Of a DNA stretch of 64,000 nt, positions 1 through 64,000 are shown piece after piece (the first letter of the stretch is position 1; each line of letters begins with the position of its first letter). The notes below the pieces were generated by a model that searched no databases, was not told where the DNA came from, and saw nothing but the letters and a program-made list of their open reading frames with translations. Source of the stretch: Gemmatimonadota bacterium (GTDB taxonomy: Bacteria; Gemmatimonadota; Gemmatimonadetes; Gemmatimonadales; Gemmatimonadaceae). Both the position numbers and the translations under genes were made by a program. Location: the NCBI GenBank assembly GCA_026387935.1, contig JAPLKU010000013.1, positions 62,001 through 126,000 of the forward strand, given 5' to 3'.

Positions 1-923
1 TGAGTGTGACGGCGAAGGTTGGCGACATCACGCGCACGCGTCAGTATCCCGGCGAAGCACGGAGCGGCGGCTGGGAAGTCGCCGAGCGTACGGATTTCCT
101 GGCGAAGGCCGAGCAGATCGCGACGGACGCGGTGGAGATGTGCACGGCCAAGCCACTCGGCGCGAGCGGGCTGCGCGATTTGATTCTCAGCCCGAGCCAC
201 CAGATGCTGACCATTCATGAGATCGTGGCGCACGCGACCGAGGTCGATCGCATCGTGGGCTACGAGGCCAACTATGCCGGCACGAGCTTTGTGAAGCTCA
301 GCGACATCGGCAAGCTCAAGTACGGCAGCAAGCACATGAATATCACGGCCGACAAGACTGATGATGGCATCGGCTCGGTGGGTTACGATGACGACGGTGT
401 GAAGGCGATGAAGTGGCCTCTCGTGCGCGAAGGCGTGCTCGTGGGGTTGCAGACCAATCGCGAAACGGCGCACTACGTCGGCGAGAACTTCAGCCGTGGC
501 TGCACCTTCGGGAACAGCTGGAGGGACTATCCGTTCCTCCGCATGCCCAACGTGCACCTCGAGCCTGGCCCGGCCAACTCACCCAAGCTCGCCGAGTTGA
601 TTGGCGACGTGAAGGACGGTGTGATGATTGATGGGCGTGGGAGTTATTCGATCGACCAGCAGCGGTTCAACGGTCAGTTTGGCGGCCACATTTTCTGGGA
701 GATCAAGAACGGCAAGATCACCCGTCAGTGCACCGACGTGACGTACAATGCGATCACGACAGATTTCTGGGGCAACCTTGACGGCATCACCGGCCCGGAC
801 GAGTACCAGAAGCACGGGACCGGCGGCGACGCGAAGGGTCAGCCCACGCAGACCAACTCGATTTCGCATGGAAGTCCGTATACGCTGATCCGGAAGGTGA
901 TGGTAGGGGCGGCGTTTGACTGA
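1..923 (+). CDS. tldD: TldD/PmbA-family metallopeptidase, 5' truncated by window edge
   Basis: C-terminal part of a TldD-type protein; the frame is open to the first base, so the start lies outside. About 305 residues are visible against roughly 450-540 for the family. Counting from the first in-frame GTG (base 6), the HExxxH metal site is H71-E72-H76, followed by the usual Gly/Tyr-rich core and the closing block with GQP and SHG. In TldD proteins a cysteine in the closing block (CGKGQP-type) is the third metal ligand; here that position reads D275-A-K-G-Q-P, so the cysteine is replaced. TldD works with PmbA/TldE to trim peptides, including microcin precursors. The partner is not visible; it may lie upstream. 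Family call is firm, activity is open because of the Cys to Asp change. Confidence 0.85.
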   Translation, partial: SVTAKVGDITRTRQYPGEARSGGWEVAERTDFLAKAEQIATDAVEMCTAKPLGASGLRDLILSPSHQMLTIHEIVAHATEVDRIVGYEANYAGTSFVKLSDIGKLKYGSKHMNITADKTDDGIGSVGYDDDGVKAMKWPLVREGVLVGLQTNRETAHYVGENFSRGCTFGNSWRDYPFLRMPNVHLEPGPANSPKLAELIGDVKDGVMIDGRGSYSIDQQRFNGQFGGHIFWEIKNGKITRQCTDVTYNAITTDFWGNLDGITGPDEYQKHGTGGDAKGQPTQTNSISHGSPYTLIRKVMVGAAFD

Positions 924-1055
924 GCCGATGCGGTCGCGCGATGGCGTGCGCGATGATGTGTTGACGAACTCTGGCGCGGCGGCGGTCATGCGCCGCACGG
1001 AATCTGTCGGACGCGGAAATATGTGGGCGGAGTCCTGGGGAGTTGCTTCTGCGTC

Positions 1056-1754
1056 ATGGAATCTGTGACGACCAAACCCATCCACTCCTGGAACGTCCGT
1101 ATCTGCCATTGGATCAATGTGGTCGCGTGCGGTTATCTGCTCGTGAGCGGGATCCACATCTTCCTCGACTTTCCCGAGCTGTACTGGGGGAACACCGGAT
1201 TTCGCGGTCACCCAGCGGTCTTCAAGCTTGAGCAGCTGGGAATGTCGTGGGAAATGGCCGGCTCACTCGGCGACAGGCGGTGGGGCCGGAACTACCACTT
1301 CACATTTGTCTGGGTCTTCCTGCTCAACGGCCTGATATACGTTGGCTGGAACCTGTACACCCGGCACTTCAAGAACCGGATGGTGCCGCGCCCTGACGAG
1401 CTGACTAAGGCGCACCTCGCCGTGGAGTTGCGCGAGCAGCTTCGCTGGAATTGGCATCGTGTCACGGAACCTGGTTCATATGCGACCCTGCAGAAGGTCT
1501 CATATCTCCTTCTGATTTTCGTCTATGTGCCGTTCATGATCCTGAGTGGCGTGGCGCAGTCACCGGGATTCACCACCGCGATGCCGTGGCTCCTCGACAT
1601 CTTCGGCGGCCGCCAGTCGGCGCGCACGCTGCACACCGTCGGTACGGTGTTCTTCGTCGTCTTCGTCGGCGTTCACCTGTTCGAGATCGCCGCCACGGGA
1701 TTCATCAAGCAAGTCGGCGCCATGGTCACCGGGGGAGGGAAGAAGCATGGATAG
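1056..1754 (+). CDS. Cytochrome b561/thiosulfate-reductase-type membrane cytochrome b subunit
   Basis: A protein of 232 residues with four to five hydrophobic helices. Paired histidines suited to haem b occur in the first helix (HSWNVRICHW) and in the last ones (HTVGT and GVHLFE). This is the layout of the membrane cytochrome b subunits of formate dehydrogenases, Ni-Fe hydrogenases and thiosulfate reductases. It should carry electrons between the quinone pool and the periplasmic molybdoenzyme encoded next, whose ATG lies inside the last 8 nt of this gene. I chose ATG 1056 with a GGAG about 13 nt upstream; a GTG at 1023 in frame would add 11 residues that do not look like part of the protein. 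The physiological substrate of the pair cannot be read from sequence. Confidence 0.8.
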   Translation: MESVTTKPIHSWNVRICHWINVVACGYLLVSGIHIFLDFPELYWGNTGFRGHPAVFKLEQLGMSWEMAGSLGDRRWGRNYHFTFVWVFLLNGLIYVGWNLYTRHFKNRMVPRPDELTKAHLAVELREQLRWNWHRVTEPGSYATLQKVSYLLLIFVYVPFMILSGVAQSPGFTTAMPWLLDIFGGRQSARTLHTVGTVFFVVFVGVHLFEIAATGFIKQVGAMVTGGGKKHG

Positions 1755-2520
1755 TCCGCAAGTCACGCCCGACCGGCGGATGTCGCGCCGCCAGTGGCTC
1801 GCGTCCGCACCGGCGCTCGGTGGCCTGTTGCTCACCGCCTGCTCGCGCGATCAGTTCATGCCGCCCGTCGTTCGCGGGGGCCTGATCGGCGCCGCTGATG
1901 TGCTCACGATGAGCACGAACCGACTGCTCCTCTCGAGCCAGCAGCTGGCGCGCGAGTACACGCGCGCTGACATCTCCGATCCCTTCCCAGTCTGGAACCA
2001 GCGGAATCCGAAGAACCCGGAATACCAGAAGCACGCTGCCGAAGGGTTCACGAACTATCGGGTGCCGGTCACCGGACTCGTCAACAAGCCGGTGGAACTG
2101 TCTCTCGACCAGATTCGGAGCATCCCGGCGCGCACGCAGATCACCGCGCACGTGTGCGAGCAGGGGTGGTCGGCGATCGGCGAATGGACCGGAGCGCCGC
2201 TCAAGCTGATCCTCGAGGCGGCCGGCGGCGTGAAGCCGCAAGCGCGCTACGTCGTCGTCGACACGTGGGATCGCTGGTACGAAGGGTACGACATGTTCGA
2301 GGTCGATCACGCGCAGACGATGCTCGCCTACGGGCTCAATGGAAAGGACTTGCCGCGCGGCAACGGCGAACCGCTTCGCCTGCGCGTCGAGCGGCTGTGC
2401 GGGTACAAGCAGCTCAAGTTCGTGAAGTCGATCCAGGTCGTCGACTCGATGCTCGGCATCGGCAAGGGCACCGGCGGAAGCAACTCCGACAACAATTGGC
2501 ACTGGTACGCGGGAGTGTAG
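1747..2520 (+). CDS. Sulfite-oxidase-fold molybdopterin-dependent oxidoreductase, Tat lipoprotein
   Basis: A 257-residue exported molybdoenzyme of the sulfite oxidase/YedY fold. The N-terminus has a twin-arginine motif (MSRRQWLAS, residues 12-20) and then a lipobox ending at Cys32 (LLTAC), so it is probably Tat-exported and lipid-anchored. The Mo-ligating cysteine is Cys137 in HVCEQGWSAIGEW, the signature of this fold. GGGGAGGGAAGAAGC before ATG 1747 is a strong ribosome site. The 8-nt overlap with the cytochrome b gene points to one complex: periplasmic molybdenum catalysis with electrons passed through haem b. The MsrP (methionine sulfoxide reductase) or sulfite oxidase roles are both conceivable; no partner gene settles this. 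Confidence 0.85.
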   Translation: MDSPQVTPDRRMSRRQWLASAPALGGLLLTACSRDQFMPPVVRGGLIGAADVLTMSTNRLLLSSQQLAREYTRADISDPFPVWNQRNPKNPEYQKHAAEGFTNYRVPVTGLVNKPVELSLDQIRSIPARTQITAHVCEQGWSAIGEWTGAPLKLILEAAGGVKPQARYVVVDTWDRWYEGYDMFEVDHAQTMLAYGLNGKDLPRGNGEPLRLRVERLCGYKQLKFVKSIQVVDSMLGIGKGTGGSNSDNNWHWYAGV

Positions 2521-2524
2521 CCCA

Positions 2525-2552
2525 GGGCGCCGGCGCGCCGGTGCTTGCGCCC
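2525..2552 (+). terminator. GC-rich hairpin after the molybdoenzyme gene
   Basis: GGGCGC (2525-2530) pairs with GCGCCC (2547-2552), and the perfect palindrome CCGGCGCGCCGG (2530-2541) lies between them. There is no T-run after it, so it is only a possible terminator. The rest of the 233-base gap up to the amidase gene holds no ORF with support. Confidence 0.3.
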
Positions 2553-2753
2553 AGGCGCGCGTACACAAGGTAGGTCGCGCCGTAGCGGTTGCAGTCGCCA
2601 GATATTGGCGGTTATCGCGCACTTGAATCCTCCGGTTCATTCGGCGCTGTTCCGCCCACGCGATAGCGCCGAGACCACGGCGGTGGCCGCCGCGCGTGCG
2701 CCGCTGCAGATTCTACGCGAGCCTCGCCGTACCAAATCCTGGGAGAAGACACC

Positions 2754-4721
2754 ATGTCCCTGCACAACGAGCATGACCTGCTCGACATCGCGCAGATCGA
2801 AGCCGAGCGCGCGGCCGACCAGATGGGCCTCGTCAATGAGGTCGACCGTCGCGACTTCATCTTCACTTCTATAGTTGCAGCCGCTGCGACGACTTTCGGC
2901 TTCGGCGCGAAGGCCCTCGCGCAGGGCGGTGCAGGCGGGGCTCCCGGTGGAGGGGGCGGACGCGGCGCGCCGGGACAGGCCCCGGTCGAACCGCCAGTTC
3001 CGCTCGACAACATGGAAGCCGTCTCGTGGACCTTTCAGCCCTACCCGGGCGGAACGGGCGCCCTGCTCGAAAAGACCTATCGCGAAAAAGGGCCCGCCGC
3101 ATTCGCGCGCCAGAAGTTCGCGTGGGGCGCAACGGGTGCGCCCGGCACGTTCAAGCTCGCTCCGTTCACGGGTACGCTTCCCGCGACGGACGAGGAGATT
3201 GCATTCCTGCCGGTGCACCGCCTCGCCGCCGCCATCAAGGCCGGCAAGCTGACGTCGGTGCGCATCACGAAGATTTACCTCGAGCGGCTCAAGCGTCTCA
3301 ACCCGACGCTGTTCTGCGCCGTGACGATCATGGAAGACCAGGGCCTTGCTGACGCCGCGAAGATGGACGCGGAGCTCAAGGCCGGGAAATATCGCGGCCC
3401 GCTGCACGGCATTCCGTGGGGCGTGAAGGACCTCTTCGCGGTCAAGGGCACGCCGACCACCTGGGGCGCTGCCGACTTCGAAAAGCGTGAGTTCGACTTC
3501 GATTCCGAAGTCGTCGTGCGCATTCGTGAAGCAGGCGGCGTGCTCATCGCCAAGCTGTCCACCGGACAGTTCGCGCAGGGCGGCAACTGGTTCCGCGGCG
3601 CCACCAAGAATCCGTGGAACATCACGCAGGGCTCCGGCGGTTCGTCTGCCGGCCCAGGCTCAGCGACTGGCGGCGGCTGCGTGGCATTTGGCATCGGCAC
3701 CGAAACGAATGGATCTATCGTTGGCCCCGCGAGCACGTGCGGCATCAACGCGCTCCGCCCGACCTTCGGCCGCGTGAGCCGCTACGGCGGCATGGTTCTG
3801 GCCTGGTCGCAGGATCGCGTCGGCCCGCTCACGCGCAGCTCCGAAGATGCGGCCCTCGTCTTCAACGTGATCCATGGCGCCGACGAAAAAGACCCGGGCA
3901 GCATCACGATGCCCTTCCATTTCAATTCCAACATCGACCTCGCTGGGGTTCGCATCGGCCTGCGTCGTCCCCCCGCCAATCAAACCACACCGGACGCAAA
4001 CCTCGAGCTCTTCGCAATCAAGCTGAAATCGCTCGGCGCGAAGCTCACGGACCTTGGTCCTCCGCCGACAGTCTCTGGCGCACGTGACGGCATCGTCGAA
4101 GAATCAGCCGCCGCGTTCGACTCCTACGTGCAGTTCAAGGCGAAAGAATTGAACATGGATATGACTGCCGTGCTCGCCGCGTACGGCCGCGGCGGCGGTG
4201 GTGGTGGTCGCGGTGGAAGAGGTGGTGCGCCTGACACGAGCGCGGCGGGTCGCGCAGCCGCGGCAGCGCCACAGCCCCCGGCGAACACCGGACAACTCAA
4301 TCGCTGGGTGCCCGGTCGTATACCAACGGCGATGGACTTCATTCAGGCGCAGCGCCGCCGGCAGATGTTGATCACCGCGTGGCAGACGTACCTCAAGGAC
4401 ACCGACGTCTACATTGGCGCAGCGGATACCGGAGCCCACGCGGCAACTGGACATCCTGTCACCGTCGTGCCGATCGCATTCGGGATTCGTCCCGCCGGTG
4501 GTCGCGGCGGCGGTCCTGGCGGACCCCCAGGGGCTGGCGGTCGCGGTGCAGATTCGGCGGCAGCAGCTGCTGCCGCGGCCGCGGCGGCGGTGCCGCAGAA
4601 TCCGCAGCCCATCTGCGCACAGATCGCTGGCAATCTCTACCTCGACGACGTGATTCTCTCAGTGGCGCACAAGTACCAGGCCAACACGGCGTGGCATCTG
4701 GAGCGGCCGAAGCTGGGGTAG
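2754..4721 (+). CDS. Exported amidase-signature family enzyme with Gly-rich inserts
   Basis: A 655-residue member of the amidase signature family (GatA-like fold). The Ser-cisSer-Lys triad is visible: Lys225 in GIPWGVKDLF, cis-Ser297 in GSGGSSAG, and nucleophile Ser321 in GTETNGSIVGPAS. The first 57 residues hold an internal signal-like stretch preceded by RRDF (residues 32-35), suggesting Tat export, then AQ at a plausible cleavage site. The body is interrupted by Gly/Arg-rich runs near residues 58-75, 478-492 and 582-615, the last ending in a poly-Ala run. These are low-complexity inserts not found in GatA itself. GGGAGAAG before ATG 2754 supports the start. Substrate unknown; amide or peptide-amide hydrolysis outside the cytoplasm is the best guess. 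It is not the tRNA amidotransferase subunit. Confidence 0.85.
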   Translation: MSLHNEHDLLDIAQIEAERAADQMGLVNEVDRRDFIFTSIVAAAATTFGFGAKALAQGGAGGAPGGGGGRGAPGQAPVEPPVPLDNMEAVSWTFQPYPGGTGALLEKTYREKGPAAFARQKFAWGATGAPGTFKLAPFTGTLPATDEEIAFLPVHRLAAAIKAGKLTSVRITKIYLERLKRLNPTLFCAVTIMEDQGLADAAKMDAELKAGKYRGPLHGIPWGVKDLFAVKGTPTTWGAADFEKREFDFDSEVVVRIREAGGVLIAKLSTGQFAQGGNWFRGATKNPWNITQGSGGSSAGPGSATGGGCVAFGIGTETNGSIVGPASTCGINALRPTFGRVSRYGGMVLAWSQDRVGPLTRSSEDAALVFNVIHGADEKDPGSITMPFHFNSNIDLAGVRIGLRRPPANQTTPDANLELFAIKLKSLGAKLTDLGPPPTVSGARDGIVEESAAAFDSYVQFKAKELNMDMTAVLAAYGRGGGGGGRGGRGGAPDTSAAGRAAAAAPQPPANTGQLNRWVPGRIPTAMDFIQAQRRRQMLITAWQTYLKDTDVYIGAADTGAHAATGHPVTVVPIAFGIRPAGGRGGGPGGPPGAGGRGADSAAAAAAAAAAAVPQNPQPICAQIAGNLYLDDVILSVAHKYQANTAWHLERPKLG

Positions 4722-4748
4722 ATCGTCAGGATCGCTGGCTGGAAACAC

Positions 4749-4781
4749 AAAACCCGCGGGCCGACTGGCTCCGCGGGTTTT
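4749..4781 (+). terminator. Rho-independent terminator after the amidase gene
   Basis: AAAACCCGCGG (4749-4759) pairs perfectly with CCGCGGGTTTT (4771-4781) around an 11-base loop, with the stem running into T residues. It begins 28 bases after the amidase stop codon. Confidence 0.85.
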
Positions 4782-5115
4782 GCGTTGCCGGCTGAAGCCG
4801 GCCAAATACTTCGCAAGTACCTGTAGAGTATCGTGACCAGCTGGCCGATTCAAATGCCGGTGTTGAGGGCGTGCCCGAAGTGGGATTCGGCTCGGAGAGG
4901 AGCGAACGCATCCGCCGAAGAGCGACGGCTCCGGTACGCGGCGCTCACGTGGGTGCGACGAACGCGGAAGCGTTCTGGTTATCTGGCGCCGATAGCCGCA
5001 CGGCTTCAAAACTCTGGCTAACCGCCTACATCTGGCCATTCGGCGGCGTAACATTAAGTTGGATTGGAGCCGTCAGTAGCTCCTCCCAGTTCCCATCGTT
5101 CCCGACCAACAGCCT
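4782..5115. other. Intergenic stretch of 334 bases, no supported gene
   Basis: Between the amidase terminator and the DUF305 gene. Short frames exist on both strands but none has a ribosome site or a protein that looks real. A small inverted repeat TACTT-CGC-AAGTA is seen near 4806-4818. The promoter for the DUF305/LVIVD genes must lie here or just upstream of 5116, but I see no convincing -35/-10 pair. Confidence 0.5.
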
Positions 5116-5763
5116 GTGTACATACGATCAATCCGCGGACTAACCGCCGCGCTCCTCGCGGGCTTGGCGCTCGCCGCCTGCGCCGGTGACAAGAAAGTCG
5201 AAGCATCGGCCACCGCTGTCGGTACCGACACGCACGACATGTCCAAGATGGACATGAACAGCATGCTCCCCGCCGCCGTCATCCCCAAGGGAGCCATCTA
5301 CACGGTCGCCGACGTCCACTTCATGCAGGGCATGATCGCCCATCACGCGCAAGCCATCTTCATGTCGCGGCTCGCAGTCAAGCATGGTGCAAACGCGCGT
5401 CTCCAGAAGTTCGCCAACAAGATCGACCAGTCGCAGACGACCGAAATCCTGCTCATGCAGCAGTGGCTCGCTCGAAATGGTCAGGTGGTGCCGGATACGT
5501 CGTCATATCACACGGTCATGATGTCCGGCATGCTTTCGGCTGAGCAGATCAAACAACTCGAGAGCTCGAACGGCGCCGATTTCGACAAGAACTTCCTCGT
5601 CATGATGATTCAGCACCACGAAGGCGCACTGCAGATGGTGAAGGATCTCTTCGCCGCACCGCTCTCCGCGCAGGACGTGGACGTCTCCGTCTTCGCCAAT
5701 GATGTCGTCACAGTGCAGACCGCCGAGATTGGCACGATGCGCCAGATGCTCGGCCCCCAGTAG
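5116..5763 (+). CDS. DUF305 lipoprotein, probable periplasmic metal-binding protein
   Basis: A 215-residue protein with a lipoprotein signal (LAAC, Cys near residue 21) and a full DUF305 domain. The two typical motifs are present: MQGMIAHHAQAI at about 74-85 and MMIQHHEGALQM at about 163-174. His and Met are plentiful, including a Met-rich linker (DTHDMSKMDMNSM). Some DUF305 proteins, such as cyanobacterial CopM, bind copper in the periplasm, and the His/Met content fits that, but the metal is inference here. The start is GTG 5116, the only sensible start before the signal peptide; no clear ribosome site precedes it. It sits 73 bases before the LVIVD-repeat gene and the two are probably one functional pair. 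Confidence 0.85.
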   Translation: MYIRSIRGLTAALLAGLALAACAGDKKVEASATAVGTDTHDMSKMDMNSMLPAAVIPKGAIYTVADVHFMQGMIAHHAQAIFMSRLAVKHGANARLQKFANKIDQSQTTEILLMQQWLARNGQVVPDTSSYHTVMMSGMLSAEQIKQLESSNGADFDKNFLVMMIQHHEGALQMVKDLFAAPLSAQDVDVSVFANDVVTVQTAEIGTMRQMLGPQ

Positions 5764-5820
5764 TACCAGGACCCGTACCAACACCCGTACCAACACCAGT
5801 ACCAGGACAAGTACCCTCCC
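5763..5820 (+). repeat. 12-bp tandem repeat, four full copies plus part
   Basis: Units begin GTACC and follow one another at 5763, 5775, 5787 and 5799 with a partial fifth at 5811 (GTACCAGGACCC, GTACCAACACCC and variants). The array starts on the last base of the DUF305 stop codon and ends just before the ribosome site of the LVIVD gene, so it fills the whole spacer between the two. Confidence 0.9.
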
Positions 5821-5836
5821 AATGGAGCTCCATCCG

Positions 5837-7702
5837 ATGGCACATGTTCGTAAGATGATCAAACTGATCACGATGGCCGCGTCGCTCACGCTTGTTGTTG
5901 GAGCGGCCGCGCTGCAGGCGCAGACCTACCCGAAGGGCGGCGATCCGCGCGACGGGCTCGCCGGCGGCCGCCTCGACGCCGCGACTGCCGCGAAGGGAAT
6001 GAAGCTCGTCTCCTTCACGCCGAAGGCCGCCGAGTTCGACACGGCACGTGGTCTGACGTTCGCGAACTCCGACCTCGCATTCGGCAACAGTAAGTATGTC
6101 TACCAGGGCAACTTTGCTGGCTTCACCATCTGGGATGTGAGCAACGCAGGCAAGCCGGTGAAGATGTCGGCCATCTCGTGCATTACGTCGCAGGGCGATC
6201 CGTCGATCATCGGCAACCTGCTCTTCGTTTCCGCCGAAGGCGGCGGCAACCGCAAGGACTGCGGCAAGGGTGGCGTCCAGGATCCGAAGGATCACATGGC
6301 CGGCGTGCGCATCTTCGACGTGAAGGATCCGTCGAAGCCGAAACTCGTCAAGAATGTCGAGACCTGCAAAGGCTCGCACACGCACACGATCGTTCCCGAC
6401 CCGAAGAACAAGGGCGTTCTCTTCATCTACGTCTCGGGCAGTGGCCAGGCGCGCGCTGAGAACGATCTCCCGGGTTGCAAGTCGAACGACGACGCAGCAG
6501 ACACGACAAACGCGATGTTCCGCCTCGACATCATTCGTGTTGAAATCGCGCATCCCGAGAAGGCCGAAGTCGTCGGCGGTGCCCGCATCTTCACTGGGCT
6601 CGGCGCCGCGCCGACAGCCCTGAGCCGTCCGGCTCGTGGTGGCGGCGGACGTGGACGCGGTGGACGTGGCGGTGACTCGACGGCCGCGCCGGTAGCGCCA
6701 CCGGCGCCGACCGGCCCGCGCAACTGTCACGATGTCACGGCATATCCCGCAAAGGGTCTGCTCGCCGGCGCCTGCGGCAGCTACGGCATCCTTGTGGATA
6801 TTTCAAACCCGATCAAGCCCGTGCGTCTCGACGCCGTGGCCGACACGAACTTCTCGCTCTGGCACACGGCCGTGTTCAGCGACGACGGCACGAAGATCGT
6901 CTTCACCGACGAGTGGGGCGGCGGCACGTCGCCGATGTGTCAGGCCAACAGCCAGCTGGAGATGGGCGGCAACACGACGCTAACCATCACGAAGGACAAG
7001 AAGATGGTGCAGGGCGCGTACTTCAAGATTCCCACGAAACAGACGGCGCAGGAAAACTGTGTGTCGCACAACGGCGGTGTGATTCCGATTCCAGGGCGCG
7101 ACGTCATGGCCCAGGGTTGGTATCAGGGCGGCGTGGACATCATTGACTTCACGGATGCCAACAAGCCGTACGAAATCGGTTTCTTCGATCGCGGCCCGAT
7201 CGACCCGCCGCCGCAAGGCGCAGACATCCCCGTCGCCGCAGCGGCAGGCGGCGGCGGACGCGGTGGTCGCGGCACGGTTGGTGGCTCGTGGGGCGCGTAC
7301 TACTGGAACGGGTACGTGTTCTCGTCGGAAATTGACCGTGGCTTCGACATCTTCGAGCTGCAGCCCACCGACAAGCTCTCGGCGAACGAAATCGCCGCCG
7401 CGAAGCTCGTGAAGATGACGCAGTACAATCCGCAGAGTCAGCCGGTGTTGTCGTGGCCGGCGGCATTTCCGGTTGTGCGCTCGTACCTCGACCAGCTCGT
7501 ACGCGACAACGGCCTCGATGCCAGCCGTACCAGCGCGATCGACAAGGTGCTTACGGCAGCAGAGGCGCAAGCCTCGGGTCGTGCCAAGGCGCTGAACGCG
7601 CTCGCCGGCGAAGTGGACAAGGATGCAGCGGGCGCCAAGGATGGCCCGCGCGTGAAGAAGATGTCCGAGGAGATTCGGCGTCTGGCCAAGGTGTCCAAGT
7701 AA
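5837..7702 (+). CDS. Exported LVIVD-repeat beta-propeller-like protein
   Basis: A 621-residue protein with an N-terminal signal peptide (residues 1-30, ending LQAQ). At least four LVIVD-type repeats are visible: TIWDVSNAGKPV, VRIFDVKDPSKPK, LVDISNPIKPV and VDIIDFTDANKPY, each followed by beta-rich sequence. This pattern forms propeller-like extracellular or periplasmic domains of unknown role. Two Gly/Arg-rich inserts break the fold (nt 6633-6675 and 7246-7290). Several single cysteines (SCITS, KDCGK, TCKGS, NCHD, ACGSY) could form disulfides. ATG 5837 has GGAG 9 bases upstream; an in-frame ATG at 5822 is less well placed. Linked to the upstream DUF305 gene. No enzymatic motif was seen. Confidence 0.8.
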   Translation: MAHVRKMIKLITMAASLTLVVGAAALQAQTYPKGGDPRDGLAGGRLDAATAAKGMKLVSFTPKAAEFDTARGLTFANSDLAFGNSKYVYQGNFAGFTIWDVSNAGKPVKMSAISCITSQGDPSIIGNLLFVSAEGGGNRKDCGKGGVQDPKDHMAGVRIFDVKDPSKPKLVKNVETCKGSHTHTIVPDPKNKGVLFIYVSGSGQARAENDLPGCKSNDDAADTTNAMFRLDIIRVEIAHPEKAEVVGGARIFTGLGAAPTALSRPARGGGGRGRGGRGGDSTAAPVAPPAPTGPRNCHDVTAYPAKGLLAGACGSYGILVDISNPIKPVRLDAVADTNFSLWHTAVFSDDGTKIVFTDEWGGGTSPMCQANSQLEMGGNTTLTITKDKKMVQGAYFKIPTKQTAQENCVSHNGGVIPIPGRDVMAQGWYQGGVDIIDFTDANKPYEIGFFDRGPIDPPPQGADIPVAAAAGGGGRGGRGTVGGSWGAYYWNGYVFSSEIDRGFDIFELQPTDKLSANEIAAAKLVKMTQYNPQSQPVLSWPAAFPVVRSYLDQLVRDNGLDASRTSAIDKVLTAAEAQASGRAKALNALAGEVDKDAAGAKDGPRVKKMSEEIRRLAKVSK

Positions 7703-7733
7703 GCACCACGGCACTGTAGGGAAGAAGGCCGGG

Positions 7734-7760
7734 AGCCCACACCAGATGGTGTGGGCTTTT
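7734..7760 (+). terminator. Rho-independent terminator after the LVIVD gene
   Basis: AGCCCACACC (7734-7743), loop AGAT, GGTGTGGGCT (7748-7757), then TTT and further T-rich sequence: a perfect 10-bp stem, 32 bases after the stop codon. Confidence 0.9.
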
Positions 7761-7808
7761 GGTTTTCTGCATACTTCCCCCGTCTCCCTCGCCTCAACGG
7801 TCAAATAC

Positions 7809-10118
7809 ATGCGTCGCACGCTCCGCCATTTCGCACTGCTCATTGCTGTCCCGCTTGGTCTGCTTTCGGCACAGCAGTCGCCCAAGCCCACCATCGCCCA
7901 GTTCATGAGTCCGGCCTCAGCGCTGGCGCTCGCCTCGGCGAAGAAGGCCGATCGCATCGCCTGGGAGGTGTACGAAAAGGGGATGCGCAACGTGTACGCC
8001 GCTGGCGCGCCCTCCTGGACGCCGGTTCGCCTTACGTCGTTCCTCAAGGACGACGGCGTCGACATCACCGACGTGCAACTCTCCGAAGATGGACTGATCG
8101 CCATCTTCGTACGCGGCTCGGCGCCCAATCGAGACGATTGGATCGCCAACCCGTCGCACGATCCCGACGGCGGCGAGCGTGCCATCTGGGCTGCGAAGAC
8201 GACCGGTGGATCGGCGTGGAAGCTGGTGGACGGATCGTCGCCGGTGCTTTCGCCGGACGGCAAATCCGTGCTCTATGTGAAGAGCGGCCAGATCTATCGC
8301 GCGCGCGTGAACGCAACCGCGCCGCTGACCGAGATGGACAAGGGCGAAAAGCCCTTTATCAAGGAGTGGGGCACGAACAGCCAGCCGTCGTGGTCACCCG
8401 ACGGATCGAAAATCGCCTTCGTCAGCACGCGCACCACGCACTCGTTGCTCGGACTTTACGACGTAAAGTCGCGCACGCTCACGTATGTGTCGCCGAGCGT
8501 GGACTTCGACGCGAACCCGACGTGGTCGGCGGATGGGAAGCGCTTGCTCTTTACGCGCCGTCCCGGCACACCCTATGGGATGCAGTCGCAGCAGGGCGGT
8601 GGCGGCATCGGCTTTCCGCAGGGTCCGGCGTATCGTGGCAACACGGCGGGCGCGGCCGCTGCACCGGGCGGCGGGCGCGGCGGGCGCGGTGGCGGTGGTG
8701 GTGGTGGATTCGGAGCACCTGTCGCAGCGGCCACCGGACCGAATGGCGGAAATCTTTGCGCCAGTGCCAGCGCACCGGCCGGACTCTGCTCGGCGACCTT
8801 CGCGGGCGGGTACACGCTCTCGGTGATGGTGGCCGATATGGCCGACCCTTCGCAGGCGAAGGAAGTGTGGCACAACAAGCCGCAGGACAAAGTGATCACC
8901 GCGCTGAGCAACCTCCGGTGGTTCGGCGACAACCTCGTCTTCCCGTTTACGCCAGTAACCGACGAGTTCGAACGGTGGTACGCGATCAATCTCACGAATC
9001 CAAACTCGGATGCGTTCGCGCTCACGACGACCAATGGTGTGATCGAAGACGCCACGTCGGTCGCATTCTCGCCTGACGGAAAGACGCTGTACTACTGCAC
9101 GAACGCGAACGACATCGAGAAGCGGCACATCTGGGCTGTGCCCACGTCGGGCGGCACGCCGCGTCAGGTGTCCACGGACGATGGGATCGAGACCTATCCG
9201 CAGCCGCTCGCGTCGGGCAAGCAGTTGGCCGTGCTCTATTTCGACGCGAAGACGCCGGCGTCGGTCGGGCTCGTGTCCGCCGAGGGCGGAAAGACGAAGG
9301 TGATCTTTCCGAAGCTGACGAAGGAGTTTCCGTCGGACGCGCACGTGATGCCGCAAATCGTGATGACGAAGGCGGCTGACGGCATGGAGATTCACAATCA
9401 GCTCTTCCTTCCCGCTGACCTCAAAGCCGGTGAGAAGCGCCCCGCGTTGATCTTCGTGCATGGCGGCCCGGTGCGGCAGATGTTGCCCGGCTACCACTAC
9501 ATGCAGTTCTACCACTGGGCGTACGGATTCAATCAGTACCTGCAGACACAGGGCTATATCGTCCTCTCGATCAACTACCGTGGCGGCGTCGGCTACGGGC
9601 GCGCTTTCCGCAATGCGCCGGGCACGAACATGCGCGGCAACTCCGAGTACCAGGACGTGATCGCCGGAGCCAAATATCTGCTCGGACGCGCGGACGTGGA
9701 CACGTCGCGCATCGGCATCTGGGGATTGTCCTACGGCGGCTTGCTCACGTCCGAAGCGCTCGCCCGGAACTCGGACATCTTCAAGGCTGGCGCGGACTAC
9801 GCCGGCGTACATCTCTACACGCCGACGCTCGACACCTCAAACGTCGCGTACAAGTCGTCGGCTATCTCGGCGATCGACACCTGGAAGTCGCCCGTCCTTC
9901 TCGTGCACGGCGATGACGACCGCAACGTGGACTTCGCGCAGACGGTTGGTCTGGTGAGCCTGCTGCGCGCGCGGAATATCTATCACGAGCTGATTGTCGT
10001 ACCGGACGACCTGCACGAGTCGATGCTCCACAGCATGTGGCTCCACACTTGGGAGCGGACGGTGAAGTTCCTCGACCGGTTCGTGAAGGAGAAGCAGCTG
10101 CCGCCGAAGGTGCGCTAG
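7809..10118 (+). CDS. Exported S9-family prolyl oligopeptidase-like peptidase
   Basis: A 769-residue secreted serine peptidase: signal peptide (residues 1-23, LLSAQ), a WD40-like/TolB-like propeller region with repeats such as PSWSPDGSKIAF and PTWSADGKRLLF, then a C-terminal alpha/beta-hydrolase domain. The catalytic triad is visible as Ser in GLSYGG (about 641), Asp in HGDDDRNV (about 704) and His in DDLHES (about 736). A Gly/Arg-rich run interrupts the propeller (nt 8662-8718). The family cleaves small peptides after proline or other residues (DPP-IV, acylaminoacyl peptidase). ATG 7809 is chosen because the signal peptide begins there; 63 extra in-frame bases upstream overlap the terminator region. 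The DsbA-like gene follows after 2 bases, so the two are cotranscribed. Confidence 0.9.
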   Translation: MRRTLRHFALLIAVPLGLLSAQQSPKPTIAQFMSPASALALASAKKADRIAWEVYEKGMRNVYAAGAPSWTPVRLTSFLKDDGVDITDVQLSEDGLIAIFVRGSAPNRDDWIANPSHDPDGGERAIWAAKTTGGSAWKLVDGSSPVLSPDGKSVLYVKSGQIYRARVNATAPLTEMDKGEKPFIKEWGTNSQPSWSPDGSKIAFVSTRTTHSLLGLYDVKSRTLTYVSPSVDFDANPTWSADGKRLLFTRRPGTPYGMQSQQGGGGIGFPQGPAYRGNTAGAAAAPGGGRGGRGGGGGGGFGAPVAAATGPNGGNLCASASAPAGLCSATFAGGYTLSVMVADMADPSQAKEVWHNKPQDKVITALSNLRWFGDNLVFPFTPVTDEFERWYAINLTNPNSDAFALTTTNGVIEDATSVAFSPDGKTLYYCTNANDIEKRHIWAVPTSGGTPRQVSTDDGIETYPQPLASGKQLAVLYFDAKTPASVGLVSAEGGKTKVIFPKLTKEFPSDAHVMPQIVMTKAADGMEIHNQLFLPADLKAGEKRPALIFVHGGPVRQMLPGYHYMQFYHWAYGFNQYLQTQGYIVLSINYRGGVGYGRAFRNAPGTNMRGNSEYQDVIAGAKYLLGRADVDTSRIGIWGLSYGGLLTSEALARNSDIFKAGADYAGVHLYTPTLDTSNVAYKSSAISAIDTWKSPVLLVHGDDDRNVDFAQTVGLVSLLRARNIYHELIVVPDDLHESMLHSMWLHTWERTVKFLDRFVKEKQLPPKVR

Positions 10119-10120
10119 CG

Positions 10121-10822
10121 ATGACTCCCCCCAAGCCCGAATCAGCCCGACGCTTTGTCGGGACGATTGTCCTCGCCGCCATCGTCGGCGCAGGCGTGCT
10201 CGGTTACGCCGTCATGCGGCCGCGCGCCTCTGTGATCACCGTTGATCCCACGATTCCTGCCGGGACTGCGGAAGGCCACCTGCTGGGTGATCCGCTTGCA
10301 CCTGTGCAGGTGATGGAGTTCGGCGACTTTGAGTGCCCGCACTGCGGTGATTGGTCTACGATTACCGAACCCGACATCCGCGAGCGCTTCATCAAGACCG
10401 GCATCGTTGCGTTCCGCTACTTCGACGTACCGCTCTCGGGCTTCAAGCATTCGTACACAGCGCATCTCGCCGCGTCGTGCGCTGAGGAGCAGGGCAAGTT
10501 CTGGGAAATGCACGACAAGCTTTACGCAACCCAGCCAACCTGGCGCGAAGATGTGACCAACGACCCGATGTCAGTCTTCCGGAAGTTCGCAACCGGGTTT
10601 GGAATCGACGTGGCAAAGTGGGAGGACTGCGTCGTGAAGCAGAAACCCGCCGCGCGTATCAAGGGCAATCGCGAAGAAGGGATGCGCCTCAAGATTCAAG
10701 GCACTCCGACGTTCGTGATTGGCGACAAGATGATCGGCGCGGTGAACTTCGATCAGTTCAAGGCGCTGGTCGACACGGCGCTCGCGGCGGCGAAGAAAAC
10801 CGCGCCGCCGGGCAAAAAGTAG
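10121..10822 (+). CDS. DsbA-like thioredoxin-fold protein, membrane anchored
   Basis: A 233-residue protein with one N-terminal membrane segment (about 12-32) and a DsbA-type domain. The active site is Cys72-Pro-His-Cys75 (ECPHC) and the cis-proline loop is GTPTF near 198-202. CPHC is the motif of strong oxidants such as E. coli DsbA, so it probably introduces disulfides in the periplasm. The start lies 2 bases after the S9 peptidase stop; the pairing could reflect folding of that or other Cys-containing exported proteins. Two further cysteines (ASCAE, EDCVV) occur in the helical insert. Length and order fit the DsbA/BdbD-like thioredoxin-domain group. Confidence 0.85.
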   Translation: MTPPKPESARRFVGTIVLAAIVGAGVLGYAVMRPRASVITVDPTIPAGTAEGHLLGDPLAPVQVMEFGDFECPHCGDWSTITEPDIRERFIKTGIVAFRYFDVPLSGFKHSYTAHLAASCAEEQGKFWEMHDKLYATQPTWREDVTNDPMSVFRKFATGFGIDVAKWEDCVVKQKPAARIKGNREEGMRLKIQGTPTFVIGDKMIGAVNFDQFKALVDTALAAAKKTAPPGKK

Positions 10823-10939
10823 GAGTGGTCTCGGCGCTGTCGCGGGCGCGGACAAATATCGCATGGATCCGGAAGTGTCATGGTGGGGCGTCGCCACTCC
10901 TCACTCCACCGCGTGGCGGCGTGTTACCGTTCGGGCACG

Positions 10940-11350
10940 ATGATTCCCGCCAACCCGACCGATTTCGGCACGCGCTACACCGCCGCCTGGTGTAGCCAGG
11001 ATGCTGCAAGTGTCGCTCAGTTTTATGCACTGAATGGCTCGCTGGCGATCAATAGCGGCGCACCGGCCGTAGGTCGCGAGGCGATCGCCGGATCAGCGCA
11101 ATCGTTTATGACGGCGTTTCCGGACTTGGTCGTGTCGATGGACGGCATCGATCTTCATGAGGCGCGCGTCGTGTACTGGTGGACGCTGACCGGGACGAAC
11201 ACTGGGCCCGGCGGCACCGGCCATCCCGTGCGCGTCAGCGGCCGCGAAGAATGGCAGTTTGGCGCCGACGGGCTTGTGGCCGAGTCGCTGGGGTTCTTCG
11301 ATTCGGCCGAGTACGATCGCCAATTGGCTGGCAAGCCACTCATCGGCTGA
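10940..11350 (+). CDS. SnoaL-like/NTF2-fold polyketide-cyclase-type small protein
   Basis: A 136-residue protein with the NTF2-like layout: N-terminal helix (DFGTRYTAAWCSQDAASV), a GREAI loop, a FMTAFPDLVV segment, then four strands ending in EEWQFGADGLV and an ESLGFFD tail. Such proteins include SnoaL-like cyclases and limonene-epoxide-hydrolase relatives, but many have no known reaction. The ATG at 10940 is preceded by CGGGC; a further 20 residues from an upstream GTG look unrelated. It stands alone, 117 bases after the DsbA-like gene. No substrate can be proposed. Confidence 0.7.
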   Translation: MIPANPTDFGTRYTAAWCSQDAASVAQFYALNGSLAINSGAPAVGREAIAGSAQSFMTAFPDLVVSMDGIDLHEARVVYWWTLTGTNTGPGGTGHPVRVSGREEWQFGADGLVAESLGFFDSAEYDRQLAGKPLIG

Positions 11351-11429
11351 CACCTTGGGGCAGCCGGCAGCGTAGTGTGGCCAGCGACGTGAAGTGTCTG
11401 GGCCGACTTTCTCCGCCAGCGAGGCCACG

Positions 11430-11684
11430 ATGGAAGAAATCAAGGTGACCGGCGAAAAGCTCAAGGCGAAGCTCAAGGAGCTGATTCATGAGGGGAACGT
11501 GCGGCGCGTCATCGTGCGAAATGGCGATGGGCGCACGCTGCTGGACTTCCCGCTCAATGCAGGGCTCGCCGGGGCGGTGCTCTTGCCATTCTGGATGGCC
11601 GTCGCCGGCATTGTCGCACTTGCGAAAGAGTTCACCGTGGTGGTCGAGCGTGACCCGGACAAGCAGGTGACGAAGGCGGAGTAG
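11430..11684 (+). CDS. DUF4342 small protein
   Basis: An 84-residue protein: a charged helix (EEIKVTGEKLKAKLKELIHEG), a beta pair containing RRVIVRNGDGRTLLDFPL, a hydrophobic segment of about 25 residues (AGLAGAVLLPFWMAVAGIVAL) and a charged tail. This matches DUF4342, a short domain of unknown role. The hydrophobic stretch suggests membrane association. GAGG lies 5 bases before ATG 11430, which supports this start over a GTG at 11394. It is not obviously in an operon. Confidence 0.8.
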   Translation: MEEIKVTGEKLKAKLKELIHEGNVRRVIVRNGDGRTLLDFPLNAGLAGAVLLPFWMAVAGIVALAKEFTVVVERDPDKQVTKAE

Positions 11685-11807
11685 GGCCGCGTTTGCAGCA
11701 GGAATGATGGTGGCAGCGACGAATTGATTTCGCTGGTCGGAGAGCCGCGGCGCACCGTGGCGCATGAGCCCTTGCGCCACTCGGCTGAGCCTGCCTATGC
11801 TCGGCGT

Positions 11808-12350
11808 ATGCAGACCGACGAACTCGTCACGGCAGAGCAGCTGGTCGCCATGGGGCGGGCTGGTTATGCCTTTGAGCTCGTTGATGGGCGGATGGTGAGC
11901 ATGAATCCGCCGAACCATCCGCACGGCGAGGTGGCGGTCACAATTGCAACGGCGATGAAAATATTCGTACGCGCCAATGGTCTTGGTCGCGTTGTCGCTG
12001 AGTCCGGGTACATCCTGAAGAGCGATCCCGACACCGTCCGTGGCCCCGACGTCAGTTTCGTCCGCGCCGGCCGAGCAGGCTATCCGCCGCCGCACGGCTT
12101 CTTTCGCGGCGCGCCGGATCTGGCCGTCGAAGTACGCTCGCCAGACGATTCCATGGCGGGTTTGCTCGCCAAAGGTGCCGAGTATCTCTCAGCAGGTGCG
12201 CAGTTGGTGTGGATCGTTGACCCCGAGGACCGCACGGTGCGCGTCTTGCGACGTGGCGACGAGCTCCGAATGCTATTCGAGGGAGACGCCCTCGACGGCG
12301 GCGCGGTATTGCCGGAATTCACGATGCCCATCGCGGAGATCTTCGCGTAG
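11808..12350 (+). CDS. Uma2-family (DUF820) putative endonuclease
   Basis: A 180-residue protein of the Uma2 family, restriction-endonuclease-like fold. Core motifs are present: RGPDVSFV, PDLAVEVRSPDDS and KGAEYLSAGAQLVWIVDP, giving a PD...(E/D)xK-like active site (D of PDLAVE, E of VEVRS, K of the following helix). Uma2 proteins are common in cyanobacteria and some GC-rich genomes, and their biological role is not settled. ATG 11808 was chosen; an upstream start at 11724 would add 28 residues without family resemblance. No toxin-antitoxin partner is visible beside it. Confidence 0.85.
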   Translation: MQTDELVTAEQLVAMGRAGYAFELVDGRMVSMNPPNHPHGEVAVTIATAMKIFVRANGLGRVVAESGYILKSDPDTVRGPDVSFVRAGRAGYPPPHGFFRGAPDLAVEVRSPDDSMAGLLAKGAEYLSAGAQLVWIVDPEDRTVRVLRRGDELRMLFEGDALDGGAVLPEFTMPIAEIFA

Positions 12351-12459
12351 CCAGTCTGTTGGAACAGGTCAGCTTGCTGAGTTCAGCAGCGGGCCACCAT
12401 ACTCAGCGATCACTACCTTTGCTCCGTATTGGCTGCATACCCCGCGCGAGGACCGATTC

Positions 12460-13635
12460 ATGACCGACCCCATCACCAAGCTCTTCAACGACTTTGATCG
12501 CGGAACCATCTCGCGACGTCACCTCCTGCAGATGCTTGGTTTCGCTGCCGTCGCCTCGCCGTTCAGCAAGGCCATCGCACAGGGCAGTTGCGGCGGCGCC
12601 AATGCCGGAACGCCGCGCTGCAATACCACACCGGCTCCGCCGCCTTTCGCCGCAACGGGCTGGAAGACGGTCTACTTCGATCATTTCAAGCTGCAGTGTG
12701 TGGACCCGATGGCCGAGGCTGCGTACTACGCCGCGCTCATGAACTGGAAGGTGCGCAGCGTCGAAGGTGATACGATCACGATGGACATCGGCGACTCGCT
12801 TGGCTCGGTGATCATTCGCGGCGGCTTCGTGCCCCCGCCGGCACCGCCAGTCGCGGCCGGCGATACGACCGGCGATATGGCCGGCGGTCGTGGTGGCAGA
12901 GGCGGACGCGGCGGTGGCGGCGCCCCACGGGTGGCGCGCATGTCGTGGGACGGCTTCTGCTGGGGCATTGAGCCCTGGGACACGAAAAAAGTGGAAGCCG
13001 AACTCACCAAGCGTGGCCTCAATCCGGTCGCCGACCATCAGGGCAAGGACTTCCAGAGCTTCCACGTGAAGGATCCGGACGGGTTCGATCTCCAGATCAG
13101 CAACGGCAACAAGAAGAACCGCCGCACGACGCCGGCGACCGGCAAACTGCCCGTCGCAGCGCCATTCGAGTCCACCAACTGGAAGACGCTCTGGCTTGAT
13201 CACATCTCGTTCGGTGTGACGAACTACAAGGAAAGCACCGCGTTCTACGAAACACTCATGGGCTGGAAAGGTGCCGGCGACGAAGGGAGCCAGAACACGG
13301 TCGAGATCAGTCCACTGATCGGCGGGCTCATCATCCGTGGCGGCAATCCGAACGCGCCGGCTGCCCAGACCGGTGCTGGCGGCCGTGCCGCCGCTCCCGG
13401 GCCGCGTCGCGCATCAATGGGGCACACCTCATTCGGCATCACGCCGTGGGATGCCGCCACCGTGAAGGCGGAACTCGACAAGCGCGGACTCACCGGTCGC
13501 GCGGATACCGGTGGACGTGGTGACATCCTCACCGCACCCTACCAGAGTTACCACACCACCACGCCAAACGGCTTTGACCTGCAGATTGGTAACCGGTTGA
13601 GCACGGGTGGAGCCGGCGGGAGCGGCGACCGGTAG
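12460..13635 (+). CDS. Exported two-domain VOC (glyoxalase/bleomycin-resistance-fold) protein
   Basis: A 391-residue protein with a Tat-like signal (TISRRHLLQMLGFA, residues 16-29, cleavage near AIAQ) and two VOC domains in tandem. Domain 1 runs about 64-220 (TGWKTVYFDHFKLQCVD to DPDGFDLQIS) and domain 2 about 234-380 (TNWKTLWLDHISFGVTN to TPNGFDLQIG). Each domain keeps the N-terminal His (FDH, LDH), but the metal set of glyoxalase I is not clear. A GGRGGRGG insert (nt 12883-12933) breaks domain 1. GAGGA before ATG 12460 supports the start. VOC proteins bind or isomerise small molecules; an exported one suggests a role on extracellular substrates. No partner gene indicates which. Confidence 0.8.
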   Translation: MTDPITKLFNDFDRGTISRRHLLQMLGFAAVASPFSKAIAQGSCGGANAGTPRCNTTPAPPPFAATGWKTVYFDHFKLQCVDPMAEAAYYAALMNWKVRSVEGDTITMDIGDSLGSVIIRGGFVPPPAPPVAAGDTTGDMAGGRGGRGGRGGGGAPRVARMSWDGFCWGIEPWDTKKVEAELTKRGLNPVADHQGKDFQSFHVKDPDGFDLQISNGNKKNRRTTPATGKLPVAAPFESTNWKTLWLDHISFGVTNYKESTAFYETLMGWKGAGDEGSQNTVEISPLIGGLIIRGGNPNAPAAQTGAGGRAAAPGPRRASMGHTSFGITPWDAATVKAELDKRGLTGRADTGGRGDILTAPYQSYHTTTPNGFDLQIGNRLSTGGAGGSGDR

Positions 13636-13736
13636 ATTCGGCTTTACCTCACCGAGGCGTCCCACCCCCTACATTAAGACCCAACGGCGCAAGGGCGCCA
13701 ATCTTCTATGCGCGAATGGGAGCGGAGTCTCCCCTT

Positions 13737-13916
13737 ATGGCTCGTCCACCAAATTACGAATTCGAGAAGCGAAAGAAGGAACAGGAGCGCAAGGCCCAGA
13801 AGGACGCCAAGCGTGAAGATCGCCGTGCGCGGAAGGCCGAACAGCGCGAGAGCAATAATCCCGGTGACGCTGGCGATGCCCCCGTGCATCCGGACGCGTC
13901 GGCGCCGAACGGCTAG
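13737..13916 (+). CDS. Small basic coiled-coil protein, 59 residues, function unknown
   Basis: Begins MARPPNYEFEKRKKEQERKA and continues as a strongly charged Lys/Arg/Glu helix to about residue 42, then a loose acidic/Pro tail. GGAG lies 9 bases before ATG 13737, and third codon positions are GC-rich, so I take it as real. Similar short KKEQERK-type proteins occur next to many housekeeping genes, without known function. It lies 48 bases upstream of rsmD on the same strand and could be cotranscribed with it. Confidence 0.65.
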   Translation: MARPPNYEFEKRKKEQERKAQKDAKREDRRARKAEQRESNNPGDAGDAPVHPDASAPNG

Positions 13917-13964
13917 TCAGCCCGCTCGTCCAGTGTTGATGGGCGGCTCGACCGACACGACGTC

Positions 13965-14507
13965 ATGAGAATAATCGCGGGCAAGATGAAGGGCCGCGAC
14001 CTGCTCGGGCCGAGCGATTTTCGTGTGCACCCGACGGCGGAACACGTACGCGCCGCTCTCCTCGACCTGCTGGCCGGCGACCTCGCCGACGCACGGGTCA
14101 TTGATCTCTTTGCCGGCACCGGCGCGCTGGGCCTCGAGGCGCTTTCGCGAGGCGCCAAAAGTTGCGACTTCGTGGAAACTCGGCCGTCGAGCCTGCACGC
14201 CCTCAAGGCCAACATCGCCACCTGCCGTGCGCGCGAGAAAACGCGGGTCTTCAGGAAGGACGCCGTGCAGTTCGCCGCGGCGCTCACGACGAAGAATCAC
14301 TACGGTCTTGCATTCGCCGATCCGCCGTACGAATCGCGACAACTCGATCGCGTGATCACGAGCTGGATGGAGAACAAGTTCTCCCCTGTCCTCGCCGTCG
14401 AACACGCGGCGATTCACGTGATTCCGCCTGGGGTGTACCACGCCGTCCTCGGTGAGTCGGCGATTACGATCTATCGGCAGCCCCCAGGCCCGGTCGACTC
14501 GGAGTAG
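13965..14507 (+). CDS. rsmD: 16S rRNA (guanine(966)-N2)-methyltransferase RsmD
   Basis: A 180-residue Rossmann methyltransferase with the RsmD signature: N-terminal MRIIAGKMKGRDL, SAM-binding DLFAGTGALGLEALSRGA (about 47-64), and catalytic DPPY at 119-122 (FADPPYE). It methylates G966 of 16S rRNA at N2 with S-adenosylmethionine. Length equals the usual RsmD. coaD, a frequent neighbour, is not present downstream. ATG 13965 is fixed by the conserved MRIIAG start. Confidence 0.9.
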   Translation: MRIIAGKMKGRDLLGPSDFRVHPTAEHVRAALLDLLAGDLADARVIDLFAGTGALGLEALSRGAKSCDFVETRPSSLHALKANIATCRAREKTRVFRKDAVQFAAALTTKNHYGLAFADPPYESRQLDRVITSWMENKFSPVLAVEHAAIHVIPPGVYHAVLGESAITIYRQPPGPVDSE

Positions 14508-14568
14508 CGCCGTACTGGTCTGACAGTGGCGCGGCTGCGGCGAGGAGCTTCCGCCCGTGGTCGCCCGT

Positions 14569-15342
14569 TCAGCTCATCGCGTAGACAACGAGGTTCACGC
14601 CGAACTTCGTGTTGTCCTTGGTGCGGAACCGTTTATTGCGCCACGAGTAGTCCCACTCACAGCCGTAGTCCTGGTTCGTGTACACCACGCCGAGCCGACC
14701 GCGACGCTCGATGCCGCGCACGTAGTCGTGGATGATGTTGTCGCCCCAGCCGTTGATCTCGTGCGTCGTGCGAGGCGGACCATCAAACTGAAATAGCGAA
14801 CGATAGATCGGGTGGCCTTTCGCGACTTTCGCCAGCGTGCCAGTGCCGGGAAACGCGCGCTGCATCTCGGCCTCGAACGACTTGGCGTAGAGTCCGTTGA
14901 TGTCGTGATTGCAATCGTCGGAGAAGAGCAGGCCGCCGTTGTTCACGAACCGTGCCAAGCCTTTCCGCTCGCGCTCGCTGAATCGCACGAGCTTGTGCCC
15001 CGTCATGAAGAGGAACGGGAACGCGTCGATTTCGGTGGAGTCGGCACTGATGACGACTTCCTGTTCGTGGACAGGAATCGTGGTGTACTGCAGCACACCG
15101 TCGAGGATGTTGCCCGCGACCTTGGGATTGTAGTCCCAATCACCCGAGTCATAGCGCAGCCGCGCGAACACAAACTCGGAAGGGCGGGGCGTTGCGGCGG
15201 ATTTCTTGGCATCCTGCGGGCGCGCAGAACCGGTCTGGCCCGCGCCCTGCGCTAGCAGCGGGGCCGCAATTGCCGCTCCCGCCACCGCCCCAAGCGCGGA
15301 AAGAAAGTCCCTGCGCGTTGTTGCCCCGCGGTCGTTCCTCAT
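14569..15342 (-). CDS. Tat-exported DUF4159 protein
   Basis: A 257-residue protein with a twin-arginine signal (TTRRDFLSALG) followed by AAPLLAQ. The mature part matches DUF4159: FVFARLRYDSGDW near the start, FLFMTGH and LARFVNNGGLLFSDDC in the middle, and DNTKFGVNLVVYAMS at the end. The flavodoxin/glutaminase-like fold of DUF4159 is known only from families of unknown role, often beside von Willebrand and AAA ATPase genes; here those are absent. GGAGG lies 9 bases before the ATG at 15342, while the open frame reaching further upstream is noise. It ends 61 bases from rsmD, which converges on it. Confidence 0.85.
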   Translation of the reverse strand: MRNDRGATTRRDFLSALGAVAGAAIAAPLLAQGAGQTGSARPQDAKKSAATPRPSEFVFARLRYDSGDWDYNPKVAGNILDGVLQYTTIPVHEQEVVISADSTEIDAFPFLFMTGHKLVRFSERERKGLARFVNNGGLLFSDDCNHDINGLYAKSFEAEMQRAFPGTGTLAKVAKGHPIYRSLFQFDGPPRTTHEINGWGDNIIHDYVRGIERRGRLGVVYTNQDYGCEWDYSWRNKRFRTKDNTKFGVNLVVYAMS

Positions 15343-15380
15343 TCCCGTGCCCCTCCGTCGCCCCGCACCCATCCCCCTTC

Positions 15381-16727
15381 CTATTGTTTGTACACCACTC
15401 CGTTCTTCATGACAAACCGAACATTCTCCCGCTTCACGCGGGTGATGTCCTTCGTCGGGTCGCCCTCGACCGCAACCAGATCCGCCCAGAGCCCGGCCTT
15501 CACGGCGCCAATCCGGTTTTCCATGTGCAGCACCTTGGCATTCACACTCGTCGCCGCGCGCAGTGCCTGGGGTGGCGTCATCCCGTACTGCACCATCAAC
15601 TCCAGTTCGAGTGCTTCGGTGCCGTGCGTGAACACGCCAACATCCGAGCCGGCGCAAATCGTGACGCCGGCATCGAGCGCGGCCTTGAATGACGCACGCT
15701 TGCGTGCCACGCCAGCCGGTTCCGGGCCAACCCCCGGCTGCCACCCCGCGTACATGCTCGTCGAGTATCCTGCGGCGAGCGTAGGGCAGAACACCACACC
15801 CTTTTCCTTCATCATCGCGTACGTCTCGGCAGTCGCGCCGTCGCCGTGCTCGATGTCTTCGACACCCGCCAGCATCGCGCGCCGCATGCCTTCTGGCGTC
15901 GAGGAGTGCGCGACCACCGAGCGGCCTGACGAGCGCGCGGCCTCGACCATCGCGCGAAGTTCAACTTCGGTGAACGTCGGCATCGTCTCGCCATTCGGGC
16001 CCCAGCGGTAATCCGCGTACACCTTGATCCAGTCGGCACCACGCGCGATCTGCTCGCGCGTCACACGGATCACATCTTCGGGACCGTTGGCTTCCTGCGC
16101 ACCCTGGCCCGGCTCAAATGAGAAGTCCGTGCGTTTCGGCGCGTAGCTGCCCGTCGCGACAATCGCGCGGGTCGTCACCAGCATGCGCGGTCCGGGAATG
16201 ATTCCCTGGTTCACCGCCATCTTGAGCCCGACATCCGCATCGCCCGCACCCTCAGTGCCGAGGTCGCGAATCGTCGTCCAGCCGGCCATCAGGGTGTTGC
16301 GCAGGTGATTGTTCGCGCGCGACACGCGCAGCGCGAGCGGCTCCTTCATGACCTGGTCATTCCACTGCGCCTCGTTGTACGGATGCAGCAGCACGTGCGA
16401 GTGATTCTCGATCATCCCCGGCATGAGGGTCGTGCCCGGCAGATCGACCACCCGCGCGCCCGCCGTCATGCCGATGGTGGCCGCTGGCCCAACCGCCGCG
16501 ATCATGTTCCCGCGCACCAGCACGGTCCATCCCGTCTGCACGGCGTCAGATGTACCATCCCACACTGCGCCCGGCCGTATCAGCACCAGTGAATCCGCCG
16601 CAACCGCTCCCGCGGGCAGCGGTGCTGCTGGTCCAGTCCCACCACGCCCACCGCGCTGAGCACCTGCTGGCACCGCCGCCAGAATCGCGAGACCCAAGAA
16701 AAGAATGTTGTGCTTCACGCGTGTCAT
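15381..16727 (-). CDS. Exported amidohydrolase (imidazolonepropionase-like)
   Basis: A 448-residue metal-dependent hydrolase. Signal peptide (residues 1-24, AGAQ) leads directly into RGGRGGTGP, a Gly/Arg run. Metal motifs: H109-S-H111 in MIENHSHV, Lys in WIKVYAD (about 232), His in VVAHSS, His in DIEHGD, and Asp in CAGSDVGVF. This is the pattern of the secreted imidazolonepropionase-like amidohydrolases, many of which act as dipeptidases or prolidases. GAGG lies 5 bases before ATG 16727; an ATG 18 bases upstream is less well placed. The DUF4159 gene starts 38 bases after its stop on the same strand, so the two probably share a transcript. Confidence 0.85.
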
Positions 16728-16813
16728 CCGAGCCTCACGTAGCATGTTTGATCCGCCGAATTCCTGGTTTTCGCGTTCATCCGTTCACCGGTAGAGCCGA
16801 GACCTCGGCCAAG

Positions 16814-16861
16814 CGCTAGCAGCGGTGGCCCGCCGTCCGCTAGCAGCGGTGGCCCGCCGTC
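16814..16861. repeat. Perfect 24-bp tandem duplication
   Basis: The same 24-base unit (starting CGCTAGCAGCGGTGGCC) occupies 16814-16837 and 16838-16861 without mismatch, followed by a degenerate part-copy (AGCCAGCGGCGG). It lies in the spacer between the DUF502 and amidohydrolase genes. Confidence 0.95.
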
Positions 16862-16877
16862 AGCCAGCGGCGGAGCC

Positions 16878-17432
16878 CTATCGGAGCTTGGGAAAATCCG
16901 TCACTCCACCCGATACCACGAACGCCATGAAGTCTGAACTCGAGGTGTCCAGCCGCTGCACCCGCGACGCCGGTACGAGAAACGTCCATCCCGCGAACGC
17001 ATACGACTGCGGAAAGTACACCGCCACCGAATCGAGTTTGCCGAGCATGTCCATCGATTCCTGCGTGATGAAGCCGAGGCCGCGCACCGAGCCATCGGCA
17101 ACAAATGATACGATGACCGGCGTGTCAAACCGCTTCTTCTCGCCGACGAACGCGCCGATCAGGTCCTTCGTTGCGTTGTAGACCAGCCGCACGAGCGGGA
17201 GCTTTTCAATGCCCGCTTCGACCGCCGCCACGACGCCGCGAGTGATGAGGTTCGAGCCGAGAAATCCGACCAGCGTGATCAGCGTGAGCGTCGCGACGAA
17301 GCCGACCCCAGGGATCGAAATCCCAAGCAGGCTGTCGATCTTGATGAAGATCTGCCAGACGAGCCACACCGTGACCACCGTTGGCACGATGATCAGCAGG
17401 CCGCGGATGAAATAGGAGAGCAGGCGCTTCAT
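16878..17432 (-). CDS. DUF502 membrane protein
   Basis: A 184-residue protein with two N-terminal membrane helices (about 8-27 and 41-66; LLIIVPTVVTVWLVWQIF and GVGFVATLTLITLVGFLGS) and a soluble C-terminal part with the conserved KLPLVRLVYNATKD and GLGFIT segments. This matches DUF502, a bacterial and plant membrane family (plant LCV/COV1) of unknown biochemical function. The start at 17432 (MKRLLSYFIRG) fits the family N-terminus; the open frame extends 64 codons upstream but that part looks random. The following gap to 17606 has no gene on either strand that I can support. Confidence 0.85.
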   Translation of the reverse strand: MKRLLSYFIRGLLIIVPTVVTVWLVWQIFIKIDSLLGISIPGVGFVATLTLITLVGFLGSNLITRGVVAAVEAGIEKLPLVRLVYNATKDLIGAFVGEKKRFDTPVIVSFVADGSVRGLGFITQESMDMLGKLDSVAVYFPQSYAFAGWTFLVPASRVQRLDTSSSDFMAFVVSGGVTDFPKLR

Positions 17433-17605
17433 TCGAATGCTGGCTGAAAGTAGGGCAGCGCGGGAATGGCGGAGCGCGTAGTTTCCCTGACAGCCCGCGT
17501 GGAAAGCTAACCCCTTCCGGATGCTCACGATGAGAGTTTCCGCGCGCCCATCGATTAGCCGATTCGCTCCCCGGCTCGTCCTCTCCGCAGGACATTGACA
17601 AGAAG

Positions 17606-17722
17606 ATGCAGGAGTCTTTTGCAAACAAGCTGCTGGGGGCGCCGGCTCCGGAATGGATGACCAAGGGCATCCCGTTCCTCGACATGGGCGAGGGTCAGAT
17701 CACGACCACGGTCCCCTCGTGA
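17606..17722 (+). CDS. Candidate small protein, 38 residues, unknown
   Basis: ATG at 17606 to TGA at 17722, beginning MQESFANKLLGAP and ending QITTTVPS. 33 of 38 third codon positions are G or C, as in real genes here, and the upstream in-frame stop is about 75 bases away. There is no clear ribosome site (AGAAG directly before ATG). It ends 25 bases before the ABC transporter gene on the same strand. It could be a leader peptide, a small protein, or the remnant of a longer gene's end. I do not recognise it. Confidence 0.35.
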   Translation: MQESFANKLLGAPAPEWMTKGIPFLDMGEGQITTTVPS

Positions 17723-17747
17723 AGAGGCGCGACACAATGTTCCAGGC

Positions 17748-18830
17748 ATGATCGAAACCCGCGCGCTGGGAAAGGTGTATCTGGGCAGTGGCTTCGCCCG
17801 GCGGCGCACGCCGTCGGGTGGGGTTGCCCTGCCGGCTGGCGCGTCGCCGCAATGGATGTCGGCCGCCGGTGCTCCGCGCGTCAGCGGCCCCGGCGCCATG
17901 GCCCAAACGGGTGGCCGCATGTCGCCGCCACGCGGTATGGACATCGCCGCACTCGTGGCGCTCGATCTCAATATTAAGGAAGGCGAGTTCTTCGGGTTGC
18001 TCGGGCCGAACGGAGCGGGGAAGACCACCACCATCGGAATCCTGACCACTCGGGTGCGCGCCACGTCCGGGGACGCGTGGGTCGCCGGTTGCCATGTCTC
18101 CGACAATGACGTCGAACTCCGTCGCCGCATCGGCGTGGTGCCGCAACGTCCGAATCCTGATCGCGGCCTGAATGTGCTCGAGAACCTCGTCTTTCATGGC
18201 GCGTACTTCGGCCTCTCCACAAGCGAAGCCACACGCCGCGCGATGGATCTGCTTGGCAAGTTCGATATCGCCGACCGCGTCGCGTCGAGCGTCGACGCGC
18301 TTTCCGGCGGGCAACAACAACGCCTGATGATCGCGCGGGCCCTGCTGCACGAGCCGCAGGTACTCTTTCTCGACGAGCCAACGGTCGGACTCGATCCGCA
18401 GGCGCGGCTCGCCCTCTGGACGATCCTTCGTCAGCTGCACGCGGATGGAAGAACGATCGTGATGACCACGCACTATATGCACGAGGCCGATGAACTATGC
18501 GACCGCTTGGCGATCATTGACCGCGGGCAGCTCCTGGCGTGCGACACGCCCGAGAAGCTCAGAGCGCAGGCGCCGGGCACGACGGTCGTGGAAATCGAAG
18601 TCGAAGGGGACGCTGCGGCCGCGGCTGCGCGTTGCGGCGCCGTTCCGGGTGTGAGCAGCGCGACGGTCTCGGGCAACTCGGTGCGCGCGCTCAGCGACCG
18701 TGGCGGCGAAGCGGTTCCCGCGTTGATTCGCGCCATCGAGGGCGCCGGCGCGCGCGTCACAAACATGAACCTGTCGTCGCCGAGTCTGGAGACGCTGTTC
18801 GTGTCCCTCACGGGGAGAAGGCTCGATTGA
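17748..18830 (+). CDS. ABC exporter ATP-binding subunit with long N-terminal insert
   Basis: A 360-residue ATPase: Walker A GPNGAGKTTT (about 86-95), Q-loop VPQRPN, signature LSGGQQQR (about 185-192), Walker B VLFLDEPTVGLDPQ and the switch His in TTHYMHEAD, then a C-terminal regulatory part of about 110 residues. The layout is that of DrrA/NodI-type exporters of the ABC-2 class. Unusual is a stretch of about 50 residues rich in Pro, Ala, Gly and Met (about 13-63) between the first strand (MIETRALGKVY) and the core strand (LVALDLNIKEGEFFGLLG), where related proteins have only a few residues. The permease gene starts inside its stop codon. Substrate cannot be told. Confidence 0.9.
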   Translation: MIETRALGKVYLGSGFARRRTPSGGVALPAGASPQWMSAAGAPRVSGPGAMAQTGGRMSPPRGMDIAALVALDLNIKEGEFFGLLGPNGAGKTTTIGILTTRVRATSGDAWVAGCHVSDNDVELRRRIGVVPQRPNPDRGLNVLENLVFHGAYFGLSTSEATRRAMDLLGKFDIADRVASSVDALSGGQQQRLMIARALLHEPQVLFLDEPTVGLDPQARLALWTILRQLHADGRTIVMTTHYMHEADELCDRLAIIDRGQLLACDTPEKLRAQAPGTTVVEIEVEGDAAAAAARCGAVPGVSSATVSGNSVRALSDRGGEAVPALIRAIEGAGARVTNMNLSSPSLETLFVSLTGRRLD

Positions 18831-19648
18831 GCGCGCTCGTCGGAACGTCCAAGGCCCACTCTGCCGGCCGCCCGATCGCCACGTCGCAGATCTTCTTCGC
18901 CATGCTCCGCCGTGACATGCGCGTGGCGCGCCGCGAGCTGCCCTTTTTCCTTCTCCGAACCACCATGCAGCCGCTCATGCTGATGGTTGTGTTCGGCTAT
19001 CTGCTCCCGAAACTCGGGATGATGCAGGGCAACTACACCACCACGCTGCTCCCAGGCGTGCTCGCGCTTTCGATCGCGCTCTCCGCGGTCCAGTCCATTG
19101 CACTGCCGATGGTCGCGCAGTTCGGTTTCTCGAGAGAAATCGAAGATCGTCTGCTCGCGCCGATTCCCGTGCGTCTCGTGGCCGCAGAGCTGGTCGTGGC
19201 CGCAACGCTGCAGGGCATACTGGCCGGACTCGTCGTGCTCCCGGCGGGCCGGCTCATCATGGGCCCGATTCCCGGACTCGAACTCGCCAACATCTTTCAG
19301 GTGCTCGCCGTCACGACGATCGGCGCAGCGGCGTTCAGCGCGCTCGGGCTTTTTCTTGGCTGCGCCATTCAGCCGCAGCAAATCGGGCTGCTGTTCAGCA
19401 CGATTGTGGGGCCGATGATTTTTTTTGGGTGTACGTACTATCCATGGGCAGCGCTCTCGAAGGTGCCGGTCCTCAAGTACGCCGTGCTGGTCAATCCCCT
19501 CGTGTATGTGGCAGAGGGATTGCGCGGGGCGCTCACGCCCGGCGTGCCACATATGGACCCGCTGGTCGTCACTGGCGCGCTCGTGGTGTTGTTGGCAGTG
19601 TTTTGGACGATGGGATTGCGCGGCTTCATGCGTCGCGCAATCGGGTAG
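18827..19648 (+). CDS. ABC-2 type exporter permease
   Basis: A 273-residue membrane protein with about six helices from residue 40 on, including the ABC-2 hallmark segments MLRRDMRVARRE at the start, LLPGVLALSIALS, FGFSREIEDRLLAPIPV, and FFGCTYYPWAAL. It forms a half- or full-exporter with the ATPase encoded upstream. The start is TTG 18827, overlapping the ATPase stop (TTGA); GGAG lies 9 bases before it. A later ATG (about 18902) would still leave all membrane segments. The pair is probably cotranscribed with the upstream small ORF. Confidence 0.85.
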   Translation: MSALVGTSKAHSAGRPIATSQIFFAMLRRDMRVARRELPFFLLRTTMQPLMLMVVFGYLLPKLGMMQGNYTTTLLPGVLALSIALSAVQSIALPMVAQFGFSREIEDRLLAPIPVRLVAAELVVAATLQGILAGLVVLPAGRLIMGPIPGLELANIFQVLAVTTIGAAAFSALGLFLGCAIQPQQIGLLFSTIVGPMIFFGCTYYPWAALSKVPVLKYAVLVNPLVYVAEGLRGALTPGVPHMDPLVVTGALVVLLAVFWTMGLRGFMRRAIG

Positions 19649-19658
19649 ACTGACACTC

Positions 19659-20492
19659 ATGGAGCAACGATTGACGTTTCGGACGCTGTTGCTGCTTGGA
19701 GTTCTCGCGACGACGACCACCGCCGGCGCGCAGTCGGGATCGGTTACCGTCCTGAGGCGCGCGCTGCTCAAGGGCACGGTGGTGGACGATGCCGACGAGA
19801 AGCCGATTGCCGGCGCGACCATCGAGATCGAAGTGCTCCAGATGCAGGCCGTGACCGACTCCGACGGCCGCTTTCGGGTGCCGAACGTTCCGCTTGGTAA
19901 GCACATCGTCAAGGTGAAGCGGCTCGGTTTCAGCCCGCTCAGCGCCGTACTCACCTTCGTGAACACCGACACGACGGACTACGACTTCGCTCTCGTGCGG
20001 CAGCCGACGATACTGCCGGAGGCGTCCGTGGTCACGACGGCGCCTGTGCCGCCGAAGCTCCTGGAGTTCAACGAGCGCATGAAGGGAGGGTTTGGCCGCT
20101 ATCTCACCCCCGATTTTCTCGAGAAGAACCGAGACCGGCGGCTGAGCGAGGTGATCGCCACGCTCCCCGGGCCGCGGCTCGTGCGCGGCACAGGGAACTA
20201 CGGCTGGGTGGCGAGCAGCGTCGGCGCTGGAAGTATCGAGCGCCGCGGCAAACTCTCCGCGATGGACATCAATCGCGGTGCCGATCAGAAAGCCTGTTAC
20301 GCGGCCGTCATCCTCGACGGAAACATCGTCTACTCTGGCCGTCCGGGCGAAATGCTGTTCGACGTCAACTCGCTCGCAACGAATACGGTCGCCGCCATCG
20401 AGTACTATCGCGGCGCGGCGAACACCCCGCTCAAGTTCAATGTCACCGGCGGCGGGGAGTCGTGTGGCCTCATCGTGATCTGGACGAAGTAA
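19659..20492 (+). CDS. Exported carboxypeptidase-regulatory-like/TonB-plug-like protein
   Basis: A 277-residue secreted protein: signal peptide (1-24, AGAQ), a carboxypeptidase-regulatory-like beta domain (LLKGTVVDDADEKPIAGATIEI ... VTDSDGRFRVPNVPLGKHIVKV, about 36-105), then a region like the plug of TonB-dependent receptors (FLEKNRDRRLSEVIATLPGPRLV ... AVILDGNIVYSG ... VAAIEYYRG), but no outer-membrane barrel follows. Two or three such barrel-less proteins per genome are usual in Gemmatimonadota. It may bind a ligand at the outer membrane. Starts 10 bases after the permease gene stop; the short gap suggests cotranscription, function otherwise unknown. Confidence 0.75.
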   Translation: MEQRLTFRTLLLLGVLATTTTAGAQSGSVTVLRRALLKGTVVDDADEKPIAGATIEIEVLQMQAVTDSDGRFRVPNVPLGKHIVKVKRLGFSPLSAVLTFVNTDTTDYDFALVRQPTILPEASVVTTAPVPPKLLEFNERMKGGFGRYLTPDFLEKNRDRRLSEVIATLPGPRLVRGTGNYGWVASSVGAGSIERRGKLSAMDINRGADQKACYAAVILDGNIVYSGRPGEMLFDVNSLATNTVAAIEYYRGAANTPLKFNVTGGGESCGLIVIWTK

Positions 20493-20549
20493 AAGCTCGT
20501 CAGCCGGAGCGGTACCGCGCGGCCCTGAAGTCCAATACAATTCAGCAGA

Positions 20550-22610
20550 ATGAGCACGGTCGTTCCCGCTGATCCCATGGCAGCCACTCCAGCAGCGCCC
20601 GCAACGGTAGCGGCGGCGAGCGTCGCGCCCGCGACTCCCGGCGGTGCGAACGGATCGTCGGCAGGTAGCGCTGCGAATGGCGCGGTCAAGTCCGACACCT
20701 GGACCGTCGCCGCGACCAAGGCGCTCTACAATATCGACGGCTGGGGCGACGGCTACTTCGACGTCAGTGAAGCCGGGCACGTCCTGGTGCGTCCCGACAA
20801 GGCGCGACCCGAGCGCTCGCTCGACCTCTATGAACTGGCGCGCGACCTCGAAGCACAGGGGGTGGCGCTGCCGGTGCTGCTCCGGTTCTCCGACATTCTG
20901 CGCAGTCGCATCGAACTGCTCGATGAGAAGTTTCGAAATGCGATTCAGGAGTTTGAGTACACGGGTACGTACACAACCGTGTACCCGATCAAGGTCAATC
21001 AGCAACGGCATGTGGTCGAAGAGATTGTCGAGTTTGGCCGCAAGACTGGCGTCGGCCTCGAGTGCGGCTCCAAACCCGAACTTCAGGCGGTGCTCGCGCT
21101 CCGCGAAGCCACCGACCAGCTGATTGTGTGCAACGGCTACAAGGACGAGGAATTCATGCGCCTCGCCCTGATGGGGCAAAAGCTCGGACATCAAGTGTTC
21201 ATTGTGATCGAGCAGGTGAGCGAACTCGACGTGCTCCTGCAGGTCGCTGATCAGATTGGCGTCGTCCCGACGATCGGTGTCCGCATCAAGCTCACCACGG
21301 AAGGCAGTGGTCGCTGGGCGCAGTCTGGCGGGGAAAAGTCGAAGTTCGGCCTCGGCCCGTCGCAGCTCATGCAGGTGATCGAAAAGCTCCAGACGGCGAA
21401 TAAGCTCGACATCGTCAAGCTGATCCACTGCCACTTGGGCTCGCAGATCACCGACATTCGATTCATCAAGCGCGGACTCCAAGAGCTCGCGCGCTACTAC
21501 GTCGAGCTTCGCACCATGGGCCTCGACATCACGCACGTGGATGTCGGCGGTGGCCTGGGTGTGGATTACGATGGCAGCCAGAGCACGGCGCAGGCGAGCG
21601 TCAATTACTCGCTGCAGGAATACGCGAACGACATCGTGTACACCCTCGCGGAAACCTGTCGCGACCACGAAGTCCCGATGCCAGCCATCATCAGTGAGTC
21701 CGGGCGCGCACTCACCGCGCACCACTCGATGATGCTGATGAGTGTCATTGACGTGGAGTCCGTCGCGGATCCGATCGCACCGGGCCTCACGGAAGATGAC
21801 CACGCGCTCTTGCACGAAATGGCCGATGACCTCGCGACCGTTTCGCGGAAAACGACCTCCATGCGCCGGATCAAGGAGATCTACCACGACGCCGGGTTCG
21901 ACAAGGAACGCGCGCAGACGCTGTTCAACTCTGGCGTGCTCTCGCTCAAGGGCCGCGCGATGGCCGAGCGCCTCTACCTCTGCGTGATCAACCAGATCGC
22001 GCGCGTGGCGCAGCGGCACCCGAAAACGTTCGAAGACATCGTCGCCGATCTGAACGCGGCGCTGGTCGATCGGTACTTCTGTAACTTCTCGCTTTTCCAG
22101 TCGCTGCCGGACAGCTGGGCCATTGACCAGCTCTTCCCGATCATGCCGATTCATCGCCTCGATGAAGAGCCGACGCGGCGTGGCACGATTCAGGATGTGA
22201 GCTGCGACTCCGATGGCAAGATCGACCGGTTCATCGGCGGCAAGGATGGCCAGCCGAGCCTCCCGCTGCATCCGTTCAAGGACGACGGCGATCCCTATCT
22301 CCTCGGCGTGTTTCTGACAGGCGCGTATCAGGAAATTCTCGGCGACTTGCATAACCTGTTTGGCGATACGAACGCCGTGCATATCCGCCTTTCCGACACG
22401 GGCCACGAGGTCACCGACCTCGTGCACGGTGACACGGTCACCGAAGTACTGAACTATGTGCAGTTCCGCGCATCAGATCTGTTGACGGTCTTCCGTCGCA
22501 AGGTGCAGGCCGCGACCACGCTCACGCGCGACGAGGCGAACATGTTCATCGCTGAATACGTCGCCGGGCTTGAGGGGTACACGTACCTGGAAGGCGAAGC
22601 CGCGAAGTAG
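20550..22610 (+). CDS. speA: Biosynthetic arginine decarboxylase SpeA
   Basis: A 686-residue PLP enzyme of the fold III SpeA group, converting arginine to agmatine for polyamine synthesis. The PLP lysine is K148 in YPIKVNQQRHV, and the conserved GLECGSKPEL, HCHLGSQ, DVGGGLGVDYDGS and SESGRA motifs follow. The C-terminus (NMFIAEYVAGLEGYTYLE) is typical. Residues 1-48 form an Ala/Pro/Gly-rich extension that the E. coli enzyme lacks; it may be a start-site artefact, but no better start lies downstream before the core. Agmatine-using genes (speB-type ureohydrolase for agmatine, aguA) are not seen in the window; arginase and an ornithine cyclodeaminase are at 57-59 kb. Confidence 0.95.
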   Translation: MSTVVPADPMAATPAAPATVAAASVAPATPGGANGSSAGSAANGAVKSDTWTVAATKALYNIDGWGDGYFDVSEAGHVLVRPDKARPERSLDLYELARDLEAQGVALPVLLRFSDILRSRIELLDEKFRNAIQEFEYTGTYTTVYPIKVNQQRHVVEEIVEFGRKTGVGLECGSKPELQAVLALREATDQLIVCNGYKDEEFMRLALMGQKLGHQVFIVIEQVSELDVLLQVADQIGVVPTIGVRIKLTTEGSGRWAQSGGEKSKFGLGPSQLMQVIEKLQTANKLDIVKLIHCHLGSQITDIRFIKRGLQELARYYVELRTMGLDITHVDVGGGLGVDYDGSQSTAQASVNYSLQEYANDIVYTLAETCRDHEVPMPAIISESGRALTAHHSMMLMSVIDVESVADPIAPGLTEDDHALLHEMADDLATVSRKTTSMRRIKEIYHDAGFDKERAQTLFNSGVLSLKGRAMAERLYLCVINQIARVAQRHPKTFEDIVADLNAALVDRYFCNFSLFQSLPDSWAIDQLFPIMPIHRLDEEPTRRGTIQDVSCDSDGKIDRFIGGKDGQPSLPLHPFKDDGDPYLLGVFLTGAYQEILGDLHNLFGDTNAVHIRLSDTGHEVTDLVHGDTVTEVLNYVQFRASDLLTVFRRKVQAATTLTRDEANMFIAEYVAGLEGYTYLEGEAAK

Positions 22611-22630
22611 CTGCCGTAGTAGGTTGCAGC

Positions 22631-23887
22631 ATGCACGACCTCGGCCCGCTCCTGCTCGCCCTCGCCGCACTGATCCTCGCCACGCGCCTGCTCGGCGAAG
22701 TCGCGCAGCGGCTTGGTCAGCCGAGCGTGCTCGGTGAACTGCTGGCCGGTGTGCTGCTCGGGCCGAGTGTGTTCAGCGCCGTCGATCCGGGCGACCCGGT
22801 CATTCGTGCCTTTGCTGGTCTCGGAATACTGATTCTGCTCTTTGAGATCGGCCTGCACACTGATCTCCGTTCGCTCCGCGAAGTTGGCAAGGAAGCGGTC
22901 AGCGTCGCCGCTGTGGGCGTCGTCCTGCCGTTCGTCGTGGGATTCTTCGTGGTGCAGGCGCTTGGATTCACTGCGATCCAGTCGCTTGTGGCTGGTGCCG
23001 CGCTGACGGCAACCTCGATCGGCATTTCGGCGCGCACCCTGCGCGATGTTGGCCGGCTCGAGACGCCCGAAGGCCAGATCGTCCTCGGCGCCGCGGTCCT
23101 TGACGACTTGATCGGACTGATCATCCTCGGCGTCGTCGCGGGTGTTGCCGCTGGGAATCACGTCAGCGTCTGGTCGGTAGCGAGGCTCTCCGGGCTCGCT
23201 CTCGGGTTCGTCGCGGTCGCGCTGGCGGTCGGGTCGTACGCCGTGCCGCCGATCTTTCGCGTGGTGGAGCGCCTCCGCACCACGGGTGCGCTCGGGCTGA
23301 TCGCACTGGCGTTCGCGCTGCTCCTTGCTTGGCTCGCCGAGACAAGCGGCTCCGCGATGATCATGGGCGCGCTGGCAGCAGGCCTGGTGCTGCACCACAC
23401 GCCGCAGCGCCGCGAGATCGAGCGTAGCGTCACGCAGATCGGCTACTTGTTCGTGCCGATCTTTTTTGCGAGCGTCGGTGCGGCGGTGGACCTGCATGCG
23501 CTCGCCGAGCCAATTGCGCTCATTGCCGGGCTCGCGATTACGATCGTCGGCGTCGCGGGGAAAATTGCCTCGGGCTATGCGCTCCGAAACTTTGGTGGAA
23601 GACGGCTTTTCGTCGGGGTCGCGATGATTCCGCGTGGTGAGGTTGGTCTCATTTTCGCGCAGGTGGGATTCGCGAGCGGCGCCATTGGTGCCGGTGAGTT
23701 CGGCGCGATCATGCTGATGGTCGTCGTTACCACGCTCATCACGCCGCCCTGGCTTGGGGTGCTCGCTCGTTCGACGAAGCTGCGCACGCCCGACTTGTCT
23801 GGTGACGGCCTGGACGATCTGGTTGCTGGCGCGCGGCCCATGACGCCGAGGTACACGCAGCCCGTCAAGCGGGACAAGAATGCGTAG
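22631..23887 (+). CDS. CPA2-type cation:proton antiporter (Kef/NapA-like)
   Basis: A 418-residue membrane protein of about 12-13 helices with typical CPA2 features: RLGQPSVLGELLAGVLLGPS near residue 28, LFEIGLHTDL, LTATSIGISARTL and the ion-binding pair in LGAAVLDDLIGLII (about 158-171, D-D). A shorter C-terminal tail (about 40 residues) lacks a RCK/TrkA-N domain, so it looks like a simple Na+/H+ or K+/H+ exchanger. It follows speA by 20 bases on the same strand. A strong hairpin terminator follows the stop, shared with the opposing sod gene. Confidence 0.9.
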   Translation: MHDLGPLLLALAALILATRLLGEVAQRLGQPSVLGELLAGVLLGPSVFSAVDPGDPVIRAFAGLGILILLFEIGLHTDLRSLREVGKEAVSVAAVGVVLPFVVGFFVVQALGFTAIQSLVAGAALTATSIGISARTLRDVGRLETPEGQIVLGAAVLDDLIGLIILGVVAGVAAGNHVSVWSVARLSGLALGFVAVALAVGSYAVPPIFRVVERLRTTGALGLIALAFALLLAWLAETSGSAMIMGALAAGLVLHHTPQRREIERSVTQIGYLFVPIFFASVGAAVDLHALAEPIALIAGLAITIVGVAGKIASGYALRNFGGRRLFVGVAMIPRGEVGLIFAQVGFASGAIGAGEFGAIMLMVVVTTLITPPWLGVLARSTKLRTPDLSGDGLDDLVAGARPMTPRYTQPVKRDKNA

Positions 23888-23903
23888 CCGGTTGCCGGTA
23901 GAA

Positions 23904-23940
23904 ACACGAACGAGTACCCGTGCTGGGTACTCGTTCGTGT
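23904..23940. terminator. Perfect 16-bp hairpin, bidirectional terminator
   Basis: Stem arms 23904-23919 (starting ACACGAACGAG) and 23925-23940 are perfectly complementary with a 5-base loop (GTGCT). It stands 17 bases after the antiporter stop and 20 bases from the end of the convergent superoxide dismutase gene, so it can serve both. No long T-run on either side. Confidence 0.8.
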
Positions 23941-23959
23941 CGTTACCTGCTACGTCGCA

Positions 23960-24562
23960 CTACTTCGCAGCGTATCGCGCTGCCACATCGTCCCAGTTCA
24001 CCACGTTCCACCAGGCCGCGATGTAGTCCGGCCGGCGGTTCTGGTAGGTGAGGTAGTACGCGTGTTCCCACACATCGAGGCCAAGAATCGCGCTCTTGCC
24101 TTCCATGAGCGGATTGTCCTGGTTTGGCGTGCTCTCGATCGTGAGTGCGCCGCCGGTGTTCACCAGCCACGCCCAACCCGAGCCAAAGCGGCCAACACCA
24201 GCGGCTGCAAACTTCTCCTTGAGGCCGCCGAGGTTGCCGAACGCTGAGGTGATCGCGTGGGCAAGCGTGCCCGTAGGCTCACTGCCGCCCGCTTTCATCT
24301 GCTGCCAGAACAGCGAGTGATTCCAGTGTCCGCCGCCGTTGTTGCGTACGGGGCCACGAACAGCCTCCGGCACCTTGGCGATGTTGCGGCAAATGTCATC
24401 GAGCGACCAGCCAGCGAGTTCGGGTGCCTTTTCAATTGCCGCGTTCAGGTTGTTCACGTAGGCCTGATGATGCTTGCCATGGTGGATCTGCATCGTCTGC
24501 GCGTCGATGTGCGGCTCGAGCGCGGCGAAGTCGTAAGGAAGGGCGGGAAGCGTGTGTGCCAT
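23960..24562 (-). CDS. sodA: Superoxide dismutase, Mn/Fe family
   Basis: A 200-residue Fe/Mn superoxide dismutase, of usual length. Metal ligands are His27 (QIHHGKHH), His82 ([11 protein letters not shown]), Asp163 and His167 (LDVWEHAYY). Gly77 in the GGG run and Gln148 in TPNQDNP are the residue pair seen in Mn-type enzymes, so manganese is likely, though not proven. It dismutates superoxide in the cytoplasm; no signal peptide. DedA follows on the same strand after a short gap upstream of it. Confidence 0.95.
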
Positions 24563-24594
24563 GTGTTGCCTTCAGAATGAGTGTAAGGCGAAAG

Positions 24595-25221
24595 CTACTT
24601 CGCGTTCCGCTGTTTGAGCCACGCGATACCCGCCGGCAGCAATGAGATCGCGACAATCACCACAATCAGTCCCTCGATGTGATCTCCGACAATCGGGAAG
24701 TTCACCGCGAGCAGGTACCCGATCAGCAGCATTGACCAGACCCACGCGGTGCCGCCGATGATGTTGTAAAAGAGGAATACGGCCGGCTTCATGTCCGCCA
24801 CGCCGGCGACAACCGGTGCAAACGTTCGGATGATCGGCATGAAACGCGCGATCACGATCGTCTTGCCGCCATGTTGGTCGTAATATGCCTGCGCTTGCGC
24901 GAGGTGCTTGCGTTTGAACCAGCGAGAGTCGGGGCGCGAGAAGAGCGCAGGGCCCGCGCGGCGCCCGATCATGAACGACACCTGGTTGCCTACGATTGAC
25001 GCAATCGTGCAGAGCACGCCCAGCGTGATGACGTTCAGCTGGATTGGGCCGTCGGCCTTCGAAGCCAACAATCCGGCTGTCACCAGCAGGGAATCGCCGG
25101 GGAGGAATGGGAAGAGGAGGCCCGTCTCGACAAAGATGATCGTCGTGACGCCGACCGTCCCGACCGCGGTAATAAGTGCGGTCGGGTTGCGCAGCATGTC
25201 CAGCAGATCACGGAGGCCCAT
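24595..25221 (-). CDS. DedA-family membrane protein
   Basis: A 208-residue DedA protein. Characteristic segments: ETGLLFPFLPGDSLLVTAGLLA near residue 30-52, GRRAGPALF, the FMPIIRTFAPVVAGVADM motif (about 128-145) and YNIIGGTAWVWSMLLIGYLL. DedA proteins are flippase-like carriers needed for membrane homeostasis; DedA members in E. coli affect polyprenyl-phosphate recycling. Start 25221 was chosen at MGLRDLLDML, which fits the family N-terminus; no clear ribosome site. It may be cotranscribed with sodA (33 bases apart) and downstream of the carrier gene at 25260. Confidence 0.85.
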   Translation of the reverse strand: MGLRDLLDMLRNPTALITAVGTVGVTTIIFVETGLLFPFLPGDSLLVTAGLLASKADGPIQLNVITLGVLCTIASIVGNQVSFMIGRRAGPALFSRPDSRWFKRKHLAQAQAYYDQHGGKTIVIARFMPIIRTFAPVVAGVADMKPAVFLFYNIIGGTAWVWSMLLIGYLLAVNFPIVGDHIEGLIVVIVAISLLPAGIAWLKQRNAK

Positions 25222-25259
25222 AGGTCGAAAGCTAACGGCGCGCCGGGCGCGGCCCACCG

Positions 25260-26530
25260 CTACAGCGTGGCGATGAACCCGGCGGCGGCCTGACAGAACA
25301 ACGCCCCCACCACCGCCATCGAGAGTCCCCAGATCATCATCTGGCGGAAGAGCACACGCGACTCCGCCTGATTCGTGACGGTCGCAATGCACAGAGCGCC
25401 CAGCGTCGAAAGCGGCGAAACATCCACCAGCGCCGATCCAATGTTGATGCTGAGCGCCACGGCCAGCGGGTCGCCGCCGCCCACCTTCGCCACCAGAGCC
25501 GGCACCGTCGGCAGGAACGCGGGAAGCACCACGCCCGACGTGCTGCTCCACGTCGAGATTAATCCGGTAATAAACGCAATCGATCCGTTGATCGTCCCAG
25601 CCGTGGCGAGCTTCGCAAGCAAGGTGGAAAACAGATCCATCCCGCCTGACTTCTCGAGCACGCCGATCAGTACCGAAATGCCGCAGACCATCACGATCAC
25701 GCCCCACGGCATCTTCTTCACCGCGGCCGATTCGTCGCCGGCGCGCACCACCGCGAGCAGCGACGCCGCGGCAAACGCACCGAGTCCGACATTCACCTTG
25801 AAGGCCACGGTCGACACAATCCAGAGCCCGATCACCGTGACGGTGATCCACTGATTGCGGTCGAGGGGCAACTCAGTTGACGCGTCGGTCGCATCGCGGT
25901 CATCGGCCGTCGCCGTCGTTGCGGGCGTCGCCCGCGAAGCGAGTCCGCCAAAGAGCAGATAGGCGGCGAGCGCCACGATCACATGCGCCACAAAGTTGGC
26001 CGCAAACACCCGCAGTTCATGCCCGCCGAGTCCCGCCTCCGCCATCTTCGTGTTCGCGATCACGCCCACGGCACTCACCGGCGAGAGGTTTCCGGCGTTC
26101 GCGCCATTGGCCACCATCAATGCGGTGAGGAAGCGCGGTACGCCAGATCGAACCCCGGTCGCCATCGCGAGCGGCGCGATGAGGGCCACCGCCGAAATCG
26201 CCCCTGGTCCGACCGCCGAAACCGCAAACGCGAGCACGAAGAACACGGCAGGCAGAATGTGGCGACCTCCACCACTGATGCGCACCACCCGATGCGTCAG
26301 GCGCTCGAGCGTGCCGTTGGTCTCCGCGATGGCGAACAGCAAGGTGACGCCCGCGAGCATCATGAACAGCGTCACGGGGAACCCCGCCATCACCGCGTCG
26401 GGCTTATACCCGGCTTGGTAGACGCCGATCACCCAGGCAAGTCCAATCGCCAGCACGCCGACATTGATGCGCGATATGCACGAGAGCACGATCGCGATGA
26501 CAAGTGCAATGAGTGACGCGACTGCCGGTG

Positions 26531-26534
<4 letters not shown>
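25260..26534 (-). CDS. SLC13/MatC-type dicarboxylate (malonate) permease
   Basis: A 424-residue membrane protein with about 10-12 helices. It has the layout of dicarboxylate carriers of the MatC (PF07158-type) and SLC13 groups: GPGAISAVALIAPLAMA in the middle, NGANAGNLSPVSAVGVIAN (about 142-160), STWSSTSGVVLPAFLP and NIGSALVDVSPLSTLGALC near the end. Its ATG at 26534 overlaps the stop of the upstream acyl-CoA synthetase gene by 4 bases, so the two are translationally coupled. In rhizobia the pairing MatC carrier with MatB malonyl-CoA synthetase serves malonate use; by that analogy this is a malonate or related dicarboxylate importer. Confidence 0.8.
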
Positions 26535-28021
<1,487 letters not shown>

Positions 28022-28079
28022 GAAGCGCCGAATATGCGCGTGCGCAGCGCGCAGCGACACCGCGCGGCTAATTTCCGGC

Positions 28080-28841
28080 GTGCCTTCCCGTCTCGATCGC
28101 GTCGTCATCGTCCTGCACAAGCCGCAGGACCCCATCAACATCGGCGCCACCGTGCGCGCGATGAAAAACATGGGACTCTCGCATCTCCGGCTCGTGCAGC
28201 CTTGCCTCTACGACCCATGGCGTGTCGAAGGCGTGGCGCATGGCACGCGCGATCTCGTGTCCGCCATCACCCATTTCGATTCACTCGAAGCGTCCGTCGC
28301 CGACTGCGTAAAGGTTGCCGCCTTCGCCGGCAAGCGCCGCGCCGCCAAGTGGCCGACCATGACGCCGCGCGAGCTCGCGCCGGTGCTCCTCAACGCGTCG
28401 GTCGACGGACCGGTGGCGATTCTCTTCGGCCAGGAAGACCACGGGCTCTCAGCCGAGTCACTCGACGCAGCCCAAATCGTCGTCCACATCCCAACCACCG
28501 AGCACGCGTCGCTCAATCTTGCGCAGGCCGTGCTGGTGGCGCTCTACGAGTTGCACATCGCGGCCGGCGATGCCACCCGCACCCTCGCGCCGCCGAAGAA
28601 AGCCGACGTCCCGGCGACGCACGAAGAGTGGGAACGATTCTTCGTGACCGCGGCTGAAACGCTGCACGCGCTCGACTTTTTCAACACGCGCAGTGAAGAG
28701 ATGGTGCTGCGCAGCGTCCGTTCGCTCGCCGCGCGCGCCGATCCCGACGTGCGCGAGCTCAAACTCCTTCACTCGATGTGCTACGAAGTCCTCCGTACTA
28801 TCGAACGCGTAAAAAGGGGCGCGGAGCAGGGGAAACTCTGA
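28080..28841 (+). CDS. trmJ: SpoU/TrmJ-type RNA 2'-O-methyltransferase
   Basis: A 253-residue SPOUT methyltransferase. N-terminal VVIVLHKPQDPINIGATVRAMKNMGLSHL is the TrmJ/LasT opening; the trefoil-knot SAM motifs are GPVAILFGQEDHGLS (about 128-142) and IPTTEHASLNLAQAVLVALYEL (about 152-173). A C-terminal helical extension (about 95 residues) is typical of TrmJ, which methylates position 32 of tRNAs. I prefer GTG 28080, which puts seven residues before the core strand as in relatives; ATG 28020 in frame is possible, but it would overlap the start of the divergent acyl-CoA synthetase gene. Confidence 0.85.
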   Translation: MPSRLDRVVIVLHKPQDPINIGATVRAMKNMGLSHLRLVQPCLYDPWRVEGVAHGTRDLVSAITHFDSLEASVADCVKVAAFAGKRRAAKWPTMTPRELAPVLLNASVDGPVAILFGQEDHGLSAESLDAAQIVVHIPTTEHASLNLAQAVLVALYELHIAAGDATRTLAPPKKADVPATHEEWERFFVTAAETLHALDFFNTRSEEMVLRSVRSLAARADPDVRELKLLHSMCYEVLRTIERVKRGAEQGKL

Positions 28842-28925
28842 CCCTCCGCTTCCCGACAAAATCGCTCGTCTTTCTGCGGCTTGCGGAGCACGTAACTGCA
28901 TATCATCTTTGGTTCTGCAGTGCCT

Positions 28926-28941
28926 TGTGAACAATTTCACA
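28926..28941 (+). promoter_or_regulatory. CRP/FNR-family binding-site-like palindrome upstream of act operon
   Basis: TGTGAACAATTTCACA fits TGTGA-N6-TCACA exactly, the consensus of CRP-type regulators; arms TGTGAA and TTCACA are perfect inverted repeats. Its end lies 45 bases before the actA start codon. It is the best candidate for an operator of the act operon. The bound regulator is unknown and none is encoded in the window. Confidence 0.6.
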
Positions 28942-28986
28942 TGAGCTTCCGGTGATCCGAATTTCCCCGCCAAACGGACACGCGTG

Positions 28987-29751
28987 ATGACTCGCCCTCC
29001 TCGGTTGTTTCGTTGGGTTGTCATTCCCGCTGTCGCCGCAGTTGCCCTCGCGGCATCGATTCTTACCGCTTCCGCACGTGCGCCTCTTGCCGTCCAGGGG
29101 GCTCAAGCCGCTGTGGCACCAGCCGCTGTGGCACCAGCCACCGGAGCGCCAGAAACCGCTACGCAAAAAGCGAATCGCGAAGCCGCCGGTAAGGCGCCTC
29201 GCGGACCGTGGGCGTACTCAGGTGCATCGGGCTACACCAACTACCTCGGCGGTGGAGTCGGACGCTCGCCCGAACAGCCGATCAAGTTCCCGCATCCGGT
29301 GCACGTCAACACGCTCAAGCTCAACTGCGTGTACTGCCACTTCTCGGCATTCAAGTCGCCGGACCCGGGCATGCCGGCAGTCGGCACCTGCTTGGGTTGC
29401 CACCAACTCGTTGCCGGCGATCGCCCCGAGATCAAAAAGATCGCGGAGTACGCCGCCAAGAAAGCGCCAATTCCGTGGGTCCGCGTGCACAAGGTGCCGG
29501 AGTACGTGCATTTCCCGCACATGCGACACGTCAATGCCGGCGTCACCTGCCAGAGCTGCCACGGCCAGATCAACAACATGCCGCAGGTGTTCCAGTATGC
29601 CTCGCTCAACATGGGCTGGTGTGTCAGCTGCCATGTGAACGGCTATTCGCCCGCCGACGGCATTCGCGCCGCCGGCTATGTGCCGGATTCGACGGCGCTT
29701 GCCGCCCCGCGCAAGAAGGCGACGTATGACTGCTCCAACTGCCACTACTAG
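28987..29751 (+). CDS. actA: Alternative complex III subunit ActA, pentahaem cytochrome c
   Basis: A 254-residue exported cytochrome with an N-terminal hydrophobic anchor/signal (about 9-30) and five CxxCH haem motifs: C114VYCH118, C135LGCH139, C188QSCH192, C212VSCH216 and C249SNCH253. Five haems and place at the head of the operon identify ActA of alternative complex III, which replaces the bc1 complex as quinol:cytochrome c/HiPIP oxidoreductase. The ATG is at 28987 (a GTG one codon upstream could serve). Residues 41-52 contain AVAPAAVAPA, coded by a perfect 15-bp tandem duplication (29107-29136). actB follows after 3 bases. Confidence 0.95.
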   Translation: MTRPPRLFRWVVIPAVAAVALAASILTASARAPLAVQGAQAAVAPAAVAPATGAPETATQKANREAAGKAPRGPWAYSGASGYTNYLGGGVGRSPEQPIKFPHPVHVNTLKLNCVYCHFSAFKSPDPGMPAVGTCLGCHQLVAGDRPEIKKIAEYAAKKAPIPWVRVHKVPEYVHFPHMRHVNAGVTCQSCHGQINNMPQVFQYASLNMGWCVSCHVNGYSPADGIRAAGYVPDSTALAAPRKKATYDCSNCHY

Positions 29752-29754
29752 ACC

Positions 29755-32700
29755 ATGAGCACTGAGACGAAGGACCTCGCCGCCGTGGATCTGATGAAGG
29801 AGCCCGTCAAGCGACGCGACTTCCTCAAGGTTGCCGCCGTAGGTGGCGCCGCGACCGCGACCGTTGGCTGCTTCAGCGACCAGGTTGAAAAGCTCATTCC
29901 GTACGTCACGTCGCCGGACAACACGGTGCCGGGCGTCTCGTCGTACTATGCCTCCACCTGCCGTGAGTGCGCGGTCGGTTGCGGCATCGTCGTCGAAACG
30001 CGCGACGGTCGCGCCATCAAGATCGAAGGCAACCCCGATCACCCGGTGAATCGCGGCGCGCTTTGCGGCCGTGGTCAGTCCGCGCTGCAGGGGCTGTACA
30101 ATCCGGATCGCTTTCAGGGTCCGATGAAGCGTCAGGGCACCGCGCTCGTTCCCGCCACATGGGAAGAAGCGATCACGATGCTCTCCGGCAAGCTCGCCGA
30201 CGCCAAGAAGGGCGGTGGTGCAGCGAACGCCGTGTTTATCAATCAGCACGAACAGGGATCCTTCCCGGCCTTCCTCGACGGATGGCTCGGCGGCTTCGGC
30301 ATGCCGGCGCATCTGTCGTATGACGCGGAAGCACCGCTCTCTGCCATTGCGGCCAATCGCCAGGTGTTCAGCGCGGCGTGGCCGAAGCACGACTTCAAGG
30401 CGGCGAAGCTGATCGTTTCGTTCGGCGCCGACTATCTCGACGCCTGGGGCCTCACGGTTCCGCAGCAGCTCGAGTTCGCGGATGCGCGCGGCAAGATCGA
30501 CGGCGCTCCGCGCGTCATCTACATCGGACCGCGTCGCACGCTCACCGGCCTCAACGCCGATACGTGGATTCCGGCTCGTCCGGGCACGTTGTCCGCTGTG
30601 GCAGAAGCGGTTGGTGCGTCGGTCACCGGAAAGGGTGGCTCACTCAAGGCAGTCGCCGAACAGGCCGGCGTCTCGGTGGAGTCACTCGAATCACTCGTCG
30701 CAGAACTCAAGGCCGCAAAGCCGAGTCTGTTGCTTGCGGGCGGCACTGGCCCGAATGCCACGGCGCTTGGCGTCGCAATCAACGAGCTGAACAAGGCGCT
30801 CGGCAACGTTGGCCAGACCATCAAGCCCGGCGAAGGCTCCCAGGCGTTTGATGGGCTCGCGTCGCACGCCGCGGTGCGTGACGCCGCCGATCGCATGGCG
30901 GCTGGAAAGGTGTCCATCGCGTTTGTGCGCGGCGCCGATCCAGTCCACTCGACGCCCGCCGGCGTGAAGTTCGCCGAGGCGTTTGCGAAGGTGCCGTTCA
31001 AAGTCTCGTTCTCGAGCTATCCCGACGCGACCACGCAACTCTGCGATCTCGTGCTGCCGGACAATCACTCGCTCGAAAGCTGGGGCGATGCGGAACCGGT
31101 GAAGGGCACGCTTTCGCTGCAGCAGCCGACGATGGATCCGGTGTTCAACACGCGCGCTACGGCGGACGTGCTGATCGCGATCGCGAAGGCCGACGCAGCG
31201 ATGGCCGGCAAGTATCCGACGGACTACCGCGCGTACATCGCGGCTCGCGTAGGCGGCAACACCGCGCTCGCCGCTGCGCTCCCAACGGCGGTCGCCAAGG
31301 GATCGTCAGCCAGTGCGCCGGCGCCGAAGGCCGTGTCCGCCAAGCCCGGCGGCACGAGCACTGGTGACTACTTCCTTCAGGTCTACACCTCACCGGTGGT
31401 CGGCGATGGCCGCGGCGCGAACAAGCCGTGGCTGCAGGAACTGCCAGACCCCGTCACGAAGATTGCGTGGCAGACGGTGATTGAAATCCATCCGGACACG
31501 GCGCGCAAGCTTAGCGTCGAGTCGGGAGAGCACGTCACCGTCACGACGAGCACCGGTTCGATCACGGCGCCGGCGTATCTGTACATCGGCATTCGCCCCG
31601 ACACGATCGCGGTGGCGACGGGTCGCGGTCACACGGCATACGGACGCTATGCCAACGGCTGCGGTTTGAATGCCATGTCGTTGCTCGGCGCGGCTGAAGA
31701 CATGCGCTCGGGCCAGTTCGTCATGACGGGCACGAAGGCGTCGCTCGTCAAGGCGGCTGGCAAGTCGCGCATGGTCACGACCGAAGGTTCGGCGCGCCAG
31801 CATGATCGCGGAATCGCGCAGGCGGTCACGCTTGATCAGCTGAAGGCCGGCGAGGGTGGGGAAGAGCTGCACTACTTCCCCGGGCAGGCCGACAAGGTTG
31901 GATTCCTCCCGGGGCTTCGCGCACCGGTTGCCAACGATGCACAGGGCGACCTCGGCGATCCGAACTCCGGCAAAAAGGGCCAGTACAATCCCGAGCACTG
32001 GAGCGGCGTCGCCAAGCGCCGCTGGGCGATGGTGGTTGACCTCGCCCGTTGCACCGGCTGCTCGGCCTGCGTCACGGCCTGCTACTCTGAAAACAACATT
32101 CCGACCGTTGGCGCCCCTTGGCAGGGACCACAGTTCTGGCCCGACCGCACCGGCTTCGGTGCCAACGTTACGCGTAACCGCGAAATGGCCTGGATCCGAC
32201 TCGAGCGCTACTTCGAGATCGATCGCGAGCCGAAGGATGTCGAGTTCAATCCGGACTTCGACACGCGCGTGATTCCCATGATGTGCCAGCACTGCGGCAA
32301 TGCGCCGTGCGAGCCCGTTTGCCCGGTGTACGCGACGTACCACTCACCGGACGGCCTGAACGTTCAGGTCTATAACCGCTGCGTGGGCACGCGCTATTGC
32401 TCCAATGGCTGCCCCTACAAGGTCCGCTATTTCAACTGGTTCGGCTTCGGTGAGCCCAACCGGACGCAGTACGCGTTCCCTGAGCCGCTCAACTGGCAGC
32501 TCAACCCGGACGTCACCGTCCGCGGAAAGGGCGTCATGGAGAAGTGCACCTTCTGCGTGCAGCGCATTCGTGAAGCCGAGAATCGCGCCACGCTCGAGCA
32601 TCGCGAGCTGGAGCCCGATGAATTCACGGTAGCCTGCGCACAGGCCTGCCCGTCGCGCGCGATCGTCTTTGGCGACGCGGCCGATGAGAAGTGGGCGGTT

Positions 32701-32829
32701 GCCAAGCTCATTGACGACACGCGCGCCTATCACGTGTTCGAAGAACTCAACACCTATACCGCGGTGGTCTACTTGCGGAAGGTCAACCATCCGGCGCCCG
32801 GTGGAAACACCGCGACGGCCAAGGCATAG
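29755..32829 (+). CDS. actB: Alternative complex III subunit ActB (molybdopterin-like/Fe-S fusion)
   Basis: A 1024-residue periplasmic subunit. A Tat signal (VKRRDFLKVAAVGG, residues 18-31) precedes a domain of the molybdopterin-oxidoreductase fold (about 65-740) with an Fe-S motif C69-C72-C76...C104. In ActB of known complexes this domain has lost the Mo cofactor. From about 760 a ferredoxin-like domain with four cysteine clusters follows, beginning at C766 (CTGCSACVTAC), C844 (CQHCGNAPCEPVC), C876 and C931/C961. The two parts correspond to B1 and B2 of ActB, fused as usual. It relays electrons from quinol toward ActA/ActE. actC follows after 11 bases. Confidence 0.95.
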   Translation: MSTETKDLAAVDLMKEPVKRRDFLKVAAVGGAATATVGCFSDQVEKLIPYVTSPDNTVPGVSSYYASTCRECAVGCGIVVETRDGRAIKIEGNPDHPVNRGALCGRGQSALQGLYNPDRFQGPMKRQGTALVPATWEEAITMLSGKLADAKKGGGAANAVFINQHEQGSFPAFLDGWLGGFGMPAHLSYDAEAPLSAIAANRQVFSAAWPKHDFKAAKLIVSFGADYLDAWGLTVPQQLEFADARGKIDGAPRVIYIGPRRTLTGLNADTWIPARPGTLSAVAEAVGASVTGKGGSLKAVAEQAGVSVESLESLVAELKAAKPSLLLAGGTGPNATALGVAINELNKALGNVGQTIKPGEGSQAFDGLASHAAVRDAADRMAAGKVSIAFVRGADPVHSTPAGVKFAEAFAKVPFKVSFSSYPDATTQLCDLVLPDNHSLESWGDAEPVKGTLSLQQPTMDPVFNTRATADVLIAIAKADAAMAGKYPTDYRAYIAARVGGNTALAAALPTAVAKGSSASAPAPKAVSAKPGGTSTGDYFLQVYTSPVVGDGRGANKPWLQELPDPVTKIAWQTVIEIHPDTARKLSVESGEHVTVTTSTGSITAPAYLYIGIRPDTIAVATGRGHTAYGRYANGCGLNAMSLLGAAEDMRSGQFVMTGTKASLVKAAGKSRMVTTEGSARQHDRGIAQAVTLDQLKAGEGGEELHYFPGQADKVGFLPGLRAPVANDAQGDLGDPNSGKKGQYNPEHWSGVAKRRWAMVVDLARCTGCSACVTACYSENNIPTVGAPWQGPQFWPDRTGFGANVTRNREMAWIRLERYFEIDREPKDVEFNPDFDTRVIPMMCQHCGNAPCEPVCPVYATYHSPDGLNVQVYNRCVGTRYCSNGCPYKVRYFNWFGFGEPNRTQYAFPEPLNWQLNPDVTVRGKGVMEKCTFCVQRIREAENRATLEHRELEPDEFTVACAQACPSRAIVFGDAADEKWAVAKLIDDTRAYHVFEELNTYTAVVYLRKVNHPAPGGNTATAKA

Positions 32830-32840
32830 GGGGCGCGAAC

Positions 32841-34250
32841 ATGGCTACGCTCTCTCAGCCCGATTTCAACACCGACGGACCGAAGCGCCCCAACATCGCG
32901 AAGGCAGGCTTGCAGCTGCCCGCGGTGAAGGACTACGCCCAGGTGGATCGCGAAATCATCGGCACGCTCAAGCCGACGAAGGCGTGGTTCATCCTGCTGA
33001 TGACGGCGATGAGCTGTCTCGCCATCGGCGCACTCAGCTGGACCTACCAGATTCACGAAGGCCTCGGCGTCGCCGGCTATTCGCCGCCGGTGATGTGGGG
33101 CGTGTACATCATCACGTTCGTGTTCTGGATCGGTATCGGTCACGCCGGGACGCTCATCTCGGCGATTCTCTATCTCTTCCGCGCCGGCTTCCGCACCACG
33201 ATTTACCGCTGCGCCGAAGCGATGACGGTGTTTGCTGTCATGACCGCTGGTCTCTTTCCGATCATCCACATTGGGCGGCCCTGGAAGTTCTTCTGGCTGA
33301 TTCCGTATCCGAACTGGCGACTGCTGTGGCCGAACTTCAAGTCGCCGCTCGTCTGGGACGTTTTCGCTATTTCGACGTACTTGACCATTTCGGTCACCTT
33401 CCTCTTCATCGGACTCCTCCCCGACATCGCGACGCTGCGTGATGTCGAGAAGAACCCGATCAAGAAGCAGATGCTGTCGCTGCTCTCGTTCGGGTGGCGG
33501 AACAGCGAGAACGAATGGCGCCACTTTGCTCGCGCCTACCTGTTCTTGGCGGCCTTCTCCACGCCGCTCGTGCTCTCGGTGCACTCCGTCGTTTCCTTCG
33601 ACTTCTCGATGGCATTGGTGCCGGGCTGGCACACCACGATTTTTGCGCCGTATTTCGTCGCCGGCGCGATTTTCTCCGGCATGGGCATGGTCTACACGAT
33701 CATCATCCCCATTCGGAAATGGTTCAAGCTCGAGCACTACGTCACGTTGAATGTGATGGACGCTGGCGCCAAGCTCACGCTCTTCACGTCGATGGTTGTT
33801 GGATGCGCCTACCTCGTTGAGTTCTTCATCGCCTGGTACGGCGGCGTGAAGGTGGAGCAGGAGTACTTCTACAACCGTGTGTTCGGTCAGTGGTGGTACG
33901 CCGCCTGGATCATGCTCACCTGCAACATGATCCTCCCGCTCTCGCTCTTCTCGCAGAAGCTTCGCCGCAACCCGGCCTGGCTCTTCATTCTGTCGATCTT
34001 CATCAACATCGGCATGTGGTTCGAGCGCTTCGTCATCATCGTGCCCGGCCTCTCGCACGAGTTCGAGCCCTGGCAGTGGGCGGGCTACCGGCCCACCTGG
34101 GTGGACTTCGGTATCCTGCTCGGATCATTCGGTTGGTTCTTCATGTGGTTCCTGCTCTTCGTGCGGCAGTTGCCGGTGTTGGCGATTTCCGAAATCAAGG
34201 AAATCGTGCCGCCGCGAATGAAGAACCCTGCCGCGCAAGGAGGGCACTAA
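32841..34250 (+). CDS. actC: Alternative complex III subunit ActC (NrfD-type quinol site)
   Basis: A 469-residue integral membrane protein with about ten helices (about 50-445), of the NrfD/PsrC family. Its soluble N-terminus (1-45) contains the conserved DYAQVDREIIGTLKPTKAWF. Typical segments include YEGLGV-like IHEGLGVAGYSPPVMWGVYIITFVFWIGIGHAGT and FNRVFG in VEQEYFYNRVFGQWW. ActC is the quinol-binding membrane subunit of the complex. Tight spacing to actD (1 base between stop and start) shows operon structure. Confidence 0.95.
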   Translation: MATLSQPDFNTDGPKRPNIAKAGLQLPAVKDYAQVDREIIGTLKPTKAWFILLMTAMSCLAIGALSWTYQIHEGLGVAGYSPPVMWGVYIITFVFWIGIGHAGTLISAILYLFRAGFRTTIYRCAEAMTVFAVMTAGLFPIIHIGRPWKFFWLIPYPNWRLLWPNFKSPLVWDVFAISTYLTISVTFLFIGLLPDIATLRDVEKNPIKKQMLSLLSFGWRNSENEWRHFARAYLFLAAFSTPLVLSVHSVVSFDFSMALVPGWHTTIFAPYFVAGAIFSGMGMVYTIIIPIRKWFKLEHYVTLNVMDAGAKLTLFTSMVVGCAYLVEFFIAWYGGVKVEQEYFYNRVFGQWWYAAWIMLTCNMILPLSLFSQKLRRNPAWLFILSIFINIGMWFERFVIIVPGLSHEFEPWQWAGYRPTWVDFGILLGSFGWFFMWFLLFVRQLPVLAISEIKEIVPPRMKNPAAQGGH

Positions 34251-34251
34251 C

Positions 34252-34755
34252 ATGGCACAGGGTATGCTTGGGGCCTTCCTCGAGCTTGACTCGGCCTGTG
34301 AAGCCATTGCCGCGCTGCGCAAGCAGAACGTCGGCAAGATCACCGTCTTCACACCGACGCCGCGGCACGAGTTTGAACATGCGCTGCAGCCGCCGCGCAG
34401 TCCCGTTCGTATGTATACGCTGATCGGCGCGCTTTCGGGGGCGACGTTCGGCTACTGGGTGTCCATCTGGGGTTCGAACTACTGGCCGCTCATTGTCGGC
34501 GGCAAGGCGATCTCCACCTTGATTCCCTACACGATCTTTGCCTTCGAACTCATGGTGCTCGTCGGCGGTCTCTCGACCGTCGCGGGGCTCTTCATTCATG
34601 CGCAGGTGCCGCGCCTCACGATGACCGTCGGGTACGACCCGCGGTTCTCGGGGTCGCACTACGGCGTCTGGGTGGAATGCGCGCCGGAGCGCTTGAAAGA
34701 AGCGGAAACCATCTTGCGCCAGGCCGGCGCGGAGGATGTGCGCGGTGAGCAATAA
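34252..34755 (+). CDS. actD: Alternative complex III subunit ActD (DUF3341)
   Basis: A 167-residue protein of the ActD/DUF3341 family: a cytoplasmic/periplasmic start (MLGAFLELDSACEAIAALRKQ), two membrane helices (about 56-78 and 91-113) and a C-terminal soluble domain ending in an amphipathic helix (AERLKEAETILRQAGAEDV). It stabilises the complex next to ActC. It ends inside the start of actE, with an 11-base overlap if ActE begins at GTG 34745. Confidence 0.9.
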   Translation: MAQGMLGAFLELDSACEAIAALRKQNVGKITVFTPTPRHEFEHALQPPRSPVRMYTLIGALSGATFGYWVSIWGSNYWPLIVGGKAISTLIPYTIFAFELMVLVGGLSTVAGLFIHAQVPRLTMTVGYDPRFSGSHYGVWVECAPERLKEAETILRQAGAEDVRGEQ

Positions 34756-35455
34756 CATCATGTCGCGCCGCATCTGGGTCGCGTTGGCCGTCGTGCCATT
34801 TGTCGGCGCCTGCGACTGGATGACCGACTTCAAGCAGCAGCCATCGGTCGGACCTTGGCAGAACTTCAGCACCGATTCAGCCGCGGGGCGCGGATTCCGC
34901 GGCCAGCCGGCGAACAGTGTAAACACGCACGGCGCGCAGGTCGCAGGATTTACGATCAGCTACGCCGGCCTTCCGGGAACGATTGATTCGTTTACCGTCG
35001 TCAAGAATCCAACGACGGCCGATGCGAAGTCGATTGCCAACGGGCACACCTACTACGCCATCAACTGCGCCGTTTGCCATGGTGATGTCGGCGATGGCAA
35101 CGGCACACTGAAGCAGCTCAATCCGATGTACGGGTTTGCGCCGTCCCTCATGACCGATCAGGCCAAGAATCGCAGCGACGGATACCTCTTCGGCATGATC
35201 CGCAACGGGCGCGGCCTCATGCCGCCGTACAACCGTATCGAAGAAATGGATCGTTGGGACGTGGTCAACTACCTCCGTGGCCTGCAGGGCAAGCTCTCGG
35301 CGCCGGTTGCCACCGGTCCGGTGGGTCTCCCGGGCGAGACGGGCGACAAACTGCCTGGTGCTACCGCGGTCGGCCCAACAGTCCCGGCCAAGTACACGAA
35401 GTCCACCATCATGCCGACTCCCATCGGCGAGAAGAAGAAGGAGGGCCATCCATGA
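34745..35455 (+). CDS. actE: Alternative complex III subunit ActE, monohaem cytochrome c lipoprotein
   Basis: A 236-residue protein with a short signal and lipobox (FVGAC, Cys23) and one CxxCH haem motif (INCAVCHGDVGDGNG) with a distal Met in GRGLMPPY. Monohaem class-I cytochrome c fold, about 90-185, then a Pro/Gly-rich tail. It corresponds to ActE, the lipid-anchored electron exit subunit. Start choice: GGAGG at 34731-34735 lies 9 bases before GTG 34745, ideal spacing, whereas the ATG at 34736 directly abuts it. Confidence 0.9.
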   Translation: MSNNIMSRRIWVALAVVPFVGACDWMTDFKQQPSVGPWQNFSTDSAAGRGFRGQPANSVNTHGAQVAGFTISYAGLPGTIDSFTVVKNPTTADAKSIANGHTYYAINCAVCHGDVGDGNGTLKQLNPMYGFAPSLMTDQAKNRSDGYLFGMIRNGRGLMPPYNRIEEMDRWDVVNYLRGLQGKLSAPVATGPVGLPGETGDKLPGATAVGPTVPAKYTKSTIMPTPIGEKKKEGHP

Positions 35456-36783
35456 GCGAGCACGGAAGTTTGGCCGCGCCAACTCGTGAACGCGTTATCG
35501 CCGCCGGCGCACCGTCGGTGACGGGCCGCATTCGTCAGGTGTCCATGGTGCTGGCGATCGTCGGCATGCTGACCTTCGCGTACGGTGCCTTCACCGGCAA
35601 CGATCGCGCCTGGCATGCGTTCCACGTCAACTGGCTCTTTTTCTCGGTCATCTCCTCGGCCGCGGTCATGTTCGTTGCGGTGCAGCGCATCACCACCGCG
35701 CGCTGGTCGCGCGGCATCATCCGCTTCCTTGAGGGATACGCCGCCTTCCTGCCCTTCGCCTGGATCGCGCTCGTGCTCATGGTGCTCGCGGGCCGAGCGC
35801 ATGTCTATCCGTGGTGGACCACGCTTGCCGAGCTGCAGCATGAAAAGCAGATCTACCTCGGGCATCAGTTCTTCGCGCTGCGCAGTGTGGGTGTGTTCAC
35901 CGCATTGACGGCGCTGCAGCTCTGGTACACCTGGACGTCGGTGCGGCTCGATGTCGGCATCTCGCCTGAGGGCGGCGCGTCGTGGGCGGCTGGCCTGCGT
36001 GCGAAGATGCGCGCCAACTTCGGCGAAGAGCGTCGTGAGCTGCACAGCACGCATTCGCTCCAGGGCAAGCTCGCCGTCATCATGGCGCTCGTGTTTGGCT
36101 TCGGCTGGTGTGTCCTGGCGTGGGACCAGTCGATGACGCTCGACCCGCACTTCTTCAGCACGATGTACGGCTGGCAGGTGTTCATGGGCGGCTGGCTCAT
36201 CGCCCTGATGAGCCTTTCCGGCATGGTGCGTTTCTGGCGCATGCGGCTCGGTGCCGAAGATCTCGTCACCGAGGCGCACTATCACGACATCGGCAAGCTC
36301 TGCTTCGGGTTCACCGCGTTCTGGGGCTACATCACCTTCGCCCAGTTCCTGGTTATCTGGTACGGCAACATGCCGGAAGAAACCCACTTCTTCACGCAGC
36401 GCCTGACCCATGCGTGGACGAACTGGACCGTCGCGATTGCCGTCCTGACGTTCGTGCTTCCGTTCTTCGGCTTGCTCTCGGTGAAGGCCAAGACCTTCTC
36501 GCCGACGATGCTCTTCTTTGCGGCCTGCAGCGCACTCGGCATCTGGATTCAGCGCTACATCGAGGTGTACCCCTCGGTCTATGGTGCCGTGAGCAATGCG
36601 CCGTTCAGCTACTGGGAAGTATTGATTACGCTCGGCTACCTCGGCGTCTGGGGCTGGAGCTATACGTCGTTCATGGACGCCTTCCCGAAGTTCCGCGTGT
36701 TCCTGCTCACTTCGCCCTACCGCGATGAAGTGCAGGTGCCGGTCGACGCGGAGACGATGGAGCCGCTTCCGGCGCACGAATAG
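35452..36783 (+). CDS. actF: Alternative complex III subunit ActF (NrfD-like)
   Basis: A 443-residue membrane protein with about ten helices and the typical ActF sequence TGNDRAWHAFHVNWLFF, GHQFFALR, FSTMYGWQVFMGGW and LAWDQSMTLDPHFF; the segment LVIWYGNMPEE is strongly conserved. ActF resembles ActC but lacks the quinol-site residues, as in characterised complexes. The ATG overlaps the actE stop by 4 bases (ATGA). Last gene of the operon; a 13-bp UUCG terminator begins 19 bases downstream. No cytochrome oxidase genes follow in the window. Confidence 0.9.
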   Translation: MSEHGSLAAPTRERVIAAGAPSVTGRIRQVSMVLAIVGMLTFAYGAFTGNDRAWHAFHVNWLFFSVISSAAVMFVAVQRITTARWSRGIIRFLEGYAAFLPFAWIALVLMVLAGRAHVYPWWTTLAELQHEKQIYLGHQFFALRSVGVFTALTALQLWYTWTSVRLDVGISPEGGASWAAGLRAKMRANFGEERRELHSTHSLQGKLAVIMALVFGFGWCVLAWDQSMTLDPHFFSTMYGWQVFMGGWLIALMSLSGMVRFWRMRLGAEDLVTEAHYHDIGKLCFGFTAFWGYITFAQFLVIWYGNMPEETHFFTQRLTHAWTNWTVAIAVLTFVLPFFGLLSVKAKTFSPTMLFFAACSALGIWIQRYIEVYPSVYGAVSNAPFSYWEVLITLGYLGVWGWSYTSFMDAFPKFRVFLLTSPYRDEVQVPVDAETMEPLPAHE

Positions 36784-36801
36784 CAGGCGATTTGTGCTCG
36801 A

Positions 36802-36831
36802 CAGAGGGCGGGCCTTCGGGCCCGCCCTCTG
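36802..36831 (+). terminator. Strong UUCG-type terminator after the act operon
   Basis: CAGAGGGCGGGCC (36802-36814), TTCG loop, GGCCCGCCCTCTG (36819-36831): perfect 13-bp stem with a stable tetraloop, followed by CTTATATTT. Confidence 0.9.
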
Positions 36832-36850
36832 CTTATATTTGACCGGGTAC

Positions 36851-36923
36851 GGGGCGTTAGCTCAGCTGGGAGAGCGCCTGGTTTGCAACCAGGAGGTCAT
36901 CGGTTCGATCCCGATACGCTCCA
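36851..36923 (+). tRNA. tRNA-Ala (anticodon TGC)
   Basis: 73-base cloverleaf starting GGGGCGTTAGCTCAGCTGGG. Acceptor arm GGGGCGT pairs with ACGCTCC (one G-T), the D arm has AGCTCAGCTGGGAGAGC, the anticodon stem CCTGG/CCAGG frames TTTGCAA (anticodon TGC, Ala), and the T arm is ATCGG-TTCGATC-CCGAT. CCA is not encoded. It is placed between the act terminator and the ccm genes. Confidence 0.97.
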
Positions 36924-36936
36924 CTGCCACCTTCGT

Positions 36937-37653
36937 GTGAACCCTTCAGAGGCGGACCTCGCGATTGATGCGCGAATGCTCGCGCGGCGCTTCGGTGCAC
37001 GTTGGGTATTGCGTGGGGTTTCGCTTGCACTTCGCTCAGGCGAAGCCGCGGGCCTCGTCGGCGACAATGGGTCGGGCAAGAGTACGCTGCTCCGACTCCT
37101 CTGCACGCTGATCCGTCCCAACGCCGGCTCGGCCACAATCTTCGGCGCCGACGTCGTGAAGTCCGCCGACCGCGTCAGAGAGCTCGTTGGATTCCTCTCG
37201 CCGGTCCCCGGCGTCTATGATGATCTCACGGCCCGCGAGAACGTGCGTTTTGCCGCCACGATGCTCGGCCGCCCGGCAGCCCAGGCCGATGCGGCGCTCG
37301 AGCGTGTCGGGCTGGTCCACGTCGCGTCGGAACGCGTTCGTGGATTTTCCAGCGGCATGCTGCGGCGTCTCTCGCTCGCGCGGCTGCTCGTGCAGGCGCC
37401 GCGCCTGATTCTCCTTGATGAGCCCTATAACAATTTTGACGCACAGGGCATCGAACTCGTGAATGCAGTCATACGCGAAACCGTCGCGCGGGGTGGGTCC
37501 GCCCTCGTGGTGGTGCACGACGTGGGTTTGGCCGCGCCGGTAGTGGCCCGCTGGTTCGGTCTCCGCGACGGGAAGATCGAGCCGCTCGCTGGTGCCCCGA
37601 CGCGCGGAGTCGCGCCGGCGGGCGCGTTCGCGAGCAGTGGGGCGGTGCACTAA
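36937..37653 (+). CDS. ccmA: Cytochrome c maturation ATPase CcmA
   Basis: A 238-residue ABC ATPase: Walker A GDNGSGKST (about 49-57), signature FSSGMLRRLS, Walker B LILLDEPYNNFD, switch His in VVHDVG. As an isolated sequence it is a generic ATPase, but ccmBCDEFGH follow immediately, so this is CcmA, which powers release of haem from CcmC/CcmE holo complex. Start is GTG 36937, just after the tRNA; a later ATG at 36976 is possible. Neither has a good ribosome site, so the start is uncertain. Confidence 0.85.
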   Translation: MNPSEADLAIDARMLARRFGARWVLRGVSLALRSGEAAGLVGDNGSGKSTLLRLLCTLIRPNAGSATIFGADVVKSADRVRELVGFLSPVPGVYDDLTARENVRFAATMLGRPAAQADAALERVGLVHVASERVRGFSSGMLRRLSLARLLVQAPRLILLDEPYNNFDAQGIELVNAVIRETVARGGSALVVVHDVGLAAPVVARWFGLRDGKIEPLAGAPTRGVAPAGAFASSGAVH

Positions 37654-37663
37654 TGGACCGCTA

Positions 37664-38350
37664 ATGGCGTTCCGCGACGAATGGGCGCGTGCCCGCGCCG
37701 TGGCGTGGAAGGATCTCACCACCGAGCGGCGCTCAAAGGCGGGATTCAACTCCGTCGCGGCCCTTGCCGTGACGATTCTCGTGCTCTTCGGGTTCGCACT
37801 TGGGCCCGACACCGAGGCCGCCCGAGCGGCCGCACCTGGCGCGCTCTGGCTTTCAGCGCTGTTTGCCGGCGTACTCGCGTTCAATCGCTCGTATCAGGTG
37901 GAACTGGATGGCGGTGCGCTTGAGCCGCTGCTCCTCTACCCAGGTGCGCGGCGTTCGCTCTTTGCCGGCAAGTTGATGGCGAACTTCGTGTTCGTCGCGC
38001 TGCTGATGGCCATCGTCATCGTCGTGAGCCTCGTGCTGTTCCACGTGGCGGTTCCCGCTGCCTGGCCCATGCTCCTGCTCGTGGTCCTCTTCGGCACGAT
38101 CGGGCTGGTGACCCTCGGTACCTTCTACGCCGCCATGGCGAGCCGCAGCCGGGCGCGCGAAGTGCTCCTGCCGCTCCTGCTCTTTCCGATGCTGGTGCCC
38201 GTGCTCCTCGCGGCCATGCAGGCGACCAAGGCGATTCTCGACGGCGACATCATGCACGAAGCCGGTGCGTGGATAAGCTTATTGGTAGCGTTCGACCTGA
38301 TCTTTCTCATCGCGACGTTCTTCACATTTGACTACGTCATCGAGGCATAG
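37664..38350 (+). CDS. ccmB: Haem exporter membrane subunit CcmB
   Basis: A 228-residue protein of about six helices with the CcmB pattern: AWKDLTTERRSKAGFNSVAALAVTILVLFGFALGP at the start, FNRSYQVELDGGALEPLLLYP in the middle and SRAREVLLPLLLFPMLVPVLLAAMQATKAI near the end. It forms the ABC module with CcmA. ATG 37664 is 10 bases after the ccmA stop. Confidence 0.9.
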   Translation: MAFRDEWARARAVAWKDLTTERRSKAGFNSVAALAVTILVLFGFALGPDTEAARAAAPGALWLSALFAGVLAFNRSYQVELDGGALEPLLLYPGARRSLFAGKLMANFVFVALLMAIVIVVSLVLFHVAVPAAWPMLLLVVLFGTIGLVTLGTFYAAMASRSRAREVLLPLLLFPMLVPVLLAAMQATKAILDGDIMHEAGAWISLLVAFDLIFLIATFFTFDYVIEA

Positions 38351-38357
38351 CGCCGCC

Positions 38358-39077
38358 ATGACTTCCGTGAACGCACAAACGACTCTCCAAGCCCCAGCAC
38401 AGGGACGGTCCACCGGGTTTGGGTGGTTCGCCGTGCTCTTCCTCATTGCCGCGCAGGTGACGGCGATTGTGATTTCGCCGCCGGACCGGGACATGGGAGA
38501 TCTGCAGAAGATCATGTATGTCCACTTTCCGGTGGCGCTGAACACCTTCACCTGTTTCTTCGTGGTCCTCCTGTTCAGCGTGCGCTTTCTCTGGCAGCGT
38601 CGCGAGCAGGATGACCTGCTTGCTGCCTCGGCGGCAGAAGTGGGAACGATCATGACCGGGCTCACCCTCGCGCTCGGAATGCTCTGGGGCCGGCCGGCGT
38701 GGGGGGTCTGGTGGGTCTGGGATCCGCGCCTGACGTCTACGCTCGTGCTCTTCCTGATTTTTGCGGGCTACCTGGCGCTGCGGGAATTTGTGGAGGATCC
38801 AGAGCGCCGCGGCGTCTGGAGCGCGGCAGTTGGAATTCTCGGTGCGCTGAATGTGCCTATCGTGTACATGTCCGTTCGGTGGTGGCGCACGTTGCATCAG
38901 GTCCAGTCCAGCCCGAGTACGGTGGATCCCTCGTACGTGATTGGCATCAGGCTGAACCTGACGGCGGTGCTGCTCCTGACGATCTTTCTGATATGGCGCC
39001 GGTACGAGGCTGCCCTCACGGAGCGCGCGGCTGAACACGTATTGCAGACGGCTGCTCTGGGAGGAGCCAATGCCTGA
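38358..39077 (+). CDS. ccmC: Haem exporter subunit CcmC
   Basis: A 239-residue membrane protein with the tryptophan-rich WWD motif (GRPAWGVWWVWDPRLTS, about 111-127) and external histidines YVHFPV (about 53-58) and WWRTLHQ (about 173-179) that hold haem b for transfer to CcmE. About six helices. ATG 38358 lies 7 bases after ccmB; ccmD starts within the last 8 bases. Confidence 0.95.
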   Translation: MTSVNAQTTLQAPAQGRSTGFGWFAVLFLIAAQVTAIVISPPDRDMGDLQKIMYVHFPVALNTFTCFFVVLLFSVRFLWQRREQDDLLAASAAEVGTIMTGLTLALGMLWGRPAWGVWWVWDPRLTSTLVLFLIFAGYLALREFVEDPERRGVWSAAVGILGALNVPIVYMSVRWWRTLHQVQSSPSTVDPSYVIGIRLNLTAVLLLTIFLIWRRYEAALTERAAEHVLQTAALGGANA

Positions 39078-39213
39078 GAACATCTACTTTGTCACGGCGG
39101 CATATGTCGCGACGTGGCTTGTGATCATCGGATATCTGCTCCGCCTGCGCGCGCTGATGGCACGCGCGCGTGAGTCGCTGGCGCACGCGAACGCCAGTGG
39201 AGCGGCATCGTGA
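39070..39213 (+). CDS. ccmD: Small haem exporter subunit CcmD
   Basis: A 47-residue protein, MPENIYFVTAAYVATWLVII and on, with one N-terminal helix (about 8-24) and a charged tail, in the place ccmD always takes between ccmC and ccmE. CcmD stabilises the CcmC/E complex. It overlaps the ccmC stop by 8 bases and its TGA overlaps the ccmE start by 4 (GTGA). It is shorter than most gene-callers report, hence easily missed. Confidence 0.85.
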   Translation: MPENIYFVTAAYVATWLVIIGYLLRLRALMARARESLAHANASGAAS

Positions 39214-39701
39214 CGGCCCCGATGACACCTCCGGAGACGGGCGCTCCGCGCAAACGGTCTCTGGTGCTTCCGATCACGGCCGTCGTCGTCCTCGTCGGCG
39301 CTTTCGGGTGGCTCATCTGGGGTGGGCTCGACAAGAACGTCGTCTTCTTCCTCACGCCCAATGAACTGCTCGCCAAGGGCACGGGGGGCATGAACGTGCC
39401 CGTCCGGCTCGGCGGTCAGGTGAAACCCGGCACGGTGAAGTGGGATGACAAGACGCTCGATTTGCGCTTTGATGTCGTGGACACCAACGGAACCGGCATG
39501 ATCCATGTGAAGTCGAAGGGTGCTCCTCCGCAGATGTTTCGCGATGGCATGGGCGTGGTGGTCGAAGGCCGGTTCGGCGCGGACTCGCTATTCCAGAGCA
39601 GCCAGCTGATGGTCAAGCACTCGAATGAGTATCGCGCTCCAAAGGCGGGCGAAAAGCCACAGGAGATGTACAAGTCGCTGATGAAAGGCTCGGGTCAGTG
39701 A
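39210..39701 (+). CDS. ccmE: Cytochrome c maturation haem chaperone CcmE
   Basis: A 163-residue protein with one N-terminal helix (about 17-38, LVLPITAVVVLVGAFGWLIW) and the CcmE OB-fold: FFLTPNEL, MNVPVRLGGQVKPGTVKWD, GAPPQMFRDGMGVVVEGRF. The covalent haem-binding His137 and Tyr141 lie in VKHSNEYRAP, a variant of the classic KHDExYxP motif. GTG 39210 overlaps the ccmD stop. Confidence 0.9.
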   Translation: MTAPMTPPETGAPRKRSLVLPITAVVVLVGAFGWLIWGGLDKNVVFFLTPNELLAKGTGGMNVPVRLGGQVKPGTVKWDDKTLDLRFDVVDTNGTGMIHVKSKGAPPQMFRDGMGVVVEGRFGADSLFQSSQLMVKHSNEYRAPKAGEKPQEMYKSLMKGSGQ

Positions 39702-41656
39702 CGCGATTGCTGGCGGTCGATGCACTCTGGTTTGGCCTGATCGTCTGCGCGATTGGCGGCATCATCGCGCCAATCGGGATTGGCCGCGGGAAGCAGCGCG
39801 ACGCGTGGATCGCCGTCGCGCAGGGCGCTGTCTATGCGAACTTTGCGCTCATCACGGTCGCAGCGGGCGCGATGATGTGGGCGCTCGCGCGCCATGATTT
39901 CTCGATTTCGTATGTGGCACAGGTCGGCAGTCGCGCCACCCCGATGTTCTACACGGTGATTTCGCTCTGGGGCGCGCTCGAAGGTTCGATCCTCTTCTGG
40001 GCCTGGGTGCTTGCGCTGTACTCCGTCGGCGTGGTCTGGCTCAACCGAAAGCGGCCCGGCCTCCTCGTGCCGTACGCGTCGGCGGCGTTGCTGGCGATCG
40101 CGCTCTTCTTTCATGTGTTGCTCGTCGGCCCGGCGAATCCGTTTCATCTGGTGTCGCCGGTGCCGCTCGACGGCCCCGGTCCCAATCCGCTCCTCCAGAA
40201 TCACATCCTGATGGCGGTGCATCCACCGCTGCTCTACCTCGGCTACGTCGGGATGTCGGTGCCTTTCGCGTTCGCCGTTGGCGCGGTGCTTTCGGGCGAG
40301 ATCACAAACGCCGATTGGATGCGCCTCACGCGCCGCTGGACGCTGACGGCCTGGGCGTTTCTCTCCGCGGCCATCATCGCCGGTATGTGGTGGTCGTACG
40401 AAGTACTGGGCTGGGGCGGGTACTGGGCCTGGGATCCGGTCGAAAACGCGTCTTTCATTCCCTGGCTCACCGCGACGGCCTACTTGCACTCGGTGATGGT
40501 GCAGGAGCGGCGCGACATGCTGCGCTTGTGGAACCTTAACCTTGTTGTGGGCACGTTCGTGCTGACGATTCTGGGAACGTTCCTCACGCGCAGCGGCATC
40601 ATTTCGTCGGTGCATGCGTTCACGCAGGGCACGATCGGGTACTACTTCCTCGCGTTCATTGCAATCGTACTCGTCGGTGCGCTCGCGATGGTGGCCGGGA
40701 ACTCCGACAAACTTCGGGCTCCCGGGAAGCTCGACGCCGCGCTCTCGCGCGAAACGGTCTTTCTGCTCAACAACCTGTTGCTCACGGTGTTCATGTTCAC
40801 CGTGCTCATTGGCACGCTCTTTCCGCTCGTGGCAGAGGCCGTCCGCGGCGTAAAGGTCAGCGTCGGCGAGCCGTTCTATAATCGGATGACGCTGCCCGTG
40901 ATGGTGGCGCTCCTCTTTCTGATGGGCGTGGGGCCGGCGCTGCCATGGAAGCGCGGCAACATGGACGACCTCAAGCGAAAGATGTTGCCAGGGCTCATCG
41001 TGGCGGCCATGGTTGCGACTATCGTCGTCGGAGTTGGCGCGAAGAGTGTCTACGCGGTGCTCGCCTTTTCGTTCGTCGGCTTCGCGGGCACCATGAACGT
41101 GATGGAGTTCGTGATCGGCGCGCGGGCGCGGGTCAGCGCGCATGCCGAAAGGTTTGGTACGGCGCTCCTGCGCCTGGTCGCCGGCAATCGTCGGCGCTAC
41201 GGCGGCTATATCGCCCACATGGGCATCTTCGTCGCGGCCACCGGAATCGCAGCAAGTTCCACGTTTCGTTCTGAAGGCGAAGCCACGCTGAAGCCGGGTC
41301 AGTCCATGGTTGTCGGCAAAACCACGGCGCGATTGAAGGACGTGTGGGGTCGTGAGGAGAAGCAGCGGTCGGTGATAGGCGCTACGGTCGAGCTTGTGCG
41401 AGACGGCGCGGTGTACGCCTCGCTCACGCCGCGCATGAACTTCTATCCTACCTCGCAGCAGCCGATTCCCACGCCTGACGTGCGCAGCACGCCCTTTGGC
41501 GACACGTACATGAACTTGATGTCGTTTCAGCAGGACGGATCATCGGCCACCATCAAGGTGATCCTCGAGCCGCTTGTCCCGTGGATCTGGATGGGCGGCG
41601 GCATCATCGTGCTCGGCGCTCTCGTGTCGGCCTGGCCCGTAAGGAAACTCGCGTGA
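39698..41656 (+). CDS. ccmF: Haem lyase CcmF
   Basis: A 652-residue protein with about 15 helices. The WWD motif begins near residue 231 (WWSYEVLGWGGYWAWDPVE); the conserved histidines NHILMAVHPPLLYLGY (about 167-182) and HSVMVQ, and SVHAFT are present. It attaches haem from CcmE to apocytochromes, with CcmG/H handling the cysteines. GTG start at 39698 overlaps the ccmE stop (GTGA). Confidence 0.95.
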   Translation: MTRLLAVDALWFGLIVCAIGGIIAPIGIGRGKQRDAWIAVAQGAVYANFALITVAAGAMMWALARHDFSISYVAQVGSRATPMFYTVISLWGALEGSILFWAWVLALYSVGVVWLNRKRPGLLVPYASAALLAIALFFHVLLVGPANPFHLVSPVPLDGPGPNPLLQNHILMAVHPPLLYLGYVGMSVPFAFAVGAVLSGEITNADWMRLTRRWTLTAWAFLSAAIIAGMWWSYEVLGWGGYWAWDPVENASFIPWLTATAYLHSVMVQERRDMLRLWNLNLVVGTFVLTILGTFLTRSGIISSVHAFTQGTIGYYFLAFIAIVLVGALAMVAGNSDKLRAPGKLDAALSRETVFLLNNLLLTVFMFTVLIGTLFPLVAEAVRGVKVSVGEPFYNRMTLPVMVALLFLMGVGPALPWKRGNMDDLKRKMLPGLIVAAMVATIVVGVGAKSVYAVLAFSFVGFAGTMNVMEFVIGARARVSAHAERFGTALLRLVAGNRRRYGGYIAHMGIFVAATGIAASSTFRSEGEATLKPGQSMVVGKTTARLKDVWGREEKQRSVIGATVELVRDGAVYASLTPRMNFYPTSQQPIPTPDVRSTPFGDTYMNLMSFQQDGSSATIKVILEPLVPWIWMGGGIIVLGALVSAWPVRKLA

Positions 41657-42249
41657 ACTGGCGTCGCGCCGCGCTGGCGGCGGCGGCAGCTGCGCCGGTC
41701 ATCGCCCTGCTCGCGTGGGGAATGACGCGCGACCCGAAGGAAATTGTCTCGCCGCTGCCCGGACGGAATGCTCCGGAGTTCGCGCTCGGCGTCTTTGCGC
41801 CCGGCGAACCACCGCTCGCGCGAAAAGTTGGCGACACGATCGCGCTCGCGTCCATGCGCGGCAAGATTGTCGTGTTCAACTTCTGGGCATCGTGGTGCCT
41901 CGAGTGCCGCGTCGAACACAAGGATCTTTCGTTCGTCGCGCAGCAGAACGCCTCCAAATCCGTGCAGTTCGTCGGCGTGCTCTACAACGACGTGCCGTCG
42001 GCCGGACTCGAGTGGATCGGCAAGATGGGAGGACAGGCGTATCCCTCTGTGCTCGACCAAGGGGCCCGCACGGCCATCGACTACGGGCTCTACGGCGTCC
42101 CTGAGACTTTCGTGATCGACGCTGCCGGGCGCGTGGCCTACAAGCACACCGGACCAATTCCTGCCGCCCTGCTCCAAGCGAAGATCGACTCACTGCTCGC
42201 TGCGCCAGCGGTGCAGTCGCCAGCGGTGCAGTCGCCGGCGTCGCGATGA
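41653..42249 (+). CDS. ccmG: Periplasmic thioredoxin CcmG/DsbE
   Basis: A 198-residue membrane-anchored thioredoxin fold protein with one N-terminal helix and the active site WASWCLECRVEH (CxxC near 80-83) and the CcmG-type region around GVPETFVIDAAGRVAYKHTG. It keeps haem-binding cysteines of cytochromes c reduced. GTG start overlaps the ccmF stop. The last 12 residues, AVQSPAVQSPAS, come from a 15-bp tandem duplication (42205-42234). ccmH follows with an ATGA overlap. Confidence 0.9.
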   Translation: MNWRRAALAAAAAAPVIALLAWGMTRDPKEIVSPLPGRNAPEFALGVFAPGEPPLARKVGDTIALASMRGKIVVFNFWASWCLECRVEHKDLSFVAQQNASKSVQFVGVLYNDVPSAGLEWIGKMGGQAYPSVLDQGARTAIDYGLYGVPETFVIDAAGRVAYKHTGPIPAALLQAKIDSLLAAPAVQSPAVQSPASR

Positions 42250-42758
42250 TCGCGTTGGTCGCGGTCGTCGTGGCGGCGACCCTCGCCCTGGCATCGCCGC
42301 AGGTAGTCACGCCGCCACCGGTATCGGCGATCGTAGTACCGACCCAGCGGTCTACCGCCGACTCAATCCTCGAAGCGCGCACCACCGAAGTGGCCAAAGG
42401 CCTTCGCTGCCCCATCTGTCAGGGGTTGTCCATTCAGGACTCTCCCTCCGAAATCTCGCAGCAGATGCGCGCGTTGGTCAAAGAGCAGCTCAGGACAGGG
42501 AAGTCGCCCGATGACGTGCGCGCCTATTTCGTCTCCAAGTACAGCGAATGGATTTTGCTTGCACCAGAGGCGAAGGGATTCAACCTCGTCGCCTACCTTG
42601 CGCCGGCACTCCTTTTTCTCGGCGGACTCGGCACGATCGCGCTCGTGGTTCGCCGATGGACCGCTGCAGGCGAATCTGCAGGCGAATCCGCAGGCGAATC
42701 CGCTGTGGCACAGGGTGCGGTGGCCGCTGACGCCGGCCAGTCGACGCAACCGGACTGA
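42246..42758 (+). CDS. ccmH: Cytochrome c maturation protein CcmH
   Basis: A 170-residue protein with a signal/anchor (1-20), a helical domain with the reactive LRCPICQGLSIQDS motif (about 53-66), VRAYFVSKYSEWILL and one C-terminal helix (about 113-135). It reduces apocytochrome c with CcmG. The C-terminus ends in three AGES repeats coded by a 12-bp tandem triplication (42666-42701). No ccmI follows; the next gene is a peroxiredoxin. Confidence 0.9.
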   Translation: MIALVAVVVAATLALASPQVVTPPPVSAIVVPTQRSTADSILEARTTEVAKGLRCPICQGLSIQDSPSEISQQMRALVKEQLRTGKSPDDVRAYFVSKYSEWILLAPEAKGFNLVAYLAPALLFLGGLGTIALVVRRWTAAGESAGESAGESAVAQGAVAADAGQSTQPD

Positions 42759-42821
42759 CGCGTCGTTGCCGACGCGCCCTGGCGCGCGCGAACCTACGGA
42801 CAGCGGCGTTATCTTTGATCG

Positions 42822-43286
42822 ATGACAATCCCCGCCGTCGGCGTAACGGCTCCCGACTTCACGCTCGCCTACACGACGGGGTCGACGATCACGCTGTCAT
42901 CATTTCGCGGGTCGAAGCACGTCTTGATCGCGTTCTTTCCACTGGCGTTCACCTCGACCTGCACGGCCGAAGTCTGTGCGTTCAACGAGGACTACTCGCA
43001 GTTCGCCGCGAAGGACGTGCTCGTGCTGCCGATCAGCGTGGATTCGGTGCAGACATTACGTGAGTTCAAGACGAAGCACGCGATCACCGTGGAGATGGCC
43101 AGTGATTTCAAGCGCGATACCTCGCGCGCCTACGGCGTGCTGAACGATGAAAAGTTCTACTCCAATCGCGCATACTTTCTCGTGGACTTCGCTGGCGTGA
43201 TCCGCTGGACCCACGTGGAATCGGCGAACGGGGAAAAGCGTGAAAACACGGAACTGCTGGCGGCCATCGCAGCGTTGGCGCATTAA
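42822..43286 (+). CDS. AhpC/TSA-type peroxiredoxin (AhpE-like)
   Basis: A 154-residue peroxiredoxin with peroxidatic Cys47 in [10 protein letters not shown] (preceded by PLAFT) and a second Cys52 five residues on; resolving Cys is otherwise absent. Domain: [31 protein letters not shown], and [14 protein letters not shown]. TxxC and the preceding FPLAFT fit the AhpE/BCP-type group. Cytoplasmic, no signal; reduces peroxides with a thiol partner. It stands 63 bases after ccmH, so cotranscription is possible but not clear. Confidence 0.9.
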
Positions 43287-43294
43287 TCAGGGCG

Positions 43295-44866
43295 ATGACC
43301 GCGAGCAGTCCCGCCACCTCCCTCGGAATGACCTCCACGCCGACACGCGTGCTCGAGGCGCTCAACGCCATTATCGCCGAGCTGGCCGGCGAGCGGGCGC
43401 TTGAGGCATCGCTGGTGTCGACCCTCGAGTCGCTCCGCAATGTGCTCGCTGCTGACGAGGCCGCCATCTGGCTGCCGTCCGCGAGTGGCATGGTCCGCGC
43501 GTGGGGTGCGGGTCCCGCGAGTATCTCGGCCGCCGAAGTCGATTCGATCGTCGCCTCCGGCTCGGCGCAGAGCAACACGATTATCGCCGCGCGCATTGCC
43601 GGCTCCGACAAGCGTGCGGGTGTGCTGGCCGCGCGCGTTACACGGCCGCTCGCTGCAGAGGAGCGCCTCCTCGTTGGGGCCGTGGCCAATCTCCTTGGAC
43701 CCGAGCTCGCGCACGCCGAAAAGAGCCGCCGGCTCGAAGTCGAAGTCGAAGTCCGCACCGCGGAAACCGACCGAGAGCGTCGTTTCACCGACAAGATCAT
43801 CGACTCACTGCCGGTGGGCTTATACGTCATCGACCGCGAATACCGGATTCAGGCCTGGAATCGCAAGCGCGAAACCGGCATGCAGGGCGTGTCGCGCGAA
43901 GAGGCGCTCGGCCGCACGATTTTCGAAATCCTTCATCGCCAGCCGTCCGAGATGATTCGTCGCGAGTTCGACGACGTGTTCACGACGGGGCGCATCCAGG
44001 AATACCAGACGGAGTCACTCGCCACGGGCGAGCTCCGAACCTATCGCATTTCGAAGATTCCCATGCGCCTGGGAGATTCTGGCGTGACGCATGTCATCAC
44101 GATCGGTGAAGATGTCACCGACTGGAAGGAAGCGCAGACCCGCTTCGCCCACGCTGAAAAGCTCGCCGCCATCGGCCAGCTGGCCGCCGGTGTCATGCAC
44201 GAGATCAACAATCCGCTCGCCACCATCGCGGCTATCGCCGAGAGCCTCGAGTTCAAGGTGGAAGACGCCCAGAAGGCCGGTGCGGTGATCTCGCCCGATG
44301 TGAACGAGTATCTGCACATCATCGACAACGAAGTCGCGCGTTGCAAGCAGATCGTGGATGGCCTGCTCGATTTCAGCCGGCCCAAGCGGCTACTGCGTGA
44401 GCGCGTGGATCTCAATGAAGTGATCGAGCGAACCCTGTTGCTGTTGAAGCACCATGTGCGCTTCAAGAAGATCAACGTCGTCCGGGATCTCGCGCCGGAT
44501 CTCCTTCGCGTCCCCAAGGCTAGCAGCGAACAGCTCGTGCAGGTGTTCATGGCGCTGCTCCTGAACGCCATGGATGCAATGGTCGGCCGGCACGGATCGG
44601 TGACGATTCGCACCAAGCCTGGTCGCAACGCCACCGAAGGCCTGATGGCCGAGGTGGTGGATCAGGGCACCGGCATTCCGCGTTCAGAGCTGAACAAGAT
44701 TTTCGAGCCGTTCTACACCACCAAGGATCCGGGGAAAGGCACCGGGCTTGGTCTTTCGATCTGCTATGGCATCGTGCAGGAGCATGGGGGCCGGATGGAA
44801 GTGGACAGCATCGCCGGACAGGGGAGCACGTTCCGGATGATTCTTCCGAGCGTGGACGCCTCGTGA
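43295..44866 (+). CDS. PAS-domain histidine kinase, NtrB-like
   Basis: A 523-residue soluble kinase: a GAF-like N-terminal region (about 15-140), short coiled coil (about 145-165), a PAS domain (about 165-280; LYVIDREYRIQAWN), HisKA with phospho-acceptor His302 in AAGVMHEINNPLATI, and HATPase with N-box FMALLLNAMDAM, DQGTGI and GKGTGLGLS. NtrB-type kinases usually pair with NtrC-type regulators. Here the next frame only holds a short relic of such a regulator, and the kinase is followed by an OmpR-type pair. The signal is unknown; no membrane helix. It begins 8 bases after the peroxiredoxin gene. Confidence 0.9.
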   Translation: MTASSPATSLGMTSTPTRVLEALNAIIAELAGERALEASLVSTLESLRNVLAADEAAIWLPSASGMVRAWGAGPASISAAEVDSIVASGSAQSNTIIAARIAGSDKRAGVLAARVTRPLAAEERLLVGAVANLLGPELAHAEKSRRLEVEVEVRTAETDRERRFTDKIIDSLPVGLYVIDREYRIQAWNRKRETGMQGVSREEALGRTIFEILHRQPSEMIRREFDDVFTTGRIQEYQTESLATGELRTYRISKIPMRLGDSGVTHVITIGEDVTDWKEAQTRFAHAEKLAAIGQLAAGVMHEINNPLATIAAIAESLEFKVEDAQKAGAVISPDVNEYLHIIDNEVARCKQIVDGLLDFSRPKRLLRERVDLNEVIERTLLLLKHHVRFKKINVVRDLAPDLLRVPKASSEQLVQVFMALLLNAMDAMVGRHGSVTIRTKPGRNATEGLMAEVVDQGTGIPRSELNKIFEPFYTTKDPGKGTGLGLSICYGIVQEHGGRMEVDSIAGQGSTFRMILPSVDAS

Positions 44867-45060
44867 GCGCCGCTGCCGCGTGTGAAATCCGCAACGGCGA
44901 AGACGAGCCGGCTGATTCGTCTACGTCGCGCCCCTCCTTCGCGCGCGAAGGCGGACACCACGGCCGAGCCGCGGGGCTCGTCGGAGTTGCCGCCAAGACG
45001 CTCTGCCTCAAAAGTCGGGAATACGGCTTCGAGAGGCCGCAGCAGGCGCGCGGCGCATGA
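44863..45060 (+). pseudogene. Probable relic of an NtrC-type response regulator C-terminus
   Basis: A 65-codon frame that starts on GTG overlapping the kinase stop (GTGA) and ends overlapping the next start (ATGA), as a regulator gene behind a kinase would. The body is not a receiver, but the end, VAAKTLCLKSREYGFERP, resembles the Fis-type helix-turn-helix end of sigma-54 regulators (AAxLLGISRxTLYRKLREYGL). Several residues of that pattern (A-A, T-L, K, R-E-Y-G) stay while the helix-turn segment is short. I infer an internal deletion of a full NtrC-like gene; the alternative is a small coupled peptide. Confidence 0.35.
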
Positions 45061-45725
45061 AAATCCTCGTCATCGAAGATGATCCGACCGTCGGACGTTT
45101 TGTCAAGCGCGGGCTCGAAGAGCAGCGCTACTCGGTGGATCTCGTCGCAGACGGCGATGAAGGCGAACGGCTCGCGGCGTCGCAGCCCTACGATCTGGTC
45201 ATCCTCGATCTTCGCCTGCCACGGCGTTCCGGTCTTGAAGTCCTGCGAAACCTCCGCGCGCGCGGATACGAGCGGCCGGTCATCGTGCTCACGGCGCAGG
45301 ACGCAGTGGACGCGAAAGTCGAGACGCTTCGCGCCGGCGCCGATGACTACGTCACGAAACCGTTTGCGTTCGAAGAGCTGCTCGCGCGCGTAGAAGCTAT
45401 CTCCCGCCGTCCGCGCGCCATCGCCTCACCGGTGCTCAAGGTGGGCGATCTCGAACTCGATATTGATTCGCACGAGGTCAGGCATGGCGGCCACGCCATT
45501 GATCTCACGCCGAAAGAGTTTCTGGTCCTCGAGTATCTGATGCGCCACGCGGGAAAGGTGATGAGCCGCACGCTTATCACGGAGTACGCGTGGGGCTATC
45601 ACTTCGATTCGGGCACCAACATCGTGGACGTGGTCATCAACCATCTCCGCAAGAAAATCGACGGCGGTGGAAAGAAGAAGCTGATTACGACCGTCCGCGG
45701 CGTCGGATACGTCGTCAAAGCCTAG
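45057..45725 (+). CDS. OmpR-family response regulator
   Basis: A 222-residue two-domain regulator. Receiver: acidic pair in IEDDP (D8-D9), phospho-Asp D51 in LVILDLRLP, and K101 in YVTKPF. DNA-binding winged helix (about 125-222) with LTPKEFLVLEYLMRHAGKVMSR and HLRKKIDGGGKKKLITTVRGVGYVVKA. Partner is the HAMP kinase downstream. ATG overlaps the end of the relic frame by 4 bases. A PmrA-type direct repeat, the usual target of this class, lies upstream of the tonB operon at 47250. Confidence 0.95.
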   Translation: MKILVIEDDPTVGRFVKRGLEEQRYSVDLVADGDEGERLAASQPYDLVILDLRLPRRSGLEVLRNLRARGYERPVIVLTAQDAVDAKVETLRAGADDYVTKPFAFEELLARVEAISRRPRAIASPVLKVGDLELDIDSHEVRHGGHAIDLTPKEFLVLEYLMRHAGKVMSRTLITEYAWGYHFDSGTNIVDVVINHLRKKIDGGGKKKLITTVRGVGYVVKA

Positions 45726-45743
45726 GCGACCCCAGGACACCCC

Positions 45744-47243
45744 GTGGCATCCGTCCGATCGCGCATCACCGTCGCGTACAGTGTCGCGACGATCATCAGC
45801 CTGAGTGTGCTGGCCGTGCTCTTCGGCGTTGAGCGCTACGTCGGCGTTGAGCAGGATCTCGCCGAACGCACGACGCGCACCGCCGCGCTTGCCGCGCGGG
45901 TCATCGAACGCCAGGGCGTGCAGGGCGTAACGCTCGACACCGCGTACGCCGCCGGCAACATGTTCAACCTCGGCGTGACGCGTGTGCTCGACGAGCTCAA
46001 CGGCTACTACATCGTCGTTGCCGATTCGACGGGCCGCATTCTCTACTGGTCGGAGCCGGTGCGTCGGATCTATTACCGCGGCTACGATGAAACGCTCCCG
46101 CCGGCGCAGCGGGCCCTGTATCGCATCGAGTTCGACAGCATCCGGAATGCCGCGCTCGGGATCGTCAATGCCGCCACGCCGCGCCGCGTGCAGCTCTCCA
46201 CCGAGCAGGTGCTGATGACGGCCCATCTGCCAGGCCAGCCGCTCCCCGGTGGGGTACGCCGTATCGTGGTTGGTATCTCCACCCAGCGACTCCGCGACGT
46301 GGTCTCCGAATCCATCAGTCTCGCGGTGCTGGCGTCACCGGTCCTGCTCGGGCTCTCCATTGGCGTCGCGTGGATGCTCTCGGGCCGCGTCCTTGAGCCG
46401 ATCGACCGCATGGTGGACGATGTCGCCGCCATTACGGACGGACGGTCGCTGCATCGGCGCGTCGTCCTCGAATCCGAAACCACCGATGAGCTCGGCCGCC
46501 TCGGCCAGACCGTCAATGACATGATCGCGCGTCTCGAAACCTCATTCAGCTCGCTCCGCCGCTTCACTGCCGACGCGAGCCACGAGCTGCGAACCCCCCT
46601 CACGGTCATCCGCGCTGACGTCGAACGCGCCATGAGCGTCGAAGACCAGTATGAAAAGGCTGTCGCGCTCGAGGAGGCGCTCCAGCAGGTCTCGCGCATG
46701 ACCGGCCTCGTCGAGTCGCTGTTGACGCTGGCTCGATCCGACGAAGGTCGTTTCGACATTATCCGCGAACCGGTGCCGCTCGAACCCCTGTTCCGCGAAG
46801 TGGTCGAAACGGCGACGATCCTCGGCGAAGACGCTGGGATTACCGTCACGCTTCCTGTCATCCAGCCTGTCACCGTATCGGCCGACGCCGAGCGTCTGCG
46901 GCAGCTGTTCCTGAATCTTGCCACCAACGCCATCAAATACACCCCGCGCGGTGGCATGATCGAGCTTTCACTGGAAACGCGCCACGATGAGGCCATCGTG
47001 ACCGTGCGCGACAACGGGATTGGCATCGCCGCCGCGGACCTGCCGTTCATCTTCGACCGTTTCTGGCGCGTGGACACGGTTCGGTCTCGCTCAGAGGGGA
47101 GCGGGGTGGGCCTCGGATTGGCCATTTGCCAGTGGATCGCGCAGGCCCACAACGGCCGAATCGACGTCACGTCGCGACTCGGTCGTGGGTCAACCTTCAC
47201 TGTGGTACTTCCGGCGCACCGGTCAAAGGGGGAGAACTCCTAA
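45744..47243 (+). CDS. HAMP-domain sensor histidine kinase
   Basis: A 499-residue membrane kinase: helix 1 (about 10-30), periplasmic sensor (about 31-185), helix 2 (about 190-215), HAMP (about 215-265), HisKA with phospho-His H280 in DASHELRTPLTVIRADVERA, and HATPase (N-box LFLNLATNAIKYTPRG, G1 DNGIGIA, G2 SGVGLGLAI). It starts GTG 45744, 19 bases after the response regulator gene. The sensor has no motif that reveals the signal. Confidence 0.95.
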   Translation: MASVRSRITVAYSVATIISLSVLAVLFGVERYVGVEQDLAERTTRTAALAARVIERQGVQGVTLDTAYAAGNMFNLGVTRVLDELNGYYIVVADSTGRILYWSEPVRRIYYRGYDETLPPAQRALYRIEFDSIRNAALGIVNAATPRRVQLSTEQVLMTAHLPGQPLPGGVRRIVVGISTQRLRDVVSESISLAVLASPVLLGLSIGVAWMLSGRVLEPIDRMVDDVAAITDGRSLHRRVVLESETTDELGRLGQTVNDMIARLETSFSSLRRFTADASHELRTPLTVIRADVERAMSVEDQYEKAVALEEALQQVSRMTGLVESLLTLARSDEGRFDIIREPVPLEPLFREVVETATILGEDAGITVTLPVIQPVTVSADAERLRQLFLNLATNAIKYTPRGGMIELSLETRHDEAIVTVRDNGIGIAAADLPFIFDRFWRVDTVRSRSEGSGVGLGLAICQWIAQAHNGRIDVTSRLGRGSTFTVVLPAHRSKGENS

Positions 47244-47249
47244 CTCGGC

Positions 47250-47266
47250 CTTAAGCAATTCTTAAT
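47250..47266 (+). promoter_or_regulatory. PmrA-box-like direct repeat (OmpR-family site)
   Basis: CTTAAG-CAATT-CTTAAT fits YTTAAK-N5-YTTAAK, the box of PmrA/BasR-type response regulators. It sits 7 bases after the kinase stop and 87 bases before the tonB start codon, so it could regulate the tonB-exbBD operon through the adjacent two-component pair. Confidence 0.5.
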
Positions 47267-47353
47267 CTTTCGGCTATTACCACGTCATGGCGCTACCTGT
47301 ACTTTCTTGTGTCGCAGGTGGCTTCGCGTTCACACCACGCACGAGGTGCCCTT

Positions 47354-48034
47354 TTGTTTAACAACCTGCTCGAGTCAAGACCGGTCAAGGCGCGCTCGAC
47401 CTTCAGCACTGTTATGAGCCTCGTGTTTCACACGGTGCTCATCGCGCTGGCGGTCAAGGCAACGCTTCAGGCCACGCAGGAGAAGGAAAAGATTGAAGAG
47501 AAGGTGAGTTTCGTCGAAGTGAAGAAAGACGAACCACCTCCGCCGAAGCCCCCGCCGCAAGAAGCCCCGCCACCACCGCAGAGCTTCCAGGTACTCACCG
47601 CTCCGGTGAATATCCCGAACGTGCTCCCCGACATCGACCTTACCGCGAAGCTCACGAACGAAAGTGACTTCACGGGCAAGGGTATTCAGTCGGCCAAAGC
47701 GAGCACGAACATGGCCAAGCCGGAAGGCGACCAGCCGTACTTCGAGTTCATGGTCGAAAAGCCGGTGACGGAGCAGTCGAATACCCAGCGACCGCGGTAT
47801 CCCGACATTCTCAAGTCCGCCGGCGTCGAGGGTGAAGTCCTTGCCCAGTTCGTCGTCGACACGACAGGTCATGTCGAGATCAACACGTTCAAGGTGCTCA
47901 AGACGTCGCATGAGCTTTTCGCGGCGGCCGTTCGCTCGGCACTGCCGGGCATGCGATTCATTCCGGCCGAAGTGGGCCAGAAGCGTGTACGTCAGCTCGT
48001 TCAGCAGCCATTCGTCTTCGCGATTTCCAAGTAA
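47354..48034 (+). CDS. tonB: TonB-family energy transducer
   Basis: A 226-residue protein: one N-terminal helix (about 20-42), a Pro/Glu/Lys-rich linker (KKDEPPPPKPPPQEAPPPPQ) and a TonB C-terminal domain (PRYPDILKSAGVEGEVLAQFVVDTTGHVE ... AAVRSALPGMRFIPA). It passes proton-motive energy from ExbB/ExbD to outer-membrane receptors. I chose TTG 47354 because GAGGTG lies 5 bases before it; an upstream GTG at 47309 would add 15 residues without resemblance. Head of the tonB-exbB-exbD-exbD operon. Confidence 0.9.
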   Translation: MFNNLLESRPVKARSTFSTVMSLVFHTVLIALAVKATLQATQEKEKIEEKVSFVEVKKDEPPPPKPPPQEAPPPPQSFQVLTAPVNIPNVLPDIDLTAKLTNESDFTGKGIQSAKASTNMAKPEGDQPYFEFMVEKPVTEQSNTQRPRYPDILKSAGVEGEVLAQFVVDTTGHVEINTFKVLKTSHELFAAAVRSALPGMRFIPAEVGQKRVRQLVQQPFVFAISK

Positions 48035-48074
48035 GCGCCTCCTTTTCCTACACGTTCCAGGAGACACCTAAGTT

Positions 48075-48806
48075 ATGAATCTCTCGCTTATCGATCTCTA
48101 CGGCACCATGGGCGGGTTCGCCAAGGGCATCATCGCCACCCTGGCGATCATGTCCATCTGGTCGCTCACCGTCATGATCCAGAAGTGGTGGTTCCTGCGC
48201 TCCGCACAGTCCGAGACGCGCAAGTTCGCCCCTGAGTTCTCGCAGTTCCTCGAAGAAGACAACCTCACGGAAGCGATCAAGCTGGCCGAGGGCTACAAGA
48301 AGTCGCATGTCGCCCGCGTGCTCGGCAACGCCCTGTCGGAAATCAAGCCGCTCATCGCGGACGGTTCGGTGACGGTGTCGGACATCAACTCGGCAGAGCG
48401 CGCGATCGAGCGTGAAATGCTGATGACGATCGTCCTCATCAAGCGCGGCCTGGGCATTCTGGCCACGACGGGTTCGACCGCACCGTTCGTCGGTCTGCTC
48501 GGCACGACGATGGGCATCGTGAACGCCTTCACGGGCATGGCCACGTCGGGCGGCGGCGGACTCGGCGCCATCTCGGCCGGTATCGCAGAAGCTCTTATCA
48601 CGACGGCATTCGGCCTCATGGTCGCCATCCCGGCCGTGTGGGCGTACAACTATTTCCAGACGAAGGTCGACAACATCACGGCCGAAATGACGTATTCGTC
48701 GAAGGAAATGATCGACTATCTCATCAAGGGCGTCTCGGGCGAGTTCGGCCGTAGCCGCTTCACGCGCGAGTTCAACACGGCTGCGCAGAACGCAGCAAAG
48801 ATCTAG
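48075..48806 (+). CDS. exbB: ExbB/TolQ-type proton channel subunit
   Basis: A 243-residue MotA/TolQ/ExbB family protein: three membrane helices (about 16-37, 131-155, 176-197) and the motifs LATTGSTAPFVGLLGTTMGIVNAF and ISAGIAEALITTAFGLMVAIPAVWAYN. AGGAGA precedes ATG 48075. Works with ExbD to harvest proton-motive force. Confidence 0.95.
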   Translation: MNLSLIDLYGTMGGFAKGIIATLAIMSIWSLTVMIQKWWFLRSAQSETRKFAPEFSQFLEEDNLTEAIKLAEGYKKSHVARVLGNALSEIKPLIADGSVTVSDINSAERAIEREMLMTIVLIKRGLGILATTGSTAPFVGLLGTTMGIVNAFTGMATSGGGGLGAISAGIAEALITTAFGLMVAIPAVWAYNYFQTKVDNITAEMTYSSKEMIDYLIKGVSGEFGRSRFTREFNTAAQNAAKI

Positions 48807-48842
48807 AGAAACGGATACCCACCTAGACGGAGGTAATCCGGA

Positions 48843-49337
48843 ATGTCAGTTCAGCTCTCATCAGAATCGATCAAGTCGGAGCCGAACGTCACGCCGATGA
48901 TCGACGTGATGCTCGTGCTCCTGATCATCTTCATGATCATCATCCCGGCACTCATGGCGGGTTTCAACGCTGTGCCGCCGTCGGGGCAGAACCTCAAAGT
49001 CCATCCGAACGAGGACGACGACATCGTCTTCGGCATCGACGCGGACGGCAAGTTCTACCTGAACAAGAAGGAAACGTCCGACGCGGCGATTGCGTCCGCG
49101 ATCCGCGCGCTCTACGACGCGCGGACGATCGACAAGATCATGTACATCAAGGCCGACAAGGGCATCAAGTACGACCGCGTGATGGAGGCGATGGAAATCG
49201 CGTCGAACCAGGGTGTTCGCGTAGCGGCGCTCATCACCGACCAGAACCCGGGTTCGAAATCACTGATTGAGGCCGACAACGCGGGCCAAGATCTTGGGAT
49301 CAAGAGCAGCAGCGATAAAAATGGAGGAAAGCCCTAA
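48843..49337 (+). CDS. exbD: ExbD/TolR-type protein 1
   Basis: A 164-residue protein with a single N-terminal helix (about 21-42) carrying the functional acid in NVTPMIDVMLVLLIIFM (Asp about residue 20), and a periplasmic TolR-type domain with YIKADKGIKYDRVMEAMEIASNQGV. GGAGG precedes the ATG by about 9 bases. Its TAA shares one base with the start of the second ExbD gene (TAATG). Confidence 0.9.
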   Translation: MSVQLSSESIKSEPNVTPMIDVMLVLLIIFMIIIPALMAGFNAVPPSGQNLKVHPNEDDDIVFGIDADGKFYLNKKETSDAAIASAIRALYDARTIDKIMYIKADKGIKYDRVMEAMEIASNQGVRVAALITDQNPGSKSLIEADNAGQDLGIKSSSDKNGGKP

Positions 49338-49765
49338 TGGGAATGAGCGCAGGTGGGAGCGGCGGCTATACGTCCGAGCCGAACCTCACGCCAATGATCG
49401 ATGTCCTCCTGGTGCTGCTCATCATTTTCATGGTGATCATCCCGATGGGGCGAAAGGCGTTCGACGTGCAGCTGCCGGATCCGACTGCACCGCCGCCGCC
49501 GAAGAATCAGAAGGCTGACCAGATCGTGCTCGAGGTCAACCCGGGTGGCGAATATCTGATCAACAAGGCGCCAGTCGCCAAAGAGCAGTTGCTCACGAAG
49601 CTCACCGAGATCTACAAGGATCGTCCGGCGAAGATTCTCTTCGTGAAGGGTGATCCGCTGGTCACGTACCAGGAAGTCATCTTTGGTATGGACCAAGCGC
49701 GTGGTGCCGGCGTGAAGGTCGTTGGCGCAACCCCGCGAACACCGGTGGCCGGGGCAAAGAAGTAA
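49337..49765 (+). CDS. exbD: ExbD/TolR-type protein 2
   Basis: A 142-residue ExbD with the same layout: NLTPMIDVLLVLLIIFMVIIPMG at the membrane helix and PAKILFVKGDPLVTYQEVIFGMDQARGAGVKVVG in the soluble part. Two ExbD proteins per ExbB, coded together, are typical in Bacteroidota- and Gemmatimonadota-like operons. A terminator follows 17 bases on. Confidence 0.9.
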   Translation: MGMSAGGSGGYTSEPNLTPMIDVLLVLLIIFMVIIPMGRKAFDVQLPDPTAPPPPKNQKADQIVLEVNPGGEYLINKAPVAKEQLLTKLTEIYKDRPAKILFVKGDPLVTYQEVIFGMDQARGAGVKVVGATPRTPVAGAKK

Positions 49766-49781
49766 CGCAACATTGAATGTT

Positions 49782-49823
49782 TGATACGACCGGCGAACCT
49801 TTTGGGGCTCGCCGGTCGTATCA
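49782..49823 (+). terminator. Rho-independent terminator after exbD
   Basis: TGATACGACCGGCGA (49782-49796) pairs with TCGCCGGTCGTATCA (49809-49823), perfect 15-bp stem, followed by TTTAAGG. It separates the first tonB operon from the second tonB-like gene. Confidence 0.85.
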
Positions 49824-49832
49824 TTTAAGGAC

Positions 49833-50627
49833 ATGACTCTCGTCCCATCCTCAGCCCCCGGACCGCGCGCCAAGTACCGGCCGCCCATCGGGATTCCCCT
49901 CACCCGCGAGTCAAGCACGGGGAGCGCCATCGCGTCCGTGCTGCTACACGCGCTCATCATCTTCCTTATCGTCGGTCCCGTGCTCATGCACGAGATCATC
50001 GTCTCGGAGAACAAAGGGGCCGGTGGCAAGGGACCGGCTGGTGGCGGTGGTGGCGGGCGCCGCGGTGCGGAGCGTTTGAACTATGTCGAGGTGGCTCCTC
50101 CGCCACCGCCGCCCATTCAGAAGCCGTCCACGCAACCGCAGCTTGTCCCACCTCCGGTGGTCAAGCCGCCCGAGCCGCAGCCTGAGCCCCCGAAATCTGA
50201 GGCCCAGCCCACTCCGACGCCTGTCGCCAACGCCGCGGGCACAGGCGGCGCCGGGAACGACGGCGGGAAGGGAAATGGTCCCGGCACAGGCGGAGGCACG
50301 GGTTCTGGTGAAGGAACAGGGCGCGGCTCTGGAAACGGGCCAGGGACCGGCGGCGGGACTGGGCGCATTTATCCGCCCTACGTCACGAATCTCGCGCTCC
50401 TGCCGATGCCGGTGCCGTCGAAAGTGCGCCCGTACACGCTGACGGCCGTCTTCGAAGTGGACGAGACAGGGAAGGCGAAGCTGCTGCGCTTCAATGAGTC
50501 GAAAGACGGTGACTACAACAAGAAGATCCGCCTGATGCTGCAGGAAATCAGGTTTCGTCCAGCGACACGTTCGGACGGCACGCCGGTCCGCGACACGACC
50601 ACCATCGTCGCCGAAGCCAAGCTCTAG
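49833..50627 (+). CDS. Second TonB-family protein with Gly-rich linker
   Basis: A 264-residue protein: one helix (about 31-55), a long linker rich in Gly and Pro (GGKGPAGGGGGGRRG; VEVAPPPPPPIQKPSTQPQ; GGGTGSGEGTGRGSG repeats, about 61-182), then a TonB C-terminal-like fold (about 183-264; YTLTAVFEVDETGKAKLLRFNES ... LQEIRFRPATRSDG). The domain is shorter than classic TonB but fits the TonB_C group. Starts at ATG 49833, 68 bases after exbD and behind its terminator, so it has its own promoter or depends on read-through. Confidence 0.75.
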   Translation: MTLVPSSAPGPRAKYRPPIGIPLTRESSTGSAIASVLLHALIIFLIVGPVLMHEIIVSENKGAGGKGPAGGGGGGRRGAERLNYVEVAPPPPPPIQKPSTQPQLVPPPVVKPPEPQPEPPKSEAQPTPTPVANAAGTGGAGNDGGKGNGPGTGGGTGSGEGTGRGSGNGPGTGGGTGRIYPPYVTNLALLPMPVPSKVRPYTLTAVFEVDETGKAKLLRFNESKDGDYNKKIRLMLQEIRFRPATRSDGTPVRDTTTIVAEAKL

Positions 50628-50630
50628 AGT

Positions 50631-50663
50631 TGTGGTCGCTGTGTGGTCGCTGTGTGGTCGCTG
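50631..50663. repeat. Perfect 11-bp tandem repeat, three copies
   Basis: TGTGGTCGCTG occurs at 50631, 50642 and 50653 without mismatch, immediately after the second tonB-like stop codon. The rest of the 116-base gap before the pyrophosphatase holds no gene. Confidence 0.95.
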
Positions 50664-50743
50664 GCTGACCCTACCCTCACGCCGACGGCGGGGGTAACTT
50701 TCAGAGATTAGACGCAAAGCGTGGCGCCACAAGGACATGGCGC

Positions 50744-52951
50744 TTGTTTCTCTATTCCAAATATCTCGCTCTCATGCCTCTTTCGACTCTCCTCTTGATC
50801 GTGCTCGGCGGCAGCGTCGGTGCGCTCATCTTCGCCGTTGGCCTGTCGCGCTGGGTGCTCGCCCGCGACACGGGAACACCTGCCATGCGGGTGATCTCCG
50901 ACGCCATTCAGGAGGGCGCTGAGGCGTACCTTCGCCGCCAGAACAGGACGATAGCCAGGCTCGCCATCCTCGTGGCGATCGTATTGGCTTTTGGCTACGG
51001 CGTACTTCGGCAGTCCATCGCGGCTGACCCGGTTGCCGACCGCACGATGCTGGCCTTCTATGTGACCGTCTCATTCCTGCTCGGTGCGCTTTCGTCGGGC
51101 ATCGCCGGCTACATGGGAATGTGGGTCTCGATTCGCACGAACATTCGCGTGGCCGCTGCGGCCACGCAGTCGCTGAATGCCGCGCTGCAGACCGCGCTTC
51201 GCGGCGGCGCCGTGAGCGGGTTGTTCACCGTCGCCATGTCGCTCCTCGGTGTCGGCGGCCTCTTCGCCGTGCTGACGATGTTTGCGCCTGCGGGCGTCGA
51301 CGCATCGGTGTGGGTCCAGAAGATTCCGTTCGTGATTGTCGGGTACGGCTTTGGTGCGAGCTTCGTGGCCCTCTTCGCGCAGCTCGGCGGCGGTATCTAC
51401 ACGAAGGCCGCTGACGTTGGCGCGGACCTCGTTGGCAAGGTCGAAGCCGGCATTCCAGAAGACGATCCGCGCAATCCTGCCGTGATCGCCGATCTCGTCG
51501 GTGACAACGTCGGCGATTGCGCCGGTCGTGGCGCCGATCTGTTCGAGTCCATTGCCGCTGAGAACATCGGCGCGATGATTCTCGGCGTGCTGCTGTTCAA
51601 GTCGTTCGGTGTCTCCGGCATTCTCTTCCCGCTCGTCGTCGGCGCGGTGGGCATGGTCGCCTCGATCATCGGCATCATGTCGGTCAAGGCGCGTGAAGAC
51701 GAAGATCCGATGAACGCGCTGAACCGTGGCTTCTACCTGACCACGGCGCTCGTCTCGGTGGCTATGTTCTTCCTCTGCAAGACGCTGCTCGTCGCGCCCG
51801 ATGCGCCGGACGCCTGGTGGCACTTTTTTGCCTGCGCGATGGTCGGTGTGGCCACGTCGGTCGCTTTCGTCTTCATCACGCAGTACTACACCGAGTATCG
51901 CTACCGTCCCGTGCAGTCGATCGCCGATGCGTCGCTGACGGGTCCGGCCACTAACATCATCATGGGTCTCTCAGTTGGCATGGAGTCAACCGTGATGCCG
52001 GTAATCACGATCGGCATCGCGCTGGTCTCAAGCTTCCTTCTCGGGCGCTCAAGCGGCCTGATGATTGACGGCGCACCGGCCGGCGGCCTCTTCGGCACCG
52101 CGGTCGCCACGATGGGCATGCTTGGTTCCGCTGGCTACATCCTCGCGATGGACGTGTTCGGCCCGATTACGGACAACGCCGGCGGCATCGTCGAAATGTC
52201 GAAGCAGCCGGAGTCGATTCGTGAGAAGACCGACCGCCTCGACGCGGTGGGCAACACTACGAAGGCGCTCACCAAGGGCTACGCCATTGGATCGGCGGCG
52301 CTCGCAGCCTTCCTGCTCTTCTCGGCGTACCTCGACGAAGTTCGCAACTACACGAACGAAGCACTGCATGTTGACCTGAGCAAGCCGCCGGTGTTTGTGG
52401 CCGGCCTGCTCGGCGCGATGCTCGTGTTCTGGTTCAGCTCGCTCGCCCTCCGCGCGGTGAGCCGCGCGGCGCAGAGCGTGATCGAAGAAGTGCGCCGCCA
52501 GTTCAAGGAAAAGCCGGGCATCATGCTCGGCACCGACAAGCCTGACTACGGCGCCTGCGTGGACATCGTGACGAAAGGTGCGCTCCGCGCCATGGTGCTA
52601 CCGGGCGCGCTCGTGGTGCTCTTCCCAATTGTTGTTGGCGTCTCGTTCAAGCTGATTGGCGGACCGTCGGAACGGCTCGGCGCCGAGGCCGTCGCTGGGT
52701 TCCTGATGGTCGCGACGATTACGGGAATTCTCATGGCCGGCTTCCTGAACAACGGCGGCGGCGCCTGGGACAATGCCAAGAAGTACATCGAGACTGGTGT
52801 GCATGGCGGCAAGAAGTCCGAAGCGCACAAGGCGGCCGTGGTGGGCGATACAGTTGGCGATCCGTTCAAGGATACGGCCGGCCCATCGCTGCACGTGTTG
52901 ATCAAGCTGCTCTCGACGATCACGCTGGTACTCGCCCCACTGTTCATCTGA
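50744..52951 (+). CDS. hppA: Membrane-bound H+-translocating pyrophosphatase
   Basis: A 735-residue membrane pyrophosphatase with about 16 helices and the catalytic signatures GGGIYTKAADVGADLVGKVE (from about residue 215), DNVGDCAGRGADLFES and AVVGDTVGDPFKDTAGPSLHVLIKL. Lys507 in GNTTKALTKGY is at the site where K+-dependent forms have Ala, so it should be K+-independent, hence likely proton-pumping. It hydrolyses PPi to build ion gradient. TTG 50744 was chosen since AAGGA lies about 8 bases upstream; ATG 50774 is an alternative. A hairpin follows the gene at 52962. Confidence 0.95.
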   Translation: MFLYSKYLALMPLSTLLLIVLGGSVGALIFAVGLSRWVLARDTGTPAMRVISDAIQEGAEAYLRRQNRTIARLAILVAIVLAFGYGVLRQSIAADPVADRTMLAFYVTVSFLLGALSSGIAGYMGMWVSIRTNIRVAAAATQSLNAALQTALRGGAVSGLFTVAMSLLGVGGLFAVLTMFAPAGVDASVWVQKIPFVIVGYGFGASFVALFAQLGGGIYTKAADVGADLVGKVEAGIPEDDPRNPAVIADLVGDNVGDCAGRGADLFESIAAENIGAMILGVLLFKSFGVSGILFPLVVGAVGMVASIIGIMSVKAREDEDPMNALNRGFYLTTALVSVAMFFLCKTLLVAPDAPDAWWHFFACAMVGVATSVAFVFITQYYTEYRYRPVQSIADASLTGPATNIIMGLSVGMESTVMPVITIGIALVSSFLLGRSSGLMIDGAPAGGLFGTAVATMGMLGSAGYILAMDVFGPITDNAGGIVEMSKQPESIREKTDRLDAVGNTTKALTKGYAIGSAALAAFLLFSAYLDEVRNYTNEALHVDLSKPPVFVAGLLGAMLVFWFSSLALRAVSRAAQSVIEEVRRQFKEKPGIMLGTDKPDYGACVDIVTKGALRAMVLPGALVVLFPIVVGVSFKLIGGPSERLGAEAVAGFLMVATITGILMAGFLNNGGGAWDNAKKYIETGVHGGKKSEAHKAAVVGDTVGDPFKDTAGPSLHVLIKLLSTITLVLAPLFI

Positions 52952-52961
52952 TTCGAGTTCC

Positions 52962-52991
52962 GCGGCCCGCCACCACACGGTGGCGGGCCGC
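52962..52991 (+). terminator. Hairpin after hppA
   Basis: GCGGCCCGCCACC (52962-52974), loop ACAC, GGTGGCGGGCCGC (52979-52991): perfect 13-bp stem, 11 bases after the stop codon, but without a T-run. Likely terminator or 3' stabiliser. Confidence 0.7.
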
Positions 52992-53035
52992 CGTGCATTG
53001 GCTGGTGTAGAAGGTCCACTCCTTCATCTGACGCC

Positions 53036-54529
53036 ATGTCCTCGTTGTTCGCCCGCAAGCCTATTGCCGACCTCGTGCCCGAAGGGCAGGAGGGCACTGG
53101 CCTCCGCCGTACGCTCGGCACGCTTGATCTCGTCGCGCTTTCCATTGGCGCGGTGATCGGCGCCGGCATCTTCTCGTCGATCGGCACGTCCGCTGCCGGC
53201 CAGATGGCCGCCGACGGCGTGACCGTTGTTCGGTACGGCGCAGGACCGGCGCTGGTGATCTCGTTCCTCCTGCTTGGCGGGGTATGCGCGCTCGCGGCGC
53301 TTTGTTACGCCGAGCTGACGTCGATGATTCCGCAGGCCGGCAGCGCGTACGCGTATTCATACGCGACGCTCGGCGAACTGGTCGCCTGGATCATTGGCTG
53401 GGATCTGATTCTTGAATACGCCGTCGGCAACGTGGCGGTCGCGATCAGCTGGAGCGGATATTTCGTGTCGCTCATGTCCGGCTTCGGCATCACGATGCCC
53501 GATTGGTTGATTCACGGGTACCGCGAAGTGCTGCTTGCGGCTCCCGATTCGCCCCTCAAGCACCTGATGGCCGACGCGCCGCACATCGGGGGCATTCCGG
53601 TGTTGCTCAATGTGCCGGCGTTCCTGATTGTGGCGGCGATCACCGGGTTGCTCGTGATTGGCGTGAAGGAAAGCAACCAGGTCAACAAGGTGATGGTCGC
53701 CATCAAGCTGGTCGTGCTGGCGGTGTTCATTGTTGTAGGTGCGCAGCACATCGACATGGCGAACTACACGCCATATGCGCCGAATGGATTCCGTGGAATC
53801 CACCAGGGTGCGGCGATTGTGTTCTTTGCCTACATCGGTTTCGACGCGATTTCGACGGCCGCTGAGGAAACGAAGGATCCGCAGCGCACCATGCCGCGCG
53901 GAATTCTCCTCGGGCTGCTCGTATGCACGATTATCTATGTGGCGGTCGGAGCGGTTGCGACCGGACTCGTGCCGTACAAGCAGCTCCTCGCGAACGATCC
54001 CCTCGCCGCGGCATTCAATCAGGCGGGGTTGCAGCGCTTCAGCTGGTTCATCTCGCTTGGCGCCGTCGTCGCAACCAGCGCCGTACTCCTGGTGTTCCAG
54101 TACGGCCAGGCGCGCATCCTGATGGCCATGTCGCGCGACGGATTTCTTCCGAAGTGGGCCGCGAAGATCCATCCCAAGTTCCGCACGCCGCACATCACCA
54201 CGGTCGTGATCGGTGCGTTCGTCGCCACCTGGTCGCTGCTGGGCGATGCCAGCGAGACCTATGACCTCACGAACATCGGCACGTTGTTCGCCTTTATGCT
54301 CGTCGCCATCGGCGTGCTCGTCCTGCGAAAGATCGAGCCGGACCGTCCGCGGCCTTTCCGGATCAAGTTTGTCTGGCCAGTGGCGATTCTCAGCGCGGCC
54401 GCCTGCGTGTTCGTGATGTTCGGCCTCCCCATTGAAGCCTGGCAGCGCTTTGGCGTCTGGCTCGTGGTCGGGCTCGTGATCTACTTTGCATACGGATACA
54501 AGCGGTCAGTGCTGCGCGCGAAGTCATAA
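53036..54529 (+). CDS. APC-superfamily amino acid permease (CAT-like)
   Basis: A 497-residue membrane protein with 12-14 helices. Opening LRRTLGTLDLVALSIGAVIGAGIFSSIG (about 23-50) and CYAELTSMIPQAGSAYAYSYATLGELVAWIIGWDLILEYAVG are typical of the cationic-amino-acid-transporter (CAT) group within APC. GFDAISTAAEETKDPQRTMPRGI gives the second family signature. Probable amino-acid uptake or exchange; substrate not assigned. ATG 53036 is conserved in position. Confidence 0.9.
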   Translation: MSSLFARKPIADLVPEGQEGTGLRRTLGTLDLVALSIGAVIGAGIFSSIGTSAAGQMAADGVTVVRYGAGPALVISFLLLGGVCALAALCYAELTSMIPQAGSAYAYSYATLGELVAWIIGWDLILEYAVGNVAVAISWSGYFVSLMSGFGITMPDWLIHGYREVLLAAPDSPLKHLMADAPHIGGIPVLLNVPAFLIVAAITGLLVIGVKESNQVNKVMVAIKLVVLAVFIVVGAQHIDMANYTPYAPNGFRGIHQGAAIVFFAYIGFDAISTAAEETKDPQRTMPRGILLGLLVCTIIYVAVGAVATGLVPYKQLLANDPLAAAFNQAGLQRFSWFISLGAVVATSAVLLVFQYGQARILMAMSRDGFLPKWAAKIHPKFRTPHITTVVIGAFVATWSLLGDASETYDLTNIGTLFAFMLVAIGVLVLRKIEPDRPRPFRIKFVWPVAILSAAACVFVMFGLPIEAWQRFGVWLVVGLVIYFAYGYKRSVLRAKS

Positions 54530-54586
54530 CGCACCTGCTCGATGCCGTGAGCCGTCAACCGTAAACCGTCAACCCGTGTTGCTCTT

Positions 54587-55861
54587 ATGGCCGTAGATTC
54601 CGACGTCACCGCGAAGAAGAAGGTCAGTCAGACGCAGTGGATCATCATTGCCATGGTGGTCGGCATTGCGGCGGGCTATTTGCTCCCGGCCGCAGAACAT
54701 CCGGATTTCGTCGCGTTCGCGAAGTCGGTGTCATCGATATTCCTGCGGATGATCAAGTCGCTCATCGTGCCGCTGCTCTTCAGCACGTTGGTTGTCGGGA
54801 TCGCGGGTCATGGCGACGACATGAAAAAGGTCGGCCGACTCGCCTTTCGCTCGATTCTGTACTTCGAGATCGTGACGACGCTCGCCCTCTTCATCGGCCT
54901 GGGCGCAGTCAATCTGATCAAGCCAGGCGAGGGCGTCTCGCTTACGGGCGCCAGCACCACGACGGCGACCGAAATGGCCGCTACCAAGATCACCTTTGCC
55001 GGTGTGCTCGAGCACTCCATTCCGCAGAGCTTTTTTGATGCGGCGGCGAAGAACGAAGTGCTCCAAGTCGTTTTCTTCTCGATTCTTTTCGGCGTTGGCC
55101 TCGCGCGGGTACAGGGCAGGCCCAAGCAGGCGATGCTGGAGTTCTGTGAATCGCTCGCCGAGGTGATGTTCAAGTTCGTCGGCATCGTCATGGCCTTCGC
55201 ACCGTTTGGTATTGGTGCAGCGATCGCGGTGACCATCGGCACGAGCGGGCTCGCGGTGCTGAAAAGCCTCGTGATCCTCGTGCTGACGTTGTACGGATCG
55301 CTGGCCGTGCTGGTGCTATTCGTCTTCCTGCCGGTGGCGCTCATCGCGCGCGTGCCGATCAAGGCATTCTGGGCCTATGTGAAGGAGCCGTGGCTCATCG
55401 CGTTCTCGACCGCATCAAGCGAAGCGGCGCTGCCGCTGGCGATGCAGAACCTTGAGAAGTTCGGGATCCCGAAACGCATTATCGCGTTCGTCTTGCCAAC
55501 GGGATATTCGTTCAATCTCGACGGCTCGACGCTCTATCTGGCCATCGCATCAGTCTTCGCCGCGCAAGCCGGCGGAATCCATATGACATTTGGCCAGCAG
55601 CTGCTCATGATGCTCACCCTGATGCTCACCTCGAAGGGCGTGGCGGCCGTCCCGCGCGCCTCACTCGTGATTCTCTCAGGTGCGCTGGCGATGTTCGGGC
55701 TCCCGCTCGAGGCGGTCGCCGTGATCCTCGGCGTGGACGCCATCATGGATATGGGTCGCACCTCGATCAACCTGATGGGGAACTGCCTCGCGACCGCCGT
55801 TATGGCGCGGTGGGAAGGGGAGTTCCCGGAGACTCCGGGCGTGCCGGTAAACGCTGCGTAG
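54587..55861 (+). CDS. Dicarboxylate/amino acid:cation symporter (DAACS)
   Basis: A 424-residue transporter of the GltP/DctA group: SSIFLRMIKSLIVPLLFSTLVVGIA (helix 2 region), STASSEAALPLAMQNLEKFGIPK (SSSxAT-like hairpin), LPTGYSFNLDGSTLYLA (NMDGT-like), SKGVAAVPRASLV and VDAIMDMGRTSINLMGNCLATA at the end. Glutamate, aspartate or C4-dicarboxylate uptake is expected. A short repeat CCGTCAACCGTAAACCGTCAACC precedes it (about 54550-54573). A second, partial member of this family ends the window. Confidence 0.9.
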   Translation: MAVDSDVTAKKKVSQTQWIIIAMVVGIAAGYLLPAAEHPDFVAFAKSVSSIFLRMIKSLIVPLLFSTLVVGIAGHGDDMKKVGRLAFRSILYFEIVTTLALFIGLGAVNLIKPGEGVSLTGASTTTATEMAATKITFAGVLEHSIPQSFFDAAAKNEVLQVVFFSILFGVGLARVQGRPKQAMLEFCESLAEVMFKFVGIVMAFAPFGIGAAIAVTIGTSGLAVLKSLVILVLTLYGSLAVLVLFVFLPVALIARVPIKAFWAYVKEPWLIAFSTASSEAALPLAMQNLEKFGIPKRIIAFVLPTGYSFNLDGSTLYLAIASVFAAQAGGIHMTFGQQLLMMLTLMLTSKGVAAVPRASLVILSGALAMFGLPLEAVAVILGVDAIMDMGRTSINLMGNCLATAVMARWEGEFPETPGVPVNAA

Positions 55862-55937
55862 CGCAGTCACCCCGCAGCGCCGCCTGAGTTGTTTCGAAAC
55901 CATGTTCCCTGAACCACGGCTCTCCGCCGCCAACGTC

Positions 55938-57356
55938 ATGCGCCGTCTCCTCGTCGTGATGTGTATCGCGCTCCCGCTGGCCGCGCAGGAAACGCCAACG
56001 GAGCGTGAGGCGGCCCGCGACGTGATAGCCAAAATGGCCGCGTTGCAGAAATCACTGGACGTTCCCGCGCTGGTCGCGAAACTCACCGGCGCCAATCCGG
56101 TCCGCGACGGCGTGGTGACGCGCGCCAAGCAGCTCATGGATACCGAATTGCTCGCCATGGCCGATGATATCGGCCGGCATCCCGAGATCGGTTTCAAGGA
56201 GGAACGGTCGGTCAAGTTGCTCACCGACTACCTCAAGGCGCACGACTTCGACGTGACGATGGGCGTGGCCGGCCTCAGTACGGCATTCGTCGCGAAGTAC
56301 CGGAAGGGCACGCCGGGGCCGAATCTCGGCGTCATCCTTGAGTACGACGCGCTGCGCGGCACCAAGGGCGACTTTCACGGCGACCAGCACAATGCGCAGG
56401 GGCCGACGGGAATCGCGGCTGGTATCGCGATGGCCGAGTTTCTGTCCCGCACGAAGACGCCCGGGACCGTCACGTTTTACGGGACACCTGCCGAGGAGAT
56501 GATGCCACCGCCTTCGAAGACGGTGATGCATGACGCGCATGTATTCGACGGCGCCGATGTCATCGTGCGCTCACACTCGAGCATGGGCACCCAGCGCGCA
56601 GCGTCGGGGTTTGGGTCATGCTGCCTGAACATCGACGGGGTGAAGTACACGTTTATGGGGGCCCCGGCGCACCAGATGACGCCGTGGGACGGTCGTGACG
56701 CCCTCACGGCGGTGATTCAGTTGTTCACCAACATTGACGCAATCCGGCGCGTCATGCGTCCGGAAACGCGGGTCCAGGGGATCATCGTGGAGGGAGGTAA
56801 GGCGCCGAATGTCGTGCCGGACCGTGCCGTCGCCGACTTCTACATCCGATACCCCGACCAGGTCTACCTGTCGCAAGTTCGGGAGATGGTGGACAACGCC
56901 GCGCGCGCCGCGGCGCTGGCGACCGGCACTACCGTCAGGATCGAGCCATACGGCAGCATGCGCGACGGTATTTCTGCGGCGACGCTGAACGAGGTGGCCT
57001 TCGGCTATTTGCAAAAACTCGGCGGCGTCAAGGTGCAGGACGAACCGGGAAAGCCGCAGGGATACGAGGAAACGGGGAGCGTGTCGCGCGCGATTCCCGG
57101 AGTGGGCTTCTCCGCACACACCTCAAATGGCGGATTCCATACCTACGAAATGGAAGCCGATGCGTTCGGTGCCGTGGGGCATCAGGGGTTCGCGGTCGAC
57201 GCGCAGGCCATGAGCGCACTGCTCTTCGACTTTGCCACGCACCCCGAGTACCGCGCGCTGGTCAAGCAGGAGTTCGACGGCTTGAAGGCGCTCTACGCCG
57301 ACTATCAGGCGGCCCTGCTGCGCACCTACGTCACGCCCAGAATCCCGGTGCCCTAG
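55938..57356 (+). CDS. Exported M20-type amidohydrolase/peptidase (AbgB-like)
   Basis: A 472-residue protein with a signal peptide (MRRLLVVMCIALPLAAQE). It belongs to the M20 amidohydrolase group close to AbgB: HPEIGFKEERSVKLLTDYL, ILEYDALRGTKGDFHGDQHNAQGPTG, FYGTPAEEM, ADVIVRSHSSMG, the dimerisation lid GAPAHQMTPWDGRDAL, and closing residues GFSAHTSNGGFHT. AbgB cleaves p-aminobenzoyl-glutamate; the exported state here suggests peptide or amide hydrolysis outside the cytoplasm. A start at 55902 would put 12 residues before the signal peptide. Its stop codon shares CTAG with the stop of the convergent OCD gene. Confidence 0.8.
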   Translation: MRRLLVVMCIALPLAAQETPTEREAARDVIAKMAALQKSLDVPALVAKLTGANPVRDGVVTRAKQLMDTELLAMADDIGRHPEIGFKEERSVKLLTDYLKAHDFDVTMGVAGLSTAFVAKYRKGTPGPNLGVILEYDALRGTKGDFHGDQHNAQGPTGIAAGIAMAEFLSRTKTPGTVTFYGTPAEEMMPPPSKTVMHDAHVFDGADVIVRSHSSMGTQRAASGFGSCCLNIDGVKYTFMGAPAHQMTPWDGRDALTAVIQLFTNIDAIRRVMRPETRVQGIIVEGGKAPNVVPDRAVADFYIRYPDQVYLSQVREMVDNAARAAALATGTTVRIEPYGSMRDGISAATLNEVAFGYLQKLGGVKVQDEPGKPQGYEETGSVSRAIPGVGFSAHTSNGGFHTYEMEADAFGAVGHQGFAVDAQAMSALLFDFATHPEYRALVKQEFDGLKALYADYQAALLRTYVTPRIPVP

Positions 57357-58465
57357 CCGACCACCGCTTCTTCGACCGCCAGGCGCAGGATGCTCATGAA
57401 ATCCTGCGCATTGGTCACCACGCCGACGGCTTGGTGCGTGCCACGGTCCTTCAGCTTGCTGACGAGGAACTCCGACGCGTCCACGGAGATGGTCGGCAGT
57501 TCGCACATGCCTCGCTCCGCGTCCTCGTAATACGCTGGTAGCATATTGCCGACGGCGATCGAGTGGAGGGCGGTGGCCAGCATCACCGCCATCGTTGCCT
57601 TCACGGCGTGCCGACGCATCGCATCCTGCGCGGCGATGGCGTCGGTAATGACACCCGGGAGCGGGCCGTCGTCGCGAATAGAGCCGCACAGGACATACGG
57701 CACCTCTTCGATGACGCAGGCGTGCATGATGCCGCTAGTGACGACGCCGGACCGAACGGCCTCGTCAATGGACCCGGCGCGGCGCACGGCGTTGATGGCC
57801 CGCATGTGGGCGGAGTGGCCACCCTCGGTCGGCGCCCCACCGCTGGTCATGCCGAGCGTCGTGCCGACCACCGCCGCCTCGATGTCGTGAACGGCAACGG
57901 CATTGCCGGCCAGCAGCGCGCCGACGAATCCATTGCGAATGAACCAGACCATGTTGTCGCGCGCTCTCGAATGCACCAGCGCCGGGCCCGTGACCCACAC
58001 GATGTACCCGCCGCGGCGCTTCTCTTCGACGAGCAGTTCGGCCAGCGCGCGGTAGTCGATCGGCTTTTCGCGCGAGACCTGACTTTGCATGAAGTGGAAG
58101 TCACCCGATGCACCCTCGGCCGCAGCGAACCCATTGGCGTGCACCAGAACGCCGTCGCCCCCGTCTTCGCGCAGCCCGATGACCACTTCGTCACCAGCGC
58201 GCACGCGGCGCCCTTCGCGAACCCACCAGCTGCCGTCGGCCGCGCGCACTACGCAGCCGTCCATGCGGGGTTCACGGGGCAACACCCACGCCCCGTCGGG
58301 ATTCTTGATGTAGGTCGGAAGGTTCGTAGTGGCAAAAAATCCGTCCGGCAGCACGCCGTCCTGCACAGCGGCGACGGTCACCGCCGACGGCGCACGCATC
58401 AGTTCGGCCGATGCGAAGTCGGGCACACGATACTTGGCCTGCACGGGGTGCTTGCGCGGCTTCAT
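57353..58465 (-). CDS. LOR/SDH-type (TIGR00300) ornithine cyclodeaminase-like protein
   Basis: A 370-residue protein of the TIGR00300/LOR-SDH family. Segments DGVFPD-like DGVLPDGFFATTNLPTYI and W..P..PRMDGCVVR in the first third, then NGFVGALLAGNAVAVHDIEAAVVGTTLGM, HMRAINAVRRAGSIDEAVRSG, YVLCGSIRDDGPLPGVITDAIAAQDAMR and MLATALHSIAVGNMLPAY. Members of this family act as alternative ornithine cyclodeaminases (ornithine to proline and ammonia), with NAD held by the C-terminal domain. Here it follows arginase by 47 bases on the same strand, which supports an arginine to ornithine to proline route. Function remains a family inference. Confidence 0.75.
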   Translation of the reverse strand: MKPRKHPVQAKYRVPDFASAELMRAPSAVTVAAVQDGVLPDGFFATTNLPTYIKNPDGAWVLPREPRMDGCVVRAADGSWWVREGRRVRAGDEVVIGLREDGGDGVLVHANGFAAAEGASGDFHFMQSQVSREKPIDYRALAELLVEEKRRGGYIVWVTGPALVHSRARDNMVWFIRNGFVGALLAGNAVAVHDIEAAVVGTTLGMTSGGAPTEGGHSAHMRAINAVRRAGSIDEAVRSGVVTSGIMHACVIEEVPYVLCGSIRDDGPLPGVITDAIAAQDAMRRHAVKATMAVMLATALHSIAVGNMLPAYYEDAERGMCELPTISVDASEFLVSKLKDRGTHQAVGVVTNAQDFMSILRLAVEEAVVG

Positions 58466-58512
58466 TCGGACCGCAGGCGCGATAATGTGGGCATCGTCCG
58501 CTGCCGCTGCAT

Positions 58513-59424
58513 TCAGAGGATGCGCTTGCCGAACGCGCTGAGCACGAGTTGCGTCGCCAGCTCCGCCGTCCGGTTGTGCGTATCCAGAACGGGATTGACC
58601 TCAACGAGGTCGAGCCCGACGAGCCGATTGGTGTCCGCGAGCATTTCCATGGCGTGGTGTGCTTCGCGGTAGGTCATTCCACCGCTCACCGCAGTTCCGA
58701 CGCCGGGAGCCGATTCCGGGTCCACCACGTCCATGTCAACGGATGCCCAGATGCCGGCGGTTTCGCGCGAAACCTTGGCGATGGCCTCTTCGAGAACGCC
58801 GTGAATGCCGCGCTCGTCCACTTCGCGCATCGTATAGGTCGTGATCTTCCACTCCGCGATGTGGTCGCGCTCGGGGTCGTCGAGGTCACGCACGCCAACG
58901 AGGGCCAGGTCCGCCACGCGAATGGCCGGCGAAACTCCGGCGACATTGGCCAGCGCCTGGTCACCGTGCCCGAGCAGATGGGCGAGCGGCATGCCATGCA
59001 CATTGCCGGAATGCGATGTGCCCGGCGTATTCAGGTCGCCGTGGGCGTCGATCCAGATCACGCCGAGCCGTTCACCCTTGGCGGCGAAGTGCGCTGCGGC
59101 GCCGGCAATTGAGCCGGCCGCAAGCGCATGGTCTCCGCCAAGTACGAGGGGGATTCTGCCAGCTCCCAGCGCTTCACGGGTGCGCGCCGCAACGTCGCGG
59201 CACACGTCCGTGATGGCGCCGAGGTATCTGGCACCACGTTGTGCCCCACGGTCGGCGTCGTCGCGAAATGGCACGGCCACGTTTCCCGAATCCTCGACCA
59301 CGTGGCCCACCCCTTCGAGGCGGGCACGAACGTCGGCGTAGCGGACAGCGAAGGGGCCCATGTCGACCCCGCGCCGGGACGTGCCGAGGTCCATTGGCAC
59401 GCCGATGATACGAATTGAGCTCAT
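58513..59424 (-). CDS. rocF: Arginase
   Basis: A 303-residue ureohydrolase. Mn ligands: H99 in LVLGGDHALA, D126, H128 and D130 in WIDAHGDLN, and D230, D232 in ASVDMDVVDPESAPG. SGNVHGMPLAHLLG is the substrate-binding loop of arginases rather than agmatinases, and the N-terminal IIGVPMDLGTSRRGVDMGP is typical of RocF. It converts arginine to ornithine and urea. The downstream OCD-like gene can use ornithine. Upstream on the minus strand, after a gap with an inverted repeat, lies the BadF-type kinase. Confidence 0.95.
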   Translation of the reverse strand: MSSIRIIGVPMDLGTSRRGVDMGPFAVRYADVRARLEGVGHVVEDSGNVAVPFRDDADRGAQRGARYLGAITDVCRDVAARTREALGAGRIPLVLGGDHALAAGSIAGAAAHFAAKGERLGVIWIDAHGDLNTPGTSHSGNVHGMPLAHLLGHGDQALANVAGVSPAIRVADLALVGVRDLDDPERDHIAEWKITTYTMREVDERGIHGVLEEAIAKVSRETAGIWASVDMDVVDPESAPGVGTAVSGGMTYREAHHAMEMLADTNRLVGLDLVEVNPVLDTHNRTAELATQLVLSAFGKRIL

Positions 59425-59434
59425 GTAGTGGACG

Positions 59435-59460
59435 CTAGCGTGCGGGCGTTGGAACGCTAG
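59435..59460 (-). other. Inverted repeat between arginase and kinase genes
   Basis: CTAGCGT (59435-59441) and ACGCTAG (59454-59460) can pair around a 12-base loop. It lies in the 66-base spacer between the kinase stop and the arginase start on the minus strand. A weak terminator or an operator are both possible. Confidence 0.35.
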
Positions 59461-59490
59461 GTCGAAACGGCCCCCAAATGCCCTTGCGAA

Positions 59491-60417
59491 CTACGCGCCC
59501 GCGGCTGACCGTCGCGCGACCCGAATCGCGCCGCGCACCGGAACGACCGGTTCGCGGCGGACCGTGGCACCGGGGACCGAGCTTCGCAGGCGGTGCTCGA
59601 CGAGCTTCCGCATGTACGACCCCGGATGCATCAAGCCGCCGGAGAACGCCACCGGGAGCGCGGCGCGTTCGTCGACGAACAGATCGCGCGCGAGAGTGCG
59701 CACATGCAGCACGAGCTCCTCCGCCGCCATCGCCAGCAGCGAGTTGGCTCTCAGGTCTCCCGTGGCAGCAACCGAGATGACGAGCGGCGCGACCTGCGCC
59801 AGCTGCTGCACCGTTGCGCCGGCGCCCCACGCCACGAGTTCTTCCACCTTCGAGAGCGTCAGCGAGTTCAGTAGCGCGCCCACCAGCGCGGTCTCAGGCT
59901 CGCGTCCGTCCGACGACGCCGTCACCACACTCAGCGCGCGCCGGCCAATCCACGCTCCGCCACCCTCGTCGCCGCAGAAGAATCCCCAACCGCCGCAGCG
60001 CGCCATCTTGCCCGTCGGACTGCGGCCGTAGCAGACCGATCCTGTGCCGGCGATCAGCAGAATGCCGGCGTCATCTCCAAAGGCATCCTCCAACGCGACC
60101 ACGGCGTCAGGAAGCACCACGAGTTCATCAGCCAGGTCACGATCCTGCATCTCGGTGAAGAACGCTGCGAACTCCGCATCGCGACCGACGCCGGCCACGC
60201 CCACGCACAGCGCGGACGGACGCTGGTCGCTCTTGCCTGCGGCCTCGAGCGCCTCAGCGACCAGGCGCGCGATGATATCAACCGACTTTGAAATCTGCCC
60301 CGGCCGCACGGCGCTTGGGCTGCCCACGATGTCGGACAGGTCGGGACCACGGGCTCCAGCAACCACAACGTGGGTCTTGCTGCCGCCGCCATCAACGCCT
60401 ACGACGAGTGTGCTCAC
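59491..60417 (-). CDS. BadF/BadG/BcrA/BcrD-type ATPase, N-acetylglucosamine-kinase-like
   Basis: A 308-residue ASKHA-fold kinase: phosphate-1 loop VGVDGGGSKTHVVVAG at the N-terminus, LCVGVAGVGRDAEFAAFF, adenosine region LIAGTGSVCYGR, and WGFFCGDEGGGAWIG. The same fold is used by N-acetylglucosamine kinases and by anhydro-sugar kinases. The SSS symporter gene immediately upstream (9 bases between its stop and this start) suggests uptake and phosphorylation of a (amino-)sugar. I chose GTG 60417; an ATG at 60462 would overlap the symporter gene. Confidence 0.8.
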   Translation of the reverse strand: MSTLVVGVDGGGSKTHVVVAGARGPDLSDIVGSPSAVRPGQISKSVDIIARLVAEALEAAGKSDQRPSALCVGVAGVGRDAEFAAFFTEMQDRDLADELVVLPDAVVALEDAFGDDAGILLIAGTGSVCYGRSPTGKMARCGGWGFFCGDEGGGAWIGRRALSVVTASSDGREPETALVGALLNSLTLSKVEELVAWGAGATVQQLAQVAPLVISVAATGDLRANSLLAMAAEELVLHVRTLARDLFVDERAALPVAFSGGLMHPGSYMRKLVEHRLRSSVPGATVRREPVVPVRGAIRVARRSAAGA

Positions 60418-60425
60418 AAAAGGGG

Positions 60426-61943
60426 CTAGGAGAGAGTGGGGGAGGGACGCGGAACGATCCATGACGAGAGCGTTCCGGTCGAAACCGTGACCGTCGTGCC
60501 AATCAGCACGTACCAGGGCCACGCGATGGACTCAAACGGATGCAGCAGAGGGGCCAATGGTGGCACTGCCGCTCCGACCAGTTTGGCAAACACAATCAGC
60601 GCCATGACGACGAGGCCGACACTCATGCCGAGAATCGCGTCGCGTTGTTTGGCGCGCATTACGAAAATGCCGAGGAAAAATCCACCGAGCAGCGCGCCAT
60701 ATGTGAACGACGCGATGGAGAGCGCAATGACCACAACCGGCGTGCGTCCTTCGGGAAAGAGCAGGGCACCGAAGGTCAGGGCAACTCCCCACGCCAGCGC
60801 GAATCGCTTGCCGGCGCGAAGCGTTTCGGGGTCATCGGCGCCGCGCTTCGTGAGCGGCAGGTAGATGTCGTGCGTTGTTGTCGCCGCGAGTGCGTTGATC
60901 GCGCCCGAGTGCGTGCTCATCGTGGCGGCGATCACGGCGGCCACGATCAGTCCGAGCAGCCCATGCGGCATCTGCTCGACGATGAACGTCGGAAAAATCT
61001 CGTCCGTGGTGGCAAAGGTGCGCGCACCGTACGTGGACCAGAGTCCGAGCCCGACGGCGAGGAACAGTGTGAATTGCAGAAACACGACGATCCCGCTGCC
61101 GATAATCGCGCGCTGGGCGTCGCGCAGCGACCGCGCGGACAACAGGCGCTGGACAATCAGCTGGTCCGCACCATGCGAGGCCATGGCCAGGAACCCGCCG
61201 CCGAGAAGCCCGGCCCAGACCGTGTGCGGATTGCTCAGGGTGAACGAAAAGTCGAGGAGCTTCAGCTTGTCGGCCCTGCCGGCAGCCGCAAGGATGCCAC
61301 TCCAGCCGCCCACGGACGAGCGTCCGAGAAGGAAGATCGCGGCAATGCCGCCGAGCAGATACACGGCGCCCTGCAGCAGTTCGGTCCAGACCACGGAGCG
61401 CATCCCACCCTTGTACGTGTACAGGATCGTCAGCAGGCCGAGGACGAGAATCGCAGCCGGCATCAGATACTCGCGCGGCATCACTGGGCCGATGATCAGC
61501 GCCACCGGAATCGCCGTGGCAAAGACGCGCACCGAGTCCGCCAGGCCGCGCGTGGCCAGAAAGGTGATCGCGGTGAACCGCCGCGTAGCGCCACCAAATC
61601 GTGTTTCAAGCAGTGTGTACGCGGTGACGAGCTTCCCTTCGAAGTACCGTGGGAGGAGCACGTTCGCGACCACGATGCGACCGAGGATGTAGCCGGCGCA
61701 GACCTGCAGGAAGCCGAGGTTGCCGGCGTAGGCCAATCCCGGAATCGATATGAACGTCAGCGCGCTCGTCTCAGCGGCCACGACCGAAAACATCACGGCC
61801 CACCAAGGCAAATTCCGGTCGGCGATAAAATACGCCGTCGCGGTTTTCTGGGAGCGGCCGAGCCATAAACCGAGCGCCGTACTGCCGGCGAGGTACGCCA
61901 GCAGTACGGCGAGGTCTATCCAGCCAAAGCGGCTTTCGGTCAC
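60426..61943 (-). CDS. Sodium:solute symporter (SSS family)
   Basis: A 505-residue symporter with about 13 helices. N-terminal IDLAVLLAYLAGSTALGLWLGRSQKTATAYFIADRNLPWW and the core segments SVVAAETSALTFISIPGLAYA, LYTYKGGMRSVVWTELLQG, SHGADQLIVQRLLSARSLRDAQRA and STHSGAINALAATTTHD are typical. Close to sugar-type SSS members (sialic-acid/glucose-like). Coupled to the BadF-type kinase, hence a salvage pathway for an amino sugar or a wall-derived sugar is proposed. Confidence 0.9.
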   Translation of the reverse strand: MTESRFGWIDLAVLLAYLAGSTALGLWLGRSQKTATAYFIADRNLPWWAVMFSVVAAETSALTFISIPGLAYAGNLGFLQVCAGYILGRIVVANVLLPRYFEGKLVTAYTLLETRFGGATRRFTAITFLATRGLADSVRVFATAIPVALIIGPVMPREYLMPAAILVLGLLTILYTYKGGMRSVVWTELLQGAVYLLGGIAAIFLLGRSSVGGWSGILAAAGRADKLKLLDFSFTLSNPHTVWAGLLGGGFLAMASHGADQLIVQRLLSARSLRDAQRAIIGSGIVVFLQFTLFLAVGLGLWSTYGARTFATTDEIFPTFIVEQMPHGLLGLIVAAVIAATMSTHSGAINALAATTTHDIYLPLTKRGADDPETLRAGKRFALAWGVALTFGALLFPEGRTPVVVIALSIASFTYGALLGGFFLGIFVMRAKQRDAILGMSVGLVVMALIVFAKLVGAAVPPLAPLLHPFESIAWPWYVLIGTTVTVSTGTLSSWIVPRPSPTLS

Positions 61944-61989
61944 CGGCCCGGTCGGTAGCCGGGGCGGTCAGCGCAGCCGGAAATCGAAG

Positions 61990-62346
61990 CTAGGCGTTGA
62001 ACGAGCTGCCGCAGCCGCAGCCGCCAGTCGAATTCGGATTCTTGAACGTGAAGCCCGACCCCTGCATGGACGTCACGTAGTCGATCGTGACTCCCGAGAT
62101 GTACTGCATCGAGAACGGGTCGACGAACACTTTGTAGCCTTCCAGCATGACGACCGTGTCGTCTTCGGCCGGTTTGTCTTCAATCAACAGGCTGTACTTG
62201 AACCCCGAGCAGCCACCCGGCTGCACGGAGACGCGAAGGCCGCCCACCTCTGGCGAAACCTTCTCCATTTCCATGAACTTGCGAACTTCAACGGCCGCTT
62301 CGGCCGTCATGTTCACGGCAAGTTCCGGCTGACTCATTGTGCCCAT
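61990..62346 (-). CDS. erpA: HesB/IscA-type iron-sulfur assembly protein (ErpA-like)
   Basis: A 118-residue A-type carrier with the three conserved cysteines C46 (QPGGCSGFKY), C110 and C112 (TGGCGCGSSF). It carries Fe-S clusters or iron to apoproteins. GGAGG lies 6 bases before the ATG at 62346. First gene of the minus-strand run; whether it is cotranscribed with the symporter (46-base spacer) is not clear. ErpA rather than IscA is chosen on the length and lack of an isc operon. Confidence 0.9.
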   Translation of the reverse strand: MGTMSQPELAVNMTAEAAVEVRKFMEMEKVSPEVGGLRVSVQPGGCSGFKYSLLIEDKPAEDDTVVMLEGYKVFVDPFSMQYISGVTIDYVTSMQGSGFTFKNPNSTGGCGCGSSFNA

Positions 62347-62402
62347 GTTATCCTCCTTACGAAGCCCACAAATGACGTCGGGCGTACCCCAATAACTATA
62401 CC

Positions 62403-62969
62403 GTGGATCGCGAGCGTTCTCAAGGAATCCAGACCCTGATCGGGTTCGTTGGCCTGGTGGTCGTCTGCGGCGTGTTTGGGTATGGCGCGTGGAAGATCCT
62501 CACCCGGCCAAAGTCAGGCGGTAGTTCGCAACGGGCGCGCCAAACCTACACCGGGCCTGACTCCGTGGGCTTCGTTTCCGTGGCCGGCGAAGGGGTTGAT
62601 CTGGAGCTGACTGCGCCGAGTGGATCGAAAACGCAAACGGCCAGTTCACCGGCCGGCGCCGAGAAGATTAACGGCTCAGAAACAAGCGTCGACTGCCCCG
62701 GCTTTGTCACCCCGGGGAGCACCGAGGCCGCATGCACGGCGAGCATCAACGTGAACACGCCGCCCATTGGAGACTACACCGTTACCGTACGGTCGTCGAC
62801 GCTGCGCGCGGTGGTGCTGAACATCGGCTGGGGCAGTGCCTCGCAGGCAAAGCGTGGCGCGTTTGACATTCGGGTGCAGGTCGCGCGGGGTGGGGCAACG
62901 GCATTCGGGATCATTGTGACGCGTGAAGGCGTCACGCAGCGCTCCGAGCCGCGAGCGGTGGCACCGTAG
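62403..62969 (+). CDS. Membrane-anchored protein of unknown function
   Basis: A 188-residue protein with one N-terminal helix (about 10-33, IQTLIGFVGLVVVCGVFGYGAW) and an extracytoplasmic part of mixed beta character (GEGVDLELTAPSGSKTQ; DCPGFVTPGSTEAACTASINV, two Cys that could pair). No motif recognised. GTG 62403 is the probable start; it diverges from erpA with a 56-base spacer. SDR gene follows after 3 bases, so cotranscription is likely. Confidence 0.6.
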   Translation: MDRERSQGIQTLIGFVGLVVVCGVFGYGAWKILTRPKSGGSSQRARQTYTGPDSVGFVSVAGEGVDLELTAPSGSKTQTASSPAGAEKINGSETSVDCPGFVTPGSTEAACTASINVNTPPIGDYTVTVRSSTLRAVVLNIGWGSASQAKRGAFDIRVQVARGGATAFGIIVTREGVTQRSEPRAVAP

Positions 62970-62972
62970 CCG

Positions 62973-63728
62973 ATGGCCGAGGCCGCGCCGTCGTTCGCTG
63001 GTCGCGTTGCCGTCGTCACCGGCGCCGCGCGCGGGCTCGGCCTTGACGCCGCTCAGCGGCTCCACGAGCTCGGCGCATCCGTAGCCGTCAACGTCAGGGA
63101 CTCGGCCCGCGCAGAGGCCATTGTTGCATCACTCGGTGATCGCGCGCTCGCGGTGCCCGGCGACGTAGCGAGCGATGGGGTGCCCGCGGCAATTGTGCGC
63201 GCCACGCTCAAACGATTCGGGCGGCTCGACATTCTCGTGAACAACGCGGCCGTTGCGCGCTCCACGCGATTTGCCGAGCTGACGGCCGACGAGTGGCGTC
63301 AAACCCTCGAGGTCAACCTCACGGCTCCCTTCCTGCTCATGCAGGCCGCGTTGCCGACGATGAAGGCTCAGGGCTATGGTCGTGTGATCAATGTGTCGTC
63401 GTCCGCCGGCCGCATGGTCAGCACCCTCGGCGGCGCGCACTATACGGCGTCCAAAACCGGTCTGCTTGGGCTCACCCGCGCCGCGGCAAAGGAACTCGGG
63501 GCCTTCGGCATCACAGTGAATGCCGTCTGCCCTGGAATGATCGACACCGAACTCACACACGAGTATGCCTCGGACGAGCTGCTGAACAAGCTGGCTGCCG
63601 GCTATCCCATTCCACGGCTCGGCACTGCGCGTGAAGTCTCGGATCTCATCTGTTTCGCCGCGTCGGAGGCCGCCGGGTACATCACCGGCGCGTCGTTCGA
63701 CATCAACGGCGGGGATCTCATGATGTGA
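62973..63728 (+). CDS. Short-chain dehydrogenase/reductase (FabG-like)
   Basis: A 251-residue Rossmann SDR: NAD(P)-binding TGAARGLG (16-23), NNAA at 90-93, catalytic Ser in VSSS (142-144), Tyr157 and Lys161 in HYTASKTG. SDR lengths and the ENGGDLMM-like C-terminus fit classical SDRs close to 3-oxoacyl-ACP reductases. Substrate not assigned. It ends in TGA that shares A with the start of the next transporter gene (TGATG). Confidence 0.9.
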   Translation: MAEAAPSFAGRVAVVTGAARGLGLDAAQRLHELGASVAVNVRDSARAEAIVASLGDRALAVPGDVASDGVPAAIVRATLKRFGRLDILVNNAAVARSTRFAELTADEWRQTLEVNLTAPFLLMQAALPTMKAQGYGRVINVSSSAGRMVSTLGGAHYTASKTGLLGLTRAAAKELGAFGITVNAVCPGMIDTELTHEYASDELLNKLAAGYPIPRLGTAREVSDLICFAASEAAGYITGASFDINGGDLMM

Positions 63729-64000
63729 TGAAGGAAAGCACTCGTGTTCTGGCCAGCCTCGGTGCCGCCATCGCGCTTGGCCTGCTCGTTGGCGCGTCAG
63801 GCAGCGACGCCTTGCGGCACGCCACCGACTTCCTCGTGCCGATCGGAGCGCTCTGGGTGAGCGCCATTCGGATGACGGTCATTCCCCTCGTCGCGTCGCT
63901 GATTATCACGAGCATCGCGTCGGCCTCCGACGTGCGCGCCGTGAGCAAGCTTGGTGGCCGCACCTTGGTGGTGTTCGTCGCGATGCTCGCGGGCGCGGCC
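63728..64000 (+). CDS. Dicarboxylate/amino acid:cation symporter, truncated by window end
   Basis: First 91 residues of a DAACS transporter: MKESTRVLASLGAAIALGLLVG, ALWVSAIRMTVIPLVASLIITSI. The segment RMTVIPLVASLI is the same place as MIKSLIVPLLFSTLV in the complete member at 54587. The ATG overlaps the SDR stop. The rest is beyond the window. Confidence 0.85.
   Translation, partial: MKESTRVLASLGAAIALGLLVGASGSDALRHATDFLVPIGALWVSAIRMTVIPLVASLIITSIASASDVRAVSKLGGRTLVVFVAMLAGAA

Follow-up and report, generated by a model that had tools for sequence, protein, structure and literature searches.

Rex is a winged-helix/Rossmann sensor of NADH that stands outside the CRP/FNR superfamily, and the operators of the latter read TGTGA-N6-TCACA. 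The general consensus of Rex operators is TTGTGAA-N4-TTCACAA (Ravcheev et al. 2012, as quoted in the Rex passages of PMC5317091), and the same palindrome is given for Streptomyces avermitilis (PMC5355995) and, as TTGTGAAW4TTCACAA, for Staphylococcus aureus (PMC2883068). According to the passages of PMC5355995 on the Rex targets, operators of S. avermitilis lie at or near the promoters of atpIBEFHAGDC, cydABCD, nuo and rex-hem, and the proven targets include rex and the atp operons. In S. aureus, Rex binds more strongly with NAD+ and more weakly with NADH, and the passages of PMC2883068 on the regulon place its targets in the formation of lactate, formate and ethanol and in nitrate respiration, while its own promoter is not bound. 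Furthermore, Caldithrix abyssi has Rex and an alternative complex III (ACIII, actABCEED) in one genome, with a Rex site before rex; in the part of PMC5317091 dealing with this site, it is assigned to a rex-hydrogenase operon and none is assigned to ACIII.

For Gemmatimonadota, a phylum of which few members have been cultured (PMC9426454 counts six), no report of Rex was found in the open-licence literature under this name or as Gemmatimonadetes, and the word Rex is absent from PMC9426454, which treats energy conservation in the phylum. Likewise, no report of an ACIII as a Rex target was found in the open-licence literature, an earlier prediction being possible in Ravcheev et al. 2012. The earlier note on this DNA had called the regulation of act operons poorly described, and so it seems, as no account of it was found in the same literature.

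The window analysed here is a stretch of 64,000 nucleotides of a Gemmatimonadota MAG (2.8 Mb, 28 contigs, 95% complete). As in Streptomyces, predicted sites follow the consensus TTGTGAA-N4-TTCACAA, lie at or near promoters and precede rex, which points to autoregulation, as well as the ATP synthase genes. Unlike in the atpIBEFHAGDC operon of S. avermitilis, the F0 and F1 genes are found at separate places, each with a site of its own; moreover, neither ACIII nor a cupredoxin is named as a target in the passages of PMC5355995 on the regulon, and none of the sites that were assigned here to a gene precedes cyd or nuo. The palindrome is also that of S. aureus, from which this genome differs in its predicted targets and in having a site before rex. 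As a kind of element, Rex operators are already known, and the one predicted here lies at a target for which no description was found. It is on balance probable that, in Gemmatimonadaceae-like bacteria, the whole terminal part of the respiratory chain is set by Rex as one block, made up of ACIII, its blue-copper acceptor, the ATP synthase (both F0 and F1) and Rex itself, joined in this genus by clpX. This control would be fixed at actA within the family; in a sister family it would sit at the cupredoxin gene, and from one related group that has retained Rex it would be missing at actA. If true, no regulator would have been assigned to an alternative complex III before Rex.

The palindrome before actA and its putative promoter

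The palindrome TGTGAACAATTTCACA occupies positions 28926-28941. It lies within the 145 bp that separate a SpoU/TrmJ-type methylase gene, whose stop is at 28841, from actA. The earlier note had reported its perfect TGTGA-N6-TCACA arms and its end 45 bases upstream of actA, and both hold for the ATG at 28987, a start that the congeners share; an alternative GTG start at 28984 is possible. No other perfect copy of TGTGA-N6-TCACA was found in the 64-kb window. Read one base wider on each side (28925-28942), the element matches 13 of the 14 letters of the Rex operator TTGTGAA-N4-TTCACAA. When 28 actA sites from the genus and the family were aligned, the A before the spacer was kept in 27 and the T after it in all 28, while the outer T and the outer A were found in 26 and 22, respectively. 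By contrast with these letters, three of the four spacer bases vary within the genus and all four within the family, the fourth being T in 16 of 16 genus genomes. The palindrome is very probably the operator of Rex, the NAD(H)-sensing repressor.

Upstream of the site, a promoter-like pair was found (Table 1). The pattern TTG-N15-21-[CT]ATnTT appeared in 12 of 16 genus genomes (0.24 expected from shuffles), ending 15-19 bases before the operator, and a similar pair was seen in the family, in 4 genomes out of 12 (0.1 expected); this pattern was defined post hoc from the alignment, and its enrichment over shuffles is descriptive. Downstream, the act genes follow one another on the same strand. 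The last of them, actF, had no match in the Pfam or NCBIfam searches, and it probably begins further downstream than the first TTG, at about 35450.

Table 1. Coordinates of the features around the predicted operator (positions in the window unless a locus is named)
Feature	Position	Strand	Basis or remark
SpoU/TrmJ-type RNA methylase, edge of the regulatory gap	28020..28841	+	Pfam SpoU_methylase
Promoter-like pair TTGCGG ... CATCTTTG	28881..28911	+	20 bases between TTG and CATCTTTG; ends 13 bases before the operator
Rex operator (predicted) TTGTGAA-CAAT-TTCACAT	28925..28942	.	Consensus as given in the Rex passages of PMC5317091 and PMC5355995; conservation
actA, multihaem cytochrome c subunit of alternative complex III	28987..29751	+	Pfam Cytochrome_C7; congeners keep the ATG (start alignment)
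actB, molybdopterin/Fe-S subunit	29755..32829	+	Pfam Molybdopterin, Fer4
actC, NrfD-type membrane subunit	32841..34250	+	Pfam NrfD
actD	34252..34755	+	Pfam ActD PF11821
actE, monohaem cytochrome c subunit	34736..35455	+	Pfam Cytochrome_CBB3
Probable actF, membrane protein	35254..36783	+	Translation; name from position and hydrophobic character
BsuPI-type neighbour gene	L016:7223-7816; also L192, L206, L209, L220, L223

Binding of Rex at actA, the direction of its control and the start of transcription there are what we infer. From known Rex biology, a Rex dimer carrying NAD+ would sit on the operator, just downstream of the promoter-like pair, roughly at the start of the transcript and over its first transcribed bases, and would block the initiation or early elongation of actABCDEF transcription. 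With a rise in NADH, caused by oxygen shortage or electron overload, Rex would be released from the operator, leading to more ACIII, more of its likely copper-protein acceptor, more ATP synthase and more Rex itself. Repression of act by NAD+-bound Rex, relieved as NADH rises, is the most likely mode of control. The conserved predicted operator would then offer a testable link from the NADH/NAD+ ratio to the production of ACIII, its probable copper partner and the ATP synthase.

Rarity and conservation of the site

When up to one of the 14 letters was allowed to differ, the genome yielded six sites, compared with about 0.06 expected if the G+C content of the window (63.5%) holds genome-wide, while a reversed-pattern control gave none. 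Three further positions (C1:261537, C8:8731 and C18:156360), each within a called ORF and with one mismatch to the 12-letter pattern and at least one wrong outer letter, were left out of this count. The earlier note had named frequency at random positions in the genome as grounds against its reading; the site is instead rare elsewhere in the genome. In the relative set, such sites were present in 59 of 61 genomes, and the reversed control gave one each in two genomes. Furthermore, 101 ActA-like loci (439 kb, 12 loci repeating genomes already sampled) contained 54 sites at the same mismatch limit, no locus having two or more, while 47 loci had none. Eight control patterns with altered spacers or with scrambled or altered arms were applied to the same loci; seven of them gave no site, and the CRP-like control TTGTGAT-N4-ATCACAA gave two.

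Conservation before actA in relatives, which the earlier note had proposed as a check, was observed throughout the genus (16 of the 16 genomes that were testable, this one among them, each with at most one of the 14 letters changed) and in 16 of the 19 genomes of other genera of the family (none in G019, G025 and G029). Two genomes of the genus were left out, one with too short an upstream sequence (G007) and one without an actA match (G010). In two sister families, the site was found in only 4 of 24 genomes, each time with two mismatches (G043, G046, G055 and G056). The flanks of the site have diverged where the site itself is kept. For genomes with two ActA-like matches, the better one was counted, and part of the second matches were fetched. 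In addition, 37 named ActA loci were considered, 32 of which are titled Gemmatimonadetes, Gemmatimonadota, Gemmatimonadaceae or Gemmatimonas. As 12 of the 37 repeat sampled genomes, 25 others were left, of which 12 had the exact site and 13 had none. The latter include one Calditrichaeota record, two of Verrucomicrobia type and seven that are about 65-67% identical in ActA; another record of this identity range (L131) has the site. In the relative set, 60 of 61 genomes had an ActA-like match, some of these perhaps being other multihaem cytochromes, while PMC9426454 gives ACIII in <10% of its Gemmatimonadota genomes.

Rex was matched in 54 of the 61 relative-set genomes. Among these 54, the rex promoter carried a site with at most one mismatch in 48 and with two mismatches in 3 (G038, G046 and G048), and no site was found in the remaining 3 (G024, G034 and G035). 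The three rex promoters with two mismatches (L243, L244 and L247) belong to one genus and read TCGTGAA-N4-TTCACGA, both arms being changed symmetrically, which perhaps reflects a shifted specificity of Rex. In a second set of 27 rex loci from named-record genomes, partly overlapping the relative set, 24 had the site and three (L149, L174 and L175) did not.

The association between Rex and the act site was examined in 84 different genomes with testable actA upstream DNA (59 of the relative set and 25 named records), several of which may be incomplete MAGs. Of the 72 genomes in which Rex was matched, 44 had the act site when up to two mismatches were allowed, as did 4 of the 12 lacking a Rex match (G017, G027, G080 and G087), where MAG gaps are perhaps the reason. 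Rex was present without the act site in G019, in G025 and in five genomes of the group with 65-67% ActA identity (G077, G079 and G081-G083), and these five keep the site before rex itself. Over the 84 genomes, the act site is thus missing from some of those in which Rex and act co-occur. A clean co-loss of Rex and the act site was considered and set aside: G029 (98% complete) lacks both, yet the association is loose over the 84 genomes. Since some relatives have Rex without an act site, Rex control of act would be a trait of part of the phylum.

Regulators of the genome and rival readings

Rex is encoded in this genome as a single copy of 207 aa, with its HTH at C23:250805-250951; the rex gene of this lineage is found at L013:5328-5951 on the minus strand. 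It was identified by NCBIfam NF003992 above the cut-off (E 7.7e-75), has the PF06971 and CoA_binding domains and is related to the solved Rex chains 3ikt and 1xcb, with the QVRKDLS-FGS-GTRG and GxGxxG motifs retained. No match to the CRP-type HTH (PF13545) was found in this genome, 95% complete, so that a missed gene is possible, nor in the congeners G003 and G005 (97 and 99% complete), both of which have the actA site; the same search was positive in 14 of 14 control genomes. Two cyclic-nucleotide-binding proteins (PF00027) are encoded in this genome, and an HTH is absent from both. One of them is a stand-alone protein of 163 aa (L211:1381-1872, on C18). In the other (L212, C1:62006-62275 and downstream), the domain is fused in frame with a lyase of the aspartase/fumarase type (PF00206, PF10415), a hint that nucleotides may control this enzyme.

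The earlier note had tied act expression to a CRP/FNR-superfamily regulator, that is, a sensor of cAMP, oxygen, NO or redox that would bind TGTGA-N6-TCACA and activate act. The arms TGTGA/TCACA are indeed those of CRP/FNR operators, the pattern is matched exactly and 58 of the 61 relative-set genomes have a PF13545 match; however, the three genomes without a match all have the actA site, neither cyclic-nucleotide-binding protein of this genome has an HTH, the letters adjacent to the spacer (A in 27 and T in 28 of the 28 sites aligned) are those of Rex, as are the outer ones, and the same sites precede rex in 48 of 54 genomes. As a leading explanation, CRP/FNR was ruled out through the PF13545 and PF00027 searches and is highly improbable; because the other 58 relatives have a PF13545 match, this exclusion rests on three genomes and on the letters of the site. 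What stands of the proposal is a conserved operator, plausibly of a redox regulator, whereas the family named is very probably wrong, given the Rex letters, the single Rex and the lack of PF13545. Somewhat closer to the preferred reading is a Rex site kept by descent and no longer important in this species, with another regulator mainly setting act; this is very unlikely, for although some relatives keep Rex without an act site, no more than one of the 14 letters has changed in any of the 16 testable genus genomes.

An inverted repeat in an intergenic gap may also act as RNA, as an attenuator of act or a terminator of trmJ, and the copy of the motif at clpX does lie within an extended hairpin with a TTCG loop. 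At actA, however, the pairing ends with the motif in this genome and no T run follows; moreover, the arms are fixed without covariation, while variation within the genus is seen in the flanks and at three of the four spacer positions, so that a hairpin in place of a DNA operator is extremely improbable. The probability of a chance palindrome without function is practically negligible. Mismatched CRP-like palindromes in the window are as common as in shuffles (13 found with at most two mismatches to TGTGA-N6-TCACA vs. 19.5 expected, i.e. not above chance), but the six Rex-type sites far exceed their expectation and all stand before a recurrent set of genes, and the actA site is conserved across genera with diverged flanks.

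Rex-type sites at other genes

The six sites of the genome precede actA, rex, a plastocyanin-like cupredoxin gene, atpA, atpI-atpB and clpX. The distances amount to 48 bases at rex, where the site is exact, 52 bases at the cupredoxin gene and 73 bases at atpA, the last counted to where the trimmed query begins. Six relatives with good assemblies (G003, G006, G014, G015, G016 and G028) were selected; they have 32 sites in total, 29 of which lie before one of these genes: six each before rex, actA and atpA, four each before atpI-atpB and the cupredoxin gene, and three before clpX. The other three (L213, L215 and L222) had no gene assignment, and the same applies to L197, L199 and L200. The predicted targets act, cupredoxin, atpA and atpI-atpB fit the class of functions expected of Rex (NAD+ regeneration, respiration and ATP synthesis), whereas clpX does not. 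Its site lies between clpP and clpX (L011:5970-6040, on C2 near 36462), in the hairpin with the TTCG loop; in three congeners (L178, L182 and L189), the outer stem differs and the TTGTGAA/TTCACAA core is kept. The clpX site may be an operator, a hairpin or both.

The cupredoxin is a likely electron acceptor of ACIII, a role that a regulator shared with act would fit. In Chloroflexus, the blue copper protein auracyanin has been proposed as the carrier after ACIII, as stated in the relevant passage of PMC3150298. In the sister family f2, within the part of its sites that was examined, a site was found before the cupredoxin homologue in six genomes (G039, G045, G049, G054, G055 and G056), out of the 24 from both sister families; in three of the six it lies about 10 kb from actA. 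Next to the sister-family sites stands an ORF (P0001 and P0002) that was considered as the target and rejected, as the cupredoxin on the other side fits better. Such ORFs encode a protein rich in Cys and about 275 aa long, and they are oriented divergently to the sister-family cupredoxin gene (L195:3967-4797 and L196:2063-2887); a Pfam search with L196 gave no match.

A gene of the BsuPI type (intracellular proteinase inhibitor) stands divergently beside the atpI-atpB operon and its Rex-type site in four genera (Table 1). Finally, a Rex-type site was found in G057 about 80 bases inside a called COX2 ORF (L202:1857-3143), perhaps marking a terminal oxidase as a target in the sister family.
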